Origin: Methanobacteriota archaeon
GTDB lineage: Archaea > Thermoplasmatota > Thermoplasmata > RBG-16-68-12 > JAJISG01
Assembly: GCA_030594205.1 (NCBI GenBank)
Contig: JAUVFR010000002.1
Coordinates: forward strand, 1 to 64,000
Direction: 5' to 3'
DNA: 64,000 bases
The stretch's first letter is position 1. Every line of letters begins with the position of its first letter. Below, piece after piece: positions 1 to 64,000 of this stretch. The position numbers and the translations under genes are program-made. Under the pieces are notes generated by a model. That model worked only from the letters and a program-made list of their open reading frames with translations, was not told where the DNA came from and made no database searches.

Positions 1-3
1 ATC

Positions 4-312
4 ATGGGGCTGCTCTCGGACGAGGAGATAGAGGCACGGATCGGCGCATTGGAGGGATGGAAGCGAGAGGATCGCTTCATCCGACGGACCTTCAAATTCC
101 CCAGCTTCCTGAAAGCCATCAAGTTCATCAACCGGGTAGCGGAGCTGGCCGAGGAAGCCGATCACCATCCCGACCTGTACAACGTCTGGCGCTCTGTCAC
201 CCTGAAGTTCACCACCCACGACGAGGGCGGACTGACCGAAAGGGACTTCAAGATGGCGTCGAAGATCAACGCCCTCGACGTCGAGCCTCCGCAGCAGCCG
301 CCTACGGCATGA
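4..312 (+). CDS. 4a-hydroxytetrahydrobiopterin dehydratase (PCD/DCoH family)
   Basis: Small cytosolic enzyme of 102 residues, the usual length of the pterin-4a-carbinolamine dehydratase family. The family signature is present: EADHHPDLYNVW at residues 51-62 supplies the two active-site histidines (H54, H55), and TTHDEGGLTERD at 70-81 supplies the third (H72) and the conserved aspartate D81. Family enzymes dehydrate 4a-hydroxytetrahydropterins; in archaea without aromatic amino-acid hydroxylases a role in other pterin or molybdopterin chemistry is possible, so the physiological substrate is open. The start is three bases from the window edge, so a longer upstream start cannot be excluded, but the length already matches the family. 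A phosphatase gene follows 30 bp downstream on the same strand. Confidence 0.9.
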   Translation: MGLLSDEEIEARIGALEGWKREDRFIRRTFKFPSFLKAIKFINRVAELAEEADHHPDLYNVWRSVTLKFTTHDEGGLTERDFKMASKINALDVEPPQQPPTA

Positions 313-342
313 GGGCGGGAGTGGGGGCAATCGGCCGGTCCC

Positions 343-792
343 ATGCACTGGTACTGGATCGAGCCAGGCCGAATCGCGGGGGGGTCCTGTCCCCGGACCG
401 AAGATTTACCACGTCTCCTGGAGCAGGGATTCGAAAGGATCCTTTCGCTCCTGGAGGACCCCCGACAATCCGCGTACGACCCTGAGGAGGCGAGGGCCCG
501 GTTCGAGTGGTTCAACGTGCCTATGAAGGACCATCGGACCCCGGACGTAACCCAACTCTTGAAGGTCCACGAGCGGCTCCGGGACGATCCGTCGCGCCCG
601 GCCCTGGTCCACTGCTACGCAGGCATCGGCCGGACGGGACTCGTGGCCCTGTCTTACCTCATGGCGAACGGCCTGTCGGAGGCCGAGGCCACCAGCCGGG
701 TCGACGACTGGACGGGGGGCGCCTTCTCCTGGGAAATTCGCTCGAGGAGGCAGGAGATCCGCCGCCTCGTAAGGGAATTTCTGGCTCGCTAG
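343..792 (+). CDS. dual-specificity (cysteine-based) protein phosphatase
   Basis: A 149-residue cytosolic phosphatase. The C-x5-R signature is HCYAGIGRTG, giving nucleophile C91 and phosphate-binding R97; D63 in the segment VPMKDHRTPD is the likely general acid. Size and layout match the compact archaeal dual-specificity phosphatases, which dephosphorylate phosphoproteins or small phosphorylated substrates; the actual substrate cannot be read from sequence. The gene lies 30 bp after the pterin dehydratase and ends about 20 bp before the promoter of the 16S rRNA gene, so it is probably the last gene of its transcript. Confidence 0.88.
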   Translation: MHWYWIEPGRIAGGSCPRTEDLPRLLEQGFERILSLLEDPRQSAYDPEEARARFEWFNVPMKDHRTPDVTQLLKVHERLRDDPSRPALVHCYAGIGRTGLVALSYLMANGLSEAEATSRVDDWTGGAFSWEIRSRRQEIRRLVREFLAR

Positions 793-802
793 CCTCCCAC
801 CC

Positions 803-840
803 CGAAAGCCTAATATAGGCCACGGCACCATGAGACGGAT
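803..840 (+). promoter_or_regulatory. probable 16S rRNA promoter
   Basis: A purine-rich BRE-like stretch (803-810) is followed by a TATA-like box taatata at 811-817. This is the only AT-rich box between the phosphatase stop and the rRNA, predicting a start near 838-842 and a leader of about 205 nt before the mature 16S 5' end. Assigned by position and composition only. Confidence 0.5.
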
Positions 841-1045
841 ACGGTCCCGCCGTAGACCGAGTTGTAAGGCAGTTACGGCGAGGCTTTGGGCAGCACTCCT
901 GGCGAGGGTTGTGATTCGTGAGCAACCCGATCCGAGGCTGTCGACAGTGTGGGGAGACGAGAAACCCGGCATTCCGCCGAGACCTCTCCGATCCGACGCT
1001 CGACGACGTACGTTTGGCTTCCCTCAATTCCACCAGCCGCCGATC

Positions 1046-2753
<1,708 letters not shown>

Positions 2754-2769
2754 ACGCAATCTAAGCGGA

Positions 2770-2789
2770 GCCCGCCGGAAACGGCGGGC
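2770..2789 (+). other. GNRA-capped hairpin just after 16S
   Basis: A perfect 8-bp stem, gcccgccg with cggcgggc, closed by a gaaa tetraloop, starts 16 nt after the 16S 3' end. It is likely part of the pre-rRNA trailer (processing or stability). The right arm overlaps the start of the trailer repeat that reappears at 3766, where the left arm is missing. Confidence 0.6.
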
Positions 2790-2845
2790 CATGATGCTCT
2801 AGATGCTTTGGGCAGGTCGAACGACCTCGTCGAGCACCTTTTTTC
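2781..2845 (+). repeat. 16S trailer repeat, copy A, ending in a T6 tract (probable terminator)
   Basis: This 65-nt segment is repeated with roughly 85 percent identity at 3766-3828. Shared blocks include acggcgggcca, agatgct and acgacctcgtcgagc, and both copies end in six consecutive T residues, a typical archaeal intrinsic termination signal. The two copies flank the LAGLIDADG gene. Confidence 0.75.
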
Positions 2846-2962
2846 TTCCTTCGAGCGAGCGGGAGCTTTGCTCCTGGTGTCCTGGCCTTGGGGGATCAGG
2901 GTGCACTTTCACCCTCCCCCGAGGAACAGGGCCTTGAGGACGCGAACCCAGGGCCTGAAGAG

Positions 2963-3508
2963 ATGAGTCGGTCATATCTCCTGGGTGCTCTCCACGATGG
3001 CACGGTTCGGCACCGCACCATTCGAATCTGTCAAAAGGAAGAAGCCTACATCTCATTCCTTAAGCAGCTCATTGAGTCGCTTGGAGGACGCGCATGGACC
3101 TATCGAGAGGGGAAGACACGCGATCTCTATGTGGTCGAGTTTTCTCGTTCTTTCCTTGAACCCCATCGACTGTGCTCGCGCCGAGATGTGATTGACTATG
3201 TCCGAGGGTATTTCGACGCGGAAGGCGGGATTTCTTCCAACGCTCGAAGTCCCTATCTCTACTTCGCCCAGAAGGACCGGAAGGATCTGGAGGAGCTTCG
3301 TGGATTTCTCATCGGTCTGGCACTTGAAGTCGGCAGAATCCATAACCCGAGTCGGAGGGTCGACCCAGACTATTGGCGCTTCTATCTTAGGCGACGGTCA
3401 CTCCGAAGGTTCGCGGAACTGGTGGGTTCCTGGCATCCAAGAAAGTCCAAACTGCTCAATGAGATGAGCGAGTATCGGGGTTCATGGGCCCGGCCGATCA
3501 ACGAATGA
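2963..3508 (+). CDS. LAGLIDADG homing endonuclease (16S-linked)
   Basis: A 181-residue protein with two LAGLIDADG-type helices: LLGALHDGT at residues 6-14 and YVRGYFDAEGG at 79-89, each ending in the acidic residue that would bind the catalytic metal. This is the single-chain two-motif form, with half-domains of about 75 and 100 residues. The ATG at 2963 is chosen because the first motif starts six residues later; an in-frame extension to 2888 is low-complexity and not needed. The gene sits in the 16S trailer, 210 bp after the mature 16S end, flanked by two copies of a 65-nt repeat. Family members cut long target sites and promote homing of themselves or a nearby intron. It plausibly mobilises the ORF-less group I intron in the adjacent 16S gene, but that is inference. 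Confidence 0.87.
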   Translation: MSRSYLLGALHDGTVRHRTIRICQKEEAYISFLKQLIESLGGRAWTYREGKTRDLYVVEFSRSFLEPHRLCSRRDVIDYVRGYFDAEGGISSNARSPYLYFAQKDRKDLEELRGFLIGLALEVGRIHNPSRRVDPDYWRFYLRRRSLRRFAELVGSWHPRKSKLLNEMSEYRGSWARPINE

Positions 3509-3765
3509 GCTCCTCGATCCACTCTGGCATGATGCCAAGACTACCTGACCTCCGAGCTCGGGGATTGGCCTATTGATAAGACCGGGGTCGGCCAACTGTC
3601 GGATGGACTCGCCCTCCGGAATGTCTCGATTCTTCAGTCCAGATGCCTATACATCATATCCCTCGACCGCAGAAGTTCGCGGGGGATCATGGAGAGATTA
3701 CGGCGTAAGGTCCGAAGCTTCTTCCGCGGTCGGTGTCTCATCAAAGAGTTCACTCGGTTCGTAGG
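3509..3765. other. gap after the endonuclease gene: no gene recognised
   Basis: Together with the repeat that follows, this makes 368 bp without a recognised gene. No tRNA, strong promoter or conserved coding segment was seen. Short open frames here have no recognisable similarity. Confidence 0.5.
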
Positions 3766-3828
3766 ACGGCGGGCCACGATGCTCAAGATGCTATGGCAGG
3801 CCAGACGACCTCGTCGAGCCCTTTTTTC
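3766..3828 (+). repeat. 16S trailer repeat, copy B, ending in a T6 tract
   Basis: Imperfect direct copy of 2781-2845 (see copy A). The left arm of the GNRA hairpin is absent here. One of the two copies is probably the original end of the 16S transcription unit and the other arose when the endonuclease gene was inserted; the direction of duplication cannot be settled from one genome. Confidence 0.75.
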
Positions 3829-3876
3829 ATTCCCCCAGGAGAGCGGAAGCCCTGTGGCGGGCCGGGAGCCGCGCCT

Positions 3877-4233
3877 TTACCTCTCAATCTCGTGGACTAG
3901 CTCCGGCTTGATCCCCAGCACGGCCCGGTCCCCCCGCACGAGGATGGGTCGCTTGATCAGACCTGGATTCTCCACCATGAGTTGGATAAGTTCGTCCTCG
4001 GGGATTTCCCCATTCCTCAGGTCGAGCTCACGGTACATCCGGTCCCGAGGCCGGAGAAGCTCGCGTGCCGCGAGGGACAGCTTGCGAAGCAACGTTCGAA
4101 TCTCGTGGGCCGTAAGCCGCGCCTCAAACAGTTCAATCGGTTCGAAGGCGATTTTCCGCTCTTCCAGGTAGTCCGTGGCTCGCTTGCACGTCTTGCAGCC
4201 CTTGTGGACGTAGGCCTGGATAGGCTTGCTCAT
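3877..4233 (-). CDS. ArsC/Spx-family thioredoxin-fold protein
   Basis: A 118-residue protein with the thioredoxin-like ArsC/Spx fold: VHKGCKTCKRA gives C13 and C16 as a redox CxxC at the end of strand 1, and RPILVRG near residue 94 is the conserved arginine-proline segment of the family. Bacterial relatives are glutaredoxin-linked arsenate reductases or Spx-type regulators. The CxxC form is common in uncharacterised archaeal and bacterial members, so arsenate reduction is only one possibility and a thiol-disulfide role is equally likely. No arsenic-resistance genes are nearby. The gene lies between the 16S trailer repeat and tRNA-Pro, which is on the same strand just upstream. Confidence 0.82.
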   Translation of the reverse strand: MSKPIQAYVHKGCKTCKRATDYLEERKIAFEPIELFEARLTAHEIRTLLRKLSLAARELLRPRDRMYRELDLRNGEIPEDELIQLMVENPGLIKRPILVRGDRAVLGIKPELVHEIER

Positions 4234-4288
4234 GGCTGTTCCTCACAGGGGATCCCTCACGGGGACCAGGGAATCCCGGGTTGGCGAA

Positions 4289-4362
4289 TGGGGCCGCCCA
4301 GATTTGAACTGGAGTCTCCAGCTCCCGAAGCTGGAAGGATGACCAAGCTACCCTACGGCCCC
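4289..4362 (-). tRNA. tRNA-Pro (CGG), no intron
   Basis: A 74-nt cloverleaf read on the minus strand: acceptor ggggccg/cggcccc with discriminator A, D arm, anticodon stem ccagc/gctgg around loop ttcggga (anticodon CGG), and a T arm with loop ttcaaat. CCA is not encoded. An AT-rich box (around 4386-4400 on the plus strand) lies at promoter distance upstream. Confidence 0.95.
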
Positions 4363-4520
4363 TGGGGGTCGTTAGGCAGAGACGGGTATAGCCTTTACCG
4401 CGTCTGGAGGGCGGGAACCCTGGGCGAGTCGCGGCCCTGAGAGACTGCCTGCCCGGCCCCGCCTATCTCCCCGCGGCAAAGCCTGCTGCCGGGAGGCCTT
4501 CTCGGGCGGGGAAATCGGCC

Positions 4521-4535
4521 ACCAATAATTATAAG
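4521..4535 (+). promoter_or_regulatory. TATA box for the START-like membrane protein gene
   Basis: The AT-rich segment caataattataagcc is isolated in GC-rich sequence and predicts transcription from about 4550-4560. That favours the ATG at 4578, preceded by a G-rich ribosome-binding stretch, over an in-frame ATG at 4545. Confidence 0.6.
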
Positions 4536-4577
4536 CCATTTCCCATGTTTCTAGGACCTCATCGGGGGAGGGGACCG

Positions 4578-5576
4578 ATGGCTAAGGGGGAGAGTGAGAA
4601 GAGCGGAGGCGAATACTCCGCAAGCGTGCGCCGCAAGCAGAAGACCAAGCTCAAGGCGAAGAAGCACTGGTCCCTCCGCCGGGTCGCGGCCGTGGTCGGC
4701 TTCATCGCCGCTTCGCTGGCCGTCCTGGCGTTTGCCACGACCTTCTTTCCCATCCCAGGCGCCGAGAACATCTTCGGCCGGATGCTCGCCATCTTCCGGG
4801 TGGTCCGCGAGACCATCAACGACTTCTTCGCGAGCTTTATCAACATCCCGTTGCCTGCGCCCCTCATTGGTCTTGGCGACATCGTCATCGTTGCCGTGAT
4901 CGTCGCCCTCCTCATTTTCCTCCTCCGCGTGGCCGAGCCGGACGTCGTCCGCAAGATTGACGAGATGATGATGGTCATGCGGACACGGACGGAAGCGGTC
5001 AGGAAGAAGGATGAGGCTCAGAAGGAGGTCGCATCTGAGACCCCGGCTCCGCCCCCTTTCATTCCGTTTCCCATGGCCTATCCTTCCCAAGGGAGACAGA
5101 CCCAGAACCTTCAGTTCTCGGCCTCGGCCGTGGTGAACGCCCCTCGCGCCCAGGTGTGGGAGGTCCTCAACCAGGTCGTGTACGTGCCCACCTGTGGCGA
5201 GATTCTGGACTCCGTGGAAGTGCTGGGGAAGCTCGCGAACGCGCTGACTTGGGAAGGCACGATCCGGGCGGGTCGAAAGGAGTTTCCCGTGGAGGGTACG
5301 ACGACCCTCTACCCCCCGACCCGCATGGAAGTGGCCTGTCACCGCGGGGCCCTCCAGGGATTCCGAGGGGTCCTGAGCCTGGTGGACGTGCCCGGAGGGA
5401 CGCGACTCACCGAGACCGCCGAGTTCGATGTGGGTGCCATTCCCGACGAGTACGCTCCGGTGGCCAACACGCTCCGAGCGAAGGGCTCCGAAATCCTCAT
5501 CCGCGACCTGGAGCACTTCGACCAGCTGGTCCAAGCGCTCGCCAGCCCGAAGGGCGAACCGGAGACCCCCGAATAG
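4578..5576 (+). CDS. membrane-anchored START/SRPBCC-like protein
   Basis: A 332-residue protein. A basic N terminus (residues 15-35) precedes two predicted membrane helices (about 35-58 and 97-117) joined by a short amphipathic segment. A proline-rich linker (about 154-175) leads to a C-terminal domain (about 178-320) that looks like an SRPBCC/polyketide-cyclase fold: ASAVVNAPRAQVWEVL, then alternating strands and a long final helix (about 297-320). This superfamily binds hydrophobic ligands; the ligand here is unknown. With both termini on the same side, the binding domain is most likely cytoplasmic. The start at 4578 fits the TATA box and a gggggagggg stretch upstream. Confidence 0.7.
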   Translation: MAKGESEKSGGEYSASVRRKQKTKLKAKKHWSLRRVAAVVGFIAASLAVLAFATTFFPIPGAENIFGRMLAIFRVVRETINDFFASFINIPLPAPLIGLGDIVIVAVIVALLIFLLRVAEPDVVRKIDEMMMVMRTRTEAVRKKDEAQKEVASETPAPPPFIPFPMAYPSQGRQTQNLQFSASAVVNAPRAQVWEVLNQVVYVPTCGEILDSVEVLGKLANALTWEGTIRAGRKEFPVEGTTTLYPPTRMEVACHRGALQGFRGVLSLVDVPGGTRLTETAEFDVGAIPDEYAPVANTLRAKGSEILIRDLEHFDQLVQALASPKGEPETPE

Positions 5577-5635
5577 CTCGGTCGAGGAGCATCGGACCGC
5601 GCGTCCTCAAATAGCTGGCTCCGATTCTCTGAGCC

Positions 5636-6070
5636 ATGGGCATGGCGCTCCTGCCCAAGGTCCTCCTCTTCGCGGACGGTGCGGCACGCGGGAATCCGGG
5701 TCCCGCGGCTTCAGGCGTCGTCCTTTGCGATGGTTTCGAAAACATCCTCGCGGAGCATCGGCAATCCATCGGTCGTGCCACGAACAACGAGGCGGAGTAC
5801 CGCGCTCTCATCCGCGGACTGGACCTGGCCGCGCAACACACCCGGGCCAAGGTCGAGGTCTACATGGACAGCCAACTCGTCATCAATCAGATGAATGGGG
5901 AGTGGAAGATCAATCAGGCCCGGCTCGCCAGGCTGGCCGCGAAGGCCAAGGAGAAGGCGGCACGGTTTCAGGAGGTGACGTACGAATACGTCCCCCGCAG
6001 CCACCGGAAGATCAAGGAGGCGGACACCCAGGCCAATCAGGCACTGGACGAGCGCTACGGTCGGGGCTAG
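5636..6070 (+). CDS. rnhA: ribonuclease HI-like protein
   Basis: A 144-residue type 1 RNase H. It cleaves RNA in RNA-DNA hybrids, for example during primer removal. The catalytic set is intact: D14 in FADGAARGNPGPA, E52 in NNEAEYRAL, D78 in YMDSQLVI and D130 in KEADTQANQALD. The protein lacks the basic protrusion helix of E. coli RNase HI, as do other archaeal type 1 enzymes. The start could be the ATG at 5636 or 5642; both keep the core. The gene stands alone, followed by the promoter of the regulator-mevalonate operon. Confidence 0.92.
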   Translation: MGMALLPKVLLFADGAARGNPGPAASGVVLCDGFENILAEHRQSIGRATNNEAEYRALIRGLDLAAQHTRAKVEVYMDSQLVINQMNGEWKINQARLARLAAKAKEKAARFQEVTYEYVPRSHRKIKEADTQANQALDERYGRG

Positions 6071-6100
6071 TTCGCGGATTGCCGATATTCGGTTCGACAC

Positions 6101-6112
6101 GTTTAAGTAAAC
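6101..6112 (+). promoter_or_regulatory. TATA box overlapping a perfect inverted repeat (candidate operator)
   Basis: gttta-ag-taaac is a perfect 5-bp inverted repeat with a 2-nt spacer. It sits where a TATA box should be for a near-leaderless start at 6135. A dimeric HTH protein bound here would block TBP, so self-repression by the regulator at 6135 is plausible. Confidence 0.5.
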
Positions 6113-6134
6113 TCGGTGGCCTTGGCGGCCCTGG

Positions 6135-6848
6135 ATGGAAACCTCCCTCCCGGAGAAGATGGCCGGGGAAATCACCCTCTCCGACAACCCTGGCAAGACG
6201 ATTCGGAAGTGGCGGGAGGAGCTCCGGATTTCCCAGAAGGAGCTGGCGCTGCATCTCGAGATGTCCCCGTCCGTCATCAGCGACTACGAGTCGGGCCGCC
6301 GCCGATCCCCGGGGATTCGCACGATTCGCCGCATGGTGGAGGCCCTCCTGGACGTCGATCGTCTGTCCGGCCGCGGCGTGGCCAAGAAGTTCAAGGTCAC
6401 CCCTCACGAGGCGATTCCCAGCATGGCGGAGTTCCTCGAACCGATCTCCGCCACTGAGTTCGTCCGGGTCATCGAGGGACGAAGCCTGACCGCCTTCGAC
6501 TCCCATCAGCGGCAGATCCACGGCTACACGGTGATCGACAGCCTGCGCGCCATCGCCACGTTGGACGCCACCGACTATCCTCGGGTCTACGGATGGAGCA
6601 GCGAGCGGGCCCTCCTCTTCACGGGGGTCAAGTATGGCCGCTCCCCCATGGTCGCGGTTCGTACCCACTTCCTGAAGCCCGCCATGGTGGTGTACGTGCA
6701 GCCCGAGAATGTGGACGAGCTGGCAGTGGAGCTCGCCAAACTGGAGAACGTGATCCTGGCGCGGACCGAGATGGATCCGCCCGTCGTCATCGAGAGACTG
6801 GAGAGTCTGGTCATGCAGCTTAACACATCAGCCAAGATGGAGTTGTGA
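6135..6848 (+). CDS. XRE-type HTH transcriptional regulator (COG1709-like)
   Basis: A 237-residue regulator. The HTH lies at about residues 18-72: KTIRKWREELRISQKELAL, then SVISDYESGRRRSPG, a standard XRE/Cro recognition segment. The C-terminal domain (about 95-230) resembles the archaeal COG1709 family and probably binds a ligand or dimerises. It is the first gene of a four-gene run; the HMG-CoA synthase gene starts 9 bp after its stop. In many archaea a regulator of this type precedes HMG-CoA synthase, so control of isoprenoid synthesis is likely. An inverted repeat over its TATA box suggests autoregulation. Confidence 0.85.
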   Translation: METSLPEKMAGEITLSDNPGKTIRKWREELRISQKELALHLEMSPSVISDYESGRRRSPGIRTIRRMVEALLDVDRLSGRGVAKKFKVTPHEAIPSMAEFLEPISATEFVRVIEGRSLTAFDSHQRQIHGYTVIDSLRAIATLDATDYPRVYGWSSERALLFTGVKYGRSPMVAVRTHFLKPAMVVYVQPENVDELAVELAKLENVILARTEMDPPVVIERLESLVMQLNTSAKMEL

Positions 6849-6857
6849 GGTCTGCCC

Positions 6858-7913
6858 ATGGATGTCGGCATCGTGAGCTACGGGGCCTACGTGCCCCGCT
6901 ATCGAATCGCGCCCGAGGAAATTGCCCGGGTCTGGGGAGCGGACGGGGTGGCCTTGGCCCGCAGCCTGGCGATTACCCGGAAGAGCGTGCCGGGTCCCGA
7001 CGAAGACGTCATTACCATTAGCGTAGAGGCCGCCCGCCAGGCCATGGACCGCGCAGGGATCGACCCCCAAGACATCGGAGCCGTCTACGTTGGATCCGAA
7101 AGCCACCCGTACGCGGTGAAGCCCACCGCGACCGTCGTCGCCGAGGCCATCGGCGCCACGCCTGACCTGACGGCAGCAGACTTTGAGTTTGCCTGCAAAG
7201 CGGGGACGGCCGCCATTCAGACTTGCATGGGCCTCGTGGGGTCCGGCATGGTGAAATACGGGATGGCCATCGGCTCGGACACGTCCCAGGGTGCGCCGGG
7301 TGACGTCTTGGAGTATTCCGCTTCCGCCGGGGGGGCCGCCATCCTGATAGGGCAGGATCCGGTCATCGCGAAGATCAATGCGACCTCTTCCTGCACGACC
7401 GACACCCCCGATTTCTGGCGGCGGGAGGGGGCGCAGTACCCGAGCCACGGCGGCCGCTTCACGGGGGAGCCGGCGTACTTCAAGCACACCCTCCGCTGCA
7501 GTTCGAACCTCTTCGAGGAGATGGGGACGGAGGCCAGCGACTACAACTTCGCCGTCTTCCACCAGCCCAACGGAAAGTTCCCCCTTCGGGCTGCCAAGAA
7601 GCTGGGGTTCACCGAGGAGCAAGTGAAGACCGGGATGCTCGTGCGCGAGATTGGCAACACCTATTCCGGGGCCGTCATCCTGGGTCTCTGTGCGATCCTC
7701 GACGACGCGAAACCCGGGGACCGCATCTTCATGGTCGGATACGGCTCGGGGGCGGGCTCCGATGGCTTCGACATCACCGTGACGGACGGAATCGAGAAGA
7801 TGCCCCAGAAACCGGCTTGGAAGGTCTGGAACCAGGCGGCGAAGAACCAGGAGATCGACTACGTCACCTACGCGCGATTCCGGGGCAAGATTGCCATGCC
7901 CACGGGGGCCTAG
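6858..7913 (+). CDS. hydroxymethylglutaryl-CoA synthase, archaeal type
   Basis: A 351-residue enzyme that condenses acetyl-CoA with acetoacetyl-CoA to HMG-CoA, the second step of the mevalonate pathway to archaeal isoprenoid lipids. Catalytic residues are intact: E81 in [14 protein letters not shown], nucleophile C113 in [11 protein letters not shown] and H235 in [10 protein letters not shown]. Length is typical of archaeal HMGS. The thiolase-like gene starts 1 bp after its stop and the DUF35 gene follows, which is the classic archaeal trio whose products form one channelling complex in Methanothermococcus (Vogeli and co-workers, 2018). Confidence 0.95.
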
Positions 7914-7914
7914 C

Positions 7915-9084
7915 GTGCGGGACGTCGCCATCATCGGGGTCGGAGACACTCGGTTCGGGGAGATTTGGGACAAGTCCTTCCGGGAAATCGGCATCGAGGC
8001 CGGCCTCAAGGCCTTGGAGGACGCCAACGTCGGGGCGGAACAGATCGATGCCCTCTACGTGGGGAACATGTCCGCGGGGAAATTCATCGACCAGGAGCAC
8101 GTCTCGGCCCTCGTCGCCGACTACGCCGGGTTGGCGAACCAGCATCCGGCCACCTTCCGTCTGGAGGGCGGCGGCGCGGGCGGGGGTCTCGCCCTGGCCA
8201 GCGCCTTCATGGCCGTGGCCTCCGGCCTATGGGATGTGGTGGTGGCCGGCGGCGCGGAGAAGATGACGGACGTGGGGGAAGAGGAGGCGAATCGCATCCT
8301 GTCCTCCACGGCCGACCAGGAATGGGAGACCGTTTTCGGGGCCACCCACGCGGCCCTCCATGCCATGGTGGCACGTCGGCACATGTACGACTTCGGCACG
8401 ACGAGAGAGCAGCTCGCCGCTGTCGCGGTGAAGAACCACCGAAACGGGGCCAAGAACCCAAATGCCCAGTACCAACGGGAGCTAACCCTCGAGGCCGTGC
8501 TCGAGGCCCCGGTCGTGGCGGACCCACTGGGGGTGTTGGACTGCGCCCCCCTCTCCGACGGGGCGGCGGTGGTCGTTCTCTGCCCGATGGACATGGCCCG
8601 GAAGTTCAACGACACCCCCGTTCGCATCGTCGGTCTGGGCGTTGCCAGCGACACCATCGCCCTCCACGATCGCCGGGATATCACGACGATGGATAGCACC
8701 GTGGTGGCGGGCAAGAGGGCACTCCACATGGCCAAGGTCGGCACCGACGAGATCCAGCTCGCCGAGGTGCACGACAACTACACGATCAGCGAGATCCTCG
8801 CCATTGAGGACCTCCGCTTCGTAGAGAAAGGGAAGGGAGGCCCTGCGACCGAGGAAGGGGTGACCGAGCTCGACGGCGACATCGCCGTGAACCCGTCCGG
8901 CGGCTTGAAGGCCCGGGGGCAACCCGTGGGGGCGACGGGCATCGCCCAGGCCGTCGAGGTCGTCCGACAACTGCGAGGCGAGGCCGACGCCCGCCAGGTC
9001 GACGGGGCCGAGGTCGGTCTCACCCACGTCCAGGGGGGCACGGGCGCCACCGCCGTGGTTCACGTCTTTCGGAGGGAGAACTGA
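7915..9084 (+). CDS. archaeal thiolase-family protein (acetyl-CoA acetyltransferase) lacking the usual nucleophilic cysteine
   Basis: A 389-residue thiolase-fold protein of the archaeal/SCP2 type, middle gene of the HMGS-thiolase-DUF35 trio. Family members make acetoacetyl-CoA from two acetyl-CoA. The GTG at 7915 is chosen over an ATG at 7891 because it is 1 bp after the HMGS stop and starts the fold directly (VRDVAIIGVGDTRFG). Oddly, the segment that normally reads R-V-E-A-A-C-A-S-G-G here reads RLEGGGAGGG (residues 82-91), so the acylated cysteine appears replaced by G87. The C-terminal motif normally GHPxGATG is GQPVGATG. The histidine motif EVHDNYTISE is kept. It may be catalytically altered or act as a scaffold; the residue assignment is from memory of the family and needs an alignment. 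Confidence 0.85.
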   Translation: MRDVAIIGVGDTRFGEIWDKSFREIGIEAGLKALEDANVGAEQIDALYVGNMSAGKFIDQEHVSALVADYAGLANQHPATFRLEGGGAGGGLALASAFMAVASGLWDVVVAGGAEKMTDVGEEEANRILSSTADQEWETVFGATHAALHAMVARRHMYDFGTTREQLAAVAVKNHRNGAKNPNAQYQRELTLEAVLEAPVVADPLGVLDCAPLSDGAAVVVLCPMDMARKFNDTPVRIVGLGVASDTIALHDRRDITTMDSTVVAGKRALHMAKVGTDEIQLAEVHDNYTISEILAIEDLRFVEKGKGGPATEEGVTELDGDIAVNPSGGLKARGQPVGATGIAQAVEVVRQLRGEADARQVDGAEVGLTHVQGGTGATAVVHVFRREN

Positions 9085-9085
9085 G

Positions 9086-9505
9086 ATGGCGATTCCCCGT
9101 TTCTGGCGTGAGATTCAGAGCCGCTACAACCTGGTAGGAACCCGTTGCGGCAACTGCGGCACCCTCGACTTTCCACCCAGGGATGTCTGCCCGAAGTGCG
9201 GCCGGAAGAGCGTCGGGAAGATGGAGAAGGTCCCCCTGAGCGACAGCGGCACCGTCGTCTCTTACACAACCATCCACCATGCCCCCAAGGGGTTCGACGG
9301 GACGAAACCCTACCTGCTTGCCATTGTCGAGCTGAAGGACGGCGCCCGTCTGACGAGCCAGATCATCGACTGTGACCCGGCGGACATCGCGATCGGCATG
9401 CCCGTGGAGGCCACCTTCCGGAAACTCGGCCAGGACGGCGCGTCGGGAATCATCTACTACGGGTACAAGTTTCGACCTTCCCTGCCCGCGACGGAGGAGA
9501 CGTGA
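9086..9505 (+). CDS. DUF35 zinc-ribbon/OB-fold protein, HMGS-thiolase bridging subunit
   Basis: A 139-residue protein with an N-terminal rubredoxin-like zinc ribbon (CGNCG at about 21-25 and CPKCG at about 35-39) and an OB-fold CoA-binding domain (about 50-135). In the characterised archaeal complex this subunit bridges HMGS and thiolase and supplies a shared CoA-binding site so acetoacetyl-CoA is channelled. It starts 1 bp after the preceding stop, so it is translationally linked. All four zinc ligands are present, which suggests an assembled complex even though the thiolase active site looks changed. Confidence 0.92.
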   Translation: MAIPRFWREIQSRYNLVGTRCGNCGTLDFPPRDVCPKCGRKSVGKMEKVPLSDSGTVVSYTTIHHAPKGFDGTKPYLLAIVELKDGARLTSQIIDCDPADIAIGMPVEATFRKLGQDGASGIIYYGYKFRPSLPATEET

Positions 9506-9528
9506 GGTCCCCCCCCGGGGACCCTGAA

Positions 9529-9541
9529 AGGTTCTAATAGT
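9529..9541 (+). promoter_or_regulatory. TATA box for rpoL
   Basis: aaggttctaatag lies 26-38 nt upstream of the ATG at 9567, the spacing expected for a leaderless archaeal transcript. Confidence 0.55.
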
Positions 9542-9566
9542 CACCGGAAAGTAGTCCTGGTGTCTC

Positions 9567-9851
9567 ATGGAGCTCCGGGTCATCGAGAAGGAGAAGAAGG
9601 CCCTCACCGTGGAGGTCGTCAGCCCCGACGACACGGTGATCTACCCCCTCATCAGCCACCTCCTCAAGGACAAGCGCGTGGCGGACGCCCGCTACATCGT
9701 GGGGCACCCCTTCCTTGACAAGCCCACCATCCTCGTTCGCGTGAAGAAGGACAAGCCCGAGGACGTGCTGAGGGAGGTGGCCGCGGGCCTGGCCGCCCAG
9801 TACGGCGACCTGAAAAAGCAAGTCGCGGGGGCCGGGAAGAAGGGGAAGTAA
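9567..9851 (+). CDS. rpo11: DNA-directed RNA polymerase subunit Rpo11 (RpoL)
   Basis: A 94-residue small assembly subunit of archaeal RNA polymerase, the RPB11 homologue that pairs with Rpo3 to start core assembly. Recognised by MELRVIEKEKKALTVEV, the central HPFLDKPTILVRV segment and the amphipathic C-terminal helix. Length is standard. A TATA box about 27 nt upstream suggests a leaderless transcript separate from the mevalonate operon, and truD follows 44 bp downstream. Confidence 0.93.
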   Translation: MELRVIEKEKKALTVEVVSPDDTVIYPLISHLLKDKRVADARYIVGHPFLDKPTILVRVKKDKPEDVLREVAAGLAAQYGDLKKQVAGAGKKGK

Positions 9852-9895
9852 CTCCTCCCGGGTTTCTGGGCGGGGTTCCCCTCAGGCGTGCTGCC

Positions 9896-11170
9896 ATGGA
9901 AACGGAGGTCGGCATCGCCCGTTATGGCACGACCACGCCAGGGATCGGAGGGCGGATCAAGGCCGCGGTCGAAGACTTCGTCGTCGAGGAGATCCCGAAG
10001 GACCTTCCCGCCGTGGCCGACGGGCGGTTTCTCGTCACGCGCGTGACGGTCCGAAACTGGGAGACCCACCGCCTCGTGCGCCAGCTCGCCCGAGCCCTCG
10101 GGGTGAGTCGTCACCGCATTCGTTTTGCCGGGACGAAAGACAAGCGTGCCGTGACCACCCAGCACATGACCTTCGAAGGCCTGGACGAGGAGGTCGTGGC
10201 GTCAGTCCACCTGAAGGATGTCACCCTGGAGCCCCTCTATCGGGCCTCCCGAAAGCTCACGCTTGGCGACCTGATGGGCAATCGATTCCGAATCCGGCTC
10301 CGGGAGGTCGACTTTCCCGAGGACGAGGTTCGCGCGCGGCTCGTCTCCTTGAACGACGAACTGGAGGCGGCAGGCGGATTTCCCAACTACTTCGGCATTC
10401 AGCGGTTCGGGGAGCTTCGCCCGTTGAGCCATCGCCTGGGTCGGGCCATCGTCCGAGGCGACCTCGCGCGGGCCGTTTCGTTGTACGTGGGGGAGACCTT
10501 CCCGGGGGAGGATGCCGAGACGGTTCGCGTGCGGGCCGCCTTCCGGGAGAGCGGGGACGTTGCCCGGGCGCTGAAGGACTTTCCCACCTACCTGAGCTTC
10601 GAACGTTCCCTTCTCCACCACCTTCGCGAGCGGCCGAAAGACTACGAGGGCGCTCTCCTTCGGTTTCCCCATACCCTCTTGACGCTCTTTGTCAACGCTT
10701 ACCAGGCCTATCTCTTCAACCGAATCCTGAGCCTTCGCATGGCGGAAGGGATCCCGCTGAACGAACCGACCCCCGGGGACCTTCTCCTGCCCCTCGATCG
10801 GCGGGGTCTCCCCGACCGAAGACGACCGATTCGAGTGACGGAGGCGAACCGCTCCAAAACCGCCATCCAGGTGCGGGCAGGAAAGGCCTGGATAAGCGGG
10901 CTCCTGGCGGGGTACGATGTGCCGCTGGCGGAGGGGGAGATGGGCCGCCTGGAGAGTCAGATAGTCATGGAGGAGGGGGTCAACCTCACAGACTTTCGCG
11001 TTCGGGTCCTTCCCAAGCTTTCCTCTCGGGGTTTACGGCGAGCGCTGGTTGCCCCCGTTCGGGAGTTTGCCTTCCGCTTCGAAGACGACGTTCGTCTGGC
11101 CTTTACACTGAATCCAGGGTGTTACGCCACGAGCCTCCTTCGGGAGGTGAGGAAGGGGGATACCATCTAA
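9896..11170 (+). CDS. truD: tRNA pseudouridine(13) synthase TruD
   Basis: A 424-residue pseudouridine synthase of the TruD family, which modifies U13 in tRNAs. The catalytic aspartate lies in FAGTKDKRAVTTQ (about residues 77-89); NYFGIQRFGE (about 163-172) is the second hallmark, and the TruD insertion domain occupies roughly 180-330. Length matches archaeal TruD. The ATG at 9896 gives the expected N-terminal strand (IGGRIKAAVEDFVVEEIP). A small cysteine-containing gene follows 5 bp downstream and is probably cotranscribed. Confidence 0.93.
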   Translation: METEVGIARYGTTTPGIGGRIKAAVEDFVVEEIPKDLPAVADGRFLVTRVTVRNWETHRLVRQLARALGVSRHRIRFAGTKDKRAVTTQHMTFEGLDEEVVASVHLKDVTLEPLYRASRKLTLGDLMGNRFRIRLREVDFPEDEVRARLVSLNDELEAAGGFPNYFGIQRFGELRPLSHRLGRAIVRGDLARAVSLYVGETFPGEDAETVRVRAAFRESGDVARALKDFPTYLSFERSLLHHLRERPKDYEGALLRFPHTLLTLFVNAYQAYLFNRILSLRMAEGIPLNEPTPGDLLLPLDRRGLPDRRRPIRVTEANRSKTAIQVRAGKAWISGLLAGYDVPLAEGEMGRLESQIVMEEGVNLTDFRVRVLPKLSSRGLRRALVAPVREFAFRFEDDVRLAFTLNPGCYATSLLREVRKGDTI

Positions 11171-11175
11171 TAGCG

Positions 11176-11406
11176 ATGCTCAGCTGGGTGATCGTGGCAC
11201 AACGGAGGGACCCCCGAACCCAACCCTGTTCCGTCTCGGGGTGCCAGGGGGAAGTCACGCGCTCCCTCTCCTATCGCAAGGTCCGGGATGCGCTTTCGGA
11301 GCACGGAATCCAGGAGGGGCGGCGAGCCCATCTCTGCAAACCCCATTACAAGGAGTTCAAGAAGGCTACCAAGGGCGAACGGACCATCGATCGCCTCACG
11401 TGGTAG
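11176..11406 (+). CDS. small conserved archaeal protein with Cys/His pairs
   Basis: A 76-residue protein, function not recognised. It contains CSVSGC near residues 17-22 and HLCKPHYKEFKKATK near 54-68, which could form a small metal site (Cys, Cys, His/Cys, His). The ATG at 11176 is 5 bp after the truD stop, so it is probably in the same transcript and could have an RNA-related role. It converges with the minus-strand DUF296 gene. Confidence 0.65.
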   Translation: MLSWVIVAQRRDPRTQPCSVSGCQGEVTRSLSYRKVRDALSEHGIQEGRRAHLCKPHYKEFKKATKGERTIDRLTW

Positions 11407-11412
11407 CGGGTC

Positions 11413-11850
11413 CTACCGAGGTTCCACGGCTAGCTCGTTGAGGCCCGTGGTCGGATTCTTCCTTCGCGTCATTCGAAGGCCCTCGAGATGCTGGATGCCG
11501 ATTTCTGCCAGGACCGACACGCGCCCGTCGAACAGGTGCCCGCCGATGGCAGCGTAGTCCGAACCGGAGACCGTGGCGTGGAGGTGCAAAGGCGGGTCCG
11601 CACGCAGCGTCACGCTGCCCTGAAGAGCCAGGAGCTCGTGGCTGCCCTCGAAACGTCTCCGAACGTATTCTCCCCCCTCCGGGTCGAACCAGCCCAGCTC
11701 GAGGCCCTCGAGCGCCCCGATCCCGCTGAGTACTAGACCCGCGGTGATGCCCCGTTCCTCCAGGGCGGCCTGCAGGGAGGAGAGGACCTCCTCGCCCCGC
11801 TCCAACTTCACCACCAACCATCGACCGTCCTGACCCGTCTGCATGCCCAC
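11413..11850 (-). CDS. PPC/DUF296 domain protein
   Basis: A 145-residue protein formed almost entirely by one PPC/DUF296 domain, the fold also found at the C terminus of plant AT-hook proteins. Visible features are the glycine-rich GLVLSGIGALEG segment, LHLHATVSG with clustered histidines that line a metal/ligand pocket in trimeric relatives, and GGHLFDGRVSVLAEIGI. Prokaryotic members are uncharacterised trimers. The start may be the GTG at 11850 or the ATG at 11844. It is the last gene of a three-gene minus-strand operon, 3 bp after the MBL-fold gene. Confidence 0.85.
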   Translation of the reverse strand: MGMQTGQDGRWLVVKLERGEEVLSSLQAALEERGITAGLVLSGIGALEGLELGWFDPEGGEYVRRRFEGSHELLALQGSVTLRADPPLHLHATVSGSDYAAIGGHLFDGRVSVLAEIGIQHLEGLRMTRRKNPTTGLNELAVEPR

Positions 11851-11853
11851 CGC

Positions 11854-12819
11854 CTAGAACCATCTCTTGCCCAGGGGTTCGGCCTTCGTTCGGAGCTTGA
11901 CGCGGATCGTCTTGGCCAGCTCCTCGTCGTACCCGAGGCACGTGTAAACCTCCCTGGGGTTGCAGGCGTCCACAAACCACATCAGGTCGTCGATGTCCCC
12001 GTGGTCGCTCAGGGGGAACTGGGCATCCAGATGGTGGCTCCGGCGGAAGTCGTAGACGGCGCACCAGCCCGACGTGAAGGCCGTCCGGCCGCCCCTCTCC
12101 AGGACTTCCTGGACCTCCGCGCTCCCGGGCCGTTTGAAGGCGCGTGACGGGGCGAGGAGGACGTACGCGCCCTCCTTCTCCTCGTTCGCCTGGGCGTAGG
12201 GGATGAAACGGAGCGGGTGTCCGTGCTCCCGGTACACCTCGGCGATGCGGGCCATCTTGTTCGGCACGAGTACAGGCACGTCCAGCTCGTTGGCCAGGGC
12301 CACCAGCTCCTGGCCTTTCCCAAACTCATAGGCCCCCAGGGCCACCGGCCCGGTTTCCAAGGAGTCCTCCATCCACGAAAGGAGGTCTGCCAGCACGTCC
12401 TCCTTCGGGGGAAAGGCGAACCGGGGTTCCCCGTACGTGGACTCGATCACGAGCGTGTGGCAATCCTGGGGCTCGCAGGTCCCACAGGTGGGGCCGCCAC
12501 TCGGATTGAAGTCGCCGGTGAAGAGGAGGTCGTCCACTCGGATCATGGCGGATCCGAAGACGTGCCCGGCCTCCGAGAGGGAGACCTTCATGCCCTCCAC
12601 GTCCACCTCCTGGTGGTAAGGCAAAGCGATCCCTTCGGCCTTTTGCCCCATCCGGACCTTCATCACGTCGAGGGTCTCCGGGGTCATGTACGCCCCGGGG
12701 GCCAAGTGATCCATGTGGGCGTGGCTGACGACCGCGTGGGGCTGGCGGGATCGTGGATCGAGGATGAGCTCCCGCCCGTTCCGCTGGACGCGGATGCCTT
12801 TCTGGTAGAACACCCTCAT
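11854..12819 (-). CDS. metallo-beta-lactamase-fold nuclease-like protein
   Basis: A 321-residue MBL-fold protein. VSHAHMDHLAPG gives the HxHxDH zinc motif (H33, H35, D37, H38); SEAGHVFGSAMI and LLFTGDFNPSG supply further metal ligands, and SDHGDIDDL lies in the beta-CASP-like part. This is the layout of the predicted exonuclease/mRNA 3'-end processing family in archaea, so RNA or DNA 5'-3' hydrolysis is likely but not shown. The start at 12819 gives MRVFYQKGIRVQ and a 4-bp overlap with the upstream zinc-ribbon gene; a longer open frame exists but overlaps that gene entirely. Confidence 0.85.
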   Translation of the reverse strand: MRVFYQKGIRVQRNGRELILDPRSRQPHAVVSHAHMDHLAPGAYMTPETLDVMKVRMGQKAEGIALPYHQEVDVEGMKVSLSEAGHVFGSAMIRVDDLLFTGDFNPSGGPTCGTCEPQDCHTLVIESTYGEPRFAFPPKEDVLADLLSWMEDSLETGPVALGAYEFGKGQELVALANELDVPVLVPNKMARIAEVYREHGHPLRFIPYAQANEEKEGAYVLLAPSRAFKRPGSAEVQEVLERGGRTAFTSGWCAVYDFRRSHHLDAQFPLSDHGDIDDLMWFVDACNPREVYTCLGYDEELAKTIRVKLRTKAEPLGKRWF

Positions 12820-13214
12820 GGCGTCTTCCTCGTGAACGTGTAGCGCGTCGGCACCCGGCGCTTGAGACCCGACCAGTAGGGGCAGTTGCGGCACCGATGC
12901 CCCAGCGTCACCGTGCCTCCGAATATGGTCATGTTCTTCACACGATTCATTCGATGCCCGCACACGGGGCACCGGTGGGGCGTTCCCACTTCCTTGCCCT
13001 CGCGGCTCTCGATTTCCATGTTCACGAGGCCCGAGTCGTACGCGATGCGGCGGGCCCTCGGTCCGCTCACCCGGTATCCATCCTCCTGGGCCATCTCGGA
13101 ATCGAGCAACTCCTTGAGCTCTCGTTGGGAGACGATGGTCCTGCGCCTGCCGAGCACGCGTTCGAGGGCTCCCACGACCCTCTCCCGCGAGGGGATGCGA
13201 TAGCTCGGCATCAC
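12816..13214 (-). CDS. zinc-ribbon protein, function unknown
   Basis: A 132-residue protein with a helical N-terminal half (about 8-70) that could be a winged helix, and a C-terminal zinc ribbon: CPVCGHRM near 79-86 and CRNCPYW near 108-114. It overlaps the downstream MBL-fold nuclease gene by 4 bp, indicating coupled translation and probably a shared task. An AT-rich element (taaagattt, around 13238) could serve as its promoter. Confidence 0.7.
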   Translation of the reverse strand: MMPSYRIPSRERVVGALERVLGRRRTIVSQRELKELLDSEMAQEDGYRVSGPRARRIAYDSGLVNMEIESREGKEVGTPHRCPVCGHRMNRVKNMTIFGGTVTLGHRCRNCPYWSGLKRRVPTRYTFTRKTP

Positions 13215-13266
13215 CGCGCTAATGGCCAGGTTGTGTTAAAGATTTCGAAGCTGACCTGTCAGGAAC

Positions 13267-13280
13267 AGCCTTAATTAGGG
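13267..13280 (+). promoter_or_regulatory. TATA-like box for the cyclic-DPG synthetase-like gene
   Basis: agccttaattaggg is an isolated AT-rich element 55-68 nt before the ATG at 13335. It predicts a short leader and supports 13335, not a later codon, as the gene start. Confidence 0.5.
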
Positions 13281-13334
13281 CCCCGTACTGGGTTGCGCCG
13301 AAGCCGACGGACCGCGGTCCAGAGGTGCGGACGC

Positions 13335-14685
13335 ATGTCCAGGAAACGAGTCATCATCATGGGTGCCGCCGGACGGGACAGCTTCGGAGGGAAGCCTGCG
13401 GAGCCCCGGGTTCCATAACTTCAACCTCGGGTTTCGGGATCGAGACGCGTATGAGGTGGTGGCCTTCACGGCCACCCAGATTCCGAACATCGAGGGAAGG
13501 CGGTATCCGGCCAGCCTAGCGGGACGCCTGTACCCCGAGGGCATCCCTATTCGCGGGGAGGAGGAGTTGCCCGCGCTCATTCGGGAGCACGATGTGGATC
13601 TTGTCGTCTTCGCCTACAGCGACGTCTCATACGAATACGTCGGCCATCGCTCCGCCCTCGTCCACGCTGCCGGGGCGGACTTTCTCCTGATGGGTCCTGA
13701 CCGGACCATGCTGGAAGCGGCCGTCCCCGTCATCGCGGTCTGTGCCGTGCGGACCGGGGCCGGCAAGAGCCAGACGTCGAGGCGCGTGGCCTCCATCCTT
13801 CTGGACCGGGGCAAGAAGGTCGTCGTGGTCCGTCACCCCATGCCCTACGGGAATCTGGAAACACAGGCGGTCCAGCGGTTCGCCTCACTTGAGGATCTGG
13901 ATCGGTACGAGACCACCCTGGAGGAGCGCGAAGAGTACGAGCCGCATCTGGAGCGGGGGATCGTCGTGTTTGCGGGGGTGGATTACGGGGCCATTCTGGA
14001 GAAGGCCCAGAGGGAAGCGGAGATCATCCTGTGGGACGGGGGGAACAACGATCTCCCCTTCTATCGGCCCGACCTCCACATTGTCCTCGTAGACCCACAC
14101 CGGCCGGGTCAGGAGCTGAGCTCGTATCCCGGGGAGGCGAATCTTCGACGCGCTGACGTGGTCATTGTGAACAAGGTTGAGACCGCTCGATCCGAGGACG
14201 TGGCCTTGGTCCGCGCGAACGTCGACGCGGTCAACCCGGCAGCGCAGGTGATCGAGGCCGCCTCGCCCATCACCGTCTCGGACCCGAAACTCGTCAAGGG
14301 GAAGCGCGTCCTCGTGGTGGAAGACGGGCCGACCCTCACGCACGGCGGGATGCCGTACGGGGCCGCATGGCTGGCGGCCAAGCAATATGGTGCGGCCTCC
14401 GTGGTCGATCCCCGGCCCCATGCCATTGGCACCATCAAGGACGTTTTCGAACGGTATCCGCACTTGAAGGAAGTCCTACCGGCCATGGGCTACGGGGAGG
14501 ATCAGCTCAAGGAGTTGGAGGCGACGATCAACGGATGCGAGTGCGACCTCGTCCTGAGTGGCACACCGGTGGACCTCGGGCGCCTCATCCAGATCACGAA
14601 ACCGCTCTTGCGGGTCCGCTACGAGCTTCAGGAGAGGGGCAAACCAACCCTCGACGAAATTCTGGACGCCTTCCTTTCCACGTGA
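13335..14685 (+). CDS. cyclic 2,3-diphosphoglycerate synthetase-like GTPase (COG2403), with a 31-nt BHB intron; CDS joins 13335-13379 and 13411-14685
   Basis: The genomic frame starting at 13335 reads MSRKRVIIMGAAGRD and then runs into a stop. The remainder, from FHNFNLGFRD on, is in a different frame. The family normally has GAAGRDFHNFN uninterrupted, so removal of 13380-13410 restores exactly the conserved sequence and gives a 439-residue protein. Other features are FTATQIPNIEGRRYP, the P-loop VRTGAGKSQTSR (about residue 145), ILWDGGNND and NKVE. The family includes cyclic 2,3-diphosphoglycerate synthetase, which makes an archaeal compatible solute from 2,3-bisphosphoglycerate, but many members are only predicted GTPases. 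The gene stands alone between divergent and tRNA genes. Confidence 0.9.
13380..13410 (+). other. BHB (tRNA-endonuclease type) intron in a protein-coding gene, 31 nt
   Basis: The junctions fold into a complete hBHBh' motif. Outer exon helix: gga (13371-13373) with tcc (13412-13414). Central 4-bp helix: cggg (13374-13377) with cccg (13405-13408). Two 3-nt bulges: aca (13378-13380) and ggt (13409-13411). Intron helix: gcttc (13381-13385) with ggagc (13400-13404). Cleavage between the second and third bulge nucleotides removes exactly 31 nt, and the joined codons give GRDFHNFN, the conserved family sequence. Structure and protein evidence therefore agree independently to the nucleotide. Confidence 0.9.
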
Positions 14686-14705
14686 GGAGAAACCCGGCCG
14701 AGTAC

Positions 14706-14713
14706 CTTTTTAT
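14706..14713 (+). promoter_or_regulatory. TATA box of tRNA-Leu
   Basis: tttttatc lies 25-32 nt upstream of the tRNA 5' end, the standard archaeal distance. Confidence 0.6.
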
Positions 14714-14737
14714 CGACGCCAATCTCTCATCTGCGCT

Positions 14738-14822
14738 GCGAGGGTAGCCAAGTCCGGCCAACGGCGACAGACTCAAGATCTGTTCCCATAGGGGTTCCCA
14801 GGTTCGAATCCTGGCCCTCGCA
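14738..14822 (+). tRNA. tRNA-Leu (CAA), no intron
   Basis: 85-nt type II tRNA: acceptor gcgaggg/ccctcgc with discriminator A, anticodon stem acaga/tctgt with loop ctcaaga (anticodon CAA), a long variable arm after the anticodon stem, and T loop ttcgaat. CCA is not encoded. Confidence 0.95.
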
Positions 14823-15125
14823 TCCTCATTGCCTCCCCCCTTCGGCATCTTCCTCCTCTTGAACGTCGTTGTAGTAGCGGTGGGAACTTGGCCAGGGCCT
14901 TGGAGCGAGATCAGCGTGACCTCGCGGTCATGGAGATCACCGAGATCGCCGCCCTTATGGATTTCTTGGCCTCCGGTTTCGGTTTGACCTGGCGAAGAAC
15001 GCGACGGAGCTCTACACTAAGAAGCTGGAGAAACTGGCGAGGACGTAGCTCCCGCCGCCCCTCATCTCGAGCCCCAGGGCTTGCCTGGATTCCGCCAGAG
15101 GTCTCAAGTAGGGTTTCCGTGTAGG
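14823..15125 (+). other. gap with possible decayed coding sequence
   Basis: About 300 bp without a convincing gene. A short charged helical C-terminal segment can be read in one frame (DLAKNATELYTKKLEK, ending in a stop at 15046-15048), but its upstream frame has no plausible protein character. It may be a gene remnant. No RNA gene was recognised. Confidence 0.3.
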
Positions 15126-15347
15126 ATGCTTGGGAGGAGGATGCTGGAGGCAAGTGCTTACTTTCGCGACTGGGGTCCCTGGGGGTGGGCCTGGGCCGTG
15201 GGTCTGTTCGCGTTCCTGCTCGGCTTGCTCTTGGCTCCCCTGGCCATGTCAGGGGTGACCCCGGGGGCCCTCCTGTTCGCCCCCCTGCCGGGGGCCGTCC
15301 TCATGCGAGCGGCCGCCACGTCTGCGGGGGAACGTGCCTCGGCTTAG
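15126..15347 (+). CDS. small predicted membrane protein
   Basis: A 73-residue open frame with a tryptophan-rich start (DWGPWGWAWAVG) and one or two hydrophobic segments (about 20-40 and 45-62). Function not recognised. Two ATG codons are possible (15126, 15141); the second is immediately after a strong gggaggagg stretch, too close for a normal ribosome site. No family was recognised, so this could be a chance frame in GC-rich sequence. Confidence 0.4.
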   Translation: MLGRRMLEASAYFRDWGPWGWAWAVGLFAFLLGLLLAPLAMSGVTPGALLFAPLPGAVLMRAAATSAGERASA

Positions 15348-15389
15348 AAACCAATATCTAGGGAAGCGATTTTCCGTCGGGTGGGTTCC

Positions 15390-15854
15390 ATGGCATTCCA
15401 AATCCACGTAGTGAGCAACGTCCCGCTGACCTCCGTGAAGGACCCGCAGGAAGTGGCCCTGTTGTTCCTCGGGCAGATCGGCTACCTGCCGAAACGAGCG
15501 GGTGTCGGGGACGAGGAAGTGAGGCGGAGTATTCCCTACCGTCTCCTCGTGGACCACCTGCTCCGCCGGCCCGAGAGGGGATGGACCGCCGAGGAGTTGG
15601 CCTCCCGACTTGGAACGGGGAAGGCCACGGTGTACCGGCACATCAACAAGCTCAAGTCCCTCGACCTCTTAGAGGAGGTGGAGGTGCCCACGCCGGACGG
15701 GTCCCGGAAGGGCTATCGCATTCGCTACGGCAACCTGGCGAAGGCGTGGAACTTCGTGGAGGCCCACGTGGACGTGGCGATGGAGAACTACAGGAGAACG
15801 GTGGAGCACCTTCAGGGACTGATCGAGGGAGGTTCACTGCATGGGGAAGGATGA
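15390..15854 (+). CDS. winged-helix transcriptional regulator
   Basis: A 154-residue protein with a central winged helix (about 50-110): WTAEELASRLGTGKATVYRHINKLKSLDLL followed by a basic wing containing GSRKGYRIRYG. The C-terminal helix (about 118-150) probably dimerises. The ATG at 15390 is preferred over an in-frame GTG at 15381. It overlaps the next gene by 14 bp, so the two are cotranslated. Ligand and targets are unknown. Confidence 0.78.
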   Translation: MAFQIHVVSNVPLTSVKDPQEVALLFLGQIGYLPKRAGVGDEEVRRSIPYRLLVDHLLRRPERGWTAEELASRLGTGKATVYRHINKLKSLDLLEEVEVPTPDGSRKGYRIRYGNLAKAWNFVEAHVDVAMENYRRTVEHLQGLIEGGSLHGEG

Positions 15855-16128
15855 GCAAAACATCTTCATGATGACCAAGGGATCCCGATACCGACTGACC
15901 TCGGTGGAGTCGCGGGAGGCGCCGATGCGGACCTCGGGAGTCTTCAAGGGCTTTGCCACGGTGGGGACGGACGACGCGGTCGTCATGGAACTGGACGAGA
16001 ACCACGGGGAAGACGAGGGAAGGACTCGGGTCATCCCGCTCCACATGATCCTCGCCATCGACGTGTTGGAGACCGCCGAGCCAGAGGAAGAGGAAGAGGA
16101 AACGTCCCGGGAGACGATGTTCGGCTAG
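15841..16128 (+). CDS. small acidic beta-barrel-like protein, function unknown
   Basis: A 95-residue protein. Residues 12-78 alternate short strands (SRYRLTSVE, GVFKGFATVGTDDAVVMEL, RVIPLHMILAIDVL), a pattern reminiscent of Sm-like or other small beta barrels, and the C terminus is a run of glutamates. I do not recognise the family. Its start overlaps the winged-helix gene, which suggests joint expression. It converges with the minus-strand ArsR-like gene, whose stop overlaps its own stop by 4 bp. Confidence 0.65.
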   Translation: MGKDEQNIFMMTKGSRYRLTSVESREAPMRTSGVFKGFATVGTDDAVVMELDENHGEDEGRTRVIPLHMILAIDVLETAEPEEEEEETSRETMFG

Positions 16129-16559
16129 CCCTCGAGCTCGTCCCTCAGGAAGTTGTCGTAGCGCGTTTCGAGAGACCGCCGCCGCTTCCGATAGGCCTCC
16201 TCATCGAGGTCGCCCGTCCCGAGATCATCCTCCAGAAGACGCAAGCTTCGCCCGTAGTCGGCCAGCATCTCCTCCCGGTACTCCCGACTGATGGCCGCGG
16301 CCTTCTCGATGTACGTCAGGCCGAGGTCGCTCAGCCGGTAGACGATGCGGGGCCGCCCGTCGGCCGGGAAGACGGCACTCCGGTCGACGAATCCCCAACC
16401 GTAAAGCTCCAGGAGCTGCTTGTCCACGCTCTGGCGTCGGAGTTCCAGCCGGCGGGCCAGGTCCTCGGGGTGGTCCATGCCCTTCTCCAGCAGGTTCAAG
16501 ATCCGAAAGCGACTCGGCGATGCGACGACTTGGAGGATCCGGAGGGCGCGCTCGTCCAT
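16125..16559 (-). CDS. ArsR-type winged-helix regulator with C-terminal coiled coil
   Basis: A 144-residue regulator. The winged helix occupies about residues 1-80: LRILQVVASPSRFRILNLLEKG, then HPEDLARRLELRRQSVDKQLLEL (recognition region) and a wing with RPRIVYRLSDLG. A long charged helix (about 85-144) likely dimerises. The start is put at the ATG 16559; an upstream GTG at 16604 is possible but adds a low-complexity segment, and an AT-rich box would place a leaderless start near 16559. It is transcribed divergently from the operon beginning at 16691 and probably controls that promoter. Confidence 0.78.
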   Translation of the reverse strand: MDERALRILQVVASPSRFRILNLLEKGMDHPEDLARRLELRRQSVDKQLLELYGWGFVDRSAVFPADGRPRIVYRLSDLGLTYIEKAAAISREYREEMLADYGRSLRLLEDDLGTGDLDEEAYRKRRRSLETRYDNFLRDELEG

Positions 16560-16626
16560 CGGGGCGTGGAGGTGAGGGACGCTATTAGACTTTTTTCCAC
16601 CCACGGGCTGAACTTATCCTCGCCTC

Positions 16627-16690
16627 AGTGGAGGATATCAATAATTATACTGAAGATGGTATAAATAAAGTACTCTCACTCATAATCTCT
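16627..16690. promoter_or_regulatory. divergent AT-rich promoter with inverted repeat
   Basis: An AT-rich island between the ArsR-like gene and the operon starting at 16691. On the plus strand gtataaata (16659-16667) is a good TATA box about 25-30 nt before the ATG at 16691. A perfect inverted repeat ttatac (16645-16650) / gtataa (16659-16664), spacer 8 nt, overlaps that box and is a candidate operator for the divergent ArsR-like protein. Confidence 0.6.
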
Positions 16691-16915
16691 ATGAACGAGA
16701 CGAGTCGGGTCCTGAAGACCACGGGTGTGGCGAAGACGGGCAAGAAGGCCAGGTCCCACATCGGACGGTTTCTGGCCCTCCTGTCCGTGCTCACCGCCGT
16801 GGGTCGTGGGCCACGCCACGGCGTCGCCGTTCCTCGCCCGCGGCATCTGCGATCCCCGGCGAGTCGGCGATATCCCCTCGCAGGGGGCCATGACATGGGG
16901 AGGCTCCTCCAATGA
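16691..16915 (+). CDS. hypothetical small protein, leaderless and coupled to the bactofilin-like gene
   Basis: A 74-residue open frame. Support is contextual: a TATA box ends about 24 nt before its ATG, and its stop overlaps the next start in ATGA. The N-terminal half (MNETSRVLKTTGVAK, then a short hydrophobic run near residues 25-35) looks plausible; the C-terminal half is arginine-rich and resembles out-of-frame GC-rich sequence, so it may be a frameshifted remnant or simply a 5' leader. No family recognised. Confidence 0.35.
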   Translation: MNETSRVLKTTGVAKTGKKARSHIGRFLALLSVLTAVGRGPRHGVAVPRPRHLRSPASRRYPLAGGHDMGRLLQ

Positions 16916-17976
16916 GACGCGAAGACTTGCTCCGGAAGCTCGAGACACGCTTGGCGGAGGGCGAGATTAGCGAGGAGACGTACCGTGAGATCAAGGCGCG
17001 TTATGACGCCACGCCGGAAGAACCCCCGGAACCCCCGGAACCCATGTCCGACGCCCCGGAGGAGGCCCCGAAGCGACCCCCAAAGAGGTCCGGCCCCTTG
17101 GACATCTCGGCCGTCGTTGGAGAGGCCGTGGACTCGGCCATGGAGCAGGTGAGCAAGACCCTCGAGGCGACGCTGGGAGATGAGCTTCACGAGCACATGG
17201 ACGACGTCAACAGGCACGTCCGGCGGGCCCTGCGGCACCTCGGCCCGCAATACGACAAGGGGCAGCGGCGCGTGGTGATCCGCTCCGTGGGCAAGGTCGC
17301 GCTCGATGAGCCTATCGAGGAGTTTCGATGCTCTGGGGCCGGGAAGGTCGCGAGCGACCTCATCGCGGAGAAGGTGCGCATCTCCGGTGCCTGCAAGATC
17401 GAAGGGCGGTGCGAGTGTGAAGTCTTCCAGGCCTCAGGCGCGGTCAAGGTGAACAAGGACCTCCAGGCCAAGAAATTCAGATCCTCCGGCTCCGCGAAGA
17501 TCGGCGGCGACCTGCGAGCCGAGGACCTCACCGTGTCCGGGATGACGGATGTCGGCGGTAGCATCACGGCGGAGACCGTCCGCGTCCAAGGCACGCTTCG
17601 CGTGCACGGCCAGGTAAAGGCCGAAACCTTCCGGTCCCGGGGCCGATTCCGAATCGGAGAGGGCCTCGAGGCGGATACCATCGAGATTCTCCTAGATGAC
17701 ACCGCCCAGGTTCCGGTCATCAAGGGAAAGGACATTGTCGTGAAGCGAAGCAAGCGTCGAGGCGCGCTTCGAACGAAGACCATCCAAGGGGATCGCGTGT
17801 CGGTCTCCGGAACACGGGCCCAGCTCGTTCGAGGGCGGGATGTGCGCATCGGCCCCCAGAGCCGCATCGACGTCGTCGAGGCGGACAAGGTGGAGGTCCA
17901 TGAGACGGCTCGGGTCGGGGAGAGACGCCCGCATCCGGCCGAGGAACCGTCCGAAGAGGAACCCTCCGCCGATTGA
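16912..17976 (+). CDS. bactofilin-like polymer-forming beta-helix protein
   Basis: A 354-residue protein. Residues 1-30 are a short SHOCT-like helical pair (LLRKLETRLAEGEISEETYREIKARY). A proline-rich linker and helix follow (35-100). Residues about 115-340 repeat a degenerate unit of the form (SSGSAKIGGDLRAEDLTVSG), the short-strand pattern of a right-handed beta helix as in bactofilins and polymer-forming cytoskeletal proteins. The C terminus is acidic. Such proteins polymerise and scaffold envelope or cytoskeletal structures; in archaea they are little studied. It follows the small leaderless frame with a 4-bp overlap, and an MFS exporter gene lies 74 bp downstream. Confidence 0.72.
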   Translation: MRREDLLRKLETRLAEGEISEETYREIKARYDATPEEPPEPPEPMSDAPEEAPKRPPKRSGPLDISAVVGEAVDSAMEQVSKTLEATLGDELHEHMDDVNRHVRRALRHLGPQYDKGQRRVVIRSVGKVALDEPIEEFRCSGAGKVASDLIAEKVRISGACKIEGRCECEVFQASGAVKVNKDLQAKKFRSSGSAKIGGDLRAEDLTVSGMTDVGGSITAETVRVQGTLRVHGQVKAETFRSRGRFRIGEGLEADTIEILLDDTAQVPVIKGKDIVVKRSKRRGALRTKTIQGDRVSVSGTRAQLVRGRDVRIGPQSRIDVVEADKVEVHETARVGERRPHPAEEPSEEEPSAD

Positions 17977-18050
17977 CGGTCCAATCTCGATCGTAGAACG
18001 ATGACCTCCTGGGGCAAGGTCCGACAGCGGTCAGTGTAGGAAGGTGGCAG

Positions 18051-19436
18051 ATGGCGGCTGCGGTGTCTCCCGGCGGTGGTTCGACTCGACGTCCCACGGG
18101 TTTCCGGGCTTTCCTGATCGTCTGGGCTGGCCAGCTTATCTCCATCCTCGGCACCGGCATGACCTCCTTTGTCATCATCTTCTTCGCGTTCCAGGTCACC
18201 CAGTCTACGACGGTTTTGGCGCTCGTCGCCCTCTCGGCCTTCGCGCCCACGGTCCTCTTTAGCCCCTTCGCCGGGACCTGGGTCGACCGGTGGAACCGAA
18301 AGCTGGTGATGGTCCTCGCGGACGTTGGGGCGGGTCTCAGCACCGCAATCCTGCTCGTGCTCCTCCTCACTGGGCGGCTGGAGATCTGGCATCTCTATCC
18401 CACCGCCGCCATCGCCGGAATCTTCTCCGCCTTCCACTTCCCCGCATACTCCGCCGCCGTCACCCTCATGATTCCGAAGGAACACTACGCACGGGCGAGC
18501 GGCTTGATCTCGATGGCCGGCGCTTTCTCGCTGATCCTGGCCCCCATCCTCGCGCCCATCTTCCTGGGACTCCTGGGCGATGTTCAAGGCCTCGCCACTG
18601 TCTTCACCATCGACATCATCACGGTCCTGGCCGCGGTGGGGACCGTGGCCTTCGTTCGCATTCCGCAACCCGCCGAGACGGAGGAGGGGGCTGCTGGCAA
18701 AGGCAGCTTTTGGACCGAGCTGGCCTACGGCTTCCGCTACATCTTCCAGCGTCGGAGTCTTCTGAACATCCAGCTCATCTTCTTTGGCGTGAATTTCGTG
18801 GCTAGTTTCGCCTTCGTCCTGATGGCCCCCCTGATCCTCACCAAGACGGACGGAAACGCCCTCGTTCTGGGGACGGTTCTCGCCGCTGGGGCCGTCGGTC
18901 AGATCGTGGGTGGGGCGGTTCTTGGCATTTGGGGCGGCCCCAAGCGCCGGATCCACGGTGTACTCTTGGGCATGGTATTCTCAAGCCTGCTGGGTATAAT
19001 CCTCTTCGGTTTCGCGCGTGAGATCGTCGTGTGGTCGGCGGCCTTTTTCCTCGGCGGCTTCTTCATCATATTCATCAACGGCTCGAACCAGGCGATCTGG
19101 CAATCGAAGGTCGCCCCGGACGTTCAAGGCCGGGTTTTCGCCGTCCGCCGCCTCATCGCCCAGATCAGCGTCCCTGCGGCCTTCGTTGTCGGAGGGTTCG
19201 CGGCCGACCTTGTCTTCGAACCCGCCATGCAGGTAGGGGGCGCGCTCGCCCCCATCTTCGGCGGAATCCTGGGCGTCGGCCCGGGGGCCGGGATTTCCCT
19301 CATGTTCGTCCTCGCGGGCATCGGGGGCGTCCTGATCGGCCTCGCCGGGTACGCCTTCCACAGCGTTCGGAAGGCGGAGGATATACTCCCTGACCACGAG
19401 GCTCGGATTGCTGATGAATCCAGAGAGGGGGAGTAA
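18051..19436 (+). CDS. MFS transporter, MFS_3/EntS-like
   Basis: A 461-residue integral membrane protein with about 12 predicted helices and the cytoplasmic DRWNRKLVM signature between helices 2 and 3 (motif A equivalent, about residues 83-91). The loop after helix 6 (about 203-220) is charged, as in other two-lobed MFS proteins. Closest in pattern to the MFS_3 group that exports siderophores or macrolides; the cargo is not deducible. An extended glycine-rich loop near the last helices (about 390-415) is somewhat long. It follows the bactofilin-like gene with a 74-bp gap containing a ggaagg ribosome-binding stretch. Confidence 0.85.
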   Translation: MAAAVSPGGGSTRRPTGFRAFLIVWAGQLISILGTGMTSFVIIFFAFQVTQSTTVLALVALSAFAPTVLFSPFAGTWVDRWNRKLVMVLADVGAGLSTAILLVLLLTGRLEIWHLYPTAAIAGIFSAFHFPAYSAAVTLMIPKEHYARASGLISMAGAFSLILAPILAPIFLGLLGDVQGLATVFTIDIITVLAAVGTVAFVRIPQPAETEEGAAGKGSFWTELAYGFRYIFQRRSLLNIQLIFFGVNFVASFAFVLMAPLILTKTDGNALVLGTVLAAGAVGQIVGGAVLGIWGGPKRRIHGVLLGMVFSSLLGIILFGFAREIVVWSAAFFLGGFFIIFINGSNQAIWQSKVAPDVQGRVFAVRRLIAQISVPAAFVVGGFAADLVFEPAMQVGGALAPIFGGILGVGPGAGISLMFVLAGIGGVLIGLAGYAFHSVRKAEDILPDHEARIADESREGE

Positions 19437-19462
19437 GGTGCAGGGCGAAGGGGAGGGTACGC

Positions 19463-19840
19463 CTAAAAGCACGGATCGAAGTTCAACTTGAAGGCCGGAA
19501 AGAGGTCCTCCGTCTCGTCCTTGAATTGCCTAATCTCTTCCATCATCGCCCGAAATACGGTCTCTTCCCGATCTGCGATGTCGCGCACGGGCTCCGAGAG
19601 GCTGTTGAGGTCCGCGCTGGCCTCCAGGGACGCGAGGTCCTTGCGGACGCCCACGATCCGGTCCTGGAGCTCCAGCAACGAGCCGATGAGCTCGGGGCCC
19701 ACGACGAACCCCATGGCACTCCAGGTGTGCATGAACAGGACGTAGGTGTTGATCTCGCGTGCGAGGATGCGAAGCCAACTGGTGGTCCCCTGGATCGTGT
19801 CGGGAATCGGGGGAGCCGACTCGACCACCTCGTCCCTCAT
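19463..19840 (-). CDS. hypothetical helical protein
   Basis: A 125-residue, mostly helical protein of unknown function. Two long amphipathic helices can be read (about 20-70 and 80-115), and the C terminus ends in a cysteine near the last residue. No signal peptide or membrane helix. It is transcribed convergently with the MFS gene and divergently from the Elp3 gene, whose ATG is about 60 bp away. Confidence 0.6.
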   Translation of the reverse strand: MRDEVVESAPPIPDTIQGTTSWLRILAREINTYVLFMHTWSAMGFVVGPELIGSLLELQDRIVGVRKDLASLEASADLNSLSEPVRDIADREETVFRAMMEEIRQFKDETEDLFPAFKLNFDPCF

Positions 19841-19898
19841 CTGGACTCCTTCAGAGGTCTGGCGGCCTTAACCTTAACCGTTTTTAGGGGGCGACCGA

Positions 19899-21440
19899 AT
19901 GCTCGCTCGGATGGAGCCCCTCGCCGAGCTCGCTCAACGCGTCGTACGTCGTGAGGTATGGGATCTGGAGGCCTTAGAGGAGGCGAAACGAGATACGTGC
20001 CGCGTCCACGGCCTGAACCGCGTCCCACGCAACTTCGAGATCCTCCGATTCGTGCCGGAGTCTGACGAGGCGGCCCGGGCCCTCCTCCGGGCGAAGCCCG
20101 TTCGGACGGCGTCGGGCGTGGCTGTCGTCACGGTGATGACCTCGCCTGCCCCGTGCCCGCACGGCCGATGTGTCTACTGCCCCGGTGGCGTGGAATGGGG
20201 CACCCCCCAGGCGTATCTGGGGACGGAGCCGGCAGCGAGGAGAGCCGCCCGTTCGCAATACGATTCCCGATCGCAAACGGAGGCCCGCCTCCATCAGCTC
20301 GCGACCATTGGCCATTCCACGGACAAGGTGGACCTCATCATCATCGGGGGCACCTTCACCTCCCGTTCCAGGCGGTACCTCGAGGCCTTTACGAAGGGAT
20401 GCTTCGACGGCCTGAACGAGCGGGAGGCGGACACCCTCGAAGAGGCCCATCGGTGGAACGAGGGAGCGCCCCATCGATGCATCGGCCTCACCGTGGAGAC
20501 GAGGCCCGATTGCTTCGACGCACAGGAGGTCGAGGAATGCCTAGGTCTCGGGGTCACGAGAGTGGAACTCGGCGTCCAGACCCTCCACGAAGACGTCCTC
20601 CGTCGGGTCAACCGGGGACACGGCCTCGAGGAGGTGATGCGCGCGACTCGGCGGTCCAAGGACGCGGGCCTGAAGGTGGGCTATCACATGATGCCGGGTC
20701 TGCCGGGAAGCAGCTATGACCGGGACCTCTGGGCACTCCGGGAGCTCTTCGACAACCCCGCGTATCGGCCGGACATGCTGAAGGTGTATCCCACCCTCGT
20801 CGTGAAGGGCACCGGACTCCACCGTCTCTGGCTTCGCGGGGAGTACGAGGAGATGGAGACGGAGGAGGCCGCTCGGCTCCTGGCGGAGGCCAAGCCGCAT
20901 GTGCCCTCCTACGTCCGCATCCTTCGGGTGAATCGGGAGATCGGGGCCGCCGACATTGAGGCCGGGGTCAAGAAGGGGCACCTGCGGCAACTGGTTCGAG
21001 AGCGCATGGAGGCGCAGGGCACCCGCTGCCGTTGTGTACGATGCCGGGAAGTAGGTCTGCGTCGCGCCCCGGTGGACCCGGAGGAGGTCACCCTGGGGAG
21101 GCTGAGGTACGAGGCAAGCGGGGGCCAGGAGATCTTCCTCAGCTACGAGGACTTCGCTCGTGAGCTTCTCGTGGGATACGCGCGATTGCGCCTTTGCGAG
21201 TCCGATGCCTTCCTCCGGGAGCTGAAGGTCTTCGGTCCGATGGTGCCGTTCCGGCAAGTCCCGGGGGCGCGATGGCAGCATCGTGGATACGGGAAGGCCC
21301 TCATGGCCGAGGCCGAGCGCGAGGCGCAGGGGGAAGGCTTCCGCCAGCTCCGGGTCATGAGCGGGGTGGGCGTCCGGGGGTACTACCGCAAACTCGGCTA
21401 CCGGCTCGAGCTGCCCTATATGGTCAAAGGCCTCTCATAG
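19899..21440 (+). CDS. elp3: tRNA uridine(34) acetyltransferase Elp3
   Basis: A 513-residue radical-SAM/acetyltransferase that carboxymethylates U34 of tRNA; archaeal Elp3 acts without the other Elongator subunits. The radical-SAM cluster motif is SPAPCPHGRCVYCPGG (about residues 86-101). LTVETRPDC and ELGVQTLHEDVLRRVNRGH are SAM-domain hallmarks, CRCVRCREVG (about 377-386) is the zinc-binding part, and the C-terminal GNAT domain (about 400-513) contains HRGYGKALMAEAE for acetyl-CoA binding. The start may be 19899 or the second ATG at 19911; both leave the core intact. Confidence 0.95.
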   Translation: MLARMEPLAELAQRVVRREVWDLEALEEAKRDTCRVHGLNRVPRNFEILRFVPESDEAARALLRAKPVRTASGVAVVTVMTSPAPCPHGRCVYCPGGVEWGTPQAYLGTEPAARRAARSQYDSRSQTEARLHQLATIGHSTDKVDLIIIGGTFTSRSRRYLEAFTKGCFDGLNEREADTLEEAHRWNEGAPHRCIGLTVETRPDCFDAQEVEECLGLGVTRVELGVQTLHEDVLRRVNRGHGLEEVMRATRRSKDAGLKVGYHMMPGLPGSSYDRDLWALRELFDNPAYRPDMLKVYPTLVVKGTGLHRLWLRGEYEEMETEEAARLLAEAKPHVPSYVRILRVNREIGAADIEAGVKKGHLRQLVRERMEAQGTRCRCVRCREVGLRRAPVDPEEVTLGRLRYEASGGQEIFLSYEDFARELLVGYARLRLCESDAFLRELKVFGPMVPFRQVPGARWQHRGYGKALMAEAEREAQGEGFRQLRVMSGVGVRGYYRKLGYRLELPYMVKGLS

Positions 21441-22224
21441 CCCCGTCTCCGGTTCGAAGGAGTTCGAGTATGGGGCGTCCCTCGGTCTTCGCGAATCGAC
21501 GCAGCGCCGGCATGACCCCCGATCCGTATTGAGCGGCTTTCTTGGGCCGTTCGACGATGGACGACGGGAGGCCAGCTTCCGCTGCCACCCTTCGAAGCAA
21601 GTCCTTCCGCCGTGGCCCCGTGCGCAGGCTGATGGGAAGGGCCTGGGTCGGGCCGAGGACGAGGGGGTGGCAATACGGGAGTCGGAGCTCCTTCCCGTGG
21701 TAGAGGGCCATCGCCTCTTCCCGCGGAACCGTCTCCCGGAGGAGGGATTCGACGTCGCGGTTGAGGGCCTCACGCAACGCCTCCCGATCGAGGCCCTCGT
21801 ATCGAGCATAGCCTCCGAAGAGCTCGTCGGCCCCCTGTCCGGCCAGGACCCGATGCGCCGGCGCATGCTGGAGCAAGATCCACAGGGGGAGCTCGAAGGA
21901 GAGTGTCACCGCGTTCAATCGGGGGAATGCCTTGAGGAGGGCGACCGCCTCGCGCCGCAGGAGCTCATCATTGAGGAGGACGGGTCGCCAACCGAAGCCC
22001 AGGAGACGGGCCGCCTCGGAGGCGTTCACGAGATCCGGTGAGTTCGGATATCCCACCGTGAGGGCCGATGTCTGAGCGTGCTCTCGCGCCAGGGCCCCAA
22101 CCACGGAGCTGTCCAGGCCCCCCGAGAAGGCCAAGGTGAGACGCCCTCCGGGGGCAGCCATTTCGCGAACTGCCTCCCGGAGTCCTTCCAGGATCTGCTG
22201 GGCGGCACTCAGGTCAGAGGGCAT
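21424..22224 (-). CDS. asparagine synthetase C-terminal-domain protein (glutaminase-less)
   Basis: A 266-residue ATP-pyrophosphatase of the asparagine synthetase synthase-domain type. The PP-loop is LAFSGGLDSSVVGA (about residues 33-46), and QGADELFGGYARY (about 132-144) is the second hallmark. The N-terminal glutamine amidotransferase domain of AsnB is missing, so any amidation would have to use ammonia or a separate subunit; many short archaeal members have no assigned substrate. The ATG at 22224 is chosen; it overlaps the end of the GlyRS gene by 11 bp, placing it last in a four-gene minus-strand run. Confidence 0.8.
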   Translation of the reverse strand: MPSDLSAAQQILEGLREAVREMAAPGGRLTLAFSGGLDSSVVGALAREHAQTSALTVGYPNSPDLVNASEAARLLGFGWRPVLLNDELLRREAVALLKAFPRLNAVTLSFELPLWILLQHAPAHRVLAGQGADELFGGYARYEGLDREALREALNRDVESLLRETVPREEAMALYHGKELRLPYCHPLVLGPTQALPISLRTGPRRKDLLRRVAAEAGLPSSIVERPKKAAQYGSGVMPALRRFAKTEGRPILELLRTGDGAMRGL

Positions 22225-23698
22225 CGAAGTCGGTGGTTCCCTCAAGCAGCCCCTGCAACGTCCCGCGGAGGTTCTTGACCGCTACCCTCGCCTGCTTCGT
22301 GGTATCCCTATCTCGGAGGGTGACATCGTCCTGTTCCAGGCTGTCGTAGTCAACCGTTATGCAGTACGGCGTGCCGATCTCGTCCATCCGGGCGTACCGT
22401 CGACCGATGCTCCCGGAGGCGTCGTAGGAGGCTTCGATCCACGTGCGGGCCTCGCGATAGAGGCCCTCCGCCATGTCCGGAAGGCCGTCTTTCTTCACCA
22501 GGGGGAACACACCGAGGGTCACCGGTGCCAGACGTGGGGGCAGGTGCAGGACCGCCTTCTCGCCCGTCTCGTAGCCCAGATCCAACATGGCCCATACGTT
22601 CCGATCGACCCCAAAGCTCAGTTCCAACACATGGGGGACGAAGCGTCGGCCGTCGTGGAAGACGGTCATCTTCACGCCCGAGCGGTCCTGATGCCGGCTC
22701 AGGTCGTAGTCCGTCCGGTAGTGGACGCCCCCCACCTCCTGGAAGCCTCCCCAAGACTCCAGGGCCACCTGGACGTCAAAGTGGATTCGGTTGTAGAAGG
22801 CCCGCTCCTCTTCCGAGAGCTCGTAGAATCGGAACGCTTCGGGGGGAACCTGGAGGGTGTCCAGGTAGAAGGCCTGCACCTTGGCCATGTGGTACAGGTA
22901 GAACGGCGGGAGATCTCCCTGTTCAAGGAGCGTTCCGAGGGTGGGCATAGCGACTTCATCTCGATGGGTGGCCCACATCAGCCGGAGGGTTGTGTTCTCG
23001 AGTTCCTCCAGACTGAGCAGGGCGTCGAAGCCCTCCGGGTCGAAGAAGATCTGGAGCTCCGCCTGGTGGAACTCGCGGAGTCGGTAGGCACCCTGCCGAG
23101 GGGAAATCTCGTTCCGATACGCCCTCCCCACGATGGCCAGGCCCAGGGGAAGGCGCTTCCGAAGGATCTCGAACGCCCGTTTGAAACCCAGATAGGCCCC
23201 CTGGGCCGTCTCCGGTCGGAGGAAGGCCTGCTCATCCCCCTTCGGCCCGATGGCCACCGGGAACATCAGGTGAAAGGCCGTCGGCTCCCCCAGTCTGCCC
23301 CCGCAGTTGGGACACACAATGCCCTCCTCCCGAATGGCCTGTCGGACCTGTTCGACGTCCATCCCTTCCCCCGAGGTCCCGGTGGCCGCCTGGATAAGCT
23401 CGTCCGCCTTGTGCGTCTCCTTGCACTGGGTGCACGGGACCAGGACATCCGCGAAGAGGTCCACGTGGCCAGAGGCCTCCAAGGCCACGTGGGGCTGGAT
23501 GGTGGGCGTGTCGACAAGGTGGTAGTTGTCCCCCAGCTGGAGGAAGAAGGCCAACCATAGATCCTCCCAATTCCGCCGGAGGCGCGCCCCGTAGGGTCCG
23601 TAGTCATAGAAACCAGCCAGGCCCCCATAGATCTCGGCGGAGGGAAGCAGAAAGCCCCTCCGCAGGGAGAGGGACATCAACTCGTCGTATCGGCCCAT
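22214..23698 (-). CDS. glyS: glycyl-tRNA synthetase, class II (archaeal type)
   Basis: A 494-residue alpha2-type GlyRS that charges tRNA-Gly. Class II motif 1 lies near residue 30 (GLAGFYDYGPYGARL), motif 2 near RNEISPRQGAYRLREFHQAE (about 198-217), and motif 3 near the GVDRNVWAML region. Paired cysteines (CTQCKE near 92 and CPNCGG near 131) form the zinc site of archaeal enzymes. FRPETAQGAY is the glycine-enzyme signature. Slightly shorter than other archaeal GlyRS (about 550-570). It follows the CBS gene by 10 bp. Confidence 0.95.
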   Translation of the reverse strand: MGRYDELMSLSLRRGFLLPSAEIYGGLAGFYDYGPYGARLRRNWEDLWLAFFLQLGDNYHLVDTPTIQPHVALEASGHVDLFADVLVPCTQCKETHKADELIQAATGTSGEGMDVEQVRQAIREEGIVCPNCGGRLGEPTAFHLMFPVAIGPKGDEQAFLRPETAQGAYLGFKRAFEILRKRLPLGLAIVGRAYRNEISPRQGAYRLREFHQAELQIFFDPEGFDALLSLEELENTTLRLMWATHRDEVAMPTLGTLLEQGDLPPFYLYHMAKVQAFYLDTLQVPPEAFRFYELSEEERAFYNRIHFDVQVALESWGGFQEVGGVHYRTDYDLSRHQDRSGVKMTVFHDGRRFVPHVLELSFGVDRNVWAMLDLGYETGEKAVLHLPPRLAPVTLGVFPLVKKDGLPDMAEGLYREARTWIEASYDASGSIGRRYARMDEIGTPYCITVDYDSLEQDDVTLRDRDTTKQARVAVKNLRGTLQGLLEGTTDFDAL

Positions 23699-23708
23699 CC
23701 CCGATCCC

Positions 23709-24578
23709 TTAGAGGAGGCAGCCGAGGACGTCCAGCTCCGTCAGGAGGCCCTCGAGGCGGTTGTGGGGGTCCATGACAGGAAGCTGGCCGTAGTCGTTCT
23801 TCCGCATCGTTCGGGCCGCCTCACTCACTCCCGTCTTGGTCGAGACCGTCACCACATCGCGTATCATGACCTCCTTCACGGCCATGTCGGGGAGTTCCAC
23901 CTTCTCGACGTCGTAGTAGAGGCGCATGACGTTCCGGAGCCCGTCCCAGCTCCACGAATCATCCTCCTGGGCCAGGCCCATGTCCTGGATCGCGGCGCTC
24001 CCGTCCACACGGCTCAACCCGAAGATATCCCGGTCCGTGAGGATGCCGGAGAGCTGTCCATGGTCATCGAGGACGGGGAGGGCGAAAACCTTCGCAATGG
24101 CCATGATGGTGTTGGCCGTCTGGATGGGGGTCCCCTCGTAGACGGCGACCGCCGTCGAGGTGAGCAACTCCTCTACCGGGGTCTCCAATCGCTTCTCGTC
24201 CACGACCCCCAAGAAATCGGCGGGGGTGACGATGCCCACGACATGGGAGTTCTCCTTGACCGTCGCGTGGTAGATTCCCCCCTCCACGAGGATTCGGGCG
24301 AGGTCCTGGAGGGGGGTATCGGGCGAGACCACCGGGTAGTCCCGCTCCACCAGGAGGGCGAGCTGCTCCTCCTCAGGCCGGGCGAAGATGTGCTTCCGGG
24401 CCACAAAGCCCGCATAGGTGCCGTCGCTACGGATCACCGGGACTCCCGTGATCTTGTTCGTCACCAGGATGCGGAGGACGTCCGTGCGGTTGCCGGGGAG
24501 CGTGGCGACGATAGGGTCCTCGGTCATGATGTCCTTGACCCGCTGTTCTTCTGCCACGATCAGTCCTTCGGGAGCCAT
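23709..24578 (-). CDS. four-CBS-domain protein
   Basis: A 289-residue protein made of four CBS repeats in two Bateman modules. Repeat starts are recognisable at VKDIMTEDPIVATLPGN (about 14), VERDYPVVSPDTPLQ (about 77), VEELLTSTAVAVYEGTP (about 134) and VKEVMIRDVVTVSTKTG (about 229). Such proteins bind adenine nucleotides or SAM and act as energy or metabolite sensors; the partner is unknown. The start is placed at the ATG 24578, which overlaps the 3' end of the amidohydrolase gene by 19 bp; an upstream in-frame ATG at 24602 would lie deeper in that gene. Confidence 0.88.
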   Translation of the reverse strand: MAPEGLIVAEEQRVKDIMTEDPIVATLPGNRTDVLRILVTNKITGVPVIRSDGTYAGFVARKHIFARPEEEQLALLVERDYPVVSPDTPLQDLARILVEGGIYHATVKENSHVVGIVTPADFLGVVDEKRLETPVEELLTSTAVAVYEGTPIQTANTIMAIAKVFALPVLDDHGQLSGILTDRDIFGLSRVDGSAAIQDMGLAQEDDSWSWDGLRNVMRLYYDVEKVELPDMAVKEVMIRDVVTVSTKTGVSEAARTMRKNDYGQLPVMDPHNRLEGLLTELDVLGCLL

Positions 24579-25651
24579 CCCCGTTCCCGATCCCAGGTCC
24601 ATGGCCCGATGGCCAAGAGGGCGATGTCGGCCTCCGTGGCCTTGATCACACGGTAGGCGGCGTCACCCCCCCAAGGGAGATCCAGGACCAGGAAGTTGCA
24701 GGGTGCGCCTTCTTGGATGGCCATACGAGAGGGTCCCGTTAAAAGGTTAGCGGCCTCGTAGCCCATGGCCAGGATGGCCTCGGGGGGGACACCGCCATGG
24801 AGTTTGGCGACCTGATATGCGAACTCCATCTCTCGCATGACGGACGGATGGGCAAACATCGCGTTGTCCGTCCCCAACATGAGTCGAAGTCCGGCATCGC
24901 GCATGCCGGGGATGTCCGGCACCCGTCCGAAGAACATCTGGCTCCGGGGGGTGAGAGCCACGGGGATGTCCTCCTCCGCACATCGTTCCCAGTCGGATCG
25001 TCGCCCGGCTGTCATATGGACGAGGAAGTCGGGATGCAAGTCCAAGACCCGATCGATGTCTTCACGGAACACCTCGCTGGCATGAAGAGCGAAGGGGAGT
25101 CCGCTGGCCTTCACGTGTCGGGCCAGCTGTTTCAGAGCGCCCGACTCCCAGTCGGACACGCTGCTCACCCCGACCCCGTCTGCGATCTTCAGCAGTGCTG
25201 CGATTTCTCTTTGGTCGTAGTCCAACCCCTGCGGACGACCCAGGGCGGCAACTTCGACCGGCAGGTCCGAGGCGCCATCCCGAAGGGCGGTGAGCCCGCG
25301 CTGACCCCCCTCGCGGAAGTCGAGGGAAGCTGTCGTGCCGCCCCGAAGCATCCTTTGCAAGGCACCTCGTATGGCCGCCGTGAGTTCCTCCTGCGAGGCT
25401 TCTTTGAGACGACGGAACTTCAAGCCGTCGGGAGGGGCGACAACCTCCTCCAGCGAGCCTTGAGGTTCCTCGAGGACGACGGCATCGCCAAGGTGCGTGT
25501 GGGCATTGACAAATCCCGGCAAGATGAGGCCTTTGGAGAGGACATCGCCCTTCGCCTTCCGGGAGACCTCCGTGATGGTGCCATCGTGGAAGCGGACGGT
25601 ACCCTTCTCGAACCCCTCTGGCGAATAGAGCCAGCCCGACGCCGTCGGCAA
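24560..25651 (-). CDS. metal-dependent amidohydrolase/deaminase
   Basis: A 363-residue amidohydrolase-superfamily enzyme. Metal ligands are visible: HTHLGD (about residues 51-56) after GLILPGFVNA, ALHASEV (about 193) and GTDNAM (about 263). An N-terminal beta-sandwich half (about 1-45) and a short C-terminal strand set complete the usual frame. The family includes guanine, cytosine and 5-methylthioadenosine deaminases; the substrate cannot be assigned. First gene of the minus-strand run amidohydrolase-CBS-GlyRS-asparagine-synthetase-like, with overlapping or near-overlapping ends. Confidence 0.85.
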   Translation of the reverse strand: MPTASGWLYSPEGFEKGTVRFHDGTITEVSRKAKGDVLSKGLILPGFVNAHTHLGDAVVLEEPQGSLEEVVAPPDGLKFRRLKEASQEELTAAIRGALQRMLRGGTTASLDFREGGQRGLTALRDGASDLPVEVAALGRPQGLDYDQREIAALLKIADGVGVSSVSDWESGALKQLARHVKASGLPFALHASEVFREDIDRVLDLHPDFLVHMTAGRRSDWERCAEEDIPVALTPRSQMFFGRVPDIPGMRDAGLRLMLGTDNAMFAHPSVMREMEFAYQVAKLHGGVPPEAILAMGYEAANLLTGPSRMAIQEGAPCNFLVLDLPWGGDAAYRVIKATEADIALLAIGPWTWDRERGWLPKD

Positions 25652-25741
25652 CGCTCGTCGAACCCTCTTGGGTGTTAAACCCCTTTCCTTGGTCCTCGCG
25701 GAGGCTGAGGGTAATGAGTCGGGGCCGATAACCGGGGGACT

Positions 25742-25757
25742 ATCTTCTTATACAGGG
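25742..25757 (+). promoter_or_regulatory. TATA box for the membrane protein gene at 25779
   Basis: atcttcttatacaggg contains a TATA-like box whose centre is about 27 nt before the ATG at 25779, consistent with a leaderless transcript. Confidence 0.55.
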
Positions 25758-25778
25758 AAAAGCGAGCCGTCGCCTGCC

Positions 25779-26315
25779 ATGAGCTATCCCTACTCAGGGT
25801 ACTATCCCCGACCCAGGTCCCCTGGACGGGGCTACGGCGTACTGGGATTCCTGGCGGCCCTCGGGATTCTCTATGCTGCCTTTTACCTCTCCCCCACGGC
25901 CTATCCGCTGGAACAAGCGGTGCTGATCGGCGTCGGAGCGGTCTTTTTGGGAGGCTTCATCAGTCGCAACGGGAAGCGGGGCGCCACGGTGGGCTTCCTT
26001 CTCCTGTTCCTGCCCCTCCTCCTGGTCGGCATCCTCATGTTCGGTGCCGCCTTCCTCGGACCGATCGCTGAGGTGGCCCCGGCTCTTCCTGGGGTCTTCG
26101 AGGGTCTGGCCTTGGATTTGGGCCGGGGCCTCGTGGCGAGCGTCGGGCTCGCGCTCATCGTGGCGAGCTTCATCCTCGGTCTCGTGGGCGCCCTCATTGG
26201 CGGAGTTGCGGGCCTGATTTCTGGGAAGGTCCTCCCCCTGACGCCGCCGACGGAGGAGGACGCGTACGAGCAGCCCTGGGAGTACCCACCAGGCCAGGGC
26301 GGAGGACCCTGGTAG
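25779..26315 (+). CDS. predicted membrane protein with tyrosine-rich N terminus
   Basis: A 178-residue protein with four predicted membrane helices (about 20-38, 46-62, 68-92 and 121-155) between a short YPYSGYYPRPRSPGRG N terminus and a hydrophilic, proline-rich C terminus. The helices are glycine-rich. Function not recognised. The ATG at 25779 is chosen because a TATA box sits at leaderless distance. tRNA-Thr follows 54 bp downstream. Confidence 0.65.
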   Translation: MSYPYSGYYPRPRSPGRGYGVLGFLAALGILYAAFYLSPTAYPLEQAVLIGVGAVFLGGFISRNGKRGATVGFLLLFLPLLLVGILMFGAAFLGPIAEVAPALPGVFEGLALDLGRGLVASVGLALIVASFILGLVGALIGGVAGLISGKVLPLTPPTEEDAYEQPWEYPPGQGGGPW

Positions 26316-26338
26316 GCCCCCAACCCTCGCGTCTCCAA

Positions 26339-26346
26339 GTTTTATG
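26339..26346 (+). promoter_or_regulatory. TATA box of tRNA-Thr
   Basis: gttttatg lies 23-30 nt before the tRNA 5' end. Confidence 0.55.
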
Positions 26347-26368
26347 CGTTCAGCCCCATAGCGGGCCA

Positions 26369-26455
26369 GCCACTGTAGCTCAGCTGGTTAGAGCGGCGGT
26401 CTCGTAACCATGCCGGGAGAACCGCAGGCCGAGGGTTCGACTCCCTCCAGTGGCT
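26369..26455 (+). tRNA. tRNA-Thr (CGT) with a 13-nt intron (26407-26419)
   Basis: 87 nt in the genome, 74 nt after splicing. Acceptor gccactg/cagtggc with discriminator T, anticodon stem gcggt/accgc, loop ctcgtaa (anticodon CGT) interrupted after position 37. A minimal BHB forms: ctcg (26401-26404) with cggg (26414-26417), flanked by 3-nt bulges taa and aga. The intron is so short that it leaves almost no intron-internal helix. Confidence 0.93.
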
Positions 26456-26670
26456 CTTTCCCCAAGGAAGCGGCTAGGCCGACCTGGGAGCAGCCATCCT
26501 TGAGATTCTCTTCTTCGCGGAGCGCAATCCGGCGAGGAGAGGACGTTGGCAAATCACGATTCTTAGAAGGGAACAGGCTTGGTGCAATCCACACGCGCGC
26601 CAGAATCGCTCTGGAGACTCGCGTGTCTTGAGCGAGTTCTCACGTCGGCGTAGAATGGGGATGCCTCGGC
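26456..26670. other. gap: no gene recognised
   Basis: About 215 bp between tRNA-Thr and the coiled-coil gene stop. No RNA fold, promoter or conserved frame was seen. Confidence 0.4.
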
Positions 26671-27573
26671 CTAGATCCCCGACGCCTCGAAGAGCTCTTT
26701 CGCCTTCTGCTTCATGAGCTGTTGTCGCTCTTCGAGTTCCCTCCGCTCGCTCTGGACCTGTTCCCTCAAGGCCTCGAGCCTGGCGCGACCCTCACCCTCT
26801 TCCGCCTGGATTCTCGCGAGGGCCTCTTCAACCTCCCCCTCGCGTCGTTCCACATCTTCACTTCGCGCTTGCAGGTCCGCCTCTCGTTGGTCCCAAGTGG
26901 CTTCCTTGGCCTGCAGCTCCCCCTCGCGTTCCGTAATCTCGGCCTGCTTGCTCGCGCTTTGACGCTCCATCTCCTCCACCGTGCCCACCCTCCCGTCCAG
27001 TTCGCCCTTGAGGACGTCGAGTCGCTGCTCTTGTTCTCCCAGAATCCGTTCCCTCTCCGCGATCCGGGCGGCCTCCATCTTGAGTGCCTGGCCTCTCTGG
27101 TCGAGACGCTCCTTCTCTTGGAGCAAGGTTTCCCGAAGCTGACTCAGATCCTGCCTCTCCTGGCCGAGGATATCTTCGGCCGACTTGAGCGAGGTCTCCC
27201 GCTCTTCCAGCTTCGTCCGGGCGGCCAGATTCTCGCGCTCAAAGGCCTCTCGGTCTTCTCGCAGCTTCACCTCCTCCTCTCCTGCGAGGCGCTCCCTCTC
27301 CATCACGGCCGTCTCACGGGCGTCCAGGGATTCGGCTTGTTGGATGACCTCGCCACCCCGGATCTCGATTGCGGTGGCCATCTGGCTCAGAGTTCGACCC
27401 TTGGCCTGCACGTCCCGCACCCTTTGACTGAGCCCGTCCTCAACCGCTGCGAGATCGTTTTGTAGCTCGGCGATTCCCTGGATCTGGTCCGCTAGAGAAC
27501 CATCCCCTTGCGAGGACCCGTCGTCCTCCGGAGCATCATCGGCTCTTCCCCTGAATCGCTTGATGCGAGTCAT
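26671..27573 (-). CDS. long coiled-coil protein
   Basis: A 300-residue protein. After an acidic, flexible N terminus (about 1-30), residues 35-295 form an almost unbroken coiled coil rich in Glu, Arg and Gln, with repeating patterns such as REGELQAKEATWDQREADLQ. No membrane helix, no metal site. It is similar in style to the coiled-coil part of the protein at 36786. The ATG at 27573 (MTRIKRFRGR) is preferred; the open frame extends further upstream without protein-like sequence. Function unknown; structural or SMC-like scaffolding is a guess. Confidence 0.7.
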   Translation of the reverse strand: MTRIKRFRGRADDAPEDDGSSQGDGSLADQIQGIAELQNDLAAVEDGLSQRVRDVQAKGRTLSQMATAIEIRGGEVIQQAESLDARETAVMERERLAGEEEVKLREDREAFERENLAARTKLEERETSLKSAEDILGQERQDLSQLRETLLQEKERLDQRGQALKMEAARIAERERILGEQEQRLDVLKGELDGRVGTVEEMERQSASKQAEITEREGELQAKEATWDQREADLQARSEDVERREGEVEEALARIQAEEGEGRARLEALREQVQSERRELEERQQLMKQKAKELFEASGI

Positions 27574-27640
27574 CGGTGAATCCTCGCGAGAGGTGACGCA
27601 TCCGCGTTCGTTCGAGTCTCGCTTAAGGCGTAGGGTCCGA

Positions 27641-27660
27641 TTATCGACCGTGGTAAAATC
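27641..27660 (+). repeat. direct repeat flanking the kinase island, copy 1
   Basis: The 13-mer ttatcgaccgtgg is repeated exactly at 28388-28400, and the match extends to 17 of 20 positions. A shorter match (ttatcgaccg) recurs at 28998. The copies bracket the low-GC uridine-kinase-like gene. Confidence 0.55.
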
Positions 27661-27713
27661 GGAGGGGACGGCGACTAACGGTCTAAACGACTCCCGCGAC
27701 CAATCTATCAGGA

Positions 27714-28409
27714 GTGACCGAGGATAACTCTTTGACCAGACCACAGGTCCTCGAACAGCTCGCAGACCTCATCATCGGCGTGAGCAAGCCACATCCGGTG
27801 CGAGTCGCCATAGACGGCGTGGACGCAGCGGGTAAGACGACGCTCGCCGACGAACTCGTCGCGCCGGTTGAGAGTCGGGGGAGGCCGGTGATACGCGCCA
27901 ACCTTGACGGCTTCCATCGCCCGAGAGGAGAACGGTACAGACGAGGACAGGACTCGCCCGTAGGCTACTACCACGACTCGTTCGACTACGAATCGGTGCG
28001 GGATGAGTTGCTGGAGCAGCTGGGTCCCGGCGGTTCGATGCGCTACCGCACCGCGACGTTCGACTACCGCTCAGATGAGTTCATATGTGAGCAGTTTCAG
28101 ACGGCCTCGTCCGACTCGGTGCTGCTTTTCGATGGCATATTCTTGCTGCGGTCAGAGCTAAACGACCTTTGGGACTTTCGAATATTCCTGCAGACAAATG
28201 CCGACGTCGCCTTGAAGCGAGCCATTGAGCGCGACGCGACGCTTCTCGGATCGGATGACAGCATACGGAAGCAATACGCGAAGCGCTACATGCCGGGCCA
28301 GCGCATTTATCTGGATGGCGTCAGGCCCGAACGAATCGCGAACGTGGTGGTGGACAACAACGATTTGGACAATCCCAGGGTGTTGAGTTATCGACCGTGG
28401 CAGAATTAG
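27714..28409 (+). CDS. uridine kinase-like P-loop kinase, probably acquired
   Basis: A 231-residue P-loop kinase. Walker A is GVDAAGKTT (about residues 35-43); DGFHRPRGERYRRGQDSPVGYYHDSFDY (positions about 64-91) and the lid with RPERIA are typical of a uridine-kinase/phosphoribulokinase-like group common in actinobacteria. It would phosphorylate a nucleoside or similar substrate. The start is a GTG at 27714. Codon and base use differ from the neighbours (more A/T, frequent ATA), and a repeat flanks the gene, so lateral transfer from bacteria is likely. It has no operon partner. Confidence 0.82.
   Translation: MTEDNSLTRPQVLEQLADLIIGVSKPHPVRVAIDGVDAAGKTTLADELVAPVESRGRPVIRANLDGFHRPRGERYRRGQDSPVGYYHDSFDYESVRDELLEQLGPGGSMRYRTATFDYRSDEFICEQFQTASSDSVLLFDGIFLLRSELNDLWDFRIFLQTNADVALKRAIERDATLLGSDDSIRKQYAKRYMPGQRIYLDGVRPERIANVVVDNNDLDNPRVLSYRPWQN
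28388..28407 (+). repeat. direct repeat flanking the kinase island, copy 2
   Basis: Second copy of ttatcgaccgtgg. It encodes the last residues of the kinase (SYRPWQN), so the downstream repeat overlaps the 3' end of the gene. Confidence 0.55.
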
Positions 28410-29088
28410 ATGAGACGCATATCAACGGTCCGAAGACCTAGCCCGGTCAATCCCGACGCACCCCTAGGCCCCGGGCTTCTGAGTTCCAAAACCTCGTGTC
28501 CCTCAATACAATTCACAGCCCGTTGGAGTGCGCCCACTCCTGGTGACCCACGACAGGATGGGGCCTCCAACTTCGAGCTCAGGCCACCTGTACGTAGGCC
28601 CCAAGCAGCAGAGGCTGCCGCCCTAACTCTCACACCAAATCCCATCCCTGTCCCCATCAAAGTGATGTGGGTCGGGAGGGAAGCCCTGGAAGTTCCGGTA
28701 GGGGATCCCCCGAATCCAGGTCTGGCGCCGGGTCAAACGGGTGTAGGGCAGCCTGGAGAACGCCATCCTCGAGGAGGATGGTCAGGATTCAAGGGTCGTT
28801 AGGACACGGCCACCAAAGACACCGAAGAAGAGGACGACACTCCAGGCAGCCGCGTAGCGGCCGCCAAGGACTCCTGGCTTCGACCTCCCATCCGGGCCCT
28901 CCCCCGAATCTCGTTCTCGCCTTGCAGAACCCCCACGGACTCCTCAGGTAAGGCAAGCCCGCGACTCATTCTACCTGTAGGCTAGTTGCTGGGGCATTAT
29001 CGACCGGAATAATCGCACGTGTCATGGCAGCCGTCCATCGGGTGGGGTGAGTGGGAAGGCCTAACTACGGGGTGGGAGTTCGGCTTCC
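28410..29088. other. 679-bp gene-poor stretch after the kinase
   Basis: No complete gene recognised. It holds a short minus-strand Excalibur-like remnant (28623-28766) and a third partial copy of the flanking repeat at 28998-29007. The plus-strand open frames have no protein character. This is probably a decayed or recently rearranged segment next to the acquired kinase. Confidence 0.45.
28623..28766 (-). pseudogene. Excalibur calcium-binding motif remnant
   Basis: A 47-residue frame ends with DPHHFDGDRDGIWCES, which closely matches the end of the Excalibur domain (DxDxDGxxCE), a calcium-binding module of secreted bacterial proteins. The first half of the domain, including its usual first cysteine, and any upstream nuclease or secretion signal are missing, so this looks like the tail of a lost gene. 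Confidence 0.35.
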
Positions 29089-29586
29089 ATGGTCGACCTC
29101 GTTGCCCTGACTCTCCGCTACCTCCACATCGCCTTCGGCATCGCGTGGATTGGGGGCCTTGCCTACGGGGTCGGTGTCCTCCGCCTCGCTCTTCCGCGAG
29201 CCGATCCGCCCGCGAGTCAGGGCGTCCTACGACACCTCATCCCCATCGCGATTCGTTACATCCCGTTCGCCGCGGTGATGACCATCCTCTTCGGTGCCGT
29301 CCTCTATCTTTACATGGGTGTCTTCGACCCCACGATCCTCCTTGGGTCCATCTGGGGCCTTCTCCTGCTGTCGTCCCTCCTCCTGGCGCTTGGGACGTTT
29401 GCCTACGGCACGGTCTGGGGCATCGGGAGCGCAAAGAAGTTTCTGACACACCTGGAGGAGGAGGCCTGTGATCACCGGGATGTGGTCGTCGGGCTCCAGA
29501 GGCGGTTCAATCGTGTCCAGATTGGCGCTCTCGTCCTGGGTCTGATCATCATCGGCATCATGGTCTACGTCGGGCAGGCCTTCTGA
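29089..29586 (+). CDS. four-helix integral membrane protein
   Basis: A 165-residue protein with four predicted membrane helices (about 5-30, 55-77, 82-108 and 143-163). The N-terminal YLHIAFGIAWIGGLAYGVGV segment, with a histidine and a tryptophan in helix 1, resembles CopD/DUF2269-like and other haem- or metal-associated membrane proteins, but this is only a pattern resemblance. No operon partner. Confidence 0.65.
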   Translation: MVDLVALTLRYLHIAFGIAWIGGLAYGVGVLRLALPRADPPASQGVLRHLIPIAIRYIPFAAVMTILFGAVLYLYMGVFDPTILLGSIWGLLLLSSLLLALGTFAYGTVWGIGSAKKFLTHLEEEACDHRDVVVGLQRRFNRVQIGALVLGLIIIGIMVYVGQAF

Positions 29587-29965
29587 GGCGACGGACACAG
29601 TTGATCTGCCAGGGCCAGTCCCTGGGTCCGCCAGAGATGCCAATGCAGGTGCGAGGGGAGCGTTCGGTGGAACCACGTTGGGAGAGAGGGACTCTTCACG
29701 GCGCTGAACCTTGGGTTCGCCAACGCCGGTTCGTTCGCCGGGAGTCCTAGCCATCACGCACGGGGCTGGCGGGCTTCGGGACATCGCCGGTGCGGGCGTC
29801 TTCACGGTGTCCCCCACGGGGCGTGCCTTGGTTTCGACCGTGCAGGTCTTGGATGACCAACAGGGCATCCCCAACCCCCCTAGGAGACCCGCGTAAGCTC
29901 AGGACGGAAGATCGCTGACTCCGAGGCGCCCCTTTGCCCCCCCTTTCCTTCTTCTCAGAGGGAGG
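29587..29965. other. 379-bp gap: no gene recognised
   Basis: Between two genes that converge here. One plus-strand frame near 29750-29890 has a protein-like stretch (ITHGAGGLRDIAGAG) but no start context, so a remnant is possible. No RNA gene or promoter was recognised. Confidence 0.4.
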
Positions 29966-30694
29966 CTAGCGACTCAGAAGATGCTCGCCTTGCCGGGAGA
30001 TGACGTTGGTGAGGTAGAACCCATTGGGGTCCCGGTCCAGCGCGTAGTACCCTTCCTCGTGCTTCGTGCGCCGCATCTTCACACACCGGAAGCGGAGCTG
30101 GACCCCCGTCTCCCCGACATCGTAGTGGCGGAGAAGGAAGACCCCATCGGCGAGGAAGTCCTCCCCGTACCGGCTCAGGCGCGTGCTGCCGACGGGGATT
30201 TCTGAAATCACCAGGGCGGTCTGACCCAGATCGCGTAGGAAGTTGAAGAAGTGGAAGAGCTCCCGCCGCGGGTTGACGAGGCTCCCCAGGGCATAGAGGA
30301 CATCTAAGGAGTCGATGGCAATGATCTCTCGTCGGTCTCCATGAATGGACTCTTGGATGACGTACCGCATGATGGCGGGCCAGTCCTTCTCGGTCTCGCG
30401 TTCCTCCAACTCCCCCCGCAGAGCCACGGTGTCCATGACGTACAGGTCCTTCTCGCTCAACGGCTCGAGACCTAGATTCTGCATCCCGGCCACCAGGTCC
30501 TTCTCCCCCTGTTCGAGCGCGACGAAGAGGCCCCGACGCCCGTCCTGCGCGTTGTGGTGTAGGATGTGATAGACGAGGGAGGTCTTCCGAGCACCGGGGG
30601 TGCCGGTGAACAGGACGACGTTGCCCTCGGGGATGCCGCCCCCCAGGAGGTCGTCGAGACCTCGCACGTAGGTGGGGACGTACCCGGACGGCAT
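29966..30694 (-). CDS. RecA/KaiC-like ATPase (paralogue 1)
   Basis: A 242-residue single-domain RecA-superfamily ATPase of the KaiC/ArlH type. VPTYVRGLDDLLGGGIPEG is the KaiC-like entry; Walker A is GTPGARKTS (residues about 31-39), in which the glycine normally before the lysine is arginine; Walker B is EIIAIDSLD. KaiC-like archaeal proteins act as ATP-dependent switches, for example ArlH beneath the archaellum motor. The start at 30694 gives the family N terminus. The gene is close to the phosphoglycerate kinase gene (59 bp), in the same direction. Confidence 0.8.
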   Translation of the reverse strand: MPSGYVPTYVRGLDDLLGGGIPEGNVVLFTGTPGARKTSLVYHILHHNAQDGRRGLFVALEQGEKDLVAGMQNLGLEPLSEKDLYVMDTVALRGELEERETEKDWPAIMRYVIQESIHGDRREIIAIDSLDVLYALGSLVNPRRELFHFFNFLRDLGQTALVISEIPVGSTRLSRYGEDFLADGVFLLRHYDVGETGVQLRFRCVKMRRTKHEEGYYALDRDPNGFYLTNVISRQGEHLLSR

Positions 30695-30753
30695 CCCCCG
30701 GCCCTCGGAGGGGCAGGATAAAACCCTCACGCCTCGGGTATCGGGGATGATTC

Positions 30754-32007
30754 CTATCGGCCCGGTTGACCGGTCCGGAACTTGGTCCGCGAGCGCTCCA
30801 GGGCTTCGATGGCGGGGAGCGGACGACCGGCCAGGTAGTGAATCAGGGAGCCTCCCCCCGTGCTGACGTGATCGAGCTGGTTCGCGATTCCTAGCTGTTC
30901 CACGGCCGTGACCGTATGGCCTCCGCCGACGACCTTGAAACCGTTCGCCCGGGCCACTCCCAGGAAGAGTTCCCGCGTGCCCACGGAGAACTCCTCGATT
31001 TCGAAGACCCCGGCGGGCCCGTTCAACAAGATGACCTCCGCCTCGGAGATCTCGTCCAGGTACTGGACGATCGTGTTGAGCCCGACATCATAGATCGGAT
31101 ACTCTGCGGGCAAATCGGCGGAACTGATGGCCTTTCGTCGTCCCTTCACGTTGAGGACAAGGTCCTCTGGCAACCCGATTCGATTGCCGAATTTGGTGAG
31201 GAGCCGTCCCCCCTCTTCCACGACCGCCTCGACGCCGGGGACCTCGCGACGCAGGAAATCCTCGCTGGGCTTCCCGGGCCGGGTTCCCCCTGCCCAGAGG
31301 AGGAGGTTGGCGACCGCACCGGTGGTCAGGACCCGGTCCACGATCCCGTCCGAGAGGAATCGACGGGCCACCTCCAAGGAGTCGTCCACCTTCTGGCCGC
31401 CGAGGATGGCCACCTTGGGTCGGGCCTCTCCGTGCAAGGCGTGATCGAGGGCGCGCACCTCGCGTTCCATCACTCGTCCCGCGAGGGCCGGAACCCGTTC
31501 GCAGAACCCGATCAGGCTCGGCTGCGCCCGATGGGCCGCGGCGAAGGCGTCGTTGATGAAGAGTTCGGCGTGGGGTCCGAGGGTGGTGACGAGCCGGGAC
31601 GAGGCCATCTTGTCGGGCCCGAGGCCCTGGAGCACGATCTCCTCGGAGTAGAACCGGGTGTTTTCCAGCAGGAGGAACTCCCCTGGGCGGAGTTCCGTGA
31701 TCGCCTCCAAGGCCTGGCGTCCAAACAGGCTGTCCACGTACCGAACCTCTCGGCCTAGGTAGTAAGACAGCCTGTCGGCGTGAGCCTCCATCGTCGTGAA
31801 GTCGTCTTTGCCGGGGCGACCCTGGTGGGCCATCATGACGACCCGCGCATCCCGGAGCTCCCGCAGGGTGACCATGTGCTGACGGATGCGGTTGTCGTTG
31901 AGGATGCGCCCGGAGGTGGGGTCGATAGGGGAGTTGATGTCCAGGCGGAGTAGGACGGTCCGGCCTGCCGGATCGAAGTCGTCTAGCGTATAGAACTTCA
32001 GGTCCAT
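30754..32007 (-). CDS. pgk: phosphoglycerate kinase
   Basis: A 417-residue enzyme interconverting 1,3-bisphosphoglycerate and 3-phosphoglycerate in glycolysis/gluconeogenesis. N-terminal domain: VLLRLDINSPID with the substrate-binding arginine, and MMAHQGRPGKDDF. C-terminal domain: GGQKVDDSL, the conserved LLNGPAGVFE, and VGGGHTVTAVE for nucleotide binding. Length is typical for archaeal Pgk. The start is the ATG 32007 (MDLKFYTLDDF); an AT-rich element (around 32050) is a plausible promoter. Divergent from the DnaA-like gene. Confidence 0.95.
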   Translation of the reverse strand: MDLKFYTLDDFDPAGRTVLLRLDINSPIDPTSGRILNDNRIRQHMVTLRELRDARVVMMAHQGRPGKDDFTTMEAHADRLSYYLGREVRYVDSLFGRQALEAITELRPGEFLLLENTRFYSEEIVLQGLGPDKMASSRLVTTLGPHAELFINDAFAAAHRAQPSLIGFCERVPALAGRVMEREVRALDHALHGEARPKVAILGGQKVDDSLEVARRFLSDGIVDRVLTTGAVANLLLWAGGTRPGKPSEDFLRREVPGVEAVVEEGGRLLTKFGNRIGLPEDLVLNVKGRRKAISSADLPAEYPIYDVGLNTIVQYLDEISEAEVILLNGPAGVFEIEEFSVGTRELFLGVARANGFKVVGGGHTVTAVEQLGIANQLDHVSTGGGSLIHYLAGRPLPAIEALERSRTKFRTGQPGR

Positions 32008-32139
32008 CCCCCGGTATGCGCCTTCTCGAGGAAAAGGAGGGCGCTGGATTCTTAATAGATTCGGTGCCGTTCGCAGCCCCTTACGGAAGGACGACGGCGC
32101 ACGCCGGGACCGGTTATCAGTCATGAAACTGGCGCATTA

Positions 32140-32151
32140 AGGTATATATGA
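32140..32151 (+). promoter_or_regulatory. TATA box for the DnaA-DUF835 gene
   Basis: ggtatatatgag is a strong TATA box about 32-43 nt upstream of the GTG start at 32183, in the divergent region with pgk. Confidence 0.6.
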
Positions 32152-32182
32152 GCCTCGAAAAAGCTGGACGACAGGGCCCGCG

Positions 32183-34273
32183 GTGATTAAGAAACTCAAG
32201 CTTCCAAAGGGGCGGGTGTCCAAATCCTTCAAGGGCCGGCCGGACGCCCTGAGGCGCATGGTCCCCATTCTGGAGAAGAAGGGATTCACCGGATACCTCA
32301 AGGTCATTCGATCGGACGAACCCGGTGAGGGCTATCTGATCATGAAGGACGGCAAGGAGGTCCTGTCCCTCTACGCCGCCCCCGACGGTCTCTTTCGTGG
32401 GAAAGGCGCCCAACCGCGGATCCGGGAGGTGGCCATGGATCCCGGATCCCTCATCGAGGTCCACGCCGATCTGGACATGAACGCCCTCCTCGACTCCTTC
32501 CGAACGAAATCGGGCCGAATTTCGCGGGGATTCGGGAACTTGAAGAAGAAGCTCGAGCAGCTTCGAATGGTCTCCGAGGCGTCGGCAACCGCGGAGGCTC
32601 CTCCTGCGCGAGAGACGATCCGCGATCTGGCGGACTACCTCCAGGGGGACGAGGAAGAGCCTAGGGGGAAGGCCAAGGACCGGAAGCCTCGGGCCAAGGC
32701 GAAGCCGAAAACGCCCCAGGGGAAGAAGGGCAAGAAGGGCGGGAAGGGTAGGAAGAAGGTCCAGCCGCCCCCGCAGCCGAAGACCGCCACCGGGCCGGAT
32801 GCCCGAGCCGTCGAGCGGCCTGTCCCTGCAACTCCGGAGGAGGCTGAACGGCAGCTAGTCGAGGAACCGGGGACGGAGGAGGCGCCGCCCGACGGCGTCG
32901 GGCTCGAACCCCCCTTAGAACCGAGACCTGACCTTACCGAGGATGAGACGGACGGGGAGCCGGAGAGATCGCCGAAGACGCGCGCCGCGAAACGCCCCAA
33001 GAAGACCCGCAGGAAAGGGAGGAAGGGTCGGGCAGAACCAGTCTCCGATTCGGGCATCCTACCCCGATTTAACTTCGACAACTTCCTCGTGGGCGACTCC
33101 AACCGCTTCGCTCATGCAGCCTGCAAGGCCATCGCGGAGGGTGCCGTGGATCCTTACAACCCCCTCTTTCTCGTCGGCACCCCCGGTCTTGGAAAGACCC
33201 ACCTCCTCCACGCAACCGGAAATGAATTCCTGGAGCGGGATTCGGAGGCGAAAGTCCGTTACATGACAGCGACCCGGTTCTGGTCTGAGATCCAGTCCGC
33301 GGATCGGGACGAGACGATCGCGGAGTTTCGGGAGCTTCTCCGAGGTTTGGATCTCCTCCTCCTGGATGATCTCCAGGACATTGAAGAGCGGAAGCGCGTC
33401 CAGGAAGAGCTGTTCGAGCTGTTTGAAGAATTTCGGGGCCAAGGAAAGCCGCTGGTCATGGTTTCCGACCGCTATCCCTCCGGGATGGAAGGCGTAGATG
33501 CACGCCTCCGCTCGAGATTCGAGTCGGGACTCGTGGTCGACCTGCGGTCTCCCGACCCCGACATTCGCAAGGCCTTCGTGGTGTTCCAGCTGGCCCGGAA
33601 GGAGGTGGGCTTCTCCGCCGACCTGCCCGACTTTCTGGCGGAGCGTTTCACCGTAGGCATGCGAGAGCTGGAGGGTGGAGTGAACCGGGTCCTAGCCTAC
33701 GCCGAGGCGATGAACAAGCCGCTCGAAGTCGCCACGGCCAAGGAGGCCATGGGGGATCACCGGGAAGAGGCGGCACTTGGGAAGGCCGCTTCCGCCAAGC
33801 CTGCGCGCCTCCCCGACCTGATGCCAGGACGATGCTACATCTTCGAGGAGCCGAAGGGGGAGACCGCCTACAAGGCGTTCGCACAGAAGGTTGCCCGGGT
33901 CCGAGGGCTCCTCATCAGTCGAACGAATCCGCGCCGGATCCGAAACAACTATGGCGTCGAGGGCGCGGAGGTCTATTGGCTCACCGACAAGCAAGGCTCC
34001 GAGGAGCGCACCGTGGAGCCGGTTCTTGAACGGATTCTTCATCGGATGGAGAGCTTCATGGTCTCCGGGGGGCAAGGAATCATGATGCTCGAGGGCCTGG
34101 AATTTCTCAAGAGCAGCAACAGTTTTGAGGCGGTTCTCAAGTTCCTCCGAAGGCTCGTGGACGAAATCGCCGAGAGCGAGTTCATTCTCGTCTTGGCGGT
34201 GAATCCCTCCACGTGGGAGGAGCGACACCTTCGGACGGTGGAGGGCGAGGTGGAAGTCGTTCAGCTCGAGTAG
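32183..34273 (+). CDS. DnaA-type AAA+ ATPase fused to an archaeal DUF835 domain
   Basis: A 696-residue three-part protein. Residues 1-110 form an N-terminal domain resembling archaeal DUF2226-like modules. Residues 155-290 are a basic, then acidic, low-complexity linker. Residues 294-515 are a near-complete bacterial DnaA AAA+ core: FNFDNFLVGDSNRFAHAA, Walker A GTPGLGKT (332-339), Walker B LLLLDD (391-396), sensor 1 MVSD, the DnaA-type RLRSRFESGL arginine-finger box (441-450) and sensor 2 MRELEGGVNRVLAYA (493-507). The DnaA DNA-binding domain IV is absent; instead residues 548-696 form a DUF835 domain found in archaeal signalling proteins. Archaea normally initiate replication with Orc1/Cdc6, so replication initiation is unlikely. 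A switch ATPase in signalling or surface assembly is more plausible (inference). The start is a GTG. Confidence 0.85.
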   Translation: MIKKLKLPKGRVSKSFKGRPDALRRMVPILEKKGFTGYLKVIRSDEPGEGYLIMKDGKEVLSLYAAPDGLFRGKGAQPRIREVAMDPGSLIEVHADLDMNALLDSFRTKSGRISRGFGNLKKKLEQLRMVSEASATAEAPPARETIRDLADYLQGDEEEPRGKAKDRKPRAKAKPKTPQGKKGKKGGKGRKKVQPPPQPKTATGPDARAVERPVPATPEEAERQLVEEPGTEEAPPDGVGLEPPLEPRPDLTEDETDGEPERSPKTRAAKRPKKTRRKGRKGRAEPVSDSGILPRFNFDNFLVGDSNRFAHAACKAIAEGAVDPYNPLFLVGTPGLGKTHLLHATGNEFLERDSEAKVRYMTATRFWSEIQSADRDETIAEFRELLRGLDLLLLDDLQDIEERKRVQEELFELFEEFRGQGKPLVMVSDRYPSGMEGVDARLRSRFESGLVVDLRSPDPDIRKAFVVFQLARKEVGFSADLPDFLAERFTVGMRELEGGVNRVLAYAEAMNKPLEVATAKEAMGDHREEAALGKAASAKPARLPDLMPGRCYIFEEPKGETAYKAFAQKVARVRGLLISRTNPRRIRNNYGVEGAEVYWLTDKQGSEERTVEPVLERILHRMESFMVSGGQGIMMLEGLEFLKSSNSFEAVLKFLRRLVDEIAESEFILVLAVNPSTWEERHLRTVEGEVEVVQLE

Positions 34274-34282
34274 CGACCGATT

Positions 34283-35818
34283 CTACGTCCTGATGTCCTG
34301 CTTGATCAGGTTGAGGTACCGCATCGCGTCCTCGTAGCTCTTCTCCTTGATGCTCGCCCCGGCTTGCTTGAGCAGAGCGATGGGACGGCTCACGTCTCTT
34401 CCCTGGATCTTCAGCTGCATGACCTTCTCCCGGATGCGTTTCATCTCGCCCGAGAGCCCGTCCTGCAAGGTCTCGGTCGCGTGCTCCTGGGCGGACGAAG
34501 CCATCCGGGCAGCCGCCTCCCAGTTCCCTTGCCGCAACGCCTTCTCCCCTTGGGCGAGGAACGTCTGGAGCCGGTCGTCCCCCAAACCGAGGGGTGCGAC
34601 CTCGTCCACCATCTCCCGGGCGGTCTGGAGGGCGTACCGAGCATCAGTCAGGCCTCCGGAGGTCGCTGTCACGTCCTCCTTCGTCCGCTCCAGGCGCTCG
34701 TAAGCGCTCTGTACACGCCCTGCCTCCAGATCCTCGATCGCCCTCTGGACGAGGCTCTCGGATACGGGATACGCGTTCCCCCGCGATCGTTGGCTCTCCA
34801 TGTCGGCCTGAATCATCTCCAGTCGCTTGGCAATCTGCAGGGAGAGGGACTGCTCGAGGGCGAGCTTGGCGCTGTGGGCCATGCGGACCGCCCCCTCCAG
34901 GTCGTTGGCTCGGGCGCGCTTTGTGGCGTCAGCCACCTTGAGCTGGATGCTGTCGGTCGGTACACGCACCGCCTTGGCCAGGATAATGAGGCTTCGAAGG
35001 TAGATCACGTACTCTTGGAGCGATCCCTGCAGTTGCGCCGGATCCAGGCTCGGGGCGAAGGGCTGGCGCTCCAGGTTCTCGTACCGGTCGAGGATGGCTC
35101 GGACGAGCTGGCCGGACGTGGGCGCGGAGAGGCGGGGGCTCGGCTTGGGGATCGCCGGGGTCTCCAGTTCCGTGACAAGATGGGAACCGCCTGCGGCAAT
35201 CGTCTCGGCAGCCGCGTCTTCCTGAATGAAATGGACCCCGCAACGCGGGCATTGCGACGAATCCCCCACCACCTCCGCGCCGCACTCGGGGCAAACCAGA
35301 CTCTCCTCGGTGAAGAGGGCGCCGCAGGAGAAGCACATCGGGGCGTTCTCGGCGACCTGGGCTCCGCACTCCGGGCATTCATACGTAAGGCCCTCGTCCT
35401 CCATCGGAACCCCCACAGAAGGCTCGGTCACGGGCGTGACCTGTGGAACCGGCTCGATCTGTTCGGGTGCCTCTCCCGGGGCCGTCGCCTCGGCCCCCGC
35501 TTCTGCGGGGCTGGTAGTCTCATCCAGGACCTCCAGATCGAGCTTGGGCTTCTCGACGGGCTCGTCCGGGATCTCCAGGTCCAAGTCCAGGTCGTCGATG
35601 TCCTTGCCCTCGTCCTTCTTCGAGGAGGCCATTCCGGGGTCGTCGAGGACCGTGGCCAGCAGGTCGTCGAGGGAGGCGGACTGTCTGATGGCGTCCAGGC
35701 CCTCTCCGTTGTCCAAATCAAGGAGGGAGAGGTCCGCCCCGCAGTTGGGGCAGACATCGGAGCCAGTCTCTAACTCCGTGCCACAGAGACCGCACTTGTT
35801 CGAGTCGCCATCCGCCAA
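34283..35818 (-). CDS. triple zinc-ribbon protein with C-terminal helical repeats
   Basis: A 511-residue cytoplasmic protein. Zinc ribbons use C9/C12/C22/C25, C148/C151/C162/C165 and C176/C179/C190/C193; an acidic low-complexity linker separates the first from the other two. Residues 230-511 are helical with TPR-like or four-helix repeating units (ATKRARANDLEGAVRMAHSA, then NWEAAARMASSAQEHA). No enzyme motif. It converges with the DnaA-DUF835 gene and is divergent from an ArlH-like ATPase. Paired zinc-ribbon proteins recur in this neighbourhood, suggesting that they work together; the role is unknown. Confidence 0.75.
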   Translation of the reverse strand: MADGDSNKCGLCGTELETGSDVCPNCGADLSLLDLDNGEGLDAIRQSASLDDLLATVLDDPGMASSKKDEGKDIDDLDLDLEIPDEPVEKPKLDLEVLDETTSPAEAGAEATAPGEAPEQIEPVPQVTPVTEPSVGVPMEDEGLTYECPECGAQVAENAPMCFSCGALFTEESLVCPECGAEVVGDSSQCPRCGVHFIQEDAAAETIAAGGSHLVTELETPAIPKPSPRLSAPTSGQLVRAILDRYENLERQPFAPSLDPAQLQGSLQEYVIYLRSLIILAKAVRVPTDSIQLKVADATKRARANDLEGAVRMAHSAKLALEQSLSLQIAKRLEMIQADMESQRSRGNAYPVSESLVQRAIEDLEAGRVQSAYERLERTKEDVTATSGGLTDARYALQTAREMVDEVAPLGLGDDRLQTFLAQGEKALRQGNWEAAARMASSAQEHATETLQDGLSGEMKRIREKVMQLKIQGRDVSRPIALLKQAGASIKEKSYEDAMRYLNLIKQDIRT

Positions 35819-35927
35819 CGAGAGTCACCTCGGGGGTGGCCGTTTCTTAGGCAAATGTGCGGTTAAGAATCTGCCGACGAGATTCCGAGAGATGATAAGG
35901 TCCAATCAAGACAGATAATGAAGACGA

Positions 35928-35938
35928 TACGGTTATAT
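35928..35938 (+). promoter_or_regulatory. TATA box for the second RecA/KaiC-like gene
   Basis: The segment around cggttatatcg is a TATA box about 40 nt upstream of the ATG at 35977. Confidence 0.5.
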
Positions 35939-35976
35939 CGCGTCCAGCGGACGCCCGAGATAGACCGCGGGGCCCT

Positions 35977-36690
35977 ATGTACCGGAAATCCATCTCTGGC
36001 CTGGAGCGGGTCTTCCACACCGACATCGAGCCTCCCAAGGTGATCCTCGTGACCGGGCCGGCGGGGGCGCTGAAGTCCACTTTCTGCTACGCCTCGATGT
36101 CCCGCTACTTGAAGCAAACGGGGGAATTCGGGCTCTACACCACGCTGGAGGAGACCGTCGCCTCCCACCTGAGGAACATGGAGAGCCTCAGCGTGGACAT
36201 CTCTCTCAACCTGCAGATCTCGGACTTCACCGACCTCCGGGACATCGACATGGTCATGGAGGAGGAGGACCAGGCGGACTACCTGCGGTTCCTGGAGAAG
36301 ATGATTGCCCACTATCGGAAGGTCCACGGTAGGAAGTTTGCCCTGTTTGCCCTGGACTCGCTGGGCGCGCTATATAGTCTCATGGCCGACCACGACCACA
36401 TGCGGAAGCGGATGTTCTACTTCTTCAAGCTGCTCCGGGAGCAAGACCTCCTCTCCTTCATCATCATGGAGCGGGCCATCGGAGGGGACAGCCAACTCTT
36501 GGGGAACGAGGGGTTCTTGGTGGACGGCATTATCAACCTCGGCCTCGATCGGATCAAAGGGAAGCTCGTACGCTATCTGCAGGTCGAGAAGATGCGGGCC
36601 GTTCGACACAGCGTGGAGAAGCACCTCCTCGAAGTGAGCCAAGGCGGCCTCTCCATCCTCGGTCCTCTCTTCGAGACGGCGGAAATGTAG
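35977..36690 (+). CDS. RecA/KaiC-like ATPase (paralogue 2, ArlH-like)
   Basis: A 237-residue single-domain RecA-superfamily ATPase. Walker A is VTGPAGALKSTF (about residues 26-37), with leucine in place of the glycine before the lysine; Walker B is FALFALDSLGALYSL. It resembles ArlH, the ATP-binding ring protein of the archaellum, and its paralogue at 29966. The long acidic stretch near 90 (DMVMEEEDQADYL) is distinctive. Because secretion-type ATPases and pilin-like genes lie about 6-12 kb downstream, a role as an assembly switch for a pilus-like machine is plausible, but not shown. Confidence 0.8.
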   Translation: MYRKSISGLERVFHTDIEPPKVILVTGPAGALKSTFCYASMSRYLKQTGEFGLYTTLEETVASHLRNMESLSVDISLNLQISDFTDLRDIDMVMEEEDQADYLRFLEKMIAHYRKVHGRKFALFALDSLGALYSLMADHDHMRKRMFYFFKLLREQDLLSFIIMERAIGGDSQLLGNEGFLVDGIINLGLDRIKGKLVRYLQVEKMRAVRHSVEKHLLEVSQGGLSILGPLFETAEM

Positions 36691-36785
36691 CCTCCCCGGC
36701 CCACATTTTCTCACCCCTGAGACTGAGGGGGAAACGTTCTTAACCGTCTTGGTGGGACCGTCAGAACGCCAAGGAAGGTGACTCC

Positions 36786-37979
36786 ATGGCCGAAGAGCAA
36801 GGAGACGTTTGGGAGCTGATCCAGGGCAAGGTCGCCGACCTGAAGGAGAAGGAAACTCAGGTCGCTGAGGCCAAGACCGAAATGGTGAAGGAGCGGGACG
36901 AGCTCAACGCGAAGTCCGTCGAGGTCCAAAGAGAGTCCGAAGCCATGGCCCAGGCGAAGGCCAACCTCGAGACGCTCCAGAAGGGCATCGAGGCGCGGGA
37001 ACAGGAGATCTCGCGTCGTGAGTCCGAGTTTTCCCGAGAGCATCAGGACTTCCAGAAGACCAAGAAGACCTACGAGAAGTCCATGGCGGAGATCGATGGC
37101 CGGGAACGGCAGGTGGATGCCCGCCATGAGAAACTCTTGGCGCGAGAGGAAGGGGCGTCCGCGAAAGAGACGAACCTCGCGGAAGAGAGCAGGGAGCTCG
37201 GCAACCTGACGAGGTCTGCCGCCGACAAGGAGAAGGAGCTTGGCACGATTCTAGTCAGTTTCGAGAAGTCCGTCCAAGACTTTGGCACCAAGGCCCAGCG
37301 TCTCTCCCAATATGAGGAAGAGATGGCCAACGAGAGACAGGCCATCACGGGGGAGCGGGAGCGACTCGCCCAGGAGGCGAAGCGCCTGCTGGATCTCGAG
37401 AAGAGCCTGCTTGCCAAGGGCGAACTCCCGGAACAATACCGACCGCCTGCGGAACCGGAGTCCACGCCCGAACCGATGGGACCACCGGCCCCGGAGGGGA
37501 TGTCCCCTGCAGAGGCGCCCGCCCCTGAGACCGAAACCGCAGCGTCCCCGGATGACCAGGCGCCCCCGGGAGAAGCTCCGGAAGCGGCCCCAGAGGCACC
37601 CCAACAGGCAGAGGCACCTGCAGAATCTCCCTCGAAGGCGGAAGCGCCCCCCGAGGAGGAGGCTCCTCCCGCGGAGTCCGAAGCCACACCGGCCGAGGCC
37701 CCGCCCGAAGCCCAGGGTGAGGCTCCGCAGGCCGAGGGGGAGATCATGTGTCCGGGTTGTCAGACCCTCATCTCCGCCGACGCTGCCATCTGTTACGCTT
37801 GCGGTTACCAGCTGAAGGAAGCCAGCGAGGGGGAGGCCGAGATTCCGTGTCCGGCCTGCAACACCATGATCAGCGCGGACGCCGTGATGTGTTACGCCTG
37901 CGGCCAACCCATTGTCGATGAGAAAGGCGGCAAGAAGGGGAAGGTCAAGAAGAAGAAGATCCTCAAGCGGAAGAAGTGA
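36786..37979 (+). CDS. coiled-coil protein with two C-terminal zinc ribbons and a lysine tail
   Basis: A 397-residue protein. Residues 5-215 are a long coiled coil; 220-318 are a proline/alanine/glutamate low-complexity linker; two nearly identical zinc ribbons follow (CPGCQTLISADAAICYACG near 322 and CPACNTMISADAVMCYACG near 355), and the last 18 residues are almost all lysine and arginine. A nearly identical lysine-rich end occurs in the neighbouring 1347-residue surface protein. The ATG at 36786 follows an aaggaaggtga ribosome-binding stretch. Function unknown; probably a cytoplasmic scaffold. Confidence 0.75.
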   Translation: MAEEQGDVWELIQGKVADLKEKETQVAEAKTEMVKERDELNAKSVEVQRESEAMAQAKANLETLQKGIEAREQEISRRESEFSREHQDFQKTKKTYEKSMAEIDGRERQVDARHEKLLAREEGASAKETNLAEESRELGNLTRSAADKEKELGTILVSFEKSVQDFGTKAQRLSQYEEEMANERQAITGERERLAQEAKRLLDLEKSLLAKGELPEQYRPPAEPESTPEPMGPPAPEGMSPAEAPAPETETAASPDDQAPPGEAPEAAPEAPQQAEAPAESPSKAEAPPEEEAPPAESEATPAEAPPEAQGEAPQAEGEIMCPGCQTLISADAAICYACGYQLKEASEGEAEIPCPACNTMISADAVMCYACGQPIVDEKGGKKGKVKKKKILKRKK

Positions 37980-38024
37980 GCCTGGCCCCGCCCAATTATG
38001 CCGCTTGAGAATCGGCAAAGAACG

Positions 38025-38032
38025 TATAAATA
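38025..38032 (+). promoter_or_regulatory. TATA box upstream of leader ORF and surface-protein gene
   Basis: tataaata is a perfect archaeal TATA box. It predicts a start at about 38055, just before an ATG at 38059 and about 95 nt before the main ATG at 38149. Confidence 0.65.
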
Positions 38033-38058
38033 CAGTCCTCCGGCAACAACCGGCATCC

Positions 38059-38142
38059 ATGCTGGATAGGGGTTGTCAAATCGAGATTTTGAGGGGTTGT
38101 CAGACCGAGATTCTGGACCCGAGAGGCCGCGGTTGGGGGTAG
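38059..38142 (+). CDS. candidate 27-residue leader peptide with an internal repeat
   Basis: The first ATG after the TATA box (27 nt downstream, leaderless position) opens a 27-codon frame ending 6 nt before the surface-protein ATG. Its core is a tandem repeat: RGCQIEIL then RGCQTEIL, encoded by a 24-nt direct repeat (38069-38092 and 38093-38116). Differences include synonymous changes (CAA/CAG and TTG/CTG), which fits protein-level conservation. It could be a real small protein, a leader controlling the large gene, or an RNA element; only the position and repeat are seen. Confidence 0.4.
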   Translation: MLDRGCQIEILRGCQTEILDPRGRGWG

Positions 38143-38148
38143 TTCTGA

Positions 38149-41100
38149 ATGGGACCGAGAAAGAGCCAACATGTCTCACGAGCGCTGGTCACCCTGATCA
38201 TTGCAGGCCTCCTCTTCGCCCCTCTTGCTCTCTTCCTATCGACCCCTCCGGCAGCCGCTGCCATCGTCGTGATCAACGGGGACTGGACCGTCTCCGGCGT
38301 CGACAACGTCTTCGACGGTATCACCTTCAAAGTCGACGGAAACGTCACCATCACCACGGGAGCCCTCCTGGAGATACGGGATGGGGGTCTCATCTTCTTG
38401 CAGGACAGCCTTCACATCTACGCCCTTACCATTGACACCGGAGGAAGCGGCGATGGCGAGCTGGTCCTTGACAACAGCCTTCTTTCCACCGAGCCAAATC
38501 AGCTATCGGACTACCTGAAACTGGACATCGTGGTAGACGGCGTCCTGACCCTTCGGAACGGCGCGATGATCAGACACCCAGGGACTCTCACCCTCTCCGG
38601 CGCCGCGACGATGGACGTCCGGGACTCGATGATCACGGGCTTCACACCAGAGGAGATCTCGGCGTTCAACTTGGACCCGGACGACAACGACGATGCCCCT
38701 GTGATGAGTTTCGGGGGATCTTCCCGGGTGGTGATCGCAGGATCCGTGGTGGACCGCCTGTACGAGAACCCCCTCTCGCCGGGCCCCGATCCCCGTTATA
38801 ACATCACCACCTCCGGCTCCGCAGCCCTCACAATCATCGACACCTTCGTGGGAGTGGACTTCCTCAACGACAGCCTTTTCCACAACATCATTGCCGCGGA
38901 GGGAAGTTCCAACGTCTACCTCTACAACATGACGCCGGATCTGTCCCAGTCAATCATGGCGCCCCTGAGCGAATGGGTTCCTGCCCTGGTTCCCGTGGGC
39001 CCGAGCTCGTCCTTCTACATCCACCGCTGGCTGGATGCGATCGTTCGAGACCGGTTTGGGAGCGCCATTGAAGGGGCGGCGATCGAGTCCCGCGTCCTTC
39101 CCATGGGCACGCTAGCCTACTACCCGGACAACGGGAACGGGATTGTGCCCAGCCTCACCCTCCTTGGATACTTGGGAAGGACCGCGGGGGACTTCAACCG
39201 GACAGACTTCCGCGGGCAGGCCCGCATCCCTCTGCTGACCGAATGGATTAACGCGACGGTTTTCGATCCCGCCACGCCAAACTCGGCGTTTGATGGAAAC
39301 TACCGGATCGAGGCGAGTCACATGGGCTCCCTCGCCTCTCAAGACATCGCCTTCAGCGCCTACCCAGCCATCGCGGAGGTGGACAACTCGATCGGTCTCA
39401 CATTGGATCTCGTCGACCTCGTGTGGCCGTCGCCGGACAACACGTATCTATGGGATGAACCCCGCACGATTGACTTCGACGTGACGGTCGACGGGAACGT
39501 CCGCGTGACCGCGGATGTCGTGATCGACGGTGCCAATCTCACGCTTCTCCAATTCGGGGCCTCAGCCGGGCGCCACTACCTGATCGTCGAGCAAGAGGGA
39601 CGTCTCACCATTCGGAACGGTGCCCTCCGAAGCAACCACCAGCTCACCGTCTTCCTGCAGGACAGCGGGCAGCTGATTACCGAGGGCTCGGACCTTCTCC
39701 TGAACGCCCCCACCATACGGGGCCTGATCTACAGCGAAGGGTCCTCCGTTATTGACCTGCGGGACGGGATCTTCGAGGGGGACCTGGAGGCCCGGGGCGC
39801 CAGCGCGTCGCTTCGTAACATCACCATCGGGGACAGCGATCTCGTCTTCGACACTAGCGGGACTTCCCGAATCTGGGACCCGACCTTCAGCGGAGCCGTG
39901 AGTCTCTCCCTGCTCACCGACGACGGCAACGTCGACACCGTCGACCTCGACATTCGCAACGCCACGTTTGATCCCGTGCTCGGGCCAAGTGTGGTCTTCA
40001 CCGGTACCCAGTATGCCCAACTGACCGATGTGACCTTTGAGGACGCGGCGAACTGGTGGGACGATCGGATCTTCGACAGCGCGAAGGTCGGTTTCCACTG
40101 GTGGCTCACGGTCCACGCGGAGGACCCGACCGGCAATGCCGTAATCGACGCCAACATCACCCTTCGCCGGCTTGACCCGGTCACTCTCGGGTTCGCCGCC
40201 ATTCCCGCCCCCGGACTGGATGACCTGTACTTTGGGAACTACCTCCCCGCCCACATCGAAGCCCCGACCGGAACCATCATCTACCGGGCGCTGGCCCAGG
40301 AGCGGTTCACGTCCCAGGGCTGGGCCAACTCCACCTACCAGGCCAACGGATCCATCGACCGGGACGGGATGACCTTCTACGCAGAGGCGGACCTCTCCGC
40401 GTCCATGGATGCGAGCCGGACGGTCAACCTCGTGTACTGGAACTGGCCCGACCTCGGCATCGGGCTCTCGGATGTGGTCTTCACGCGGGTTCCCGTGGAA
40501 GGCGGACCCGTCCAGATCGAGGTGACCGTGCACAACCTGGGGATGGCCGATGCCCTCCCGGCCACCCTGGAGATCCTAGACAACGCCGTCCTGGCGGACT
40601 CGGCTCAGGCCGACGTCCCCTGGAACGGTTCCCGAGTGGTCCATCTCAACTGGACGCCCGGCTTCGCGGGCCTTCACAACGTCAGCCTGCGCGTGCTGAG
40701 TCAGAACGACACCGTCCAGAACACAGACTGGGACTACCGGAACAACTTCGTCAGCCTGGTCGTGGACGTTCTAACGCGACCGGACCTGGAGCTCCGGGCC
40801 GCGGACAACCCCGCTGCGGTTGCGATTCAGGGACGGGCGTTTACACTGGACGTGGTGGTCCACAACTTGGGGAACACCGCCGCCCTCAACTTCAAGGTCG
40901 GCCTGTACCTCGGTTCGATCTCCACGGAGAATGAGATCGGTGCCGCAGAGGGGGTCTCGGTCGCCGGGAGCGCGAACGCGACCTTCACCATTGAGGTCGC
41001 GGCTCTCCCAACGGCGGGCAACTACTCCCTGTTTATCTTCGCGGACGCCAACGGCGTGATTCCCGAGACCAGTGAGGACAACAACCGCCTGGAGATTCTC

Positions 41101-42192
41101 CTCCAGGTCGTACCGCCCGAGGGGTCGGTCTTCTTTACCCTGCCTTCCGAGGGCCAGTCTTTCGGTCAGGGTAATCAGATCTTGGTTACTGGCCTTGTGA
41201 CCACGTCGGGCGGCGCGCCGATTCCTGACATGCAAGTGACCCTGGTTCTCCGAGACCAGGAAGGGACGATTTGGGACTCCAACACGGTCTTCACGGACCA
41301 GGCCGGGGAGTTCGTTATCGGATTGACGATCGACGAACGCGGGCCGGCAGGCGAATGGACCATCGCCGGCGTGGCGGAAGCGGGCACCATCAGGCCGGCT
41401 TCAGTGCGCATCAGCGTGGCGGAAGTCGTGCCCTGGTATGAGACCCGGGTTCCGTTCCTGAACCTGCCTCTTTGGATGGTACTGGCAGCCGTGGGCGCCC
41501 TCCTCATGGTCATCTTCGCCGTGAGCGCCTACATGCGCTCCTTTGGGCTGAGACGCCTGGTGGAGTGCGGCGAGTGCGGCGCTTTCATTCCCGAGTCCAG
41601 CGAATCGTGTCCCAAGTGCGGCACCGAATTCGAGAACGAGATGGCGAAGTGCAGCAGCTGCCATGCCTGGATCCCGGCGGACGTGAAGAAGTGCCCCGAG
41701 TGCGACGTGGAGTTCACCACGGGCAAGTCCAAGTCCTTGGACGTCAAGGACCGGATGCGGAAGCAGTACGAGAACGTCGTCACCAAGTACCGGTCGGAGG
41801 CGGGCCGCGCCCTGGGCCACCCGCCCTCGGAGAAGGAGTTCCAGGAGTGGTGGCGGCGGCAGCCCACCTACGTTACGTTTGACCAATGGCTCAAAGAGGA
41901 AGAGGAGATGCGGAAGATGGGCTCCAAGCCCTGCCCGCGCTGTAACAACCTCAACTCCCTCACGGCCAGGATCTGTCACCGCTGCGGGACACCGATGACC
42001 GGAGAAGCCAAGCCACCTCGCGGTGGCCCGCCACCCGGACCGGACGGTCTCCCGGGCGGAGGGGTCCCTCCTCGTCCGCCTGCAGCGCCTCCCGTGGAAG
42101 GCACTCCGGCCCGACCGCCGGAGAAGAAGAGGAGAGCGGTCCTGAAGAAGATTGTCAAGAAGCCCTTCGCCAAGCGGAAGACGAAGAAGTAG
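38149..42192 (+). CDS. giant surface protein with cytoplasmic zinc ribbons (beta-helix, CARDB, TM, three zinc ribbons)
   Basis: A 1347-residue membrane protein. Residues 1-38 form a signal peptide. Residues 40-765 hold beta-helix-like repeats and several Ig-like or carbohydrate-style segments. Two CARDB-like adhesion domains lie at about 766-875 and 877-990, and an Ig-like carboxypeptidase-regulatory domain at about 1010-1080. One membrane helix (LPLWMVLAAVGALLMVIFAV, about 1105-1124) follows. The cytoplasmic tail holds three zinc ribbons (about 1138-1158, 1166-1186, 1262-1280), a proline-rich segment and a basic tail (KKPFAKRKTKK). Extracellular adhesin parts combined with cytoplasmic zinc ribbons suggest a transmembrane coupling device. 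It precedes the pilus-like operon. Confidence 0.78.
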   Translation: MGPRKSQHVSRALVTLIIAGLLFAPLALFLSTPPAAAAIVVINGDWTVSGVDNVFDGITFKVDGNVTITTGALLEIRDGGLIFLQDSLHIYALTIDTGGSGDGELVLDNSLLSTEPNQLSDYLKLDIVVDGVLTLRNGAMIRHPGTLTLSGAATMDVRDSMITGFTPEEISAFNLDPDDNDDAPVMSFGGSSRVVIAGSVVDRLYENPLSPGPDPRYNITTSGSAALTIIDTFVGVDFLNDSLFHNIIAAEGSSNVYLYNMTPDLSQSIMAPLSEWVPALVPVGPSSSFYIHRWLDAIVRDRFGSAIEGAAIESRVLPMGTLAYYPDNGNGIVPSLTLLGYLGRTAGDFNRTDFRGQARIPLLTEWINATVFDPATPNSAFDGNYRIEASHMGSLASQDIAFSAYPAIAEVDNSIGLTLDLVDLVWPSPDNTYLWDEPRTIDFDVTVDGNVRVTADVVIDGANLTLLQFGASAGRHYLIVEQEGRLTIRNGALRSNHQLTVFLQDSGQLITEGSDLLLNAPTIRGLIYSEGSSVIDLRDGIFEGDLEARGASASLRNITIGDSDLVFDTSGTSRIWDPTFSGAVSLSLLTDDGNVDTVDLDIRNATFDPVLGPSVVFTGTQYAQLTDVTFEDAANWWDDRIFDSAKVGFHWWLTVHAEDPTGNAVIDANITLRRLDPVTLGFAAIPAPGLDDLYFGNYLPAHIEAPTGTIIYRALAQERFTSQGWANSTYQANGSIDRDGMTFYAEADLSASMDASRTVNLVYWNWPDLGIGLSDVVFTRVPVEGGPVQIEVTVHNLGMADALPATLEILDNAVLADSAQADVPWNGSRVVHLNWTPGFAGLHNVSLRVLSQNDTVQNTDWDYRNNFVSLVVDVLTRPDLELRAADNPAAVAIQGRAFTLDVVVHNLGNTAALNFKVGLYLGSISTENEIGAAEGVSVAGSANATFTIEVAALPTAGNYSLFIFADANGVIPETSEDNNRLEILLQVVPPEGSVFFTLPSEGQSFGQGNQILVTGLVTTSGGAPIPDMQVTLVLRDQEGTIWDSNTVFTDQAGEFVIGLTIDERGPAGEWTIAGVAEAGTIRPASVRISVAEVVPWYETRVPFLNLPLWMVLAAVGALLMVIFAVSAYMRSFGLRRLVECGECGAFIPESSESCPKCGTEFENEMAKCSSCHAWIPADVKKCPECDVEFTTGKSKSLDVKDRMRKQYENVVTKYRSEAGRALGHPPSEKEFQEWWRRQPTYVTFDQWLKEEEEMRKMGSKPCPRCNNLNSLTARICHRCGTPMTGEAKPPRGGPPPGPDGLPGGGVPPRPPAAPPVEGTPARPPEKKRRAVLKKIVKKPFAKRKTKK

Positions 42193-42310
42193 GATGGGCT
42201 TCCCGCCACTCGCGGGAGTCTTGGCACTCGTCCGTCAAAAGAGCTATTCACTTCCTCAAGAGAGGGAAAGGAGCGGGAACCCCGACGAGGTCACCCCGCA
42301 CGATTGACGC

Positions 42311-43996
42311 CTATTCCTCAGAGAGTTCGGCCCGGACGATTCCTATCATCTCCTCCGGGTCCTTGTAGTAGGCGGAGGCGATGCGAGCCACGTCTCGGTA
42401 GCTCTTGACGCCCGTGCGCTCCATGTATTGGAAGAGCTCCAGCCGCCGCTTGACCTCCTGTTCCATCCGTTTGGGGGTCCAGTTGCGGGCCGTCTGAATC
42501 TTCTCGTACACGTAGCTGTGGCCGCTGAAAGAGAAGGAATCCTCCGCAGGGTTCCAGGTGTAAGCGGAGTTCGTGATGAGCTCATCGGACTCCGGGTCGA
42601 CTCCGATGATTTCCGTCAGAGACTTCACCCGCCGGGTCATCTCGGCCCCCACCTTGACCTGACCCTGAAGAAGCACAATGTCCAGGGCGGCCACGAGGGC
42701 CCGCGGCAGGTTGATGGGGTCGTTTTCCAGCCGGTGGACCATGGACTGCACGTCGTCGGCGTGGAAGGTCGTATACGCACTCTTGCCCGTGGCCATCGCC
42801 TGGAAGACCACGTACGACTCCTCACCGCGCACCTCGCCAATCATGAGGTACTGCGGTCGCTGTCGGAGGGCGGCCGACAGGAGGTCGAACATGTCGATCT
42901 CTCCCGCCCGTCGCCCGTCCGGGGCCATGTCGCCGAAGCCGTGGCGCGTGACGGTGGCCACCCAGTTCTCATGCGGCAGGTTCAGCTCCCGCGTGTCCTC
43001 GATGCTGACAATCTTCATCTGGGGTGGCACGAACAGAAGCATGGCGTTGAGGGTGGTGGTCTTCCCGCTCGCCGTTCCTCCGCAGATGAGCATGGACTGC
43101 CCGTTCTCGATGGCCAGCCACAGATAGACCATCATCTCCGGGCTCATGGTGCGGCCCTCGACGAGATCCATGGGAGTGAAGGGGTTCTCTCGGAACCGTC
43201 GGATCGTGAAGCTGGATCCCTTCTTCGTGACGTGCTTTCCGAGCGTGGCCTGCAATCGTGAGCCGTCGGGGATCGAGGCGTCCAGCATAGGCTGGGCCAC
43301 GGAGATGTGCTTGCCGCACTTCTGGGCCAGCCAGATCACGTAGCTGTCCAACTCCGTCTCGGAGTCGAACTTGATGTTCGAGGGAATGGACCCGTACTTC
43401 CGGTGGTAGATGTAGAAGGGAACGCCGACCCCGTCGCACGAGATGTCCTCCACCTGGGGATCGACCATCACAGGGTCGATGGCCCCGTAGCGGACGAAGT
43501 CTCGGACGATGTAGTACATGATACGCTCCTTGGGGAGCGGATGGAGGGTGATGCCCAGGTCCCGAAGGAGGCCCTCCACTTTGCTGCGGAGCCAGCTCTC
43601 CCGCTGCTTGTCCTCCATATGGGCCGTCATCTCGAGGTTCTCGATGATGAGGTCCTTCAGCACGCCCAGAAGTTCCTGCTCCTCGCCCGTGAGCTGGGGT
43701 TCCAGGACCTCGTAGAAGTGCTGGTTCGCCTGCTCGTCGTACAGGATGCGGACGTAAGAGTAGTTGTCCACGACGGGCTGAAGCTCGACCTCCCGCATGT
43801 TGGGGTTCGTCACGGGGGGGATGGGGGTGATGGCTCCGGCGATGACCTCCTGGCGGCCCCCGCCCTTGGGCGCCTTCACCTTGAGGACCTTCTCCCCGAG
43901 CATGCGCTGGTAGGCTCGGCGCTTCGCCTTCTGGAAGGCGCTCAGGCGCTTGCCGACGTGCTTCTTATTGTCGTACAGGATGGAAGGGATACCCAT
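42311..43996 (-). CDS. type II/IV secretion (Tad/ArlI-like) ATPase B
   Basis: A 561-residue hexameric motor ATPase of the GspE/PilB/TadA superfamily. Walker A is CGGTASGKTTTLN (about residue 310), with an Asp box (VSIEDTRELNLPH), His box and Walker B-like MIGEVRGEE. It has a long N-terminal domain (1-200) and the usual C-terminal helical lobe. It would power pilin polymerisation. It is the last gene of a five-gene minus-strand run and is the second secretion ATPase in that run (about 10 bp after the T2SSF gene). Confidence 0.88.
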   Translation of the reverse strand: MGIPSILYDNKKHVGKRLSAFQKAKRRAYQRMLGEKVLKVKAPKGGGRQEVIAGAITPIPPVTNPNMREVELQPVVDNYSYVRILYDEQANQHFYEVLEPQLTGEEQELLGVLKDLIIENLEMTAHMEDKQRESWLRSKVEGLLRDLGITLHPLPKERIMYYIVRDFVRYGAIDPVMVDPQVEDISCDGVGVPFYIYHRKYGSIPSNIKFDSETELDSYVIWLAQKCGKHISVAQPMLDASIPDGSRLQATLGKHVTKKGSSFTIRRFRENPFTPMDLVEGRTMSPEMMVYLWLAIENGQSMLICGGTASGKTTTLNAMLLFVPPQMKIVSIEDTRELNLPHENWVATVTRHGFGDMAPDGRRAGEIDMFDLLSAALRQRPQYLMIGEVRGEESYVVFQAMATGKSAYTTFHADDVQSMVHRLENDPINLPRALVAALDIVLLQGQVKVGAEMTRRVKSLTEIIGVDPESDELITNSAYTWNPAEDSFSFSGHSYVYEKIQTARNWTPKRMEQEVKRRLELFQYMERTGVKSYRDVARIASAYYKDPEEMIGIVRAELSEE

Positions 43997-44005
43997 CGGT
44001 CCACC

Positions 44006-44980
44006 TCAGAGGAGTTGGAAGCCGGCCACAGCGATGATCAGCATGATGAAGGAATGCCGGAAGCCGTTGGCGATCTTCCCGCTATCCAAGACGCCCGCCA
44101 AGATGCCGTCTCCCATCGCGTGGACGAGGACCGCGATGAAGAAGGCGGTCTCGATTTGGAAGATGATCTCGGGGAGATTCTGGGGCAACGGGCTGGCCGA
44201 GATGATGCTCGTGTCCCCCTCTCCGATCTGCCCCGAGGCCTCCAGCATCTTCGGGAGGAAGGTCGCGCCGAGGATGAAAATCGTGACGAGGAAGACGCCG
44301 AAGGAGATGTAGATGACCGCGATGTACGTAGACATTTCAATCCGCCGCTCGTCCTCGGTGAGTTGGGTTTCCTTGGCGTCGTGGCTGACCATGGTGAGGA
44401 CGTCCGCCACCTCGCCTCCCGCGTCGCTGGCCTTGACGACAATGGCCACGACTCGCTCGACGAGGGGGGTCTTCACCCGCTCGGCGAAGAGTCGCAGGGC
44501 GTCCGTTGCGGGGACTCCCCACTGGATTTGCCCTGCCATCCGTTGGATCTCATCCGTGAGGACCCCGTATCGGCCTTGGGCGGCCACGACGATGGCCTCC
44601 GAGAGGGTCATGCCGAAGCGTCCGGCCTCGGCCACATCCCGGAGGAAGTCCGGCAGGCGCTTCTCGATGGCCTTGATGCGCTTGTGCTGCTTGGCCGTGT
44701 AGAAGCCGTAAGGCCCGATGAACGCCATTAGGGCGAGGGCCAGCATGTTCAGGAAGCGTTTGGTGGGATGCTCGCTCTCAGGGACGCCGTCCCCGTCCGT
44801 GTCCGCCGGCGGCGTGAAAGAGAGATCGATCATGTCCATGAGATTCATCACGGCGACGGCCAGGAGGGCCCCGCCCAGGAGGATGCTGACCATCTTGACA
44901 GTGCGCGAGCTGTCCTTCGCCACATAGATGGCCTCCACGGCCTCTTGCAGATCCTTGGAAATCCGCTTCGCCTTGGCCAC
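44006..44980 (-). CDS. T2SSF/TadC-like inner membrane protein 2
   Basis: A 324-residue membrane protein of the type II secretion F family. It has a T2SSF domain (about 110-250; the segment VAEAGRFGMTLSEAIVVAAQG is characteristic) and about five membrane helices (near 32-50, 82-100, 235-262, 275-300 and 305-324). ArlJ in archaella is one protein with two T2SSF domains, whereas here two separate proteins (this and the next) seem to share that role, as TadB and TadC do in Tad pili. Its start directly abuts the upstream gene stop. Confidence 0.83.
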   Translation of the reverse strand: MAKAKRISKDLQEAVEAIYVAKDSSRTVKMVSILLGGALLAVAVMNLMDMIDLSFTPPADTDGDGVPESEHPTKRFLNMLALALMAFIGPYGFYTAKQHKRIKAIEKRLPDFLRDVAEAGRFGMTLSEAIVVAAQGRYGVLTDEIQRMAGQIQWGVPATDALRLFAERVKTPLVERVVAIVVKASDAGGEVADVLTMVSHDAKETQLTEDERRIEMSTYIAVIYISFGVFLVTIFILGATFLPKMLEASGQIGEGDTSIISASPLPQNLPEIIFQIETAFFIAVLVHAMGDGILAGVLDSGKIANGFRHSFIMLIIAVAGFQLL

Positions 44981-46033
44981 CTACTTCGCCTCCTGCTCCT
45001 GGTTCCAGATGACAAAGATGAAACCGAACTGGGAGATGGGAATCATGAGACCCACGATGACGTAGAGGAGCGTCACCACGAACCCGGAGGAGCCCTTGCT
45101 GATGAGAGCCATGATCGCCATGATGACGACCAGGAAGAGGGGGAAGGCGACGACGACCGTGACGAAACTCTCGGCGAGGAGGCCGAGGCTCTCCATTCGC
45201 TTCTTCATCTCTAGCTTGTCTTCCTTCTCGAATTGCTCGGCCTTCATGAGGAAGTAGGGCTTCATCTGGCCCCCCGAGGTGGCCGTCGTGACGACGCCCT
45301 GGAGGAACTCCTGGAACTTCGCGCTCGGAGTCCGCCGGGCCCCCCGCCTCAGGGCAGTGAGGATGTCCGTCCCCAGGAGCTCGGTGTCCCGTGTAATCCA
45401 CTCCGCTTCTTCGCGGATTTCCCCGTAGATCTGCTGCCGGGCAAGCTCCCGAAAGATGACATCGACGGGCACGTTTGCCGAGGCCATGGCCGAGATGAAG
45501 GACATGACGCCCGTCAGCTTTCGGTCGATCTTGCGGGCCCGCCGCTTGGCGCGCCCCGCCGGGATCCCCTTGGTGAACCCCATCCCCAAGAAGACCCCCC
45601 GCACCATGACCGTGGGGACCACGGCCAACAGAGCCGGGATGATGATCAAAGGGAAGAGAGCCCCGCCCATGATCACGAGCAGGAAGAAGCCGAGGCCCAG
45701 CGCGGCGATGATGGTTGTCAGGGCCGTGAGGAAGGTCGCGGTGTAGCTCACGGCCAGGTATTCCTCCGGCCGCAGCCGCATGTGGGCCTTGAGGAGGTTC
45801 TCCTCCAGGTCCTCGTTGATCTCCTTGTCCTTCACGGCGCTGCCCATCAGCCGCCAGGCGAACCGCTGAAAGGGGGTCAGGCCGATGTGGCCCGGCTGCG
45901 ACCCGGCCGGGAGCTTGATCATGTGGGGCTCGTTGGGGTCCAGGAACGGGTGTTCGGCCGCCTGGACCTCGGCGCGCCCGCGGGCTTCGAGGCTATCCAG
46001 CAGGCTTCTTGCCTCACCCGCCAAGGAGCTCAC
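44981..46033 (-). CDS. T2SSF/TadB-like inner membrane protein 1
   Basis: A 350-residue membrane protein of the T2SSF family. It starts with a hydrophilic 90-residue region; two membrane helices (about 98-140) are followed by the T2SSF cytoplasmic domain (ARKIDRKLTGVMSFISAMASAN, about 168-190) and two or three C-terminal helices. It forms the platform on which the secretion ATPase acts. The start at 46033 overlaps the end of the ATPase A gene by 20 bp. Adjacent to T2SSF protein 2 without any gap. Confidence 0.83.
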   Translation of the reverse strand: MSSLAGEARSLLDSLEARGRAEVQAAEHPFLDPNEPHMIKLPAGSQPGHIGLTPFQRFAWRLMGSAVKDKEINEDLEENLLKAHMRLRPEEYLAVSYTATFLTALTTIIAALGLGFFLLVIMGGALFPLIIIPALLAVVPTVMVRGVFLGMGFTKGIPAGRAKRRARKIDRKLTGVMSFISAMASANVPVDVIFRELARQQIYGEIREEAEWITRDTELLGTDILTALRRGARRTPSAKFQEFLQGVVTTATSGGQMKPYFLMKAEQFEKEDKLEMKKRMESLGLLAESFVTVVVAFPLFLVVIMAIMALISKGSSGFVVTLLYVIVGLMIPISQFGFIFVIWNQEQEAK

Positions 46034-47672
46034 CTCCGACTTCCAACGGGCCCTCGTCGGCCTCCCAGCCCATCTCTTTGCGGATTCGGTTCACCGTGGC
46101 GTCGGGGTACTGGTAGTAGCTCACGATGACCTGGGAGATTTCCTGGTAGTCTCGGATGTCCTTCTCCACGAGGTACTTGAGGACGGTGATCCGGTTCTGG
46201 ACCTCGACCTCCATCTCTTCGTGGGTCAGATTCCTCAGCTCCATGATCTCGTCGAAGAGGAAGGAATGGCCCTTGAACGCGAACGTGTCCGTCGCCTGGT
46301 CCCACTCGTAGACCGTGTTCGTGATGAGTTCGTTCGTCTCGGGTTCGAATCCCACCAGCTCTACGATCTGTCGGATGCGCCGGACGCTCTCCGTCCCAGT
46401 GCGGGCCTGCGTCTGGATGATCACGAAGTTCAGGGCGGTGAGGAGAATCCGCGGCGTGTTGATGGGGGGGTTCTCGAGCCGGTTCACCATGGACTTCACA
46501 CTGTCCGCGTGCATGGTGCTCATGGTCGGGTGTCCGGTGGCCATGGCCTGGAACATGGTGTACGTCTCCTTCCCCCGGACCTCGCCCACGAGGATGTAGT
46601 TGGGGCGCTGCCGCAAGGCGGCTCGCACGAGATCGTACATGTCGATTTCCCCGGGGGCCTTCCCGTCGGCCTGCCGCTCCCCACTCCCGCTGCGGGTGGT
46701 CCCGGGAATCCAGTTCTCGTGAGGCAGGTTGATTTCTCGGGTGTCCTCGATGGAGACGATCTTGGCTCCGGGCCGAATGAAGAGGGCGGAGCTGTTGAGC
46801 GTCGCCGTCTTTCCGGCGGCCGTCCCCCCGCAGACCATCATGGACTTCCCGTGCTCGACGGCCAGCCAGAGGTAGGCGATCATCTCGGTGGAGGCCGTGT
46901 TGAAGGCGATGAGCTCCACCGGGGTGAAGGGCTTCTCCTTGAAGCGCCGGATAGTGAAACTGGAGCCCCGCGTGGTGACCTCCCGGGCGTAGGTGGCCTG
47001 GACCCGGTGGCCCTCCACGGTCGTCCCGTCCAGGATGGGGCTCGACACGGAGATGGTCTTGCCGCAACGCTGCCCCAGCCTGACAACGAAGGAGTTCAGG
47101 GTCTCATCGTCCAGAAAGACCACGTTGGTCTTGATGGACTCGTACTTCTCGTGGAACAGGAAGAGGGGGACCTTGACCCCGTCGCAGCTGACATCCTCGA
47201 CGGCGGGGTCGCTGATGAGCCCGTCACAGATGTCGAACCCGACGAAGTCACGCACGATGTAGTAAATGATCTTCTCGTTGGAACGGCTCTCCAGGTCGAT
47301 GTCCCGAGAGGTGACGAAACTGGTCACAGCCTCCTTGAGGAACTGCTCTTTCTCTTGGATGGACCGGACGTGGAAGCTGTAGGAGAGGGTCCGCACGAGG
47401 GAGTCCTTAATCCGATCCAGGAGCTCCTTCTCCCGCTGGTTGAGCCGGGGCTCCCACATCTCGTACACGTACTCCGAGTCTTCCTTGTAGAGGAGGACTC
47501 GGGCGTAGGAGAAGGGAGCCCTGATTGGGTAGATCTCAATCTCTTCCACGTTGTGGTCCGAGACGGGCGGGATGGGGGTGAGCTGCGACCCCCGGCCGGG
47601 GGTCCAGACGTGGCCCTTTTCCAGGGCCCGTCGGGGCATCTTCACCTTTACCCGTCGTTCAAGGAGCTTCAC
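46014..47672 (-). CDS. type II/IV secretion (Tad/ArlI-like) ATPase A
   Basis: A 552-residue motor ATPase, paralogous to the one at 42311. Walker A is CGGTAAGKTATLN (about residue 294), with the same IVSIEDTREINLPHENW Asp box and ILVGEVRGKE Walker B. The N-terminal 200 residues are diverged from the second ATPase. Two motors with one pilin and two platform proteins resemble Tad or archaellum-like machines in which one motor may extend and another retract, but neither role is shown. It starts 2 bp after the pilin-like gene stop. Confidence 0.88.
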   Translation of the reverse strand: MKLLERRVKVKMPRRALEKGHVWTPGRGSQLTPIPPVSDHNVEEIEIYPIRAPFSYARVLLYKEDSEYVYEMWEPRLNQREKELLDRIKDSLVRTLSYSFHVRSIQEKEQFLKEAVTSFVTSRDIDLESRSNEKIIYYIVRDFVGFDICDGLISDPAVEDVSCDGVKVPLFLFHEKYESIKTNVVFLDDETLNSFVVRLGQRCGKTISVSSPILDGTTVEGHRVQATYAREVTTRGSSFTIRRFKEKPFTPVELIAFNTASTEMIAYLWLAVEHGKSMMVCGGTAAGKTATLNSSALFIRPGAKIVSIEDTREINLPHENWIPGTTRSGSGERQADGKAPGEIDMYDLVRAALRQRPNYILVGEVRGKETYTMFQAMATGHPTMSTMHADSVKSMVNRLENPPINTPRILLTALNFVIIQTQARTGTESVRRIRQIVELVGFEPETNELITNTVYEWDQATDTFAFKGHSFLFDEIMELRNLTHEEMEVEVQNRITVLKYLVEKDIRDYQEISQVIVSYYQYPDATVNRIRKEMGWEADEGPLEVGGELLGG

Positions 47673-47674
47673 TT

Positions 47675-48676
47675 CTACACCTCCGGCGTCGAGCCCTCTC
47701 GCCCGACCGCGATGCTCACGAAGGCCTGATTCAGGGTGAAGCCGTTGATAGGGGCGCCGCCTACCGGATCGTGCACGATCTCCAGGCTCACCGTGTGCGT
47801 GAGGTTGACCTCAGATCGGCTCAGTACGTAGAAGGGGGTTGTCACGGTCTGGCCCCCGGGGGACTCGACGTAGGTGTAGCCGGGAAGGCCAAAGTCCGCA
47901 CTCAGAATTCCGAACGCCAGGGAGAGGGTGGTGTTGAAGTGCGTGTACCAGGCGCCGCCGTATCGAGTCGTATGGTTGATCCAGACGGAGCTCTGGAGTG
48001 AGTCGTAATCCTGCATGTCGAGACTGAGGAGTTTGCTCCGGATCCCCTCTGTGCCGTGTCCGGCGGCGTTCCCCGACCCGATGAGCTGGACGAGGGCGAA
48101 GCCCAGGTTCACGCCATTGCTCCCGTTGAGCGCTGTGAACTGGGGGCTGATGCGCACGGTGGATCCTACGGCCTGGCTGAGGATGACCGCGCCGCTCTCG
48201 TACGCGAGGTCGAAGGGCACGTTGTAGCGGTCCGCCACGTGCAATACCACGCTCCCGGAGCTGGACTGGTTCACCACGTAGGGCGTGCCATCGATGGTGT
48301 AAGTGAACTGGACGGACCATGGGGCGGCGTCGCCGTCTCCGGTCAGGGTCCCGACGGTGGGGGTGGAGAAGATGGGCACGCCGTCAATGCCCATGCTGAT
48401 GGGGCTGTACGTCTCGATCGGGAGGTAGGTGGTGCCCCCCACATTTGTCACCTGGGCCGAGACGATCTGGGCGTCGATGGCGCTCTTCAGGTTGGCGAAG
48501 TCACCGAGGACGGCATTCATGTGGGCCGCCTCAGACTCCTTCTGCCACACGGGCACGTACTGGTTGACGATGAGGGCCAGGAACGTCATGGCGACCATGA
48601 GGGCCATGACGGTACCTACGGTCGACGCGACGGCCTCGTCGTTCTGCCTCAAGTGCCTGCGGGTCCGGAACAGCAT
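47675..48676 (-). CDS. pilin/archaellin-like secreted protein with class III-type signal
   Basis: A 333-residue protein. The N terminus RQNDEAVASTVGTVMALMVAMTFLALIVNQYVP has a charged stretch before a long hydrophobic helix (about residues 16-37), the layout of archaeal prepilins. The mature part is polar, rich in Thr, Ser and Gly with predicted beta strands and several N-glycosylation sequons (for example NQSSSG, NHTTRY, NTTLSL). The probable cleavage site needs checking against a PibD-type peptidase, which is not in the window. First gene of the pilus-like operon. Confidence 0.78.
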   Translation of the reverse strand: MLFRTRRHLRQNDEAVASTVGTVMALMVAMTFLALIVNQYVPVWQKESEAAHMNAVLGDFANLKSAIDAQIVSAQVTNVGGTTYLPIETYSPISMGIDGVPIFSTPTVGTLTGDGDAAPWSVQFTYTIDGTPYVVNQSSSGSVVLHVADRYNVPFDLAYESGAVILSQAVGSTVRISPQFTALNGSNGVNLGFALVQLIGSGNAAGHGTEGIRSKLLSLDMQDYDSLQSSVWINHTTRYGGAWYTHFNTTLSLAFGILSADFGLPGYTYVESPGGQTVTTPFYVLSRSEVNLTHTVSLEIVHDPVGGAPINGFTLNQAFVSIAVGREGSTPEV

Positions 48677-48796
48677 GTCGCCTCCGGGCGTTACCCCTCA
48701 TTCATCCTGGCTTCCGATTTCTGGGAAGTTTCTATAAAAGGGTGCCGACCCTAGATTCATGCCTGAGAACCGGAGCGAGACGGGTTCCCGGAAGGG

Positions 48797-48803
48797 TTTT
48801 ATT
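48797..48803 (+). promoter_or_regulatory. TATA box of tRNA-Phe
   Basis: ttttatt lies 26-32 nt before the tRNA 5' end. Confidence 0.55.
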
Positions 48804-48828
48804 CCCCCCTCTGGTTAGCTCGCGCGCC

Positions 48829-48914
48829 GCCGCGGTAACTCAGTTGGGAGAGTGCCAGACTGAAGCCGTCTGGCAGACATCTGGAAGTCGCCGGTTCGAG
48901 CCCGGCCCGCGGCA
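48829..48914 (+). tRNA. tRNA-Phe (GAA) with a 13-nt intron
   Basis: 86 nt, 73 after splicing. Acceptor gccgcgg/ccgcggc with discriminator A; D arm actc/gagt; anticodon stem ccaga/tctgg with spliced loop ctgaaga (anticodon GAA); T loop ttcgagc. The intron after position 37 is about 48867-48879. The central helix of the BHB is only partly paired (3 of 4), so the exact boundaries carry some doubt. Confidence 0.9.
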
Positions 48915-48961
48915 TTTCAGGCGGGTTAAGCCTCTAATAACCCCCGACGATTCCCCCCCGT

Positions 48962-49074
48962 CCCGCCTTAGCTCAGTTTGGCGAGAGCGGCTGACTGTAG
49001 TGGGTTCCCGGAGCGCGGGCTCCGGTTCGGCCGCTGAGATCAGCAGGTCCCCGGTTCAAATCCGGGAGGCGGGA
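48962..49074 (+). tRNA. tRNA-Tyr (GTA) with a 38-nt intron (49001-49038)
   Basis: 113 nt, 75 after splicing. Acceptor cccgcct/aggcggg with discriminator A gives C1-G72 and A73, the archaeal tyrosine identity set. Anticodon stem gctga/tcagc, loop ctgtag plus a, anticodon GTA. T arm cccgg/ccggg. The intron folds into a stable hairpin (cggagc/gctccg), but the junction helix agtgg/ccgct does not give a canonical 3-4-3 BHB, so a relaxed motif or slightly different cut sites is possible. Confidence 0.88.
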
Positions 49075-49333
49075 CTCTTTCCCCTGGTTTTGATGAACCA
49101 AGACGACTGGCCATGGCCGGAAATCCTCCCTGGTTCTGATTCTGCGGACCTTTCTCGGAGGCCATAAAAGGCCTCCGCTCCTCTTCTTTTTCCCATCTGC
49201 TCATGTCACCCAAGATGCCCACATGAACCGCGTGCAGGCCGAACTCGCCCGGGTGACCGGCTCTGCCAATCTCAACCTGAGCGTCGATTTCGGAACCCCT
49301 GCGCGCCCCCTCTATTGACGACAGGGGCCCTTC
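49075..49333. other. gap with hairpin; possible 31-residue ORF
   Basis: About 260 bp. It contains an 8-bp hairpin followed by a T-rich run (see terminator entry). A 31-codon ATG frame (49223-49318) has no recognisable similarity and is not called as a gene. Confidence 0.35.
49156..49192 (+). terminator. hairpin plus T-rich run after tRNA-Tyr
   Basis: cggaggcc and ggcctccg form a perfect 8-bp stem (49156-49177) around loop ataaaa, followed by a pyrimidine-rich, T-containing run (tcttcttttt, 49182-49191). This looks like a transcription terminator for the tRNA transcript; the loop could also serve as a TATA element. Confidence 0.45.
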
Positions 49334-49762
49334 CTACCGAGCCACGAGTGCCATCAGATCCCGGACCTGTTCACTCGCGTGCACCTGCGGCTTGAAGGCG
49401 CTTCGCAGCGCGACCTGCATCTCCCTCTCGGAGAGCACCCGTCCATCGTCCTTGATCACACGGCAGATCGCCAGGAGCAGCAGCAGCCCATCGAAGGGGG
49501 AGTAGCCCGGGTCCTCCCGAACGGCCCGAAAGATCGTCGAAAGATGAGCCTGTTTCCGCCGCAAATCGATGACCAGCTCCTCCAGACCCTCGAGGTCGTA
49601 GTACCGTGGCAGCTGCCGATACCGCTCCACGGTCCTGACGGTCACATCGAATTTCGCCGCGATCTCGTCGTCGGAGAGCCCGTTCTCGAACGCGGTGAAG
49701 TAATCGTACAGCCGATGGCCCCTTCGAATGCGCCTCTCCTCCCGGGCCTCACAGCGAGGCAG
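49334..49762 (-). CDS. HTH (homeodomain-like) protein with a probable non-AUG start
   Basis: The frame encodes a good helix-turn-helix, LSDDEIAAKFDVTVRTVERYRQL, that extends upstream of the only conventional start (GTG at 49645), which lies in the middle of the recognition helix. The frame stays open to 49783 without ATG, GTG or TTG. A CTG at 49762 gives MPRCEAREERRIRRGHRLYDYF and lies about 25 nt after an AT-rich box, so a leaderless CTG start is proposed; a frameshift is the alternative. The C-terminal 100 residues are helical with unknown role. Likely a small DNA-binding regulator or a phage-type terminase-like HTH protein. Confidence 0.55.
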   Translation of the reverse strand: MPRCEAREERRIRRGHRLYDYFTAFENGLSDDEIAAKFDVTVRTVERYRQLPRYYDLEGLEELVIDLRRKQAHLSTIFRAVREDPGYSPFDGLLLLLAICRVIKDDGRVLSEREMQVALRSAFKPQVHASEQVRDLMALVAR

Positions 49763-49847
49763 TCGTGTATAGGCGCCATCTGGCTAAAAGCCGTTTCGCT
49801 GGCTTTGGGATTTGGGATCACGTCGGCCGCCCGAGCGGCCGCCAAAA

Positions 49848-49858
49848 CACTTTTATAA
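49848..49858 (+). promoter_or_regulatory. TATA box for the membrane protein at 49903
   Basis: cacttttataa is a strong TATA box about 45-55 nt before the ATG at 49903, which also has a ggaggga ribosome-binding stretch. Confidence 0.6.
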
Positions 49859-49902
49859 GCAACCGGGCCTACCCCGGGTTCCGGCTTCGCCGGAGGGAAG
49901 GG

Positions 49903-50901
49903 ATGGGAATGGTCTTCAGCCGAGGGCAGGCTGGCTATGGTGTCCCCGGGGCGACCTGGCCCCAACCGTCAACGCTAACCCTACGCGACGATCGGCGTGG
50001 TGTCTATCGATTCGACCCGCGCTTGGAAGACTTCGCCTCACTCCGAAGGAAGGGGCCCTATTCGTTCTGGGGCTCCATGAAGTACACCTTCCTCCTCTCC
50101 CTCATGCTGTGGTGGATCCCCCTCTTTGGCCCCATGATCGCCGGCTACGTCGGCGGTCGAAAGGCCGGGAACCAGTGGAGGGGGGCCCTGGCCGCCGTCA
50201 TCCCGGTGGTGGCCATCTGGATCATCTCCCTGATCGTCATCAGCTCCGCGGAGTTCCCCGAGCTGCAGAACCTCTTCACCCTGCCGGCCTTCATCCTATA
50301 CGGCTTCGGGACGATCATTCCTCCCATCGCCCCGTACATGCACTTCCTGGTGGACTACCTCACGGCCTTCGTGGTGGCCCTCCAGCAGACCGCCGTGATG
50401 GGCTTCAACGGCTACCTTGTCACGATCATCTTCGCCTACATCGGTGGTCTCGTGGCCGCCCAGGTGTACCAGGAGCGCAAGGTCCAGGCGGAGGAGGAGC
50501 CCGTCCCGGTGACTTACCAGGTGAACGCGCCCCCCGTGGCCGCTGTGCAACCGGTGCAGCAGGTCCCGTTGATGCCCGCCGTCGCCCCGGCCTGGTACGG
50601 CGTCCATGGCGAGCAGTACGACCAATACCGGCGCATCCCTCTCGTTTCGCCCTACGAGCGGGAGGAGGAGTATTACGAGCCTCCCCGTCGCGCCCCACGG
50701 ACGCCTCGCTGGTTCCGTCGGCAGCCGCCGCCGCCACCCGAGGAGGCCTACGAGCCCCGAGAGCCCTACGAGCCGGAGGCCGAGACCCGTCCGAGGCAGG
50801 AGTCCCCCTCCCGCCGTCGCGGGCGCCGGTTGCGGCAGGAGGACCTTATTCGCCGATTGGTGGACCGGGCCCTCCGCGACTTCAACCAGGCCACACGTTG
50901 A
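49903..50901 (+). CDS. membrane protein with charged, proline-rich C terminus
   Basis: A 332-residue protein. Residues 1-60 are hydrophilic; about four membrane helices follow (65-82, 98-120, 128-150 and 160-190); residues 195-332 are cytoplasmic and rich in Pro, Tyr, Glu and Arg, ending in a basic helix (RQEDLIRRLVDRALRDF). I do not recognise the family. The start at 49903 is chosen by TATA box and ribosome-binding site. The TFS gene begins 61 bp downstream. Confidence 0.65.
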   Translation: MGMVFSRGQAGYGVPGATWPQPSTLTLRDDRRGVYRFDPRLEDFASLRRKGPYSFWGSMKYTFLLSLMLWWIPLFGPMIAGYVGGRKAGNQWRGALAAVIPVVAIWIISLIVISSAEFPELQNLFTLPAFILYGFGTIIPPIAPYMHFLVDYLTAFVVALQQTAVMGFNGYLVTIIFAYIGGLVAAQVYQERKVQAEEEPVPVTYQVNAPPVAAVQPVQQVPLMPAVAPAWYGVHGEQYDQYRRIPLVSPYEREEEYYEPPRRAPRTPRWFRRQPPPPPEEAYEPREPYEPEAETRPRQESPSRRRGRRLRQEDLIRRLVDRALRDFNQATR

Positions 50902-50962
50902 TTATCATGGAACGGGACCCAGTGGGAAAGTTTCTTACCCGAGCCTCTCGTGGCATCCGCCG

Positions 50963-51280
50963 ATGTTCTGCCCGAAATGCGGCTCGCTGATGTACCCCCA
51001 CGGGGGCAAACTCGTCTGTCACAAGGAGGGCTGTGGCTTCGAACGCGGCATGACCGCAAAGGACAGCGCGATGTCCCGGGTCCTGACCGAGGCCCTGGAG
51101 CCGCCGGAACCGCTGGTGTTGGACGAGATCGCAGGGGCCCTCCCCCGAACCCGCATCGAGTGTCCGAAGTGTGGGAATTTCGAGGCGATGTGGTACATGC
51201 GGCAGACCCGATCCTCGGACGAACCGGAGACGCGGATTTACCGATGCACCAGCTGTAGTCACACCTGGCGGGAGTACTGA
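50963..51280 (+). CDS. tfs: transcription elongation factor TFS
   Basis: A 105-residue archaeal TFIIS-like factor that stimulates transcript cleavage by stalled RNA polymerase. N-terminal zinc ribbon: FCPKCGSLMYP and CHKEGCGFE; C-terminal zinc ribbon: CPKCGNFEAMWYMRQTRSSDEPETRIYRCTSC (positions about 69-100), with the catalytic acidic pair DE in SSDEPET. Length matches the family. The start at 50963 gives the canonical N terminus. The pcna gene follows after a promoter. Confidence 0.95.
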   Translation: MFCPKCGSLMYPHGGKLVCHKEGCGFERGMTAKDSAMSRVLTEALEPPEPLVLDEIAGALPRTRIECPKCGNFEAMWYMRQTRSSDEPETRIYRCTSCSHTWREY

Positions 51281-51330
51281 GGAAGACCCGCCCGGCGCGT
51301 TTTCCTGCGTCTCTTGGGGCGCCCCGCCAT

Positions 51331-51340
51331 AGGTTTAATA
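51331..51340 (+). promoter_or_regulatory. TATA box of pcna
   Basis: aggtttaata gives a good TATA box about 36-45 nt before the ATG at 51376. Confidence 0.55.
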
Positions 51341-51375
51341 TCGCCGTGGGTTTAGGAAGGCGACTGGGGGAGCCG

Positions 51376-52113
51376 ATGTTCAGCGCCAAGATTCGTTCCG
51401 AGGTTCTCAAGGAGATCACCGACGTCATTTCTACCCTCGTCGACGAGGCCAAGTTCAACCTGGCGGCCGACTCCCTCACCGTCCGGGCGGTTGACCCCGC
51501 CCACGTGGCCATGGTAGACATGACTATCGGGAAGGACGCCTTCGAGGACTTCAAGGCGGACGAGGGCGAGCTGGGGTTGGACCTAGACAAGATCAAGGAG
51601 GTTCTCCGCCTCGCCCGCGCGGGGGACGTCATCAGCCTGGAGCACGACGAGGACCGGAACCGTCTCGTGGTCCGGGTTGGGAACATCACCCGCCACATGG
51701 CCCTGGTGGATACGGCGGGCATGTCCGACCCGAAGGTCCCCAACCTCGACCTGCCGGCCAAGCTCGTCGTGCGGACGGACGAGCTGCGTCAGGGCATCAA
51801 GGCGTCGGAGAGCGTGTCGGACCACATCGCCCTCTTGGCCACCCCCGACGGCTTCGAGATGGTCTCTGAGGGGGATGCGGATTCGGTGCGTCTGGATCTC
51901 CCCAAGGATCTCCTAGACGAGCTGCAGTCCAAGGAAAAGGTCCGGTCCCTCTTCCCACTGGATTACTTCTCCAACATGGTGAAGGCGCTGAGCAGCGCCA
52001 AGACGGTCACGATCTTCCTCGGCAACGACTACCCCGTCCGCATCGAGTTTGGGCTGGCGGGGGATGCTGGCAATGCTACTTTCCTCTTGGCTCCCCGCAT
52101 CGAGAGTGAATAG
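51376..52113 (+). CDS. pcn: DNA polymerase sliding clamp PCNA
   Basis: A 245-residue clamp. It encircles DNA as a trimer and tethers replicative polymerases and other PIP-box proteins. Recognised by FSAKIRSEVLKEITDVI, the interdomain region near LDLPAKLVVRTDEL (about 125-135), PLDYFSNMVKAL and the C-terminal FLLAPRIESE. Length is typical for archaeal PCNA. The ATG at 51376 is chosen by homology; an upstream in-frame start at 51346 is unlikely. A LAGLIDADG endonuclease gene follows about 80 bp downstream. Confidence 0.96.
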   Translation: MFSAKIRSEVLKEITDVISTLVDEAKFNLAADSLTVRAVDPAHVAMVDMTIGKDAFEDFKADEGELGLDLDKIKEVLRLARAGDVISLEHDEDRNRLVVRVGNITRHMALVDTAGMSDPKVPNLDLPAKLVVRTDELRQGIKASESVSDHIALLATPDGFEMVSEGDADSVRLDLPKDLLDELQSKEKVRSLFPLDYFSNMVKALSSAKTVTIFLGNDYPVRIEFGLAGDAGNATFLLAPRIESE

Positions 52114-52194
52114 AGATAGCACGTATCACGGTTGCTAGACGCAGTGTGCGTACAGCGAGAACCCACTTCATGAGGAATTGAGCGTGTTATCTTC

Positions 52195-53196
52195 GTGGAA
52201 GAGGAGGAGGTTCATGCCTATGCCGCAGGTGTCCTCGATAGTGACGGATACTTCACGATCGTGAGGGACGCGTCCTTCAATCCATTTTCCCCCTACTATC
52301 GAGTGAAGATGGGGATTAAACAGCTGTGGCCGGGGCAGAGCTTGCGCTTCATCTCCGGTGTCCTCGGAGGGCGCGTTGCCATTGAGAGACGAGCCCCGGG
52401 ACAGAGGACCATGGCAAGGTGGGAGCTGTACAATGAAGATGCGAGGGCTGCTATTGTTCGTGTTGTGGGTTGTCTTCTGGTGAAGAGAAGGCAAGCCATC
52501 CTGCTCCTTTGGACTCAGAATCTGTTGGCCGACGGGAGCGCGCCATATGGGACCACTCGGGATCGCGTAGAGCTGTATCGAAACGCGGTCCAGATGCTGA
52601 ATCGCGGCCGCCATCCAACGTCGACCATGACCACGAGAGGAGGAGCGTCTCTCCAGCAGGCTCACAGCACTGCGGAAGACCAGCGGAACCCACCACGGAT
52701 TGCATACCTTGCAGGAGTGATGGACAGCGATGGTTATTTCAAGATGGAGAAACGGCGAGTGAAGGGCATGATCAATCCATTCTATCGCATCAAAATCGGA
52801 GCAGGACAGGTGGCACCGTCTCCCGCCATCGATCTCCTCGCGGAGACCTTTGGTGGCAGGATTCGCGTTCGTGGTGACGGGCGCAAGGGGCATCGTCCGA
52901 TAGCCCATTGGGGCCTCTTCGATAAGTCGGCCGTCCCTGCCCTCGAGGCTCTCCTCCCCTACCTCGTCATCAAGGCCCCGCAGGCTCGCCTTCTTCTCCA
53001 GCTGCGGGAACTCAAGGCCCGAGGCAAGCTCGGTATCACTGAGTGGACCCACAAGACCCGCTGGCACCGTCCCATCAAGATGCGCAAGCGCTGTTACTCG
53101 AAGGCACAGGTCCGCGCCTTCGACCGCCTTTATCGCACCGTGAAGGCCCTGCACGCGGACAGTCCGCCGTTGACCCTACCTCAGCCCCCGGACTAG
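52195..53196 (+). CDS. LAGLIDADG homing endonuclease (pcna-linked)
   Basis: A 333-residue two-motif endonuclease: YAAGVLDSDGYF (residues 9-20) and YLAGVMDSDGYF (about 170-181), each with the catalytic aspartates. The two halves are related repeats separated by a long linker, as in single-chain enzymes. The start is a GTG at 52195, and a TATA-like element precedes it. It is free-standing, with no intein or intron in pcna, so it may be a solo endonuclease gene or the relic of a mobile insertion. Confidence 0.85.
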   Translation: MEEEEVHAYAAGVLDSDGYFTIVRDASFNPFSPYYRVKMGIKQLWPGQSLRFISGVLGGRVAIERRAPGQRTMARWELYNEDARAAIVRVVGCLLVKRRQAILLLWTQNLLADGSAPYGTTRDRVELYRNAVQMLNRGRHPTSTMTTRGGASLQQAHSTAEDQRNPPRIAYLAGVMDSDGYFKMEKRRVKGMINPFYRIKIGAGQVAPSPAIDLLAETFGGRIRVRGDGRKGHRPIAHWGLFDKSAVPALEALLPYLVIKAPQARLLLQLRELKARGKLGITEWTHKTRWHRPIKMRKRCYSKAQVRAFDRLYRTVKALHADSPPLTLPQPPD

Positions 53197-53211
53197 ACAC
53201 GCGCCCCCTCC

Positions 53212-53826
53212 TCACCGGTTCTTCGCCACGATGTCGCTGAGGATGTCCGCCACGTCCTCGCAGTAGTCCGTGGCCTCCTCCATCTTCTCGTAGATCTCCT
53301 TGAGCTTGATGACCCGGATCGCGTCGCCCGATTCGAAGAGGGCGGCCACGGCCTCGTTCATCACCTCGTCCGCCTGGTTCTCCAGGTCGTTGACCTCCAC
53401 GGCGAGTTGTTCCACCTCCGATCCCCGGGCGGGGTCCTCCACCCGGTCCAGCGCCTCCCGCAGCTTCCCCGTGGACGCCACGATGATGTCCGCCAGCCGC
53501 CGCATGGCGTCGTCGGCCGCCTCCACCCCGTAGAGATCCAAGCGGCGGATCGTGGCATAGAGCATGTCGATGACGTCGTCCAGCCGGCTGGCCAGTCCTC
53601 GCAGGTCCTCGCGCTCGATGGGGGTCACGAAGGTGTCGTTGAGCGCCTCGTGGAGCGCGTGGACGATGGCGTCTGCCTTGTGCTCCAGGTCCTCCATGGT
53701 CGCCCGGCGGCCGGTCAGGTCCTCGAACTCCTCCATGAGGCCCTGCAGGGCCTCCGCCATCGCCTGGGCGATGCCCGCCTCCTCCTGAAGGAGGCTGAAG
53801 AATCCCTGCTCCTCCTGCCGGGGCAC
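53212..53826 (-). CDS. DUF47/PhoU-like protein 1
   Basis: A 204-residue helical protein of the DUF47 (TIGR00153) family. It reads as a helical bundle (GIAQAMAEALQGLMEEFEDL, HALHEALNDTFVTPIEREDLRGL, DVIDMLYATIRRLDLYG) with acidic residues similar to PhoU metal sites. Family members sit with Pit phosphate transporters. The start is a GTG at 53826 (VPRQEEQGFF), 4 bp after the upstream stop; an in-frame TTG at 53850 is the alternative. Last gene of the ABC transporter operon. Confidence 0.82.
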   Translation of the reverse strand: MPRQEEQGFFSLLQEEAGIAQAMAEALQGLMEEFEDLTGRRATMEDLEHKADAIVHALHEALNDTFVTPIEREDLRGLASRLDDVIDMLYATIRRLDLYGVEAADDAMRRLADIIVASTGKLREALDRVEDPARGSEVEQLAVEVNDLENQADEVMNEAVAALFESGDAIRVIKLKEIYEKMEEATDYCEDVADILSDIVAKNR

Positions 53827-53830
53827 CCCC

Positions 53831-54502
53831 TCACCTCCCCCCCAGGACAAGGATCAGAAGCTGGTCCGCCGCCTCCTTGGCGGTGTCCGCCGCCGCCTCG
53901 ATCCCGTTTACGATGTCCATGAGGAGGGCCATGGCGCGGGGGTCCGGAGAGGAGCGGATGAGCTTCCGCTTGAGCTCAAAGTACTCCCCGTCGATCTTGT
54001 GCTCCAGCCGGTTGACTTCCTCCCGTCGGTCCAGGACCACCTTCTCCTCCTGCCCGAAGGCGTCCACCGCGCCCTTCAGCGCCCGGGTCGTGTCCACCAG
54101 GTCCTTCGTCATCTCCTTCAGTCCCACCCAGAAGGGCTGGGGGACGCGGCGTTGCCACTCTAGGAGGAGCTGCAGGTTCAGCCCCGCCTGCTTCACGTAG
54201 TCCGAGATGTCGTCTACCCGACGCACGAGGAGGAGGAGGTCCTCCCGCTGCTTCGGCTCGAGGTCCCCCCGGGCCAGGGTCCGGAAGAGATCCACCTCCA
54301 GGTTGTCCGCCGCTTTCTCGTTCATGTCCAACCGGGCCAGGGCCCGGCGGATGCGGGTCCGGTCGTTCCGGAGGCAATGGCCCAGGGCGGCGTCTAGGTC
54401 CTGCGTGGAGTCCAGGACCTTCGTGAGGTGCTCCCTCACCTGCTTCGCCGCGGTGGACTCCCGCCGTCGGAGGAGCCACCCGGTCAACGGCCTCTCACTC
54501 AA
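53831..54502 (-). CDS. DUF47/PhoU-like protein 2
   Basis: A 223-residue DUF47-type helical protein, distantly similar to its neighbour. Motifs such as LVRRVDDISDYVKQAGLNLQLL and the acidic, histidine-containing NRLEHKIDGEYFELKR are typical. The start overlaps the ATPase gene by 8 bp. Two such proteins next to an ABC importer suggest phosphate or oxyanion control rather than the Pit pairing, but no phosphate-specific motif is seen. Confidence 0.82.
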   Translation of the reverse strand: MSERPLTGWLLRRRESTAAKQVREHLTKVLDSTQDLDAALGHCLRNDRTRIRRALARLDMNEKAADNLEVDLFRTLARGDLEPKQREDLLLLVRRVDDISDYVKQAGLNLQLLLEWQRRVPQPFWVGLKEMTKDLVDTTRALKGAVDAFGQEEKVVLDRREEVNRLEHKIDGEYFELKRKLIRSSPDPRAMALLMDIVNGIEAAADTAKEAADQLLILVLGGR

Positions 54503-55595
54503 GCTTCAACGCCTCCCCCAGACCCTCGTACGGTCTCCCGTAGAGGAGCATGTTGTCGGGATTGAATTCCACGATAGCATCCTCCGATACCTTAAACCTT
54601 TCATGGGCGAGGGGCAGGTCCACGAAGATCCGGTCCCCGGTGGCTAGGCGGACGACGTAGCGGAGTTCGGAACCCAGGAAGATCTCCCCCTCCACCCGTC
54701 CCGGCAGGGTGTTCGTGGCGGTGGGGTCGCGGCCCAGTTCGAGGTACTCGGGCCGCCAGGCCAGCACCACGGGGTCCTCGGGCGCGTACCCTCCGTCCGG
54801 CACCCAGAGGTACTGCTCCCCTCGCAGGGCGACCTGTATCAGCCCCTCCCGTCTGCGCGTCACGACGCCTTCGAGGAAGTTGTTCTCCCCCACGAAGTTG
54901 GAGGTGAAGATCTCCTTCGGTGCCTCGTACAGCTGGCGTGGGGTTCCGTCCTCGACGATGCGGCCAGCCCGCATGACCACCACACGGTCGGCGACGCTCA
55001 GGGCCTCCTCCTGGTCGTGGGTCACGTGGACGGCCGTGAGGCCGAGTTCCCTCACCAGACGCCGGAGCTGGTAGCGTAACTCCACCCGGACGCGCGAGTC
55101 CAGGGCGGACAGGGGCTCGTCCAGGATGAGGAGGTCGGCCTGGTTGGCCAGGGCCCGGGCCAGGGCCGCTTTCTGCTGCGCCCCCCCGCTGAGTTCTCCG
55201 GGGAAGAACCCCGCTTGATTCAGGAGGTCCACGAGCTCCAGCACCTCCCGCCCCACGCGTTCCATCTCCTGGGGGGGCCGACCCCGCACCCAGGGGCCGT
55301 ATGTGGCGTTCTGCTTCACGGTCAGGTGGGGGAAGAGGACGATGTTCTGGAAGACGTAGCCCAGCTCCCGATCCTCTAGGGCGATGGGAAGGACGTCGCG
55401 CCCGTCGACCAAGACCTGCCCGGAGGTGGGGGGCCAGATCCCGGCGATGATCTTGATGAGGGTGGTCTTGCCGCAGCCACTGGGACCGAGAATGGCCAGG
55501 TACTCGCCGGCCGCGACCTCCAGGTCGACGCGGTCGACGGCGAGGATGTCCCCGAACCGCTTCGTGACCTGGCGCAGTTCAATCCGGGGCATCAT
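54495..55595 (-). CDS. ABC transporter ATP-binding protein 2
   Basis: A 366-residue ABC ATPase with Walker A GPSGCGKTT (about 41-49), Q-loop, LSGG signature (LSGGAQQKAALARAL), Walker B LLILDEPLSALD and H-loop HVTHDQEEALS. A C-terminal domain (about 245-366) resembles the TOBE fold of importers for iron, sulfate, spermidine or thiamine. The start is an ATG overlapping the upstream stop in ATGA. It pairs with the neighbouring paralogue to make a likely heterodimeric importer motor. Confidence 0.88.
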   Translation of the reverse strand: MMPRIELRQVTKRFGDILAVDRVDLEVAAGEYLAILGPSGCGKTTLIKIIAGIWPPTSGQVLVDGRDVLPIALEDRELGYVFQNIVLFPHLTVKQNATYGPWVRGRPPQEMERVGREVLELVDLLNQAGFFPGELSGGAQQKAALARALANQADLLILDEPLSALDSRVRVELRYQLRRLVRELGLTAVHVTHDQEEALSVADRVVVMRAGRIVEDGTPRQLYEAPKEIFTSNFVGENNFLEGVVTRRREGLIQVALRGEQYLWVPDGGYAPEDPVVLAWRPEYLELGRDPTATNTLPGRVEGEIFLGSELRYVVRLATGDRIFVDLPLAHERFKVSEDAIVEFNPDNMLLYGRPYEGLGEALKLE

Positions 55596-56695
55596 TCCAC
55601 CTCCAGGGCCGGGGCCAGCCCTCCCGGCGGGTGCGGGTAGAGGCGGCCGTACCCGCGCGGGAAGGAGAAGGTGACGCGCTGCCCCTCCTGGAACGCCGCG
55701 GCGTCGACGGAAGACACTTTCACCTTCGCCTCGTCCAGTCCCTCCAGAGTGACCTCCAAGGTCGTCCGCTTGCCTCCGAACAGGATGCGTTGCACGACCG
55801 CAGGGATGGCGTTCTCCCCGTCCCCGTTGAGGGAGAGACCACACCGGTCAATCTTGACGCCCACCAAGACGGCCTCCCCCACGTCCCCGTCGACGCGATC
55901 CACGGCCAGACGGCGACCATTCCGGAGCTGGACGGTGGTGGTCTGCTCCGCCCTTTCCACGACCGTCCCCTCGAAGAAGTTGGCCTCCCCCACAAAGTGG
56001 GCGACGAACGGATCCGCCGCCTCCTCGTACACGGCCCGAGGTCGATCGTGCTGGCGCACGCGGCCCTTTCGAAGGACGAGGATGCGATCCGCGACGCTCA
56101 GGGCTTCCTCCTGGTCGTGGGTCACGTGCAGGGTGGTGATGCCCAGCTGCGTGGCCAGGTCCTTCAGCTCCCGACGCAGCTCGATGCGCAGGCGGGCGTC
56201 CAGGGCGCGGAGGGGCTCGTCGAGTAGGAGAACCCCCGCATTCGTCGCCAGGGCGCGCGAGAGGGCGGCTCGTTGCTGCATGCCCCCGCTGAGTTCCCGG
56301 GGGTAGGAGGCGCGCCGTTCGAAGAGGCGCACCAGGTCCAGCATTTCCCGTCCCACGGTCTCGATGCGATCGGGGGGCCACCCCCGGACGCTCGGGCCGA
56401 AGGTCGCGTTCTCCCAGACGGTGAGATGGTTGAACAGGGAGTAGGTCTGGGGCAGATAGGCGATGCCTCGGTCCTCCGGAGCGATGCGGTCCAGGGAGCG
56501 ACCGTCGAGGGAGAGATGGCCTCGGTCGGGGCGCAGGAGCCCGGCGATCACCCGGAGGAGGGTGGTCTTCCCGGCCCCGGTGGGTCCGAGGATGACGAGG
56601 TACTCCCCGTCCTCCACCTCCAGGTTCACCTCGTCGAGGGCCACGAGGTCCCCGAAGGTTTTGCGGATGCCCTGGAGCTCCAGACGGGGCATCAC
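55592..56695 (-). CDS. ABC transporter ATP-binding protein 1
   Basis: A 367-residue ABC ATPase. Walker A GPTGAGKTTLLRVIAG (about 41-56), Q-loop YLPQTYSLFNHLT, LSGGMQQRAALSRAL, Walker B LLLDEPLRALD, H-loop HVTHDQEEALS. The C-terminal TOBE-like part (about 240-360) is present. It overlaps both neighbours by 4 bp, so permease, ATPase 1 and ATPase 2 are translationally coupled. Confidence 0.88.
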   Translation of the reverse strand: MMPRLELQGIRKTFGDLVALDEVNLEVEDGEYLVILGPTGAGKTTLLRVIAGLLRPDRGHLSLDGRSLDRIAPEDRGIAYLPQTYSLFNHLTVWENATFGPSVRGWPPDRIETVGREMLDLVRLFERRASYPRELSGGMQQRAALSRALATNAGVLLLDEPLRALDARLRIELRRELKDLATQLGITTLHVTHDQEEALSVADRILVLRKGRVRQHDRPRAVYEEAADPFVAHFVGEANFFEGTVVERAEQTTTVQLRNGRRLAVDRVDGDVGEAVLVGVKIDRCGLSLNGDGENAIPAVVQRILFGGKRTTLEVTLEGLDEAKVKVSSVDAAAFQEGQRVTFSFPRGYGRLYPHPPGGLAPALEVE

Positions 56696-58425
56696 CGCGC
56701 CCTCCAGGCCAGGTACCGCATGAGGAGCATGGCCGTCGCCGAGACCGCCATGAGGATCACGGTCGCGAGGGCGGCGGCGTAATAGTTGGGATTCGCGGGA
56801 TCAAGAAGGCTCACGATGAACACAGGGGCCGTGACGATCGCGGTCCCCGCGACGGCCAGGGTGGCGCCGGTCTCCCCGACGCTCCGGGTGAAGGCCATGA
56901 TGGCCCCGGCCAAAATGGCCGGCTTGATCAGGGGGAAGGTTACGCGGCGGAAGCCCTGCAGGGGCTTCGCTCCGAGGCTCCGTGCCGTCTCCTCCAGGGC
57001 GGGGTCCAGACCCTCCAGGGCGCCCACGACGTTCCGGACGATGAAGGGGAAGGTGAAGGCTACGTGCGCGAGGGTGACCAGGAAGAGCAGATTCGGCACC
57101 GGGGCAAACCGCAGTTGGTCAAAGAAGAGGAAGAGAGAGATGCCGAGTGCAGCGCTGGGCACCACGTAGGGGACGCTCACGAGGACGTCCAGGATGCGCT
57201 TGACGCGCGGGGAACCCCGGCGGACGATGAGAATAGCCATGGGGACGCCGAGGGCAAGGTCGATGGCCGTCGCTATCCCCGCGATGAGGAAAGAGAGGGC
57301 GATGCTGAGGTAAAAGACGCCGAAATCCGTCGGCTGGGGCGCGGTAATGACGAGGAAGCCGATGAGGAAGAAGGAGGGGATGAGGACGGCCAGGATCAGG
57401 AAGGCGAAGGAGGAGAGGTCCCGGATCTTCGGGACCGCGCCTCGACTCAGACGCCGTTCCCAGATAGGGAAGATTCTCCGAAAGGGGATGTGGGCCCGTG
57501 TGGAGAGCAGTTTCACAACCGCAAGGAGGCCGAGGGCGGAGATGATCATGATGACAGCCACGAGGGCCAGGCCGGCCGTAAGCTCCGCCGCCACGTCCTG
57601 GCATGCCGCCATCCCGCGGAGGGCGCTCCAGGCCCCGATGAGGGCCGTGCCGGAGAGATCGCCTGATGCTGTACAGGTCGCCGGGTCGGTGCTGAAGCGC
57701 CCAATCGTGGTCAGGGCAGCCACGACGCCACCCGTGTCGCTAAGGGCCTTGGCCAGGACGAGGATGGCCCCGGTGGCGATGCCCGATCGGAAGAGGGGGA
57801 GAGTCACGGTCCGGGCGGCCGTGAGGCGGCTCGCCCCGGAGGCCCGGGCGGCCGTCTCGTACTCGATGTCGATTTCCTCCAGGATTGCGGCCAGGGAGCG
57901 GACCATGTACGGGAAGGTGGTTGTGAAGTGAAGGAGGACGAGGATGACGAACCCGGTCGAGACGAGACCGAGGGCGCCGAAGGGTTTGTCGGCCGCCATA
58001 AGGAAAGGCGTCACCCCCCAGAAGAGGGCCACCGAGAACCCCAAGCCGGCCGTAGGAACGGCCAACGGGAGGTCGATCAGCGTGTTAACGAAGCTCTTCC
58101 CGGGGACCCGTCGTCGCACGAGGAACCAAGCGAGGGGGAGTCCGAAGACCAGGTCCACGAGGGTGACGATGATGGCCACCTGGTAGGAGAGAAGAACCGC
58201 ACCGCCGATCTGGCCCAGGGCCCCCGGCTGGATCCGGAGAAGGCTCAGGATGTCGGGGAACCCGGTGAAGATATAGGTCAGGACGAAGAGGGTGGGGAGC
58301 AGGACGAAAATGAAGAAGTAGGTGAGGACGCCACCGTACCAACCTGCGATGACGGGCCGCCGAGAGAGGAAGTTCAGGGCGCGCCTTCGGAGTGGAGTCC
58401 CCCCCTCTTGCCCTTCCCCCAACAT
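56692..58425 (-). CDS. fused two-domain ABC transporter permease (ThiP/FbpB-like)
   Basis: A 577-residue integral membrane protein with about 12 helices in two halves. Each half carries an EAA-type cytoplasmic motif: YETAARASGASRLTAARTVTLPL (near 200-220) and LEETARSLGAKPLQGFRRVTFPL (near 490-512). This is the layout of FbpB/ThiP-type permeases for iron(III), thiamine or similar substrates. No substrate-binding protein is in the window, so the substrate is unknown. First gene of the five-gene operon, just after the SRP54 gene on the minus strand. Confidence 0.87.
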   Translation of the reverse strand: MLGEGQEGGTPLRRRALNFLSRRPVIAGWYGGVLTYFFIFVLLPTLFVLTYIFTGFPDILSLLRIQPGALGQIGGAVLLSYQVAIIVTLVDLVFGLPLAWFLVRRRVPGKSFVNTLIDLPLAVPTAGLGFSVALFWGVTPFLMAADKPFGALGLVSTGFVILVLLHFTTTFPYMVRSLAAILEEIDIEYETAARASGASRLTAARTVTLPLFRSGIATGAILVLAKALSDTGGVVAALTTIGRFSTDPATCTASGDLSGTALIGAWSALRGMAACQDVAAELTAGLALVAVIMIISALGLLAVVKLLSTRAHIPFRRIFPIWERRLSRGAVPKIRDLSSFAFLILAVLIPSFFLIGFLVITAPQPTDFGVFYLSIALSFLIAGIATAIDLALGVPMAILIVRRGSPRVKRILDVLVSVPYVVPSAALGISLFLFFDQLRFAPVPNLLFLVTLAHVAFTFPFIVRNVVGALEGLDPALEETARSLGAKPLQGFRRVTFPLIKPAILAGAIMAFTRSVGETGATLAVAGTAIVTAPVFIVSLLDPANPNYYAAALATVILMAVSATAMLLMRYLAWRAR

Positions 58426-58473
58426 CCGTTTCCGGTGGTCCGCAACTGGCAGGGGCGTTAAAGGGTTTGCCCG

Positions 58474-59817
58474 CTACCCGCCGAGGCGGCCGAGGTCGAA
58501 GCCCCCGGCCTGAAGCTGCTTCATCAGCTGCCGCCGCATCTTTCGGTTGCCGGCGAGGCCGCGGATGGCCTTGCGGGAGGTGTTGTAGTACTTCACCAGT
58601 TCCTTCACCTCCTTTGGATCCGTCCCGCTCCCTTGGGCGATGCGGAGAATCCGAGAGGACTTCAGCAGCTTCGGGTTCTCCTGTTCCTCCTCCGTCATCG
58701 AGTCCATGATGAAGCGGAAGCGTCGGAGGCGGTCCTGAGTCTCCTCCAGCTGCTCCTCCGTCAGCGCGGCGGGCACGCCGGGGAGCATGCTGAAGATCTT
58801 GGAGAGGGGGCCCATCTTGCTGAGGGCCTCCATCTGCTCGTACATCTCCTTGAGGGTGAAGCGCCCCGAGAGGAGCTTTCTGGCCGTCTCCTCCATGGAT
58901 TCTTGGTCTAAGGCCTCTTGGGCCCGCTCGAGGAGGGTCTCCAGGTCCCCCATGCCAAGGAGGCGGGAGATGTACCGTGGTGGCTCAAACTTCTCCAGGT
59001 CTTCGATCTTCTCGCCCACACCGATGAAGGCGATGGACGCGCCCGTTTCCGCCACGGCCCCCAGGGCTCCGCCGCCTTTGGCCGTGCCGTCGAGTTTCGT
59101 GATGACTACGGCGGTCACCCCCACGGCCTCGTGGAAGGCCTTTGCCTGGGGACCCGCCTGCTGCCCGGTTGAGGCATCGAGGATCAGGACCTTCTCGTCC
59201 GGCCTCACCAACTTGGAGAGGGCCTTGATTTCCTGGATGAGGTCCTTCTCGAGAGCGTGGCGGCCGCTGGAGTCCACGATGAGGACATCCTGGTCCGCTA
59301 GCGCCTTCAAGCCCGCCCGGGCGACTTTGAGGGCGTCCCGCTCCTTGCGGTCGCCGTAGAATGGGGCCCCGAGTTGCTCCGAAAGCTGCTTCAGCTGGTC
59401 GTAAGCGGCAGGACGGTGGGTGTCGGCCTGGATGAGGCCCACGCGGAGCCCCTTCCGCTGGAACCACTTGCCCAGCTTGGCCGCCGTGGTGGTCTTGCCA
59501 TTGCCGTAGAGGCCAACGAGGAGGACCCGTTGCGGCCCTAGCTTGAAGTCCCCGGGCTGGCCCAGGATGGCCACGAGTTCCTCGTAGATGATCCGGATGA
59601 CGTGTTCCCTTCCGCTCATGCCGGCGGAAGGCTTCTCGGCCAGGGCCCGTCGTTCCACCGTCCGGCTTAGCTCGAGGGCCATCTCCACGAGCACGTCCGC
59701 TTGGAGGAGGGCACGCTGGAGGTCGCGCACCACCTCCTTCACGAGCTTTTCATCGACGTGGGATGCCCGTGCGACCTTGCGGAGGACGTTCTTCAGGGCT
59801 TGGCCGAGGCTGTCCAT
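58474..59817 (-). CDS. srp54: signal recognition particle GTPase SRP54
   Basis: A 447-residue GTPase that binds signal peptides and 7S RNA. N domain (1-90), G domain with P-loop GLYGNGKTTTAAKLG (about 106-120), DTHRPAAYDQL, DSSGRH and TKLDGTAKGGG, and the methionine-containing M domain (about 300-447; LKEMYEQMEALSKMGP). Length is typical of archaeal SRP54. A short, TATA-like element (around 59849-59856) lies upstream. In archaea the gene is essential for membrane insertion. Confidence 0.97.
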   Translation of the reverse strand: MDSLGQALKNVLRKVARASHVDEKLVKEVVRDLQRALLQADVLVEMALELSRTVERRALAEKPSAGMSGREHVIRIIYEELVAILGQPGDFKLGPQRVLLVGLYGNGKTTTAAKLGKWFQRKGLRVGLIQADTHRPAAYDQLKQLSEQLGAPFYGDRKERDALKVARAGLKALADQDVLIVDSSGRHALEKDLIQEIKALSKLVRPDEKVLILDASTGQQAGPQAKAFHEAVGVTAVVITKLDGTAKGGGALGAVAETGASIAFIGVGEKIEDLEKFEPPRYISRLLGMGDLETLLERAQEALDQESMEETARKLLSGRFTLKEMYEQMEALSKMGPLSKIFSMLPGVPAALTEEQLEETQDRLRRFRFIMDSMTEEEQENPKLLKSSRILRIAQGSGTDPKEVKELVKYYNTSRKAIRGLAGNRKMRRQLMKQLQAGGFDLGRLGG

Positions 59818-60058
59818 AGACCTCCTCGTTCCATCGGAGCGGGGGCTATTTGAAGGTGACGCGGCGGGACTCGCAGGCAGAACTCACCCGTCGGGGCAGG
59901 CGAGTGCCAGGGGTTACTTAAGAAAACAGGGAGAGGGCCAGCCTTGTCAGAAGGGATGGGATGCACTCTAACTAGCCAGCCCACTCTCCCCTCTCGCGCT
60001 AGGCGGTAGGGTTATTTAACAATTTCCCGAGACCCGAGTCCGCCCGAGAATGACCCAA
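59818..60058. other. gap between SRP54 and coiled-coil gene: nothing recognised
   Basis: About 240 bp. It carries AT-rich elements near 59849-59856, 59913-59925 and 60013-60023, probable promoter pieces, but no gene or RNA fold that I can identify. Confidence 0.4.
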
Positions 60059-60925
60059 CTAGAGGTAGCCGGACTTCTGGAGAACCATCAGGTCCTCTGT
60101 GCTGAGCTTCTCCCCATTCTTGAACCGCTCGTAGATCAGCTGGGCCTCCTCCTTCGTGCTGACCTCCTTCCCCCCCTTGGAGCGGCGTGCCTTCGCCCGC
60201 ATGCCATGGATGATTTTGTCGTAGTCGTGGACCTCGTGGATGAAGTCGATGTGCTTCAGGTGCTCCTTGTCGGCCATCATCTTCGTCTTGATGAACTGCT
60301 CCTGGGCCTTGTCGGCCTCCAGTCGAGCGGCGTCGGCCTGCTCGTACAGGCTCACCATGGCATCGTGGTGGACCTGAGCCTCGTCCGCCAGGCGAGTGAC
60401 CTCCTGGTGATGGTGCTCAGCCATCTCCTTCGTCTCGTTCACGGTCACCTGGAGTGCCTGCACTTCCTCATCCTCCTCCAGGATCTTCTCGCGCCCCTTG
60501 ATTTCGGCCCGCAGGCGGGCGATCTGTTCGATGAGGTCCCGCTCCTTGTCCACCGCGAGCACGGAGGTCTGCTGACGGAACTCCAACCCGTGTAGGTCCC
60601 GCTTCAGCTTCTCCAGGGGCACGCCTCCCTTCGGGGTCTTGCGTCGTCGAAGCCGGTTCAGCTCGTCGAGCAGCTCGGAAACCTTGCGATTCCACGTCTC
60701 CCGCTCGGTCTTCGCCCCTTGAACCGCCTCGTTCAGCGAGTCCCGTTGCGTCCGGTGCTCCGCCGCCTCCTCGATATGTTGCCGGACCTGGGCGTTGAGG
60801 CTGTCGCGCTTCTCGATCCACTCCTTGGTCTTCGCGTTCAGTTCGTCTCTTCGGTGGCGATGTCGGTCGGCCTCGATGTTGGCGTCGTCGCGTCTCGTCT
60901 CGAGGTCTGGGAGCAGTTCGCTCAT
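60059..60925 (-). CDS. COG1340-like archaeal coiled-coil protein
   Basis: A 288-residue protein that is almost entirely a coiled coil (about 5-250), with a charged C-terminal region (RSKGGKEVSTKEEAQLIYERFKNGEKLSTEDLMVLQKSG, roughly 250-285) that is characteristic of the COG1340 family of uncharacterised archaeal proteins. No metal site or membrane helix. The function is unknown. Confidence 0.75.
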   Translation of the reverse strand: MSELLPDLETRRDDANIEADRHRHRRDELNAKTKEWIEKRDSLNAQVRQHIEEAAEHRTQRDSLNEAVQGAKTERETWNRKVSELLDELNRLRRRKTPKGGVPLEKLKRDLHGLEFRQQTSVLAVDKERDLIEQIARLRAEIKGREKILEEDEEVQALQVTVNETKEMAEHHHQEVTRLADEAQVHHDAMVSLYEQADAARLEADKAQEQFIKTKMMADKEHLKHIDFIHEVHDYDKIIHGMRAKARRSKGGKEVSTKEEAQLIYERFKNGEKLSTEDLMVLQKSGYL

Positions 60926-60974
60926 GCGGCTGGCTCTCAGTTAAGATTTACCGGGGCCTTAAAGCATTTCTGGA

Positions 60975-61574
60975 ATGGTGTCTGACGGGTCGGAGGGAGT
61001 CGAAATGGGTCGGCGGAGGCGGGAACGGATGACCTCGGAAGGAGGCCCGGGCTCTTGGGCCACCGTCTTGGCACTCCTCGCCCTCCTCGTCTTCGGTGCC
61101 GGGGGACCCCTCCTCTCGGGCGTCCATGGTAGCCCTTCCGAGCCATCCGACCCGGCCGCGTGGCGCGGAGCCCCCGATCTCCACGGCCCCACCATCCGGG
61201 ACGTACGGTCGATTCCCCCTCTGGCCCGACCGGGGGAAGGCGTGAGCCTGGGTGCGGTCATCACCGACCCCGATGGGGTCCAGGCCGCGTGGGTCCTCAT
61301 CGAAGCCCCCGATGTGGACCTCAATATTACGCTGGTCCCCTTCGGCGACACATGGTACCTTAACCGAAGCTGGCAGACGCTCGGGGTCTATGGGTTCCAG
61401 ATCTGGGCGCAGGACGGGGAGGGACACCTCAGCATGGCCCCCGGGAGCTTCCAGGTCCAGGCGTCCCTCGCCCGCACCTTCGCCCTGGTCCTCCTCTTGG
61501 GAACCCTCTTTGCGGTCGGGGCGGGGGCCGCCCTGGTTCTCCTGATCCACCGTGGCTCAGGACGGAGGGGCTAG
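60975..61574 (+). CDS. secreted or membrane-anchored Ig-like protein
   Basis: A 199-residue protein. An N-terminal signal-like helix (about 28-50), a polar extracellular domain with an Ig-like strand pattern (GPTIRDVRSIPPLARPGEGVSLGAVITDPDG, about 70-150) and a C-terminal membrane helix (about 168-190). Start taken as the ATG at 60975, placed by an AT-rich element upstream. Function unknown; divergent from the coiled-coil gene. Confidence 0.62.
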   Translation: MVSDGSEGVEMGRRRRERMTSEGGPGSWATVLALLALLVFGAGGPLLSGVHGSPSEPSDPAAWRGAPDLHGPTIRDVRSIPPLARPGEGVSLGAVITDPDGVQAAWVLIEAPDVDLNITLVPFGDTWYLNRSWQTLGVYGFQIWAQDGEGHLSMAPGSFQVQASLARTFALVLLLGTLFAVGAGAALVLLIHRGSGRRG

Positions 61575-61686
61575 GCGATCGACGGCGGGGCCCTTCATCC
61601 GGTATTCGTTTGGGACTGACCTCAGGTACAACCGCCGAGCCGACGTTCGCGCCGGCGAACTCCCTCCTCGCGGGCGAGGGGGAGAG

Positions 61687-62970
61687 TCACGGGCTGACGA
61701 GCACGTGGCGGCGGTAGGCGTTCGTCTCCGGATGGAAGGAGTACCTGACCTTCCGGAACTGAGCCGCCAGCTCGGCGACGTCCCGGGCTACCGCCGCAGG
61801 CTTCTCCTTCTTCACCGCGACGCGAGCGATGAGATCGGCCACCTGCTCCATCTCGGCGGGTCCCATGCCGAGCCGCGTCAGCTCCTGGCTCCCGAGGCGG
61901 AGCCCGCTCGGGTTCACGGGGCTCTTGTCCCCGGAGATGAGGTTCTTGTTGGTGATGACGTTGGCTCGCTCCAGATCGAGGGCCACCTGAGCGCCACCCC
62001 CTTCCTGGGAGACATCCAGGGCCAGGGCGTGGGACGCCGTGAAACCGAGATGCTCCCCGAGAACCCGCATCCCGCGCTCGTGTAGCGCCTGCCCGAGAGC
62101 CTGGGCGTTCCGAACCACCTGGGCGGCATACTCGTCCCCGAAAGCTTCCGACTCGGCAAGCGCGATGCCCAGCGCGGCCATGGCGTGGAGGTGATGATTG
62201 CTCACGACGCCCGGGAAGATGCTTCGGCGGAGGGCCTTCTCCATGCCCTCGTCCTTCGGGTTGGCCAGGACGACGCCGTGCTGAGGCCCCGGGAGGGTCT
62301 TGTGGGTGCTCGCGGAGATGATGTGAGCCCCCTCCCGCAAGGGGTCCTGAAACTGCCCTCCCGCGATGAGCCCGAGGACGTGGGCCGCGTCGTACCAGAC
62401 TGGGCAGTCCACCTCCCGGAAGGCGTCTTTGAGCTCGCGGAGTGGCGTGGGGAACAGGAAGACCGATTGGCCAAAGAGGGCCACCTTGGGGCGGACCTCG
62501 CGAATGAGCTTCGCCGCTCCGTCAGGGTCAATGTTCATGTTCTCTTCGTCCCAGGGGTAGGTCATCGTCTTCACCCCCCGAACCCCCACCGCCCCGAACT
62601 TGGCCGTGCTGATGTGGGCCCCGTCCGAAAGCGCGACCGTCGTAATCGTGTCCCCCGGCTTCGTGAGGCCAAAGAGGACCGACAGGTTGGCCACCGTGCC
62701 TGAGATGGGGCGGGGATCGGCCAGCTCGCAGCGGAAAATCCGCTGAAGCATCTCCGTGATCCGGATCTCGACCTGGTCCACGTACCTGTTGCCCTGGTAG
62801 TATCGCTTCCCGGGCAAACCCTCCGCGTATCGGTGTCCGAAGTCTGAGAGGTACATCTCCAGGGCCAGCGGGCTCATGACATTCTCGGAGGCAATGAGGC
62901 AGAGGGATTCCTGGAACCAGGCGTGGTGGCGGTCCACCTGGTCCACGATAAAAGCGGCATCCTCGTTCAT
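61687..62970 (-). CDS. glyA: serine hydroxymethyltransferase
   Basis: A 427-residue PLP enzyme interconverting serine and glycine with transfer of a one-carbon unit to a pterin. The PLP-lysine segment is SASTHKTLPGPQHG (about residues 218-231); LIASENVMSPLALEMYLSDFGHRYAEG is the family N-terminal hallmark. The start is the ATG at 62970 (MNEDAAFIVDQV). It is divergent from the uracil-DNA glycosylase gene. Confidence 0.96.
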   Translation of the reverse strand: MNEDAAFIVDQVDRHHAWFQESLCLIASENVMSPLALEMYLSDFGHRYAEGLPGKRYYQGNRYVDQVEIRITEMLQRIFRCELADPRPISGTVANLSVLFGLTKPGDTITTVALSDGAHISTAKFGAVGVRGVKTMTYPWDEENMNIDPDGAAKLIREVRPKVALFGQSVFLFPTPLRELKDAFREVDCPVWYDAAHVLGLIAGGQFQDPLREGAHIISASTHKTLPGPQHGVVLANPKDEGMEKALRRSIFPGVVSNHHLHAMAALGIALAESEAFGDEYAAQVVRNAQALGQALHERGMRVLGEHLGFTASHALALDVSQEGGGAQVALDLERANVITNKNLISGDKSPVNPSGLRLGSQELTRLGMGPAEMEQVADLIARVAVKKEKPAAVARDVAELAAQFRKVRYSFHPETNAYRRHVLVSP

Positions 62971-63058
62971 GGTCTCCCTGGTGGGTAGAGGGCGTTCCGC
63001 TAAAAACCTCCGACTGGGTTTGGCGAAGCCTTTTCTCCCCTCCGACCCCTCGAAGCGT

Positions 63059-63751
63059 GTGGAGACCCCGTCCCTCGCGGACCTGCGGGAGCGCGTGATA
63101 ACGTGCACCGGGTGTCCCCGACTCGTCGATTTCAGGCAGGAGGTCTCCGAGAAGAAGAAACGGGCCTTCGAGGACTGGACCTATTGGGGACGGCCCGTGC
63201 CCGGGTTCGGGGATCCGGAGGCCGATCTGGCCATCGTCGGTTTGGCGCCCGCCGCCCACGGGGGAAACCGGACCGGGCGCATCTTCACGGGAGACCCCAG
63301 CGCCGCCTTTCTCATGCGGGGCCTCCACGAGGCAGGATTCGCGAGTCAGCGCACCTCCGAGGACCGAGAGGACGGCCTCCGACTGCATAACGCGTACATG
63401 ACGGCGGCCGTGCGGTGCGTCCCCCCAGACAATCGCCCCACGGCCAGGGAGGTCCACAACTGCGCGCCCTTCCTCCGGGAGGAGATGGACCTGGTCCGTC
63501 CGCGGACGATTCTTGCCTTGGGACATCTCGCCTTCAACGCCTCCACTCGCTTCCTCGAACACCGGTTCGGCATTCGTCGAAGCGGGCTGAAGTTCCGGCA
63601 CGGAGGGGTCTATGAGTTCAAGTCAGACATGCCGATCCTCGTCGCCTCCTATCACCCGAGTCCCCGCAACACGAATACGGGGCTCCTGAGCGAGGAATCA
63701 TTCCGCAACGTTCTGGTCAAGGTCCGTGAGGTGCTTGAGGTGTCCCCTTAG
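63059..63751 (+). CDS. family 5 uracil-DNA glycosylase (UDGb-like)
   Basis: A 230-residue glycosylase. VITCTGCPRLVDFR (about 15-28) supplies the first iron-sulfur cysteines, and GLAPAAHGGNRTGRIFTGD (about 61-79) plus SYHPSPRNTNTG (about 200-212) are the UDGb hallmarks. UDGb removes uracil and other deaminated bases, including hypoxanthine. The start is placed at the GTG 63059; an earlier in-frame TTG is possible. An AT-rich element (cgctaaaaac, near 62997-63006) is a plausible promoter. Confidence 0.85.
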   Translation: METPSLADLRERVITCTGCPRLVDFRQEVSEKKKRAFEDWTYWGRPVPGFGDPEADLAIVGLAPAAHGGNRTGRIFTGDPSAAFLMRGLHEAGFASQRTSEDREDGLRLHNAYMTAAVRCVPPDNRPTAREVHNCAPFLREEMDLVRPRTILALGHLAFNASTRFLEHRFGIRRSGLKFRHGGVYEFKSDMPILVASYHPSPRNTNTGLLSEESFRNVLVKVREVLEVSP

Positions 63752-63769
63752 CAGCGGGGGCCTGAGGGC

Positions 63770-64000
63770 TCAGTAGACTCTGATTTCCCCCTTCACGAAG
63801 CGCATGGTGAGGTCCGAGATTCGACTCAACCCCTCATCGATGAGTCGCTCCGTGTCGTCCTTCACCTTGGCGACGTGCACCCCATCAGCCATGAGAAGCT
63901 GAGCCGTCGCCGCCTGGGGGTAGTCGATGGGCTTCCCGATCTGGGAGACGATACGAAGGTGGACTTCCTCGATGTTTCCTCCCGCCTCCTCGTAGATCTG
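63770..64000 (-). CDS. S-adenosylmethionine synthetase, archaeal type (C-terminal part, runs off the window)
   Basis: The last 76 codons of a gene that continues past the window edge. The segment EEVHLRIVSQIGKPIDYPQAA, followed by a helical end with RLIDEGLSRISDLTMRF and a terminal KGEIRVY, closely resembles the C terminus of archaeal AdoMet synthetase (MAT). The 5' part is not visible, so identity rests on the C terminus only. It converges with the glycosylase gene. Confidence 0.8.
   Translation of the reverse strand, partial: QIYEEAGGNIEEVHLRIVSQIGKPIDYPQAATAQLLMADGVHVAKVKDDTERLIDEGLSRISDLTMRFVKGEIRVY

Follow-up and report, generated by a model that had tools for sequence, protein, structure and literature searches.

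Removal of a BHB intron from the cbf5 pre-mRNA of Sulfolobales and Desulfurococcales was reportedly described by Watanabe in 2002. The cbf5 introns are 16-44 bp long and their motifs are frequently relaxed (in all but two of seven new predictions), their birth has been linked to the relaxed heterotetrameric endonuclease, and unconfirmed predictions in other genes as well as 12-bp inserts in a rudivirus are also mentioned, according to the accessible part of Yokobori 2009 (PMC2738675). In Haloferax volcanii, a 46-nt BHB intron in the 5' UTR of HVO_1309 was shown by circRNA-seq and in vitro cleavage, the Haloferax endonuclease strictly needing hBHBh', and besides HVO_1309 only cbf5 is given as known in the available portion of that source (PMC7714728). 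The homodimeric endonuclease of a member of Thermoplasmata, Ferroplasma, handles engineered BHB introns in mRNA in yeast, and homodimeric endonucleases also cut BHL-like motifs, as far as the accessible text of PMC8707768 states. Among two-repeat enzymes, those of A. fulgidus and T. acidophilum are narrow in specificity, whereas the heterotetrameric and epsilon2 forms are broad, with 1RLV being the alpha'2 endonuclease of A. fulgidus, in the excerpts available of PMC6379350. Full-text literature searches, with subscription papers mostly outside their coverage, brought up no coding-region case besides cbf5 among the papers listed; the original prediction for the locus described below likewise knew of none in its gene family or in Thermoplasmatota. 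Of the established mRNA cases listed there, cbf5 in Crenarchaeota stands, and the list lacked the 5'-UTR intron of HVO_1309 from Euryarchaeota (PMC7714728, accessible part).

The locus lies in the window, that is, the whole 64-kb stretch of DNA that was analysed, from the genome G000; G001 denotes the genome of another genus of the same family and G003 that of a relative whose gene lacks the intron. In a cDPGS-like or "predicted GTPase" gene at 13335-14685 (+), a 31-nt insert at 13380-13410, AGCTTCGGAGGGAAGCCTGCGGAGCCCCGGG, splits GRD from FHNFN (Table 1). The ATG at 13335 opens 15 codons, MSRKRVIIMGAAGRD, after which come the insert and the FHNFN... frame with its stop at 14685; the unspliced reading from this ATG reaches a stop after 27 aa, and joining 13379 to 13411 gives a single 439-aa ORF. 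The joining of the two out-of-phase frames into GRDFHNFN on removal of 13380-13410, as originally predicted, was thus confirmed to the nucleotide. With a probability of about 0.93, estimated from sequence comparison, the insert is a BHB intron predicted to be excised from the mRNA by the tRNA-splicing endonuclease, the exons being likely joined by RtcB. Its length, called very small before, is ordinary next to the 16-44 bp given for cbf5 introns in the available part of PMC2738675. Group I and group II introns and an intein were dismissed for 13380-13410 on size (31 nt), and the Rfam scan of 13200-15000 returned a tRNA as the sole match.

Table 1. Features of the interrupted gene and its surroundings (positions in the window; a slash within a bulge marks the predicted cut)
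Feature	Position	Strand	Remark
Possible Shine-Dalgarno GAGGTG	13322..13327	+	7 nt 5' of ATG 13335; read from sequence
Exon 1, MSRKRVIIMGAAGRD	13335..13379	+	matches N-terminus of continuous homologues
Outer helix h, 5' strand GGA	13371..13373	+	exact-register test
Central helix H, exon strand CGGG	13374..13377	+	exact-register test
5' bulge AC/A	13378..13380	+	predicted cut 13379/13380
31-nt BHB intron (predicted)	13380..13410	+	sequence comparison and register; splicing inferred
Intron hairpin h'	13381..13404	+	13381-13386/13399-13404, G.G, 13388-13390/13395-13397, tetraloop 13391-13394
Central helix H, intron strand CCCG	13405..13408	+	exact-register test
3' bulge GG/U	13409..13411	+	predicted cut 13410/13411
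Outer helix h, 3' strand UCC	13412..13414	+	exact-register test
Exon 2, FHNFN... to stop, cDPGS-like / "predicted GTPase" family	13411..14685	+	
tRNA-Leu(CAA), not part of intron	14737..14825	+	directly downstream of gene

The gene family is found across archaea and bacteria under the source names "cyclic 2,3-diphosphoglycerate synthase" or "predicted GTPase", one and the same protein, P0008, being cDPGS at NCBI and "predicted GTPase" at JGI. A profile of 18 members matches the solved structures 9sxb, 8oru, and 8ork (cDPGS) over ~110 residues only, and therefore the function of the protein is not settled; the Pfam CobW match to it lies near the cut-off.

With the cuts fixed by the protein, the RNA of G000 takes the layout GGA-CGGG-AC/A ... 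CCCG-GG/U-UCC, in which the central helix H has 4/4 Watson-Crick pairs between two 3-nt bulges, the outer helix has 3 bp, and the intron helix consists of 6 bp and a further 3 bp separated by G.G. The same register in G001 gives 4/4 pairs in H, 3 outer pairs, and an inner helix of 2+mismatch+7, with UU/U as the 3' bulge, so the strict hBHBh' (4-bp H, two 3-nt bulges, outer and inner helices) is present at both junctions. Cutting after the second nucleotide of each bulge produces the frame-restoring boundaries, GRD/FHNFN. Among the 17 registers from -8 to +8, all four central pairs occur in register 0 alone, which in G000 is also the sole register yielding GRDF. The exact-register test bears out the complete hBHBh' of the original prediction, with its 4-bp central helix, two 3-nt bulges, and endonuclease cuts identical to the frame-restoring ones; the 5-bp intron helix given there has to be corrected to 6+3 bp around G.G. 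The strict motif alone is common, with 52 matches on both strands of the window and a frequency of ~6e-6 for any given pair of cut sites; the case for an intron rests on register and conservation. When the insert was shuffled with the exons fixed, the four central pairs appeared in 2.4% (G000) and 4.5% (G001) of trials.

Folded as a 44-mer, the G000 sequence has the BHB as its minimum, at -21.9 kcal/mol, and the BHB conformer of G001 lies 1.7 kcal/mol above the minimum. In the first fold, of 71 nt, neither the central nor the outer helix formed, and the energy was no better than that of shuffles (z 0.12). The intron hairpin is stable in all longer contexts, with a probability of 0.76-1.0 for the pairs able to form, the broken ones being 4-23 in G001 and 8-19 in G000. 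The probability of the central helix of G000 depends on the context, amounting to 0.98 with flanks of 10, 15, 60, and 100 nt (last pair 0.86-0.95), 0.71 with 45-nt flanks (last pair 0.09), 0.38 with 20, and 0.04 with 30; that of G001 forms at 0.75-1.0. The outer helix is short (3 bp), strong in some G000 contexts only, and weak in G001 (0.05-0.29) because other pairs extend H there.

The pre-mRNA is predicted to fold locally into the BHB, after which the archaeal tRNA-splicing endonuclease would cut behind 13379 (AC/A) and 13410 (GG/U) and RtcB would seal the exons, with both cleavage and ligation extrapolated from the known enzymes. The spliced message would carry a 31-nt deletion joining ...GGACGGGAC to TTCCATAAC, and it alone would give the full 439-aa protein, the unspliced one presumably giving a 27-aa peptide. 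With no more than 27 codons open in the unspliced message, splicing could limit the expression of the protein. For the cutting step, one ORF with two PF01974 domains is encoded in G000 (L032, on the reverse strand of G000:C64), as in G001 and four other members of the order (6/6 genomes tested), which corresponds to the one-gene, two-repeat arrangement of the alpha'2 splicing endonuclease. This ORF matches solved splicing endonucleases, among which 5x89, whose chain carries two molecule names, ranks first, followed by 1r0v (a 305-aa entry)/1rlv and others, and it conserves FKYGxxFR...HxKY in the C-terminal repeat, which we take to be the catalytic residues of the splicing endonuclease. RtcB (PF01139) is encoded in G000 and G001 as well, and the genome thus holds both the endonuclease and the ligase that are expected with archaeal BHB introns.

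The tRNA genes of the host were scanned for the same geometry in 14 of 15 retrieved long loci of G000 and G001 and in three stretches of the window, under settings looser than in the mRNA test (outer helix of 4 or more, inner of 2 or more, three Watson-Crick central pairs). It was found at the anticodon loop in 8/14 tRNA loci (L202, L204, L205, L206, L207, L211, L212, and L216), with introns of 15-31 nt. A match elsewhere in L209 and a second one in L212 were taken for chance, and the scan gave no match in L203, L208, L210, L213, L214, and the three window stretches. The ARAGORN isotype calls are doubtful for several of the scanned loci. Of the tRNA genes on the forward strand of the window, that at 26369-26456 is called tRNA-??? 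without introns and tRNA-Thr(CGU) with a 13-nt intron once introns are allowed, and a tRNA-Leu called AAG at 48829-48914, the anticodon call being doubtful, adjoins a tRNA-Tyr called with a 38-nt intron at 48962-49074.

Homologues whose proteins contain the inserted residues had been named as an observation that would speak against the intron. Three protein searches, each contributing the best 120 of ~8000 scored, gave 276 distinct proteins; among these listed matches, G..GRDF is uninterrupted in 248/276, and the other 28 belong to the interrupted clade or are gene calls starting downstream. Within the order, 33 of the 37 genomes searched were matched, in G033 at the C-terminus only, and 30 of the remaining 32 are continuous across the site, the interrupted two, G000 and G001, being the family's only two genomes in the examined set. 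Among the best 80 of 581 genome-contig loci, an FH.FN-type motif directly follows GRD in 74, a continuous variant, FHVFN or FCLFN, occurs in L035, L042, L055, and L095, and L071 and L101 were missed by the FH.FN pattern, L101 being continuous on a separate look. The alignment of related loci, proposed originally as a check, brought out a same-length, diverged insert: G001, with a protein identity of 72-73%, has 31 nt at the same site, of which 22/31 are identical to the G000 insert and 9/31 differ.

Fourteen proteins among the matches listed (P0001-P0007, P0011-P0014, and P0016-P0018, with P0001 being the window's own) read DG[T/I]A, 9 residues, and FHN, all at one length, and the translated insert of P0002 is identical to that of P0001. 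The DG[T/I]A stretch corresponds to exon 1 and the intron read in the exon-2 frame. The gene call of P0008 begins inside this stretch, and the calls of P0009, P0010, P0015, P0019, P0020, P0023, P0024, and P0026, and also of P0081, start downstream. In a tree on the protein body, covering 100 of the first 208 proteins, the 27 non-continuous rows (15 intron, 8 truncated, and 4 odd ones, P0081 being left out) fall on one side of a single branch with support 92/66, which suggests one intron gain in the ancestor of the clade, without observed loss, as the simplest reading of the sequences. The odd proteins P0021, P0022, P0025, and P0027 form one group (100/99) with unrelated short N-termini before F[H/Q]NFN; the pairing of H requires the exon Arg codon CGC, CGT, and CGC in P0022, P0025, and P0027, respectively, and P0021 (Q before F) is incompatible with the intron register. 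These four may carry a diverged intron that shares its origin with the 31-nt one but differs from it in length. Their DNA was sought in 400 genomes of the class, where the best match of P0025 was G001 at 74%, and in viral contigs, which gave none.

At the DNA level the insert was read in G000 and G001 alone, the further rows being mutually related protein translations. Between the two genomes, 5/7 unpaired but 4/24 paired intron positions differ (Fisher p 0.012), and of the four paired changes from G000 to G001, two make G.G into A-U (8-19), one makes U-G into C-G (5-22), and the fourth breaks U-A (4-23). The feasibility of pairing was scored in 13 of the 14 proteins, P0002 being dropped for its duplicate insert, with a free choice of synonymous codons; since these rows are protein translations with hidden wobble bases, the count is one of feasible, not observed, pairs. 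Up to 127/130 inner pairs are feasible versus 102 +/- 3.8 upon permutation of the eight helix residues within rows (0/2000 reach this value), with P0016 attaining 8/10 and P0017 9/10, and codon-phase slides score lower (0.61-0.80 vs 0.93); H is feasible in 13/13 distinct rows. Because second codon positions face each other in the intron helix, some pairs are readable with little ambiguity, such as 9-18, which is A-U in 10 rows, A.C in P0016, G with C or G in P0014 (G-C compatible), and C or G with G in P0017 (C-G compatible). The position preceding FHN is occupied by G, V, A, or D and no other residue, all of them with GNN codons, and nt 23-25 encode G, S, R, or C alone, each compatible with NGY; this restriction would be odd in a peptide but matches exactly the GNN and NGY demanded by H and h'. 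As judged from these comparisons, the insert evolves as an RNA helix rather than as a peptide.

A translated insert was considered in the form of a programmed +1 frameshift, a very unlikely alternative in which a slip at GAG CCC-C near the 3' end of the insert would yield GRD, ~10 residues, and FHNFN. CCC-C is a shift-prone site, GAGCCCCG occurs in both G000 and G001, where a +1 shift would rejoin the frame, and the insert peptides of the two would share S..G.P.EP. However, the insert changes avoid codon position 3 in the frame concerned, that of exon 1 (4/3/2 at positions 1/2/3 vs 101/54/238 in exon 2, Fisher p 0.03), which speaks against translation up to a frameshift; moreover, the 248/276 continuous homologues among those listed have no residue between GRD and F, and the conserved bases are explained by the helix constraints in the 13 rows, GAGCCCCG being part of h' and H. 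The insert thus lacks the signs of translation and of peptide selection expected in a frameshift gene. Translation from GTG 13363 (MPPDGTA...), with the N-terminus replaced in the clade and the upstream frame a relic, is highly improbable, even though the listed gene calls of 13/14 clear rows use this position, PPDGTA is conserved, and the insert changes in that frame, 3/2/4, are not unlike those of coding sequence, a count that is undecided on such a start and gives no argument against reading in that frame. GTG 13363 has no Shine-Dalgarno-like sequence, whereas ATG 13335 has GAGGTG, which we take to be one; exon 1 keeps VIIMGAAGRD in frame in both G000 and G001; PPDGTA is the out-of-frame reading of GRD and the intron start; and the 9 residues that follow vary at constant length in a pattern fitting base pairing.

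A 31-nt insertion that broke the gene, leaving a pseudogene, or that arose in assembly would be compatible with the origin of the window from a draft genome of 69 contigs, but it is extremely improbable, with both another genus and contigs from several database sources carrying the same-length insert and with exon-2 changes biased to the third position (238/393), as under lasting purifying selection. The sequencing artefact allowed for in the original prediction is thereby excluded in substance. Ribosomal bypassing was set aside on visual inspection, since the take-off codon GAC is not matched by the codon that precedes TTC, which is GGG in G000 and GTT in G001. The BHB intron is the preferred reading at the probability given above.

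Some observations concern the surroundings of the predicted intron. Exon 1 reads VIIMGAAGRD in both G000 and G001, and the seven codons before the 5' cut, 13359-13379, are nucleotide-identical between them, the longest run of identical codons in 420 exon-2 codons being 4; around this segment, the RNA may be constrained beyond the BHB. In G001 (L003 1405-1484), no in-frame ATG, GTG, or TTG precedes the ATG of MGAAGRD, and the place of the G000 start is taken by an ATA that GGAGGTG precedes by 7 nt, which may mean a rare start codon, a sequencing error, or translation beginning at the internal ATG. In both G000 and G001 a tRNA-Leu(CAA) follows the gene at a distance of ~50 nt. The intron-less gene of G003 (L009) likewise has it immediately 3', so that this arrangement probably predates the intron. 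Among the 23 loci of relatives scanned, tRNA-Leu(CAA) comes directly after the gene in L003 and L009 and ~1.2 kb after it in L012, tRNA-Leu(UAA) comes directly after it in L029, and the other 19/23 have none in the DNA available.

Further mRNA introns of this kind were sought as well. The 52 strict motifs of the window reduce to 16 ORF-joining entries, 13380-13410 among them; ten of the 15 others were inspected and rejected, two against the ORF list, of which one is an antisense reading and the other falls at the end of SRP54, and eight as spurious by eye. A codon-bias scan of the window and 20 stretches of 20 kb led from 3200 motifs to 23 matches, all inspected and none convincing, a weak negative since the scan missed 13380-13410 itself, the exon 1 of which is too short.

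Confirmed splicing of archaeal coding sequence rests, within the literature searched, on cbf5 in Crenarchaeota. The clade-wide fixed 31-nt strict BHB intron in uncultured Thermoplasmatota, predicted to be removed by a two-repeat endonuclease of narrow specificity, probably represents a second, independent origin of coding-sequence pre-mRNA splicing in Archaea. The mechanism is known, the novelty being in the gene, the lineage, and the enzyme context: the action of a strict enzyme on an mRNA intron has a precedent, but inside coding sequence such action would be new within the same literature. If true, archaeal coding introns need no relaxed heterotetrameric enzyme, as so far seen only for the 5'-UTR intron, and a strict-motif case with a two-repeat enzyme would make the idea of intron birth through the heterotetramer testable for coding introns, with a second gain to compare. 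Gene callers overlook such introns, the exon-1 frame being used by 0/14 of the clear protein entries, and clade-shared, same-length, out-of-frame N-termini are suggested as a recipe for the search.

Compared with the known systems, as far as the accessible parts of the sources go, the locus resembles cbf5 in having a short intron within coding sequence (16-44 bp in cbf5, 31 here) that is clade-restricted and variable in its inner sequence, with predicted cuts between the second and third bulge residues restoring the ORF (PMC2738675). Unlike the cbf5 type, it lies in another gene and another lineage, has the strict hBHBh' instead of a frequently relaxed motif, and occurs with a single two-repeat endonuclease ORF in place of a heterotetrameric enzyme; the splicing of cbf5 was shown with cDNA, whereas that of 13380-13410 is deduced from the sequences. 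With HVO_1309 it shares an mRNA BHB intron of the strict hBHBh' required by the Haloferax enzyme, the intron being predicted and coding here but experimentally shown and in an untranslated region there (PMC7714728). The Ferroplasma system likewise combines a BHB in mRNA with a Thermoplasmata enzyme, although it is engineered, artificial, and placed in yeast, in contrast to the natural conserved site described here (PMC8707768). Finally, the geometry is that of archaeal tRNA introns at 37/38, as in the 8/14 scanned loci of G000 and G001, one of them with an intron of 31 nt, but the site lies in the coding sequence of an mRNA.
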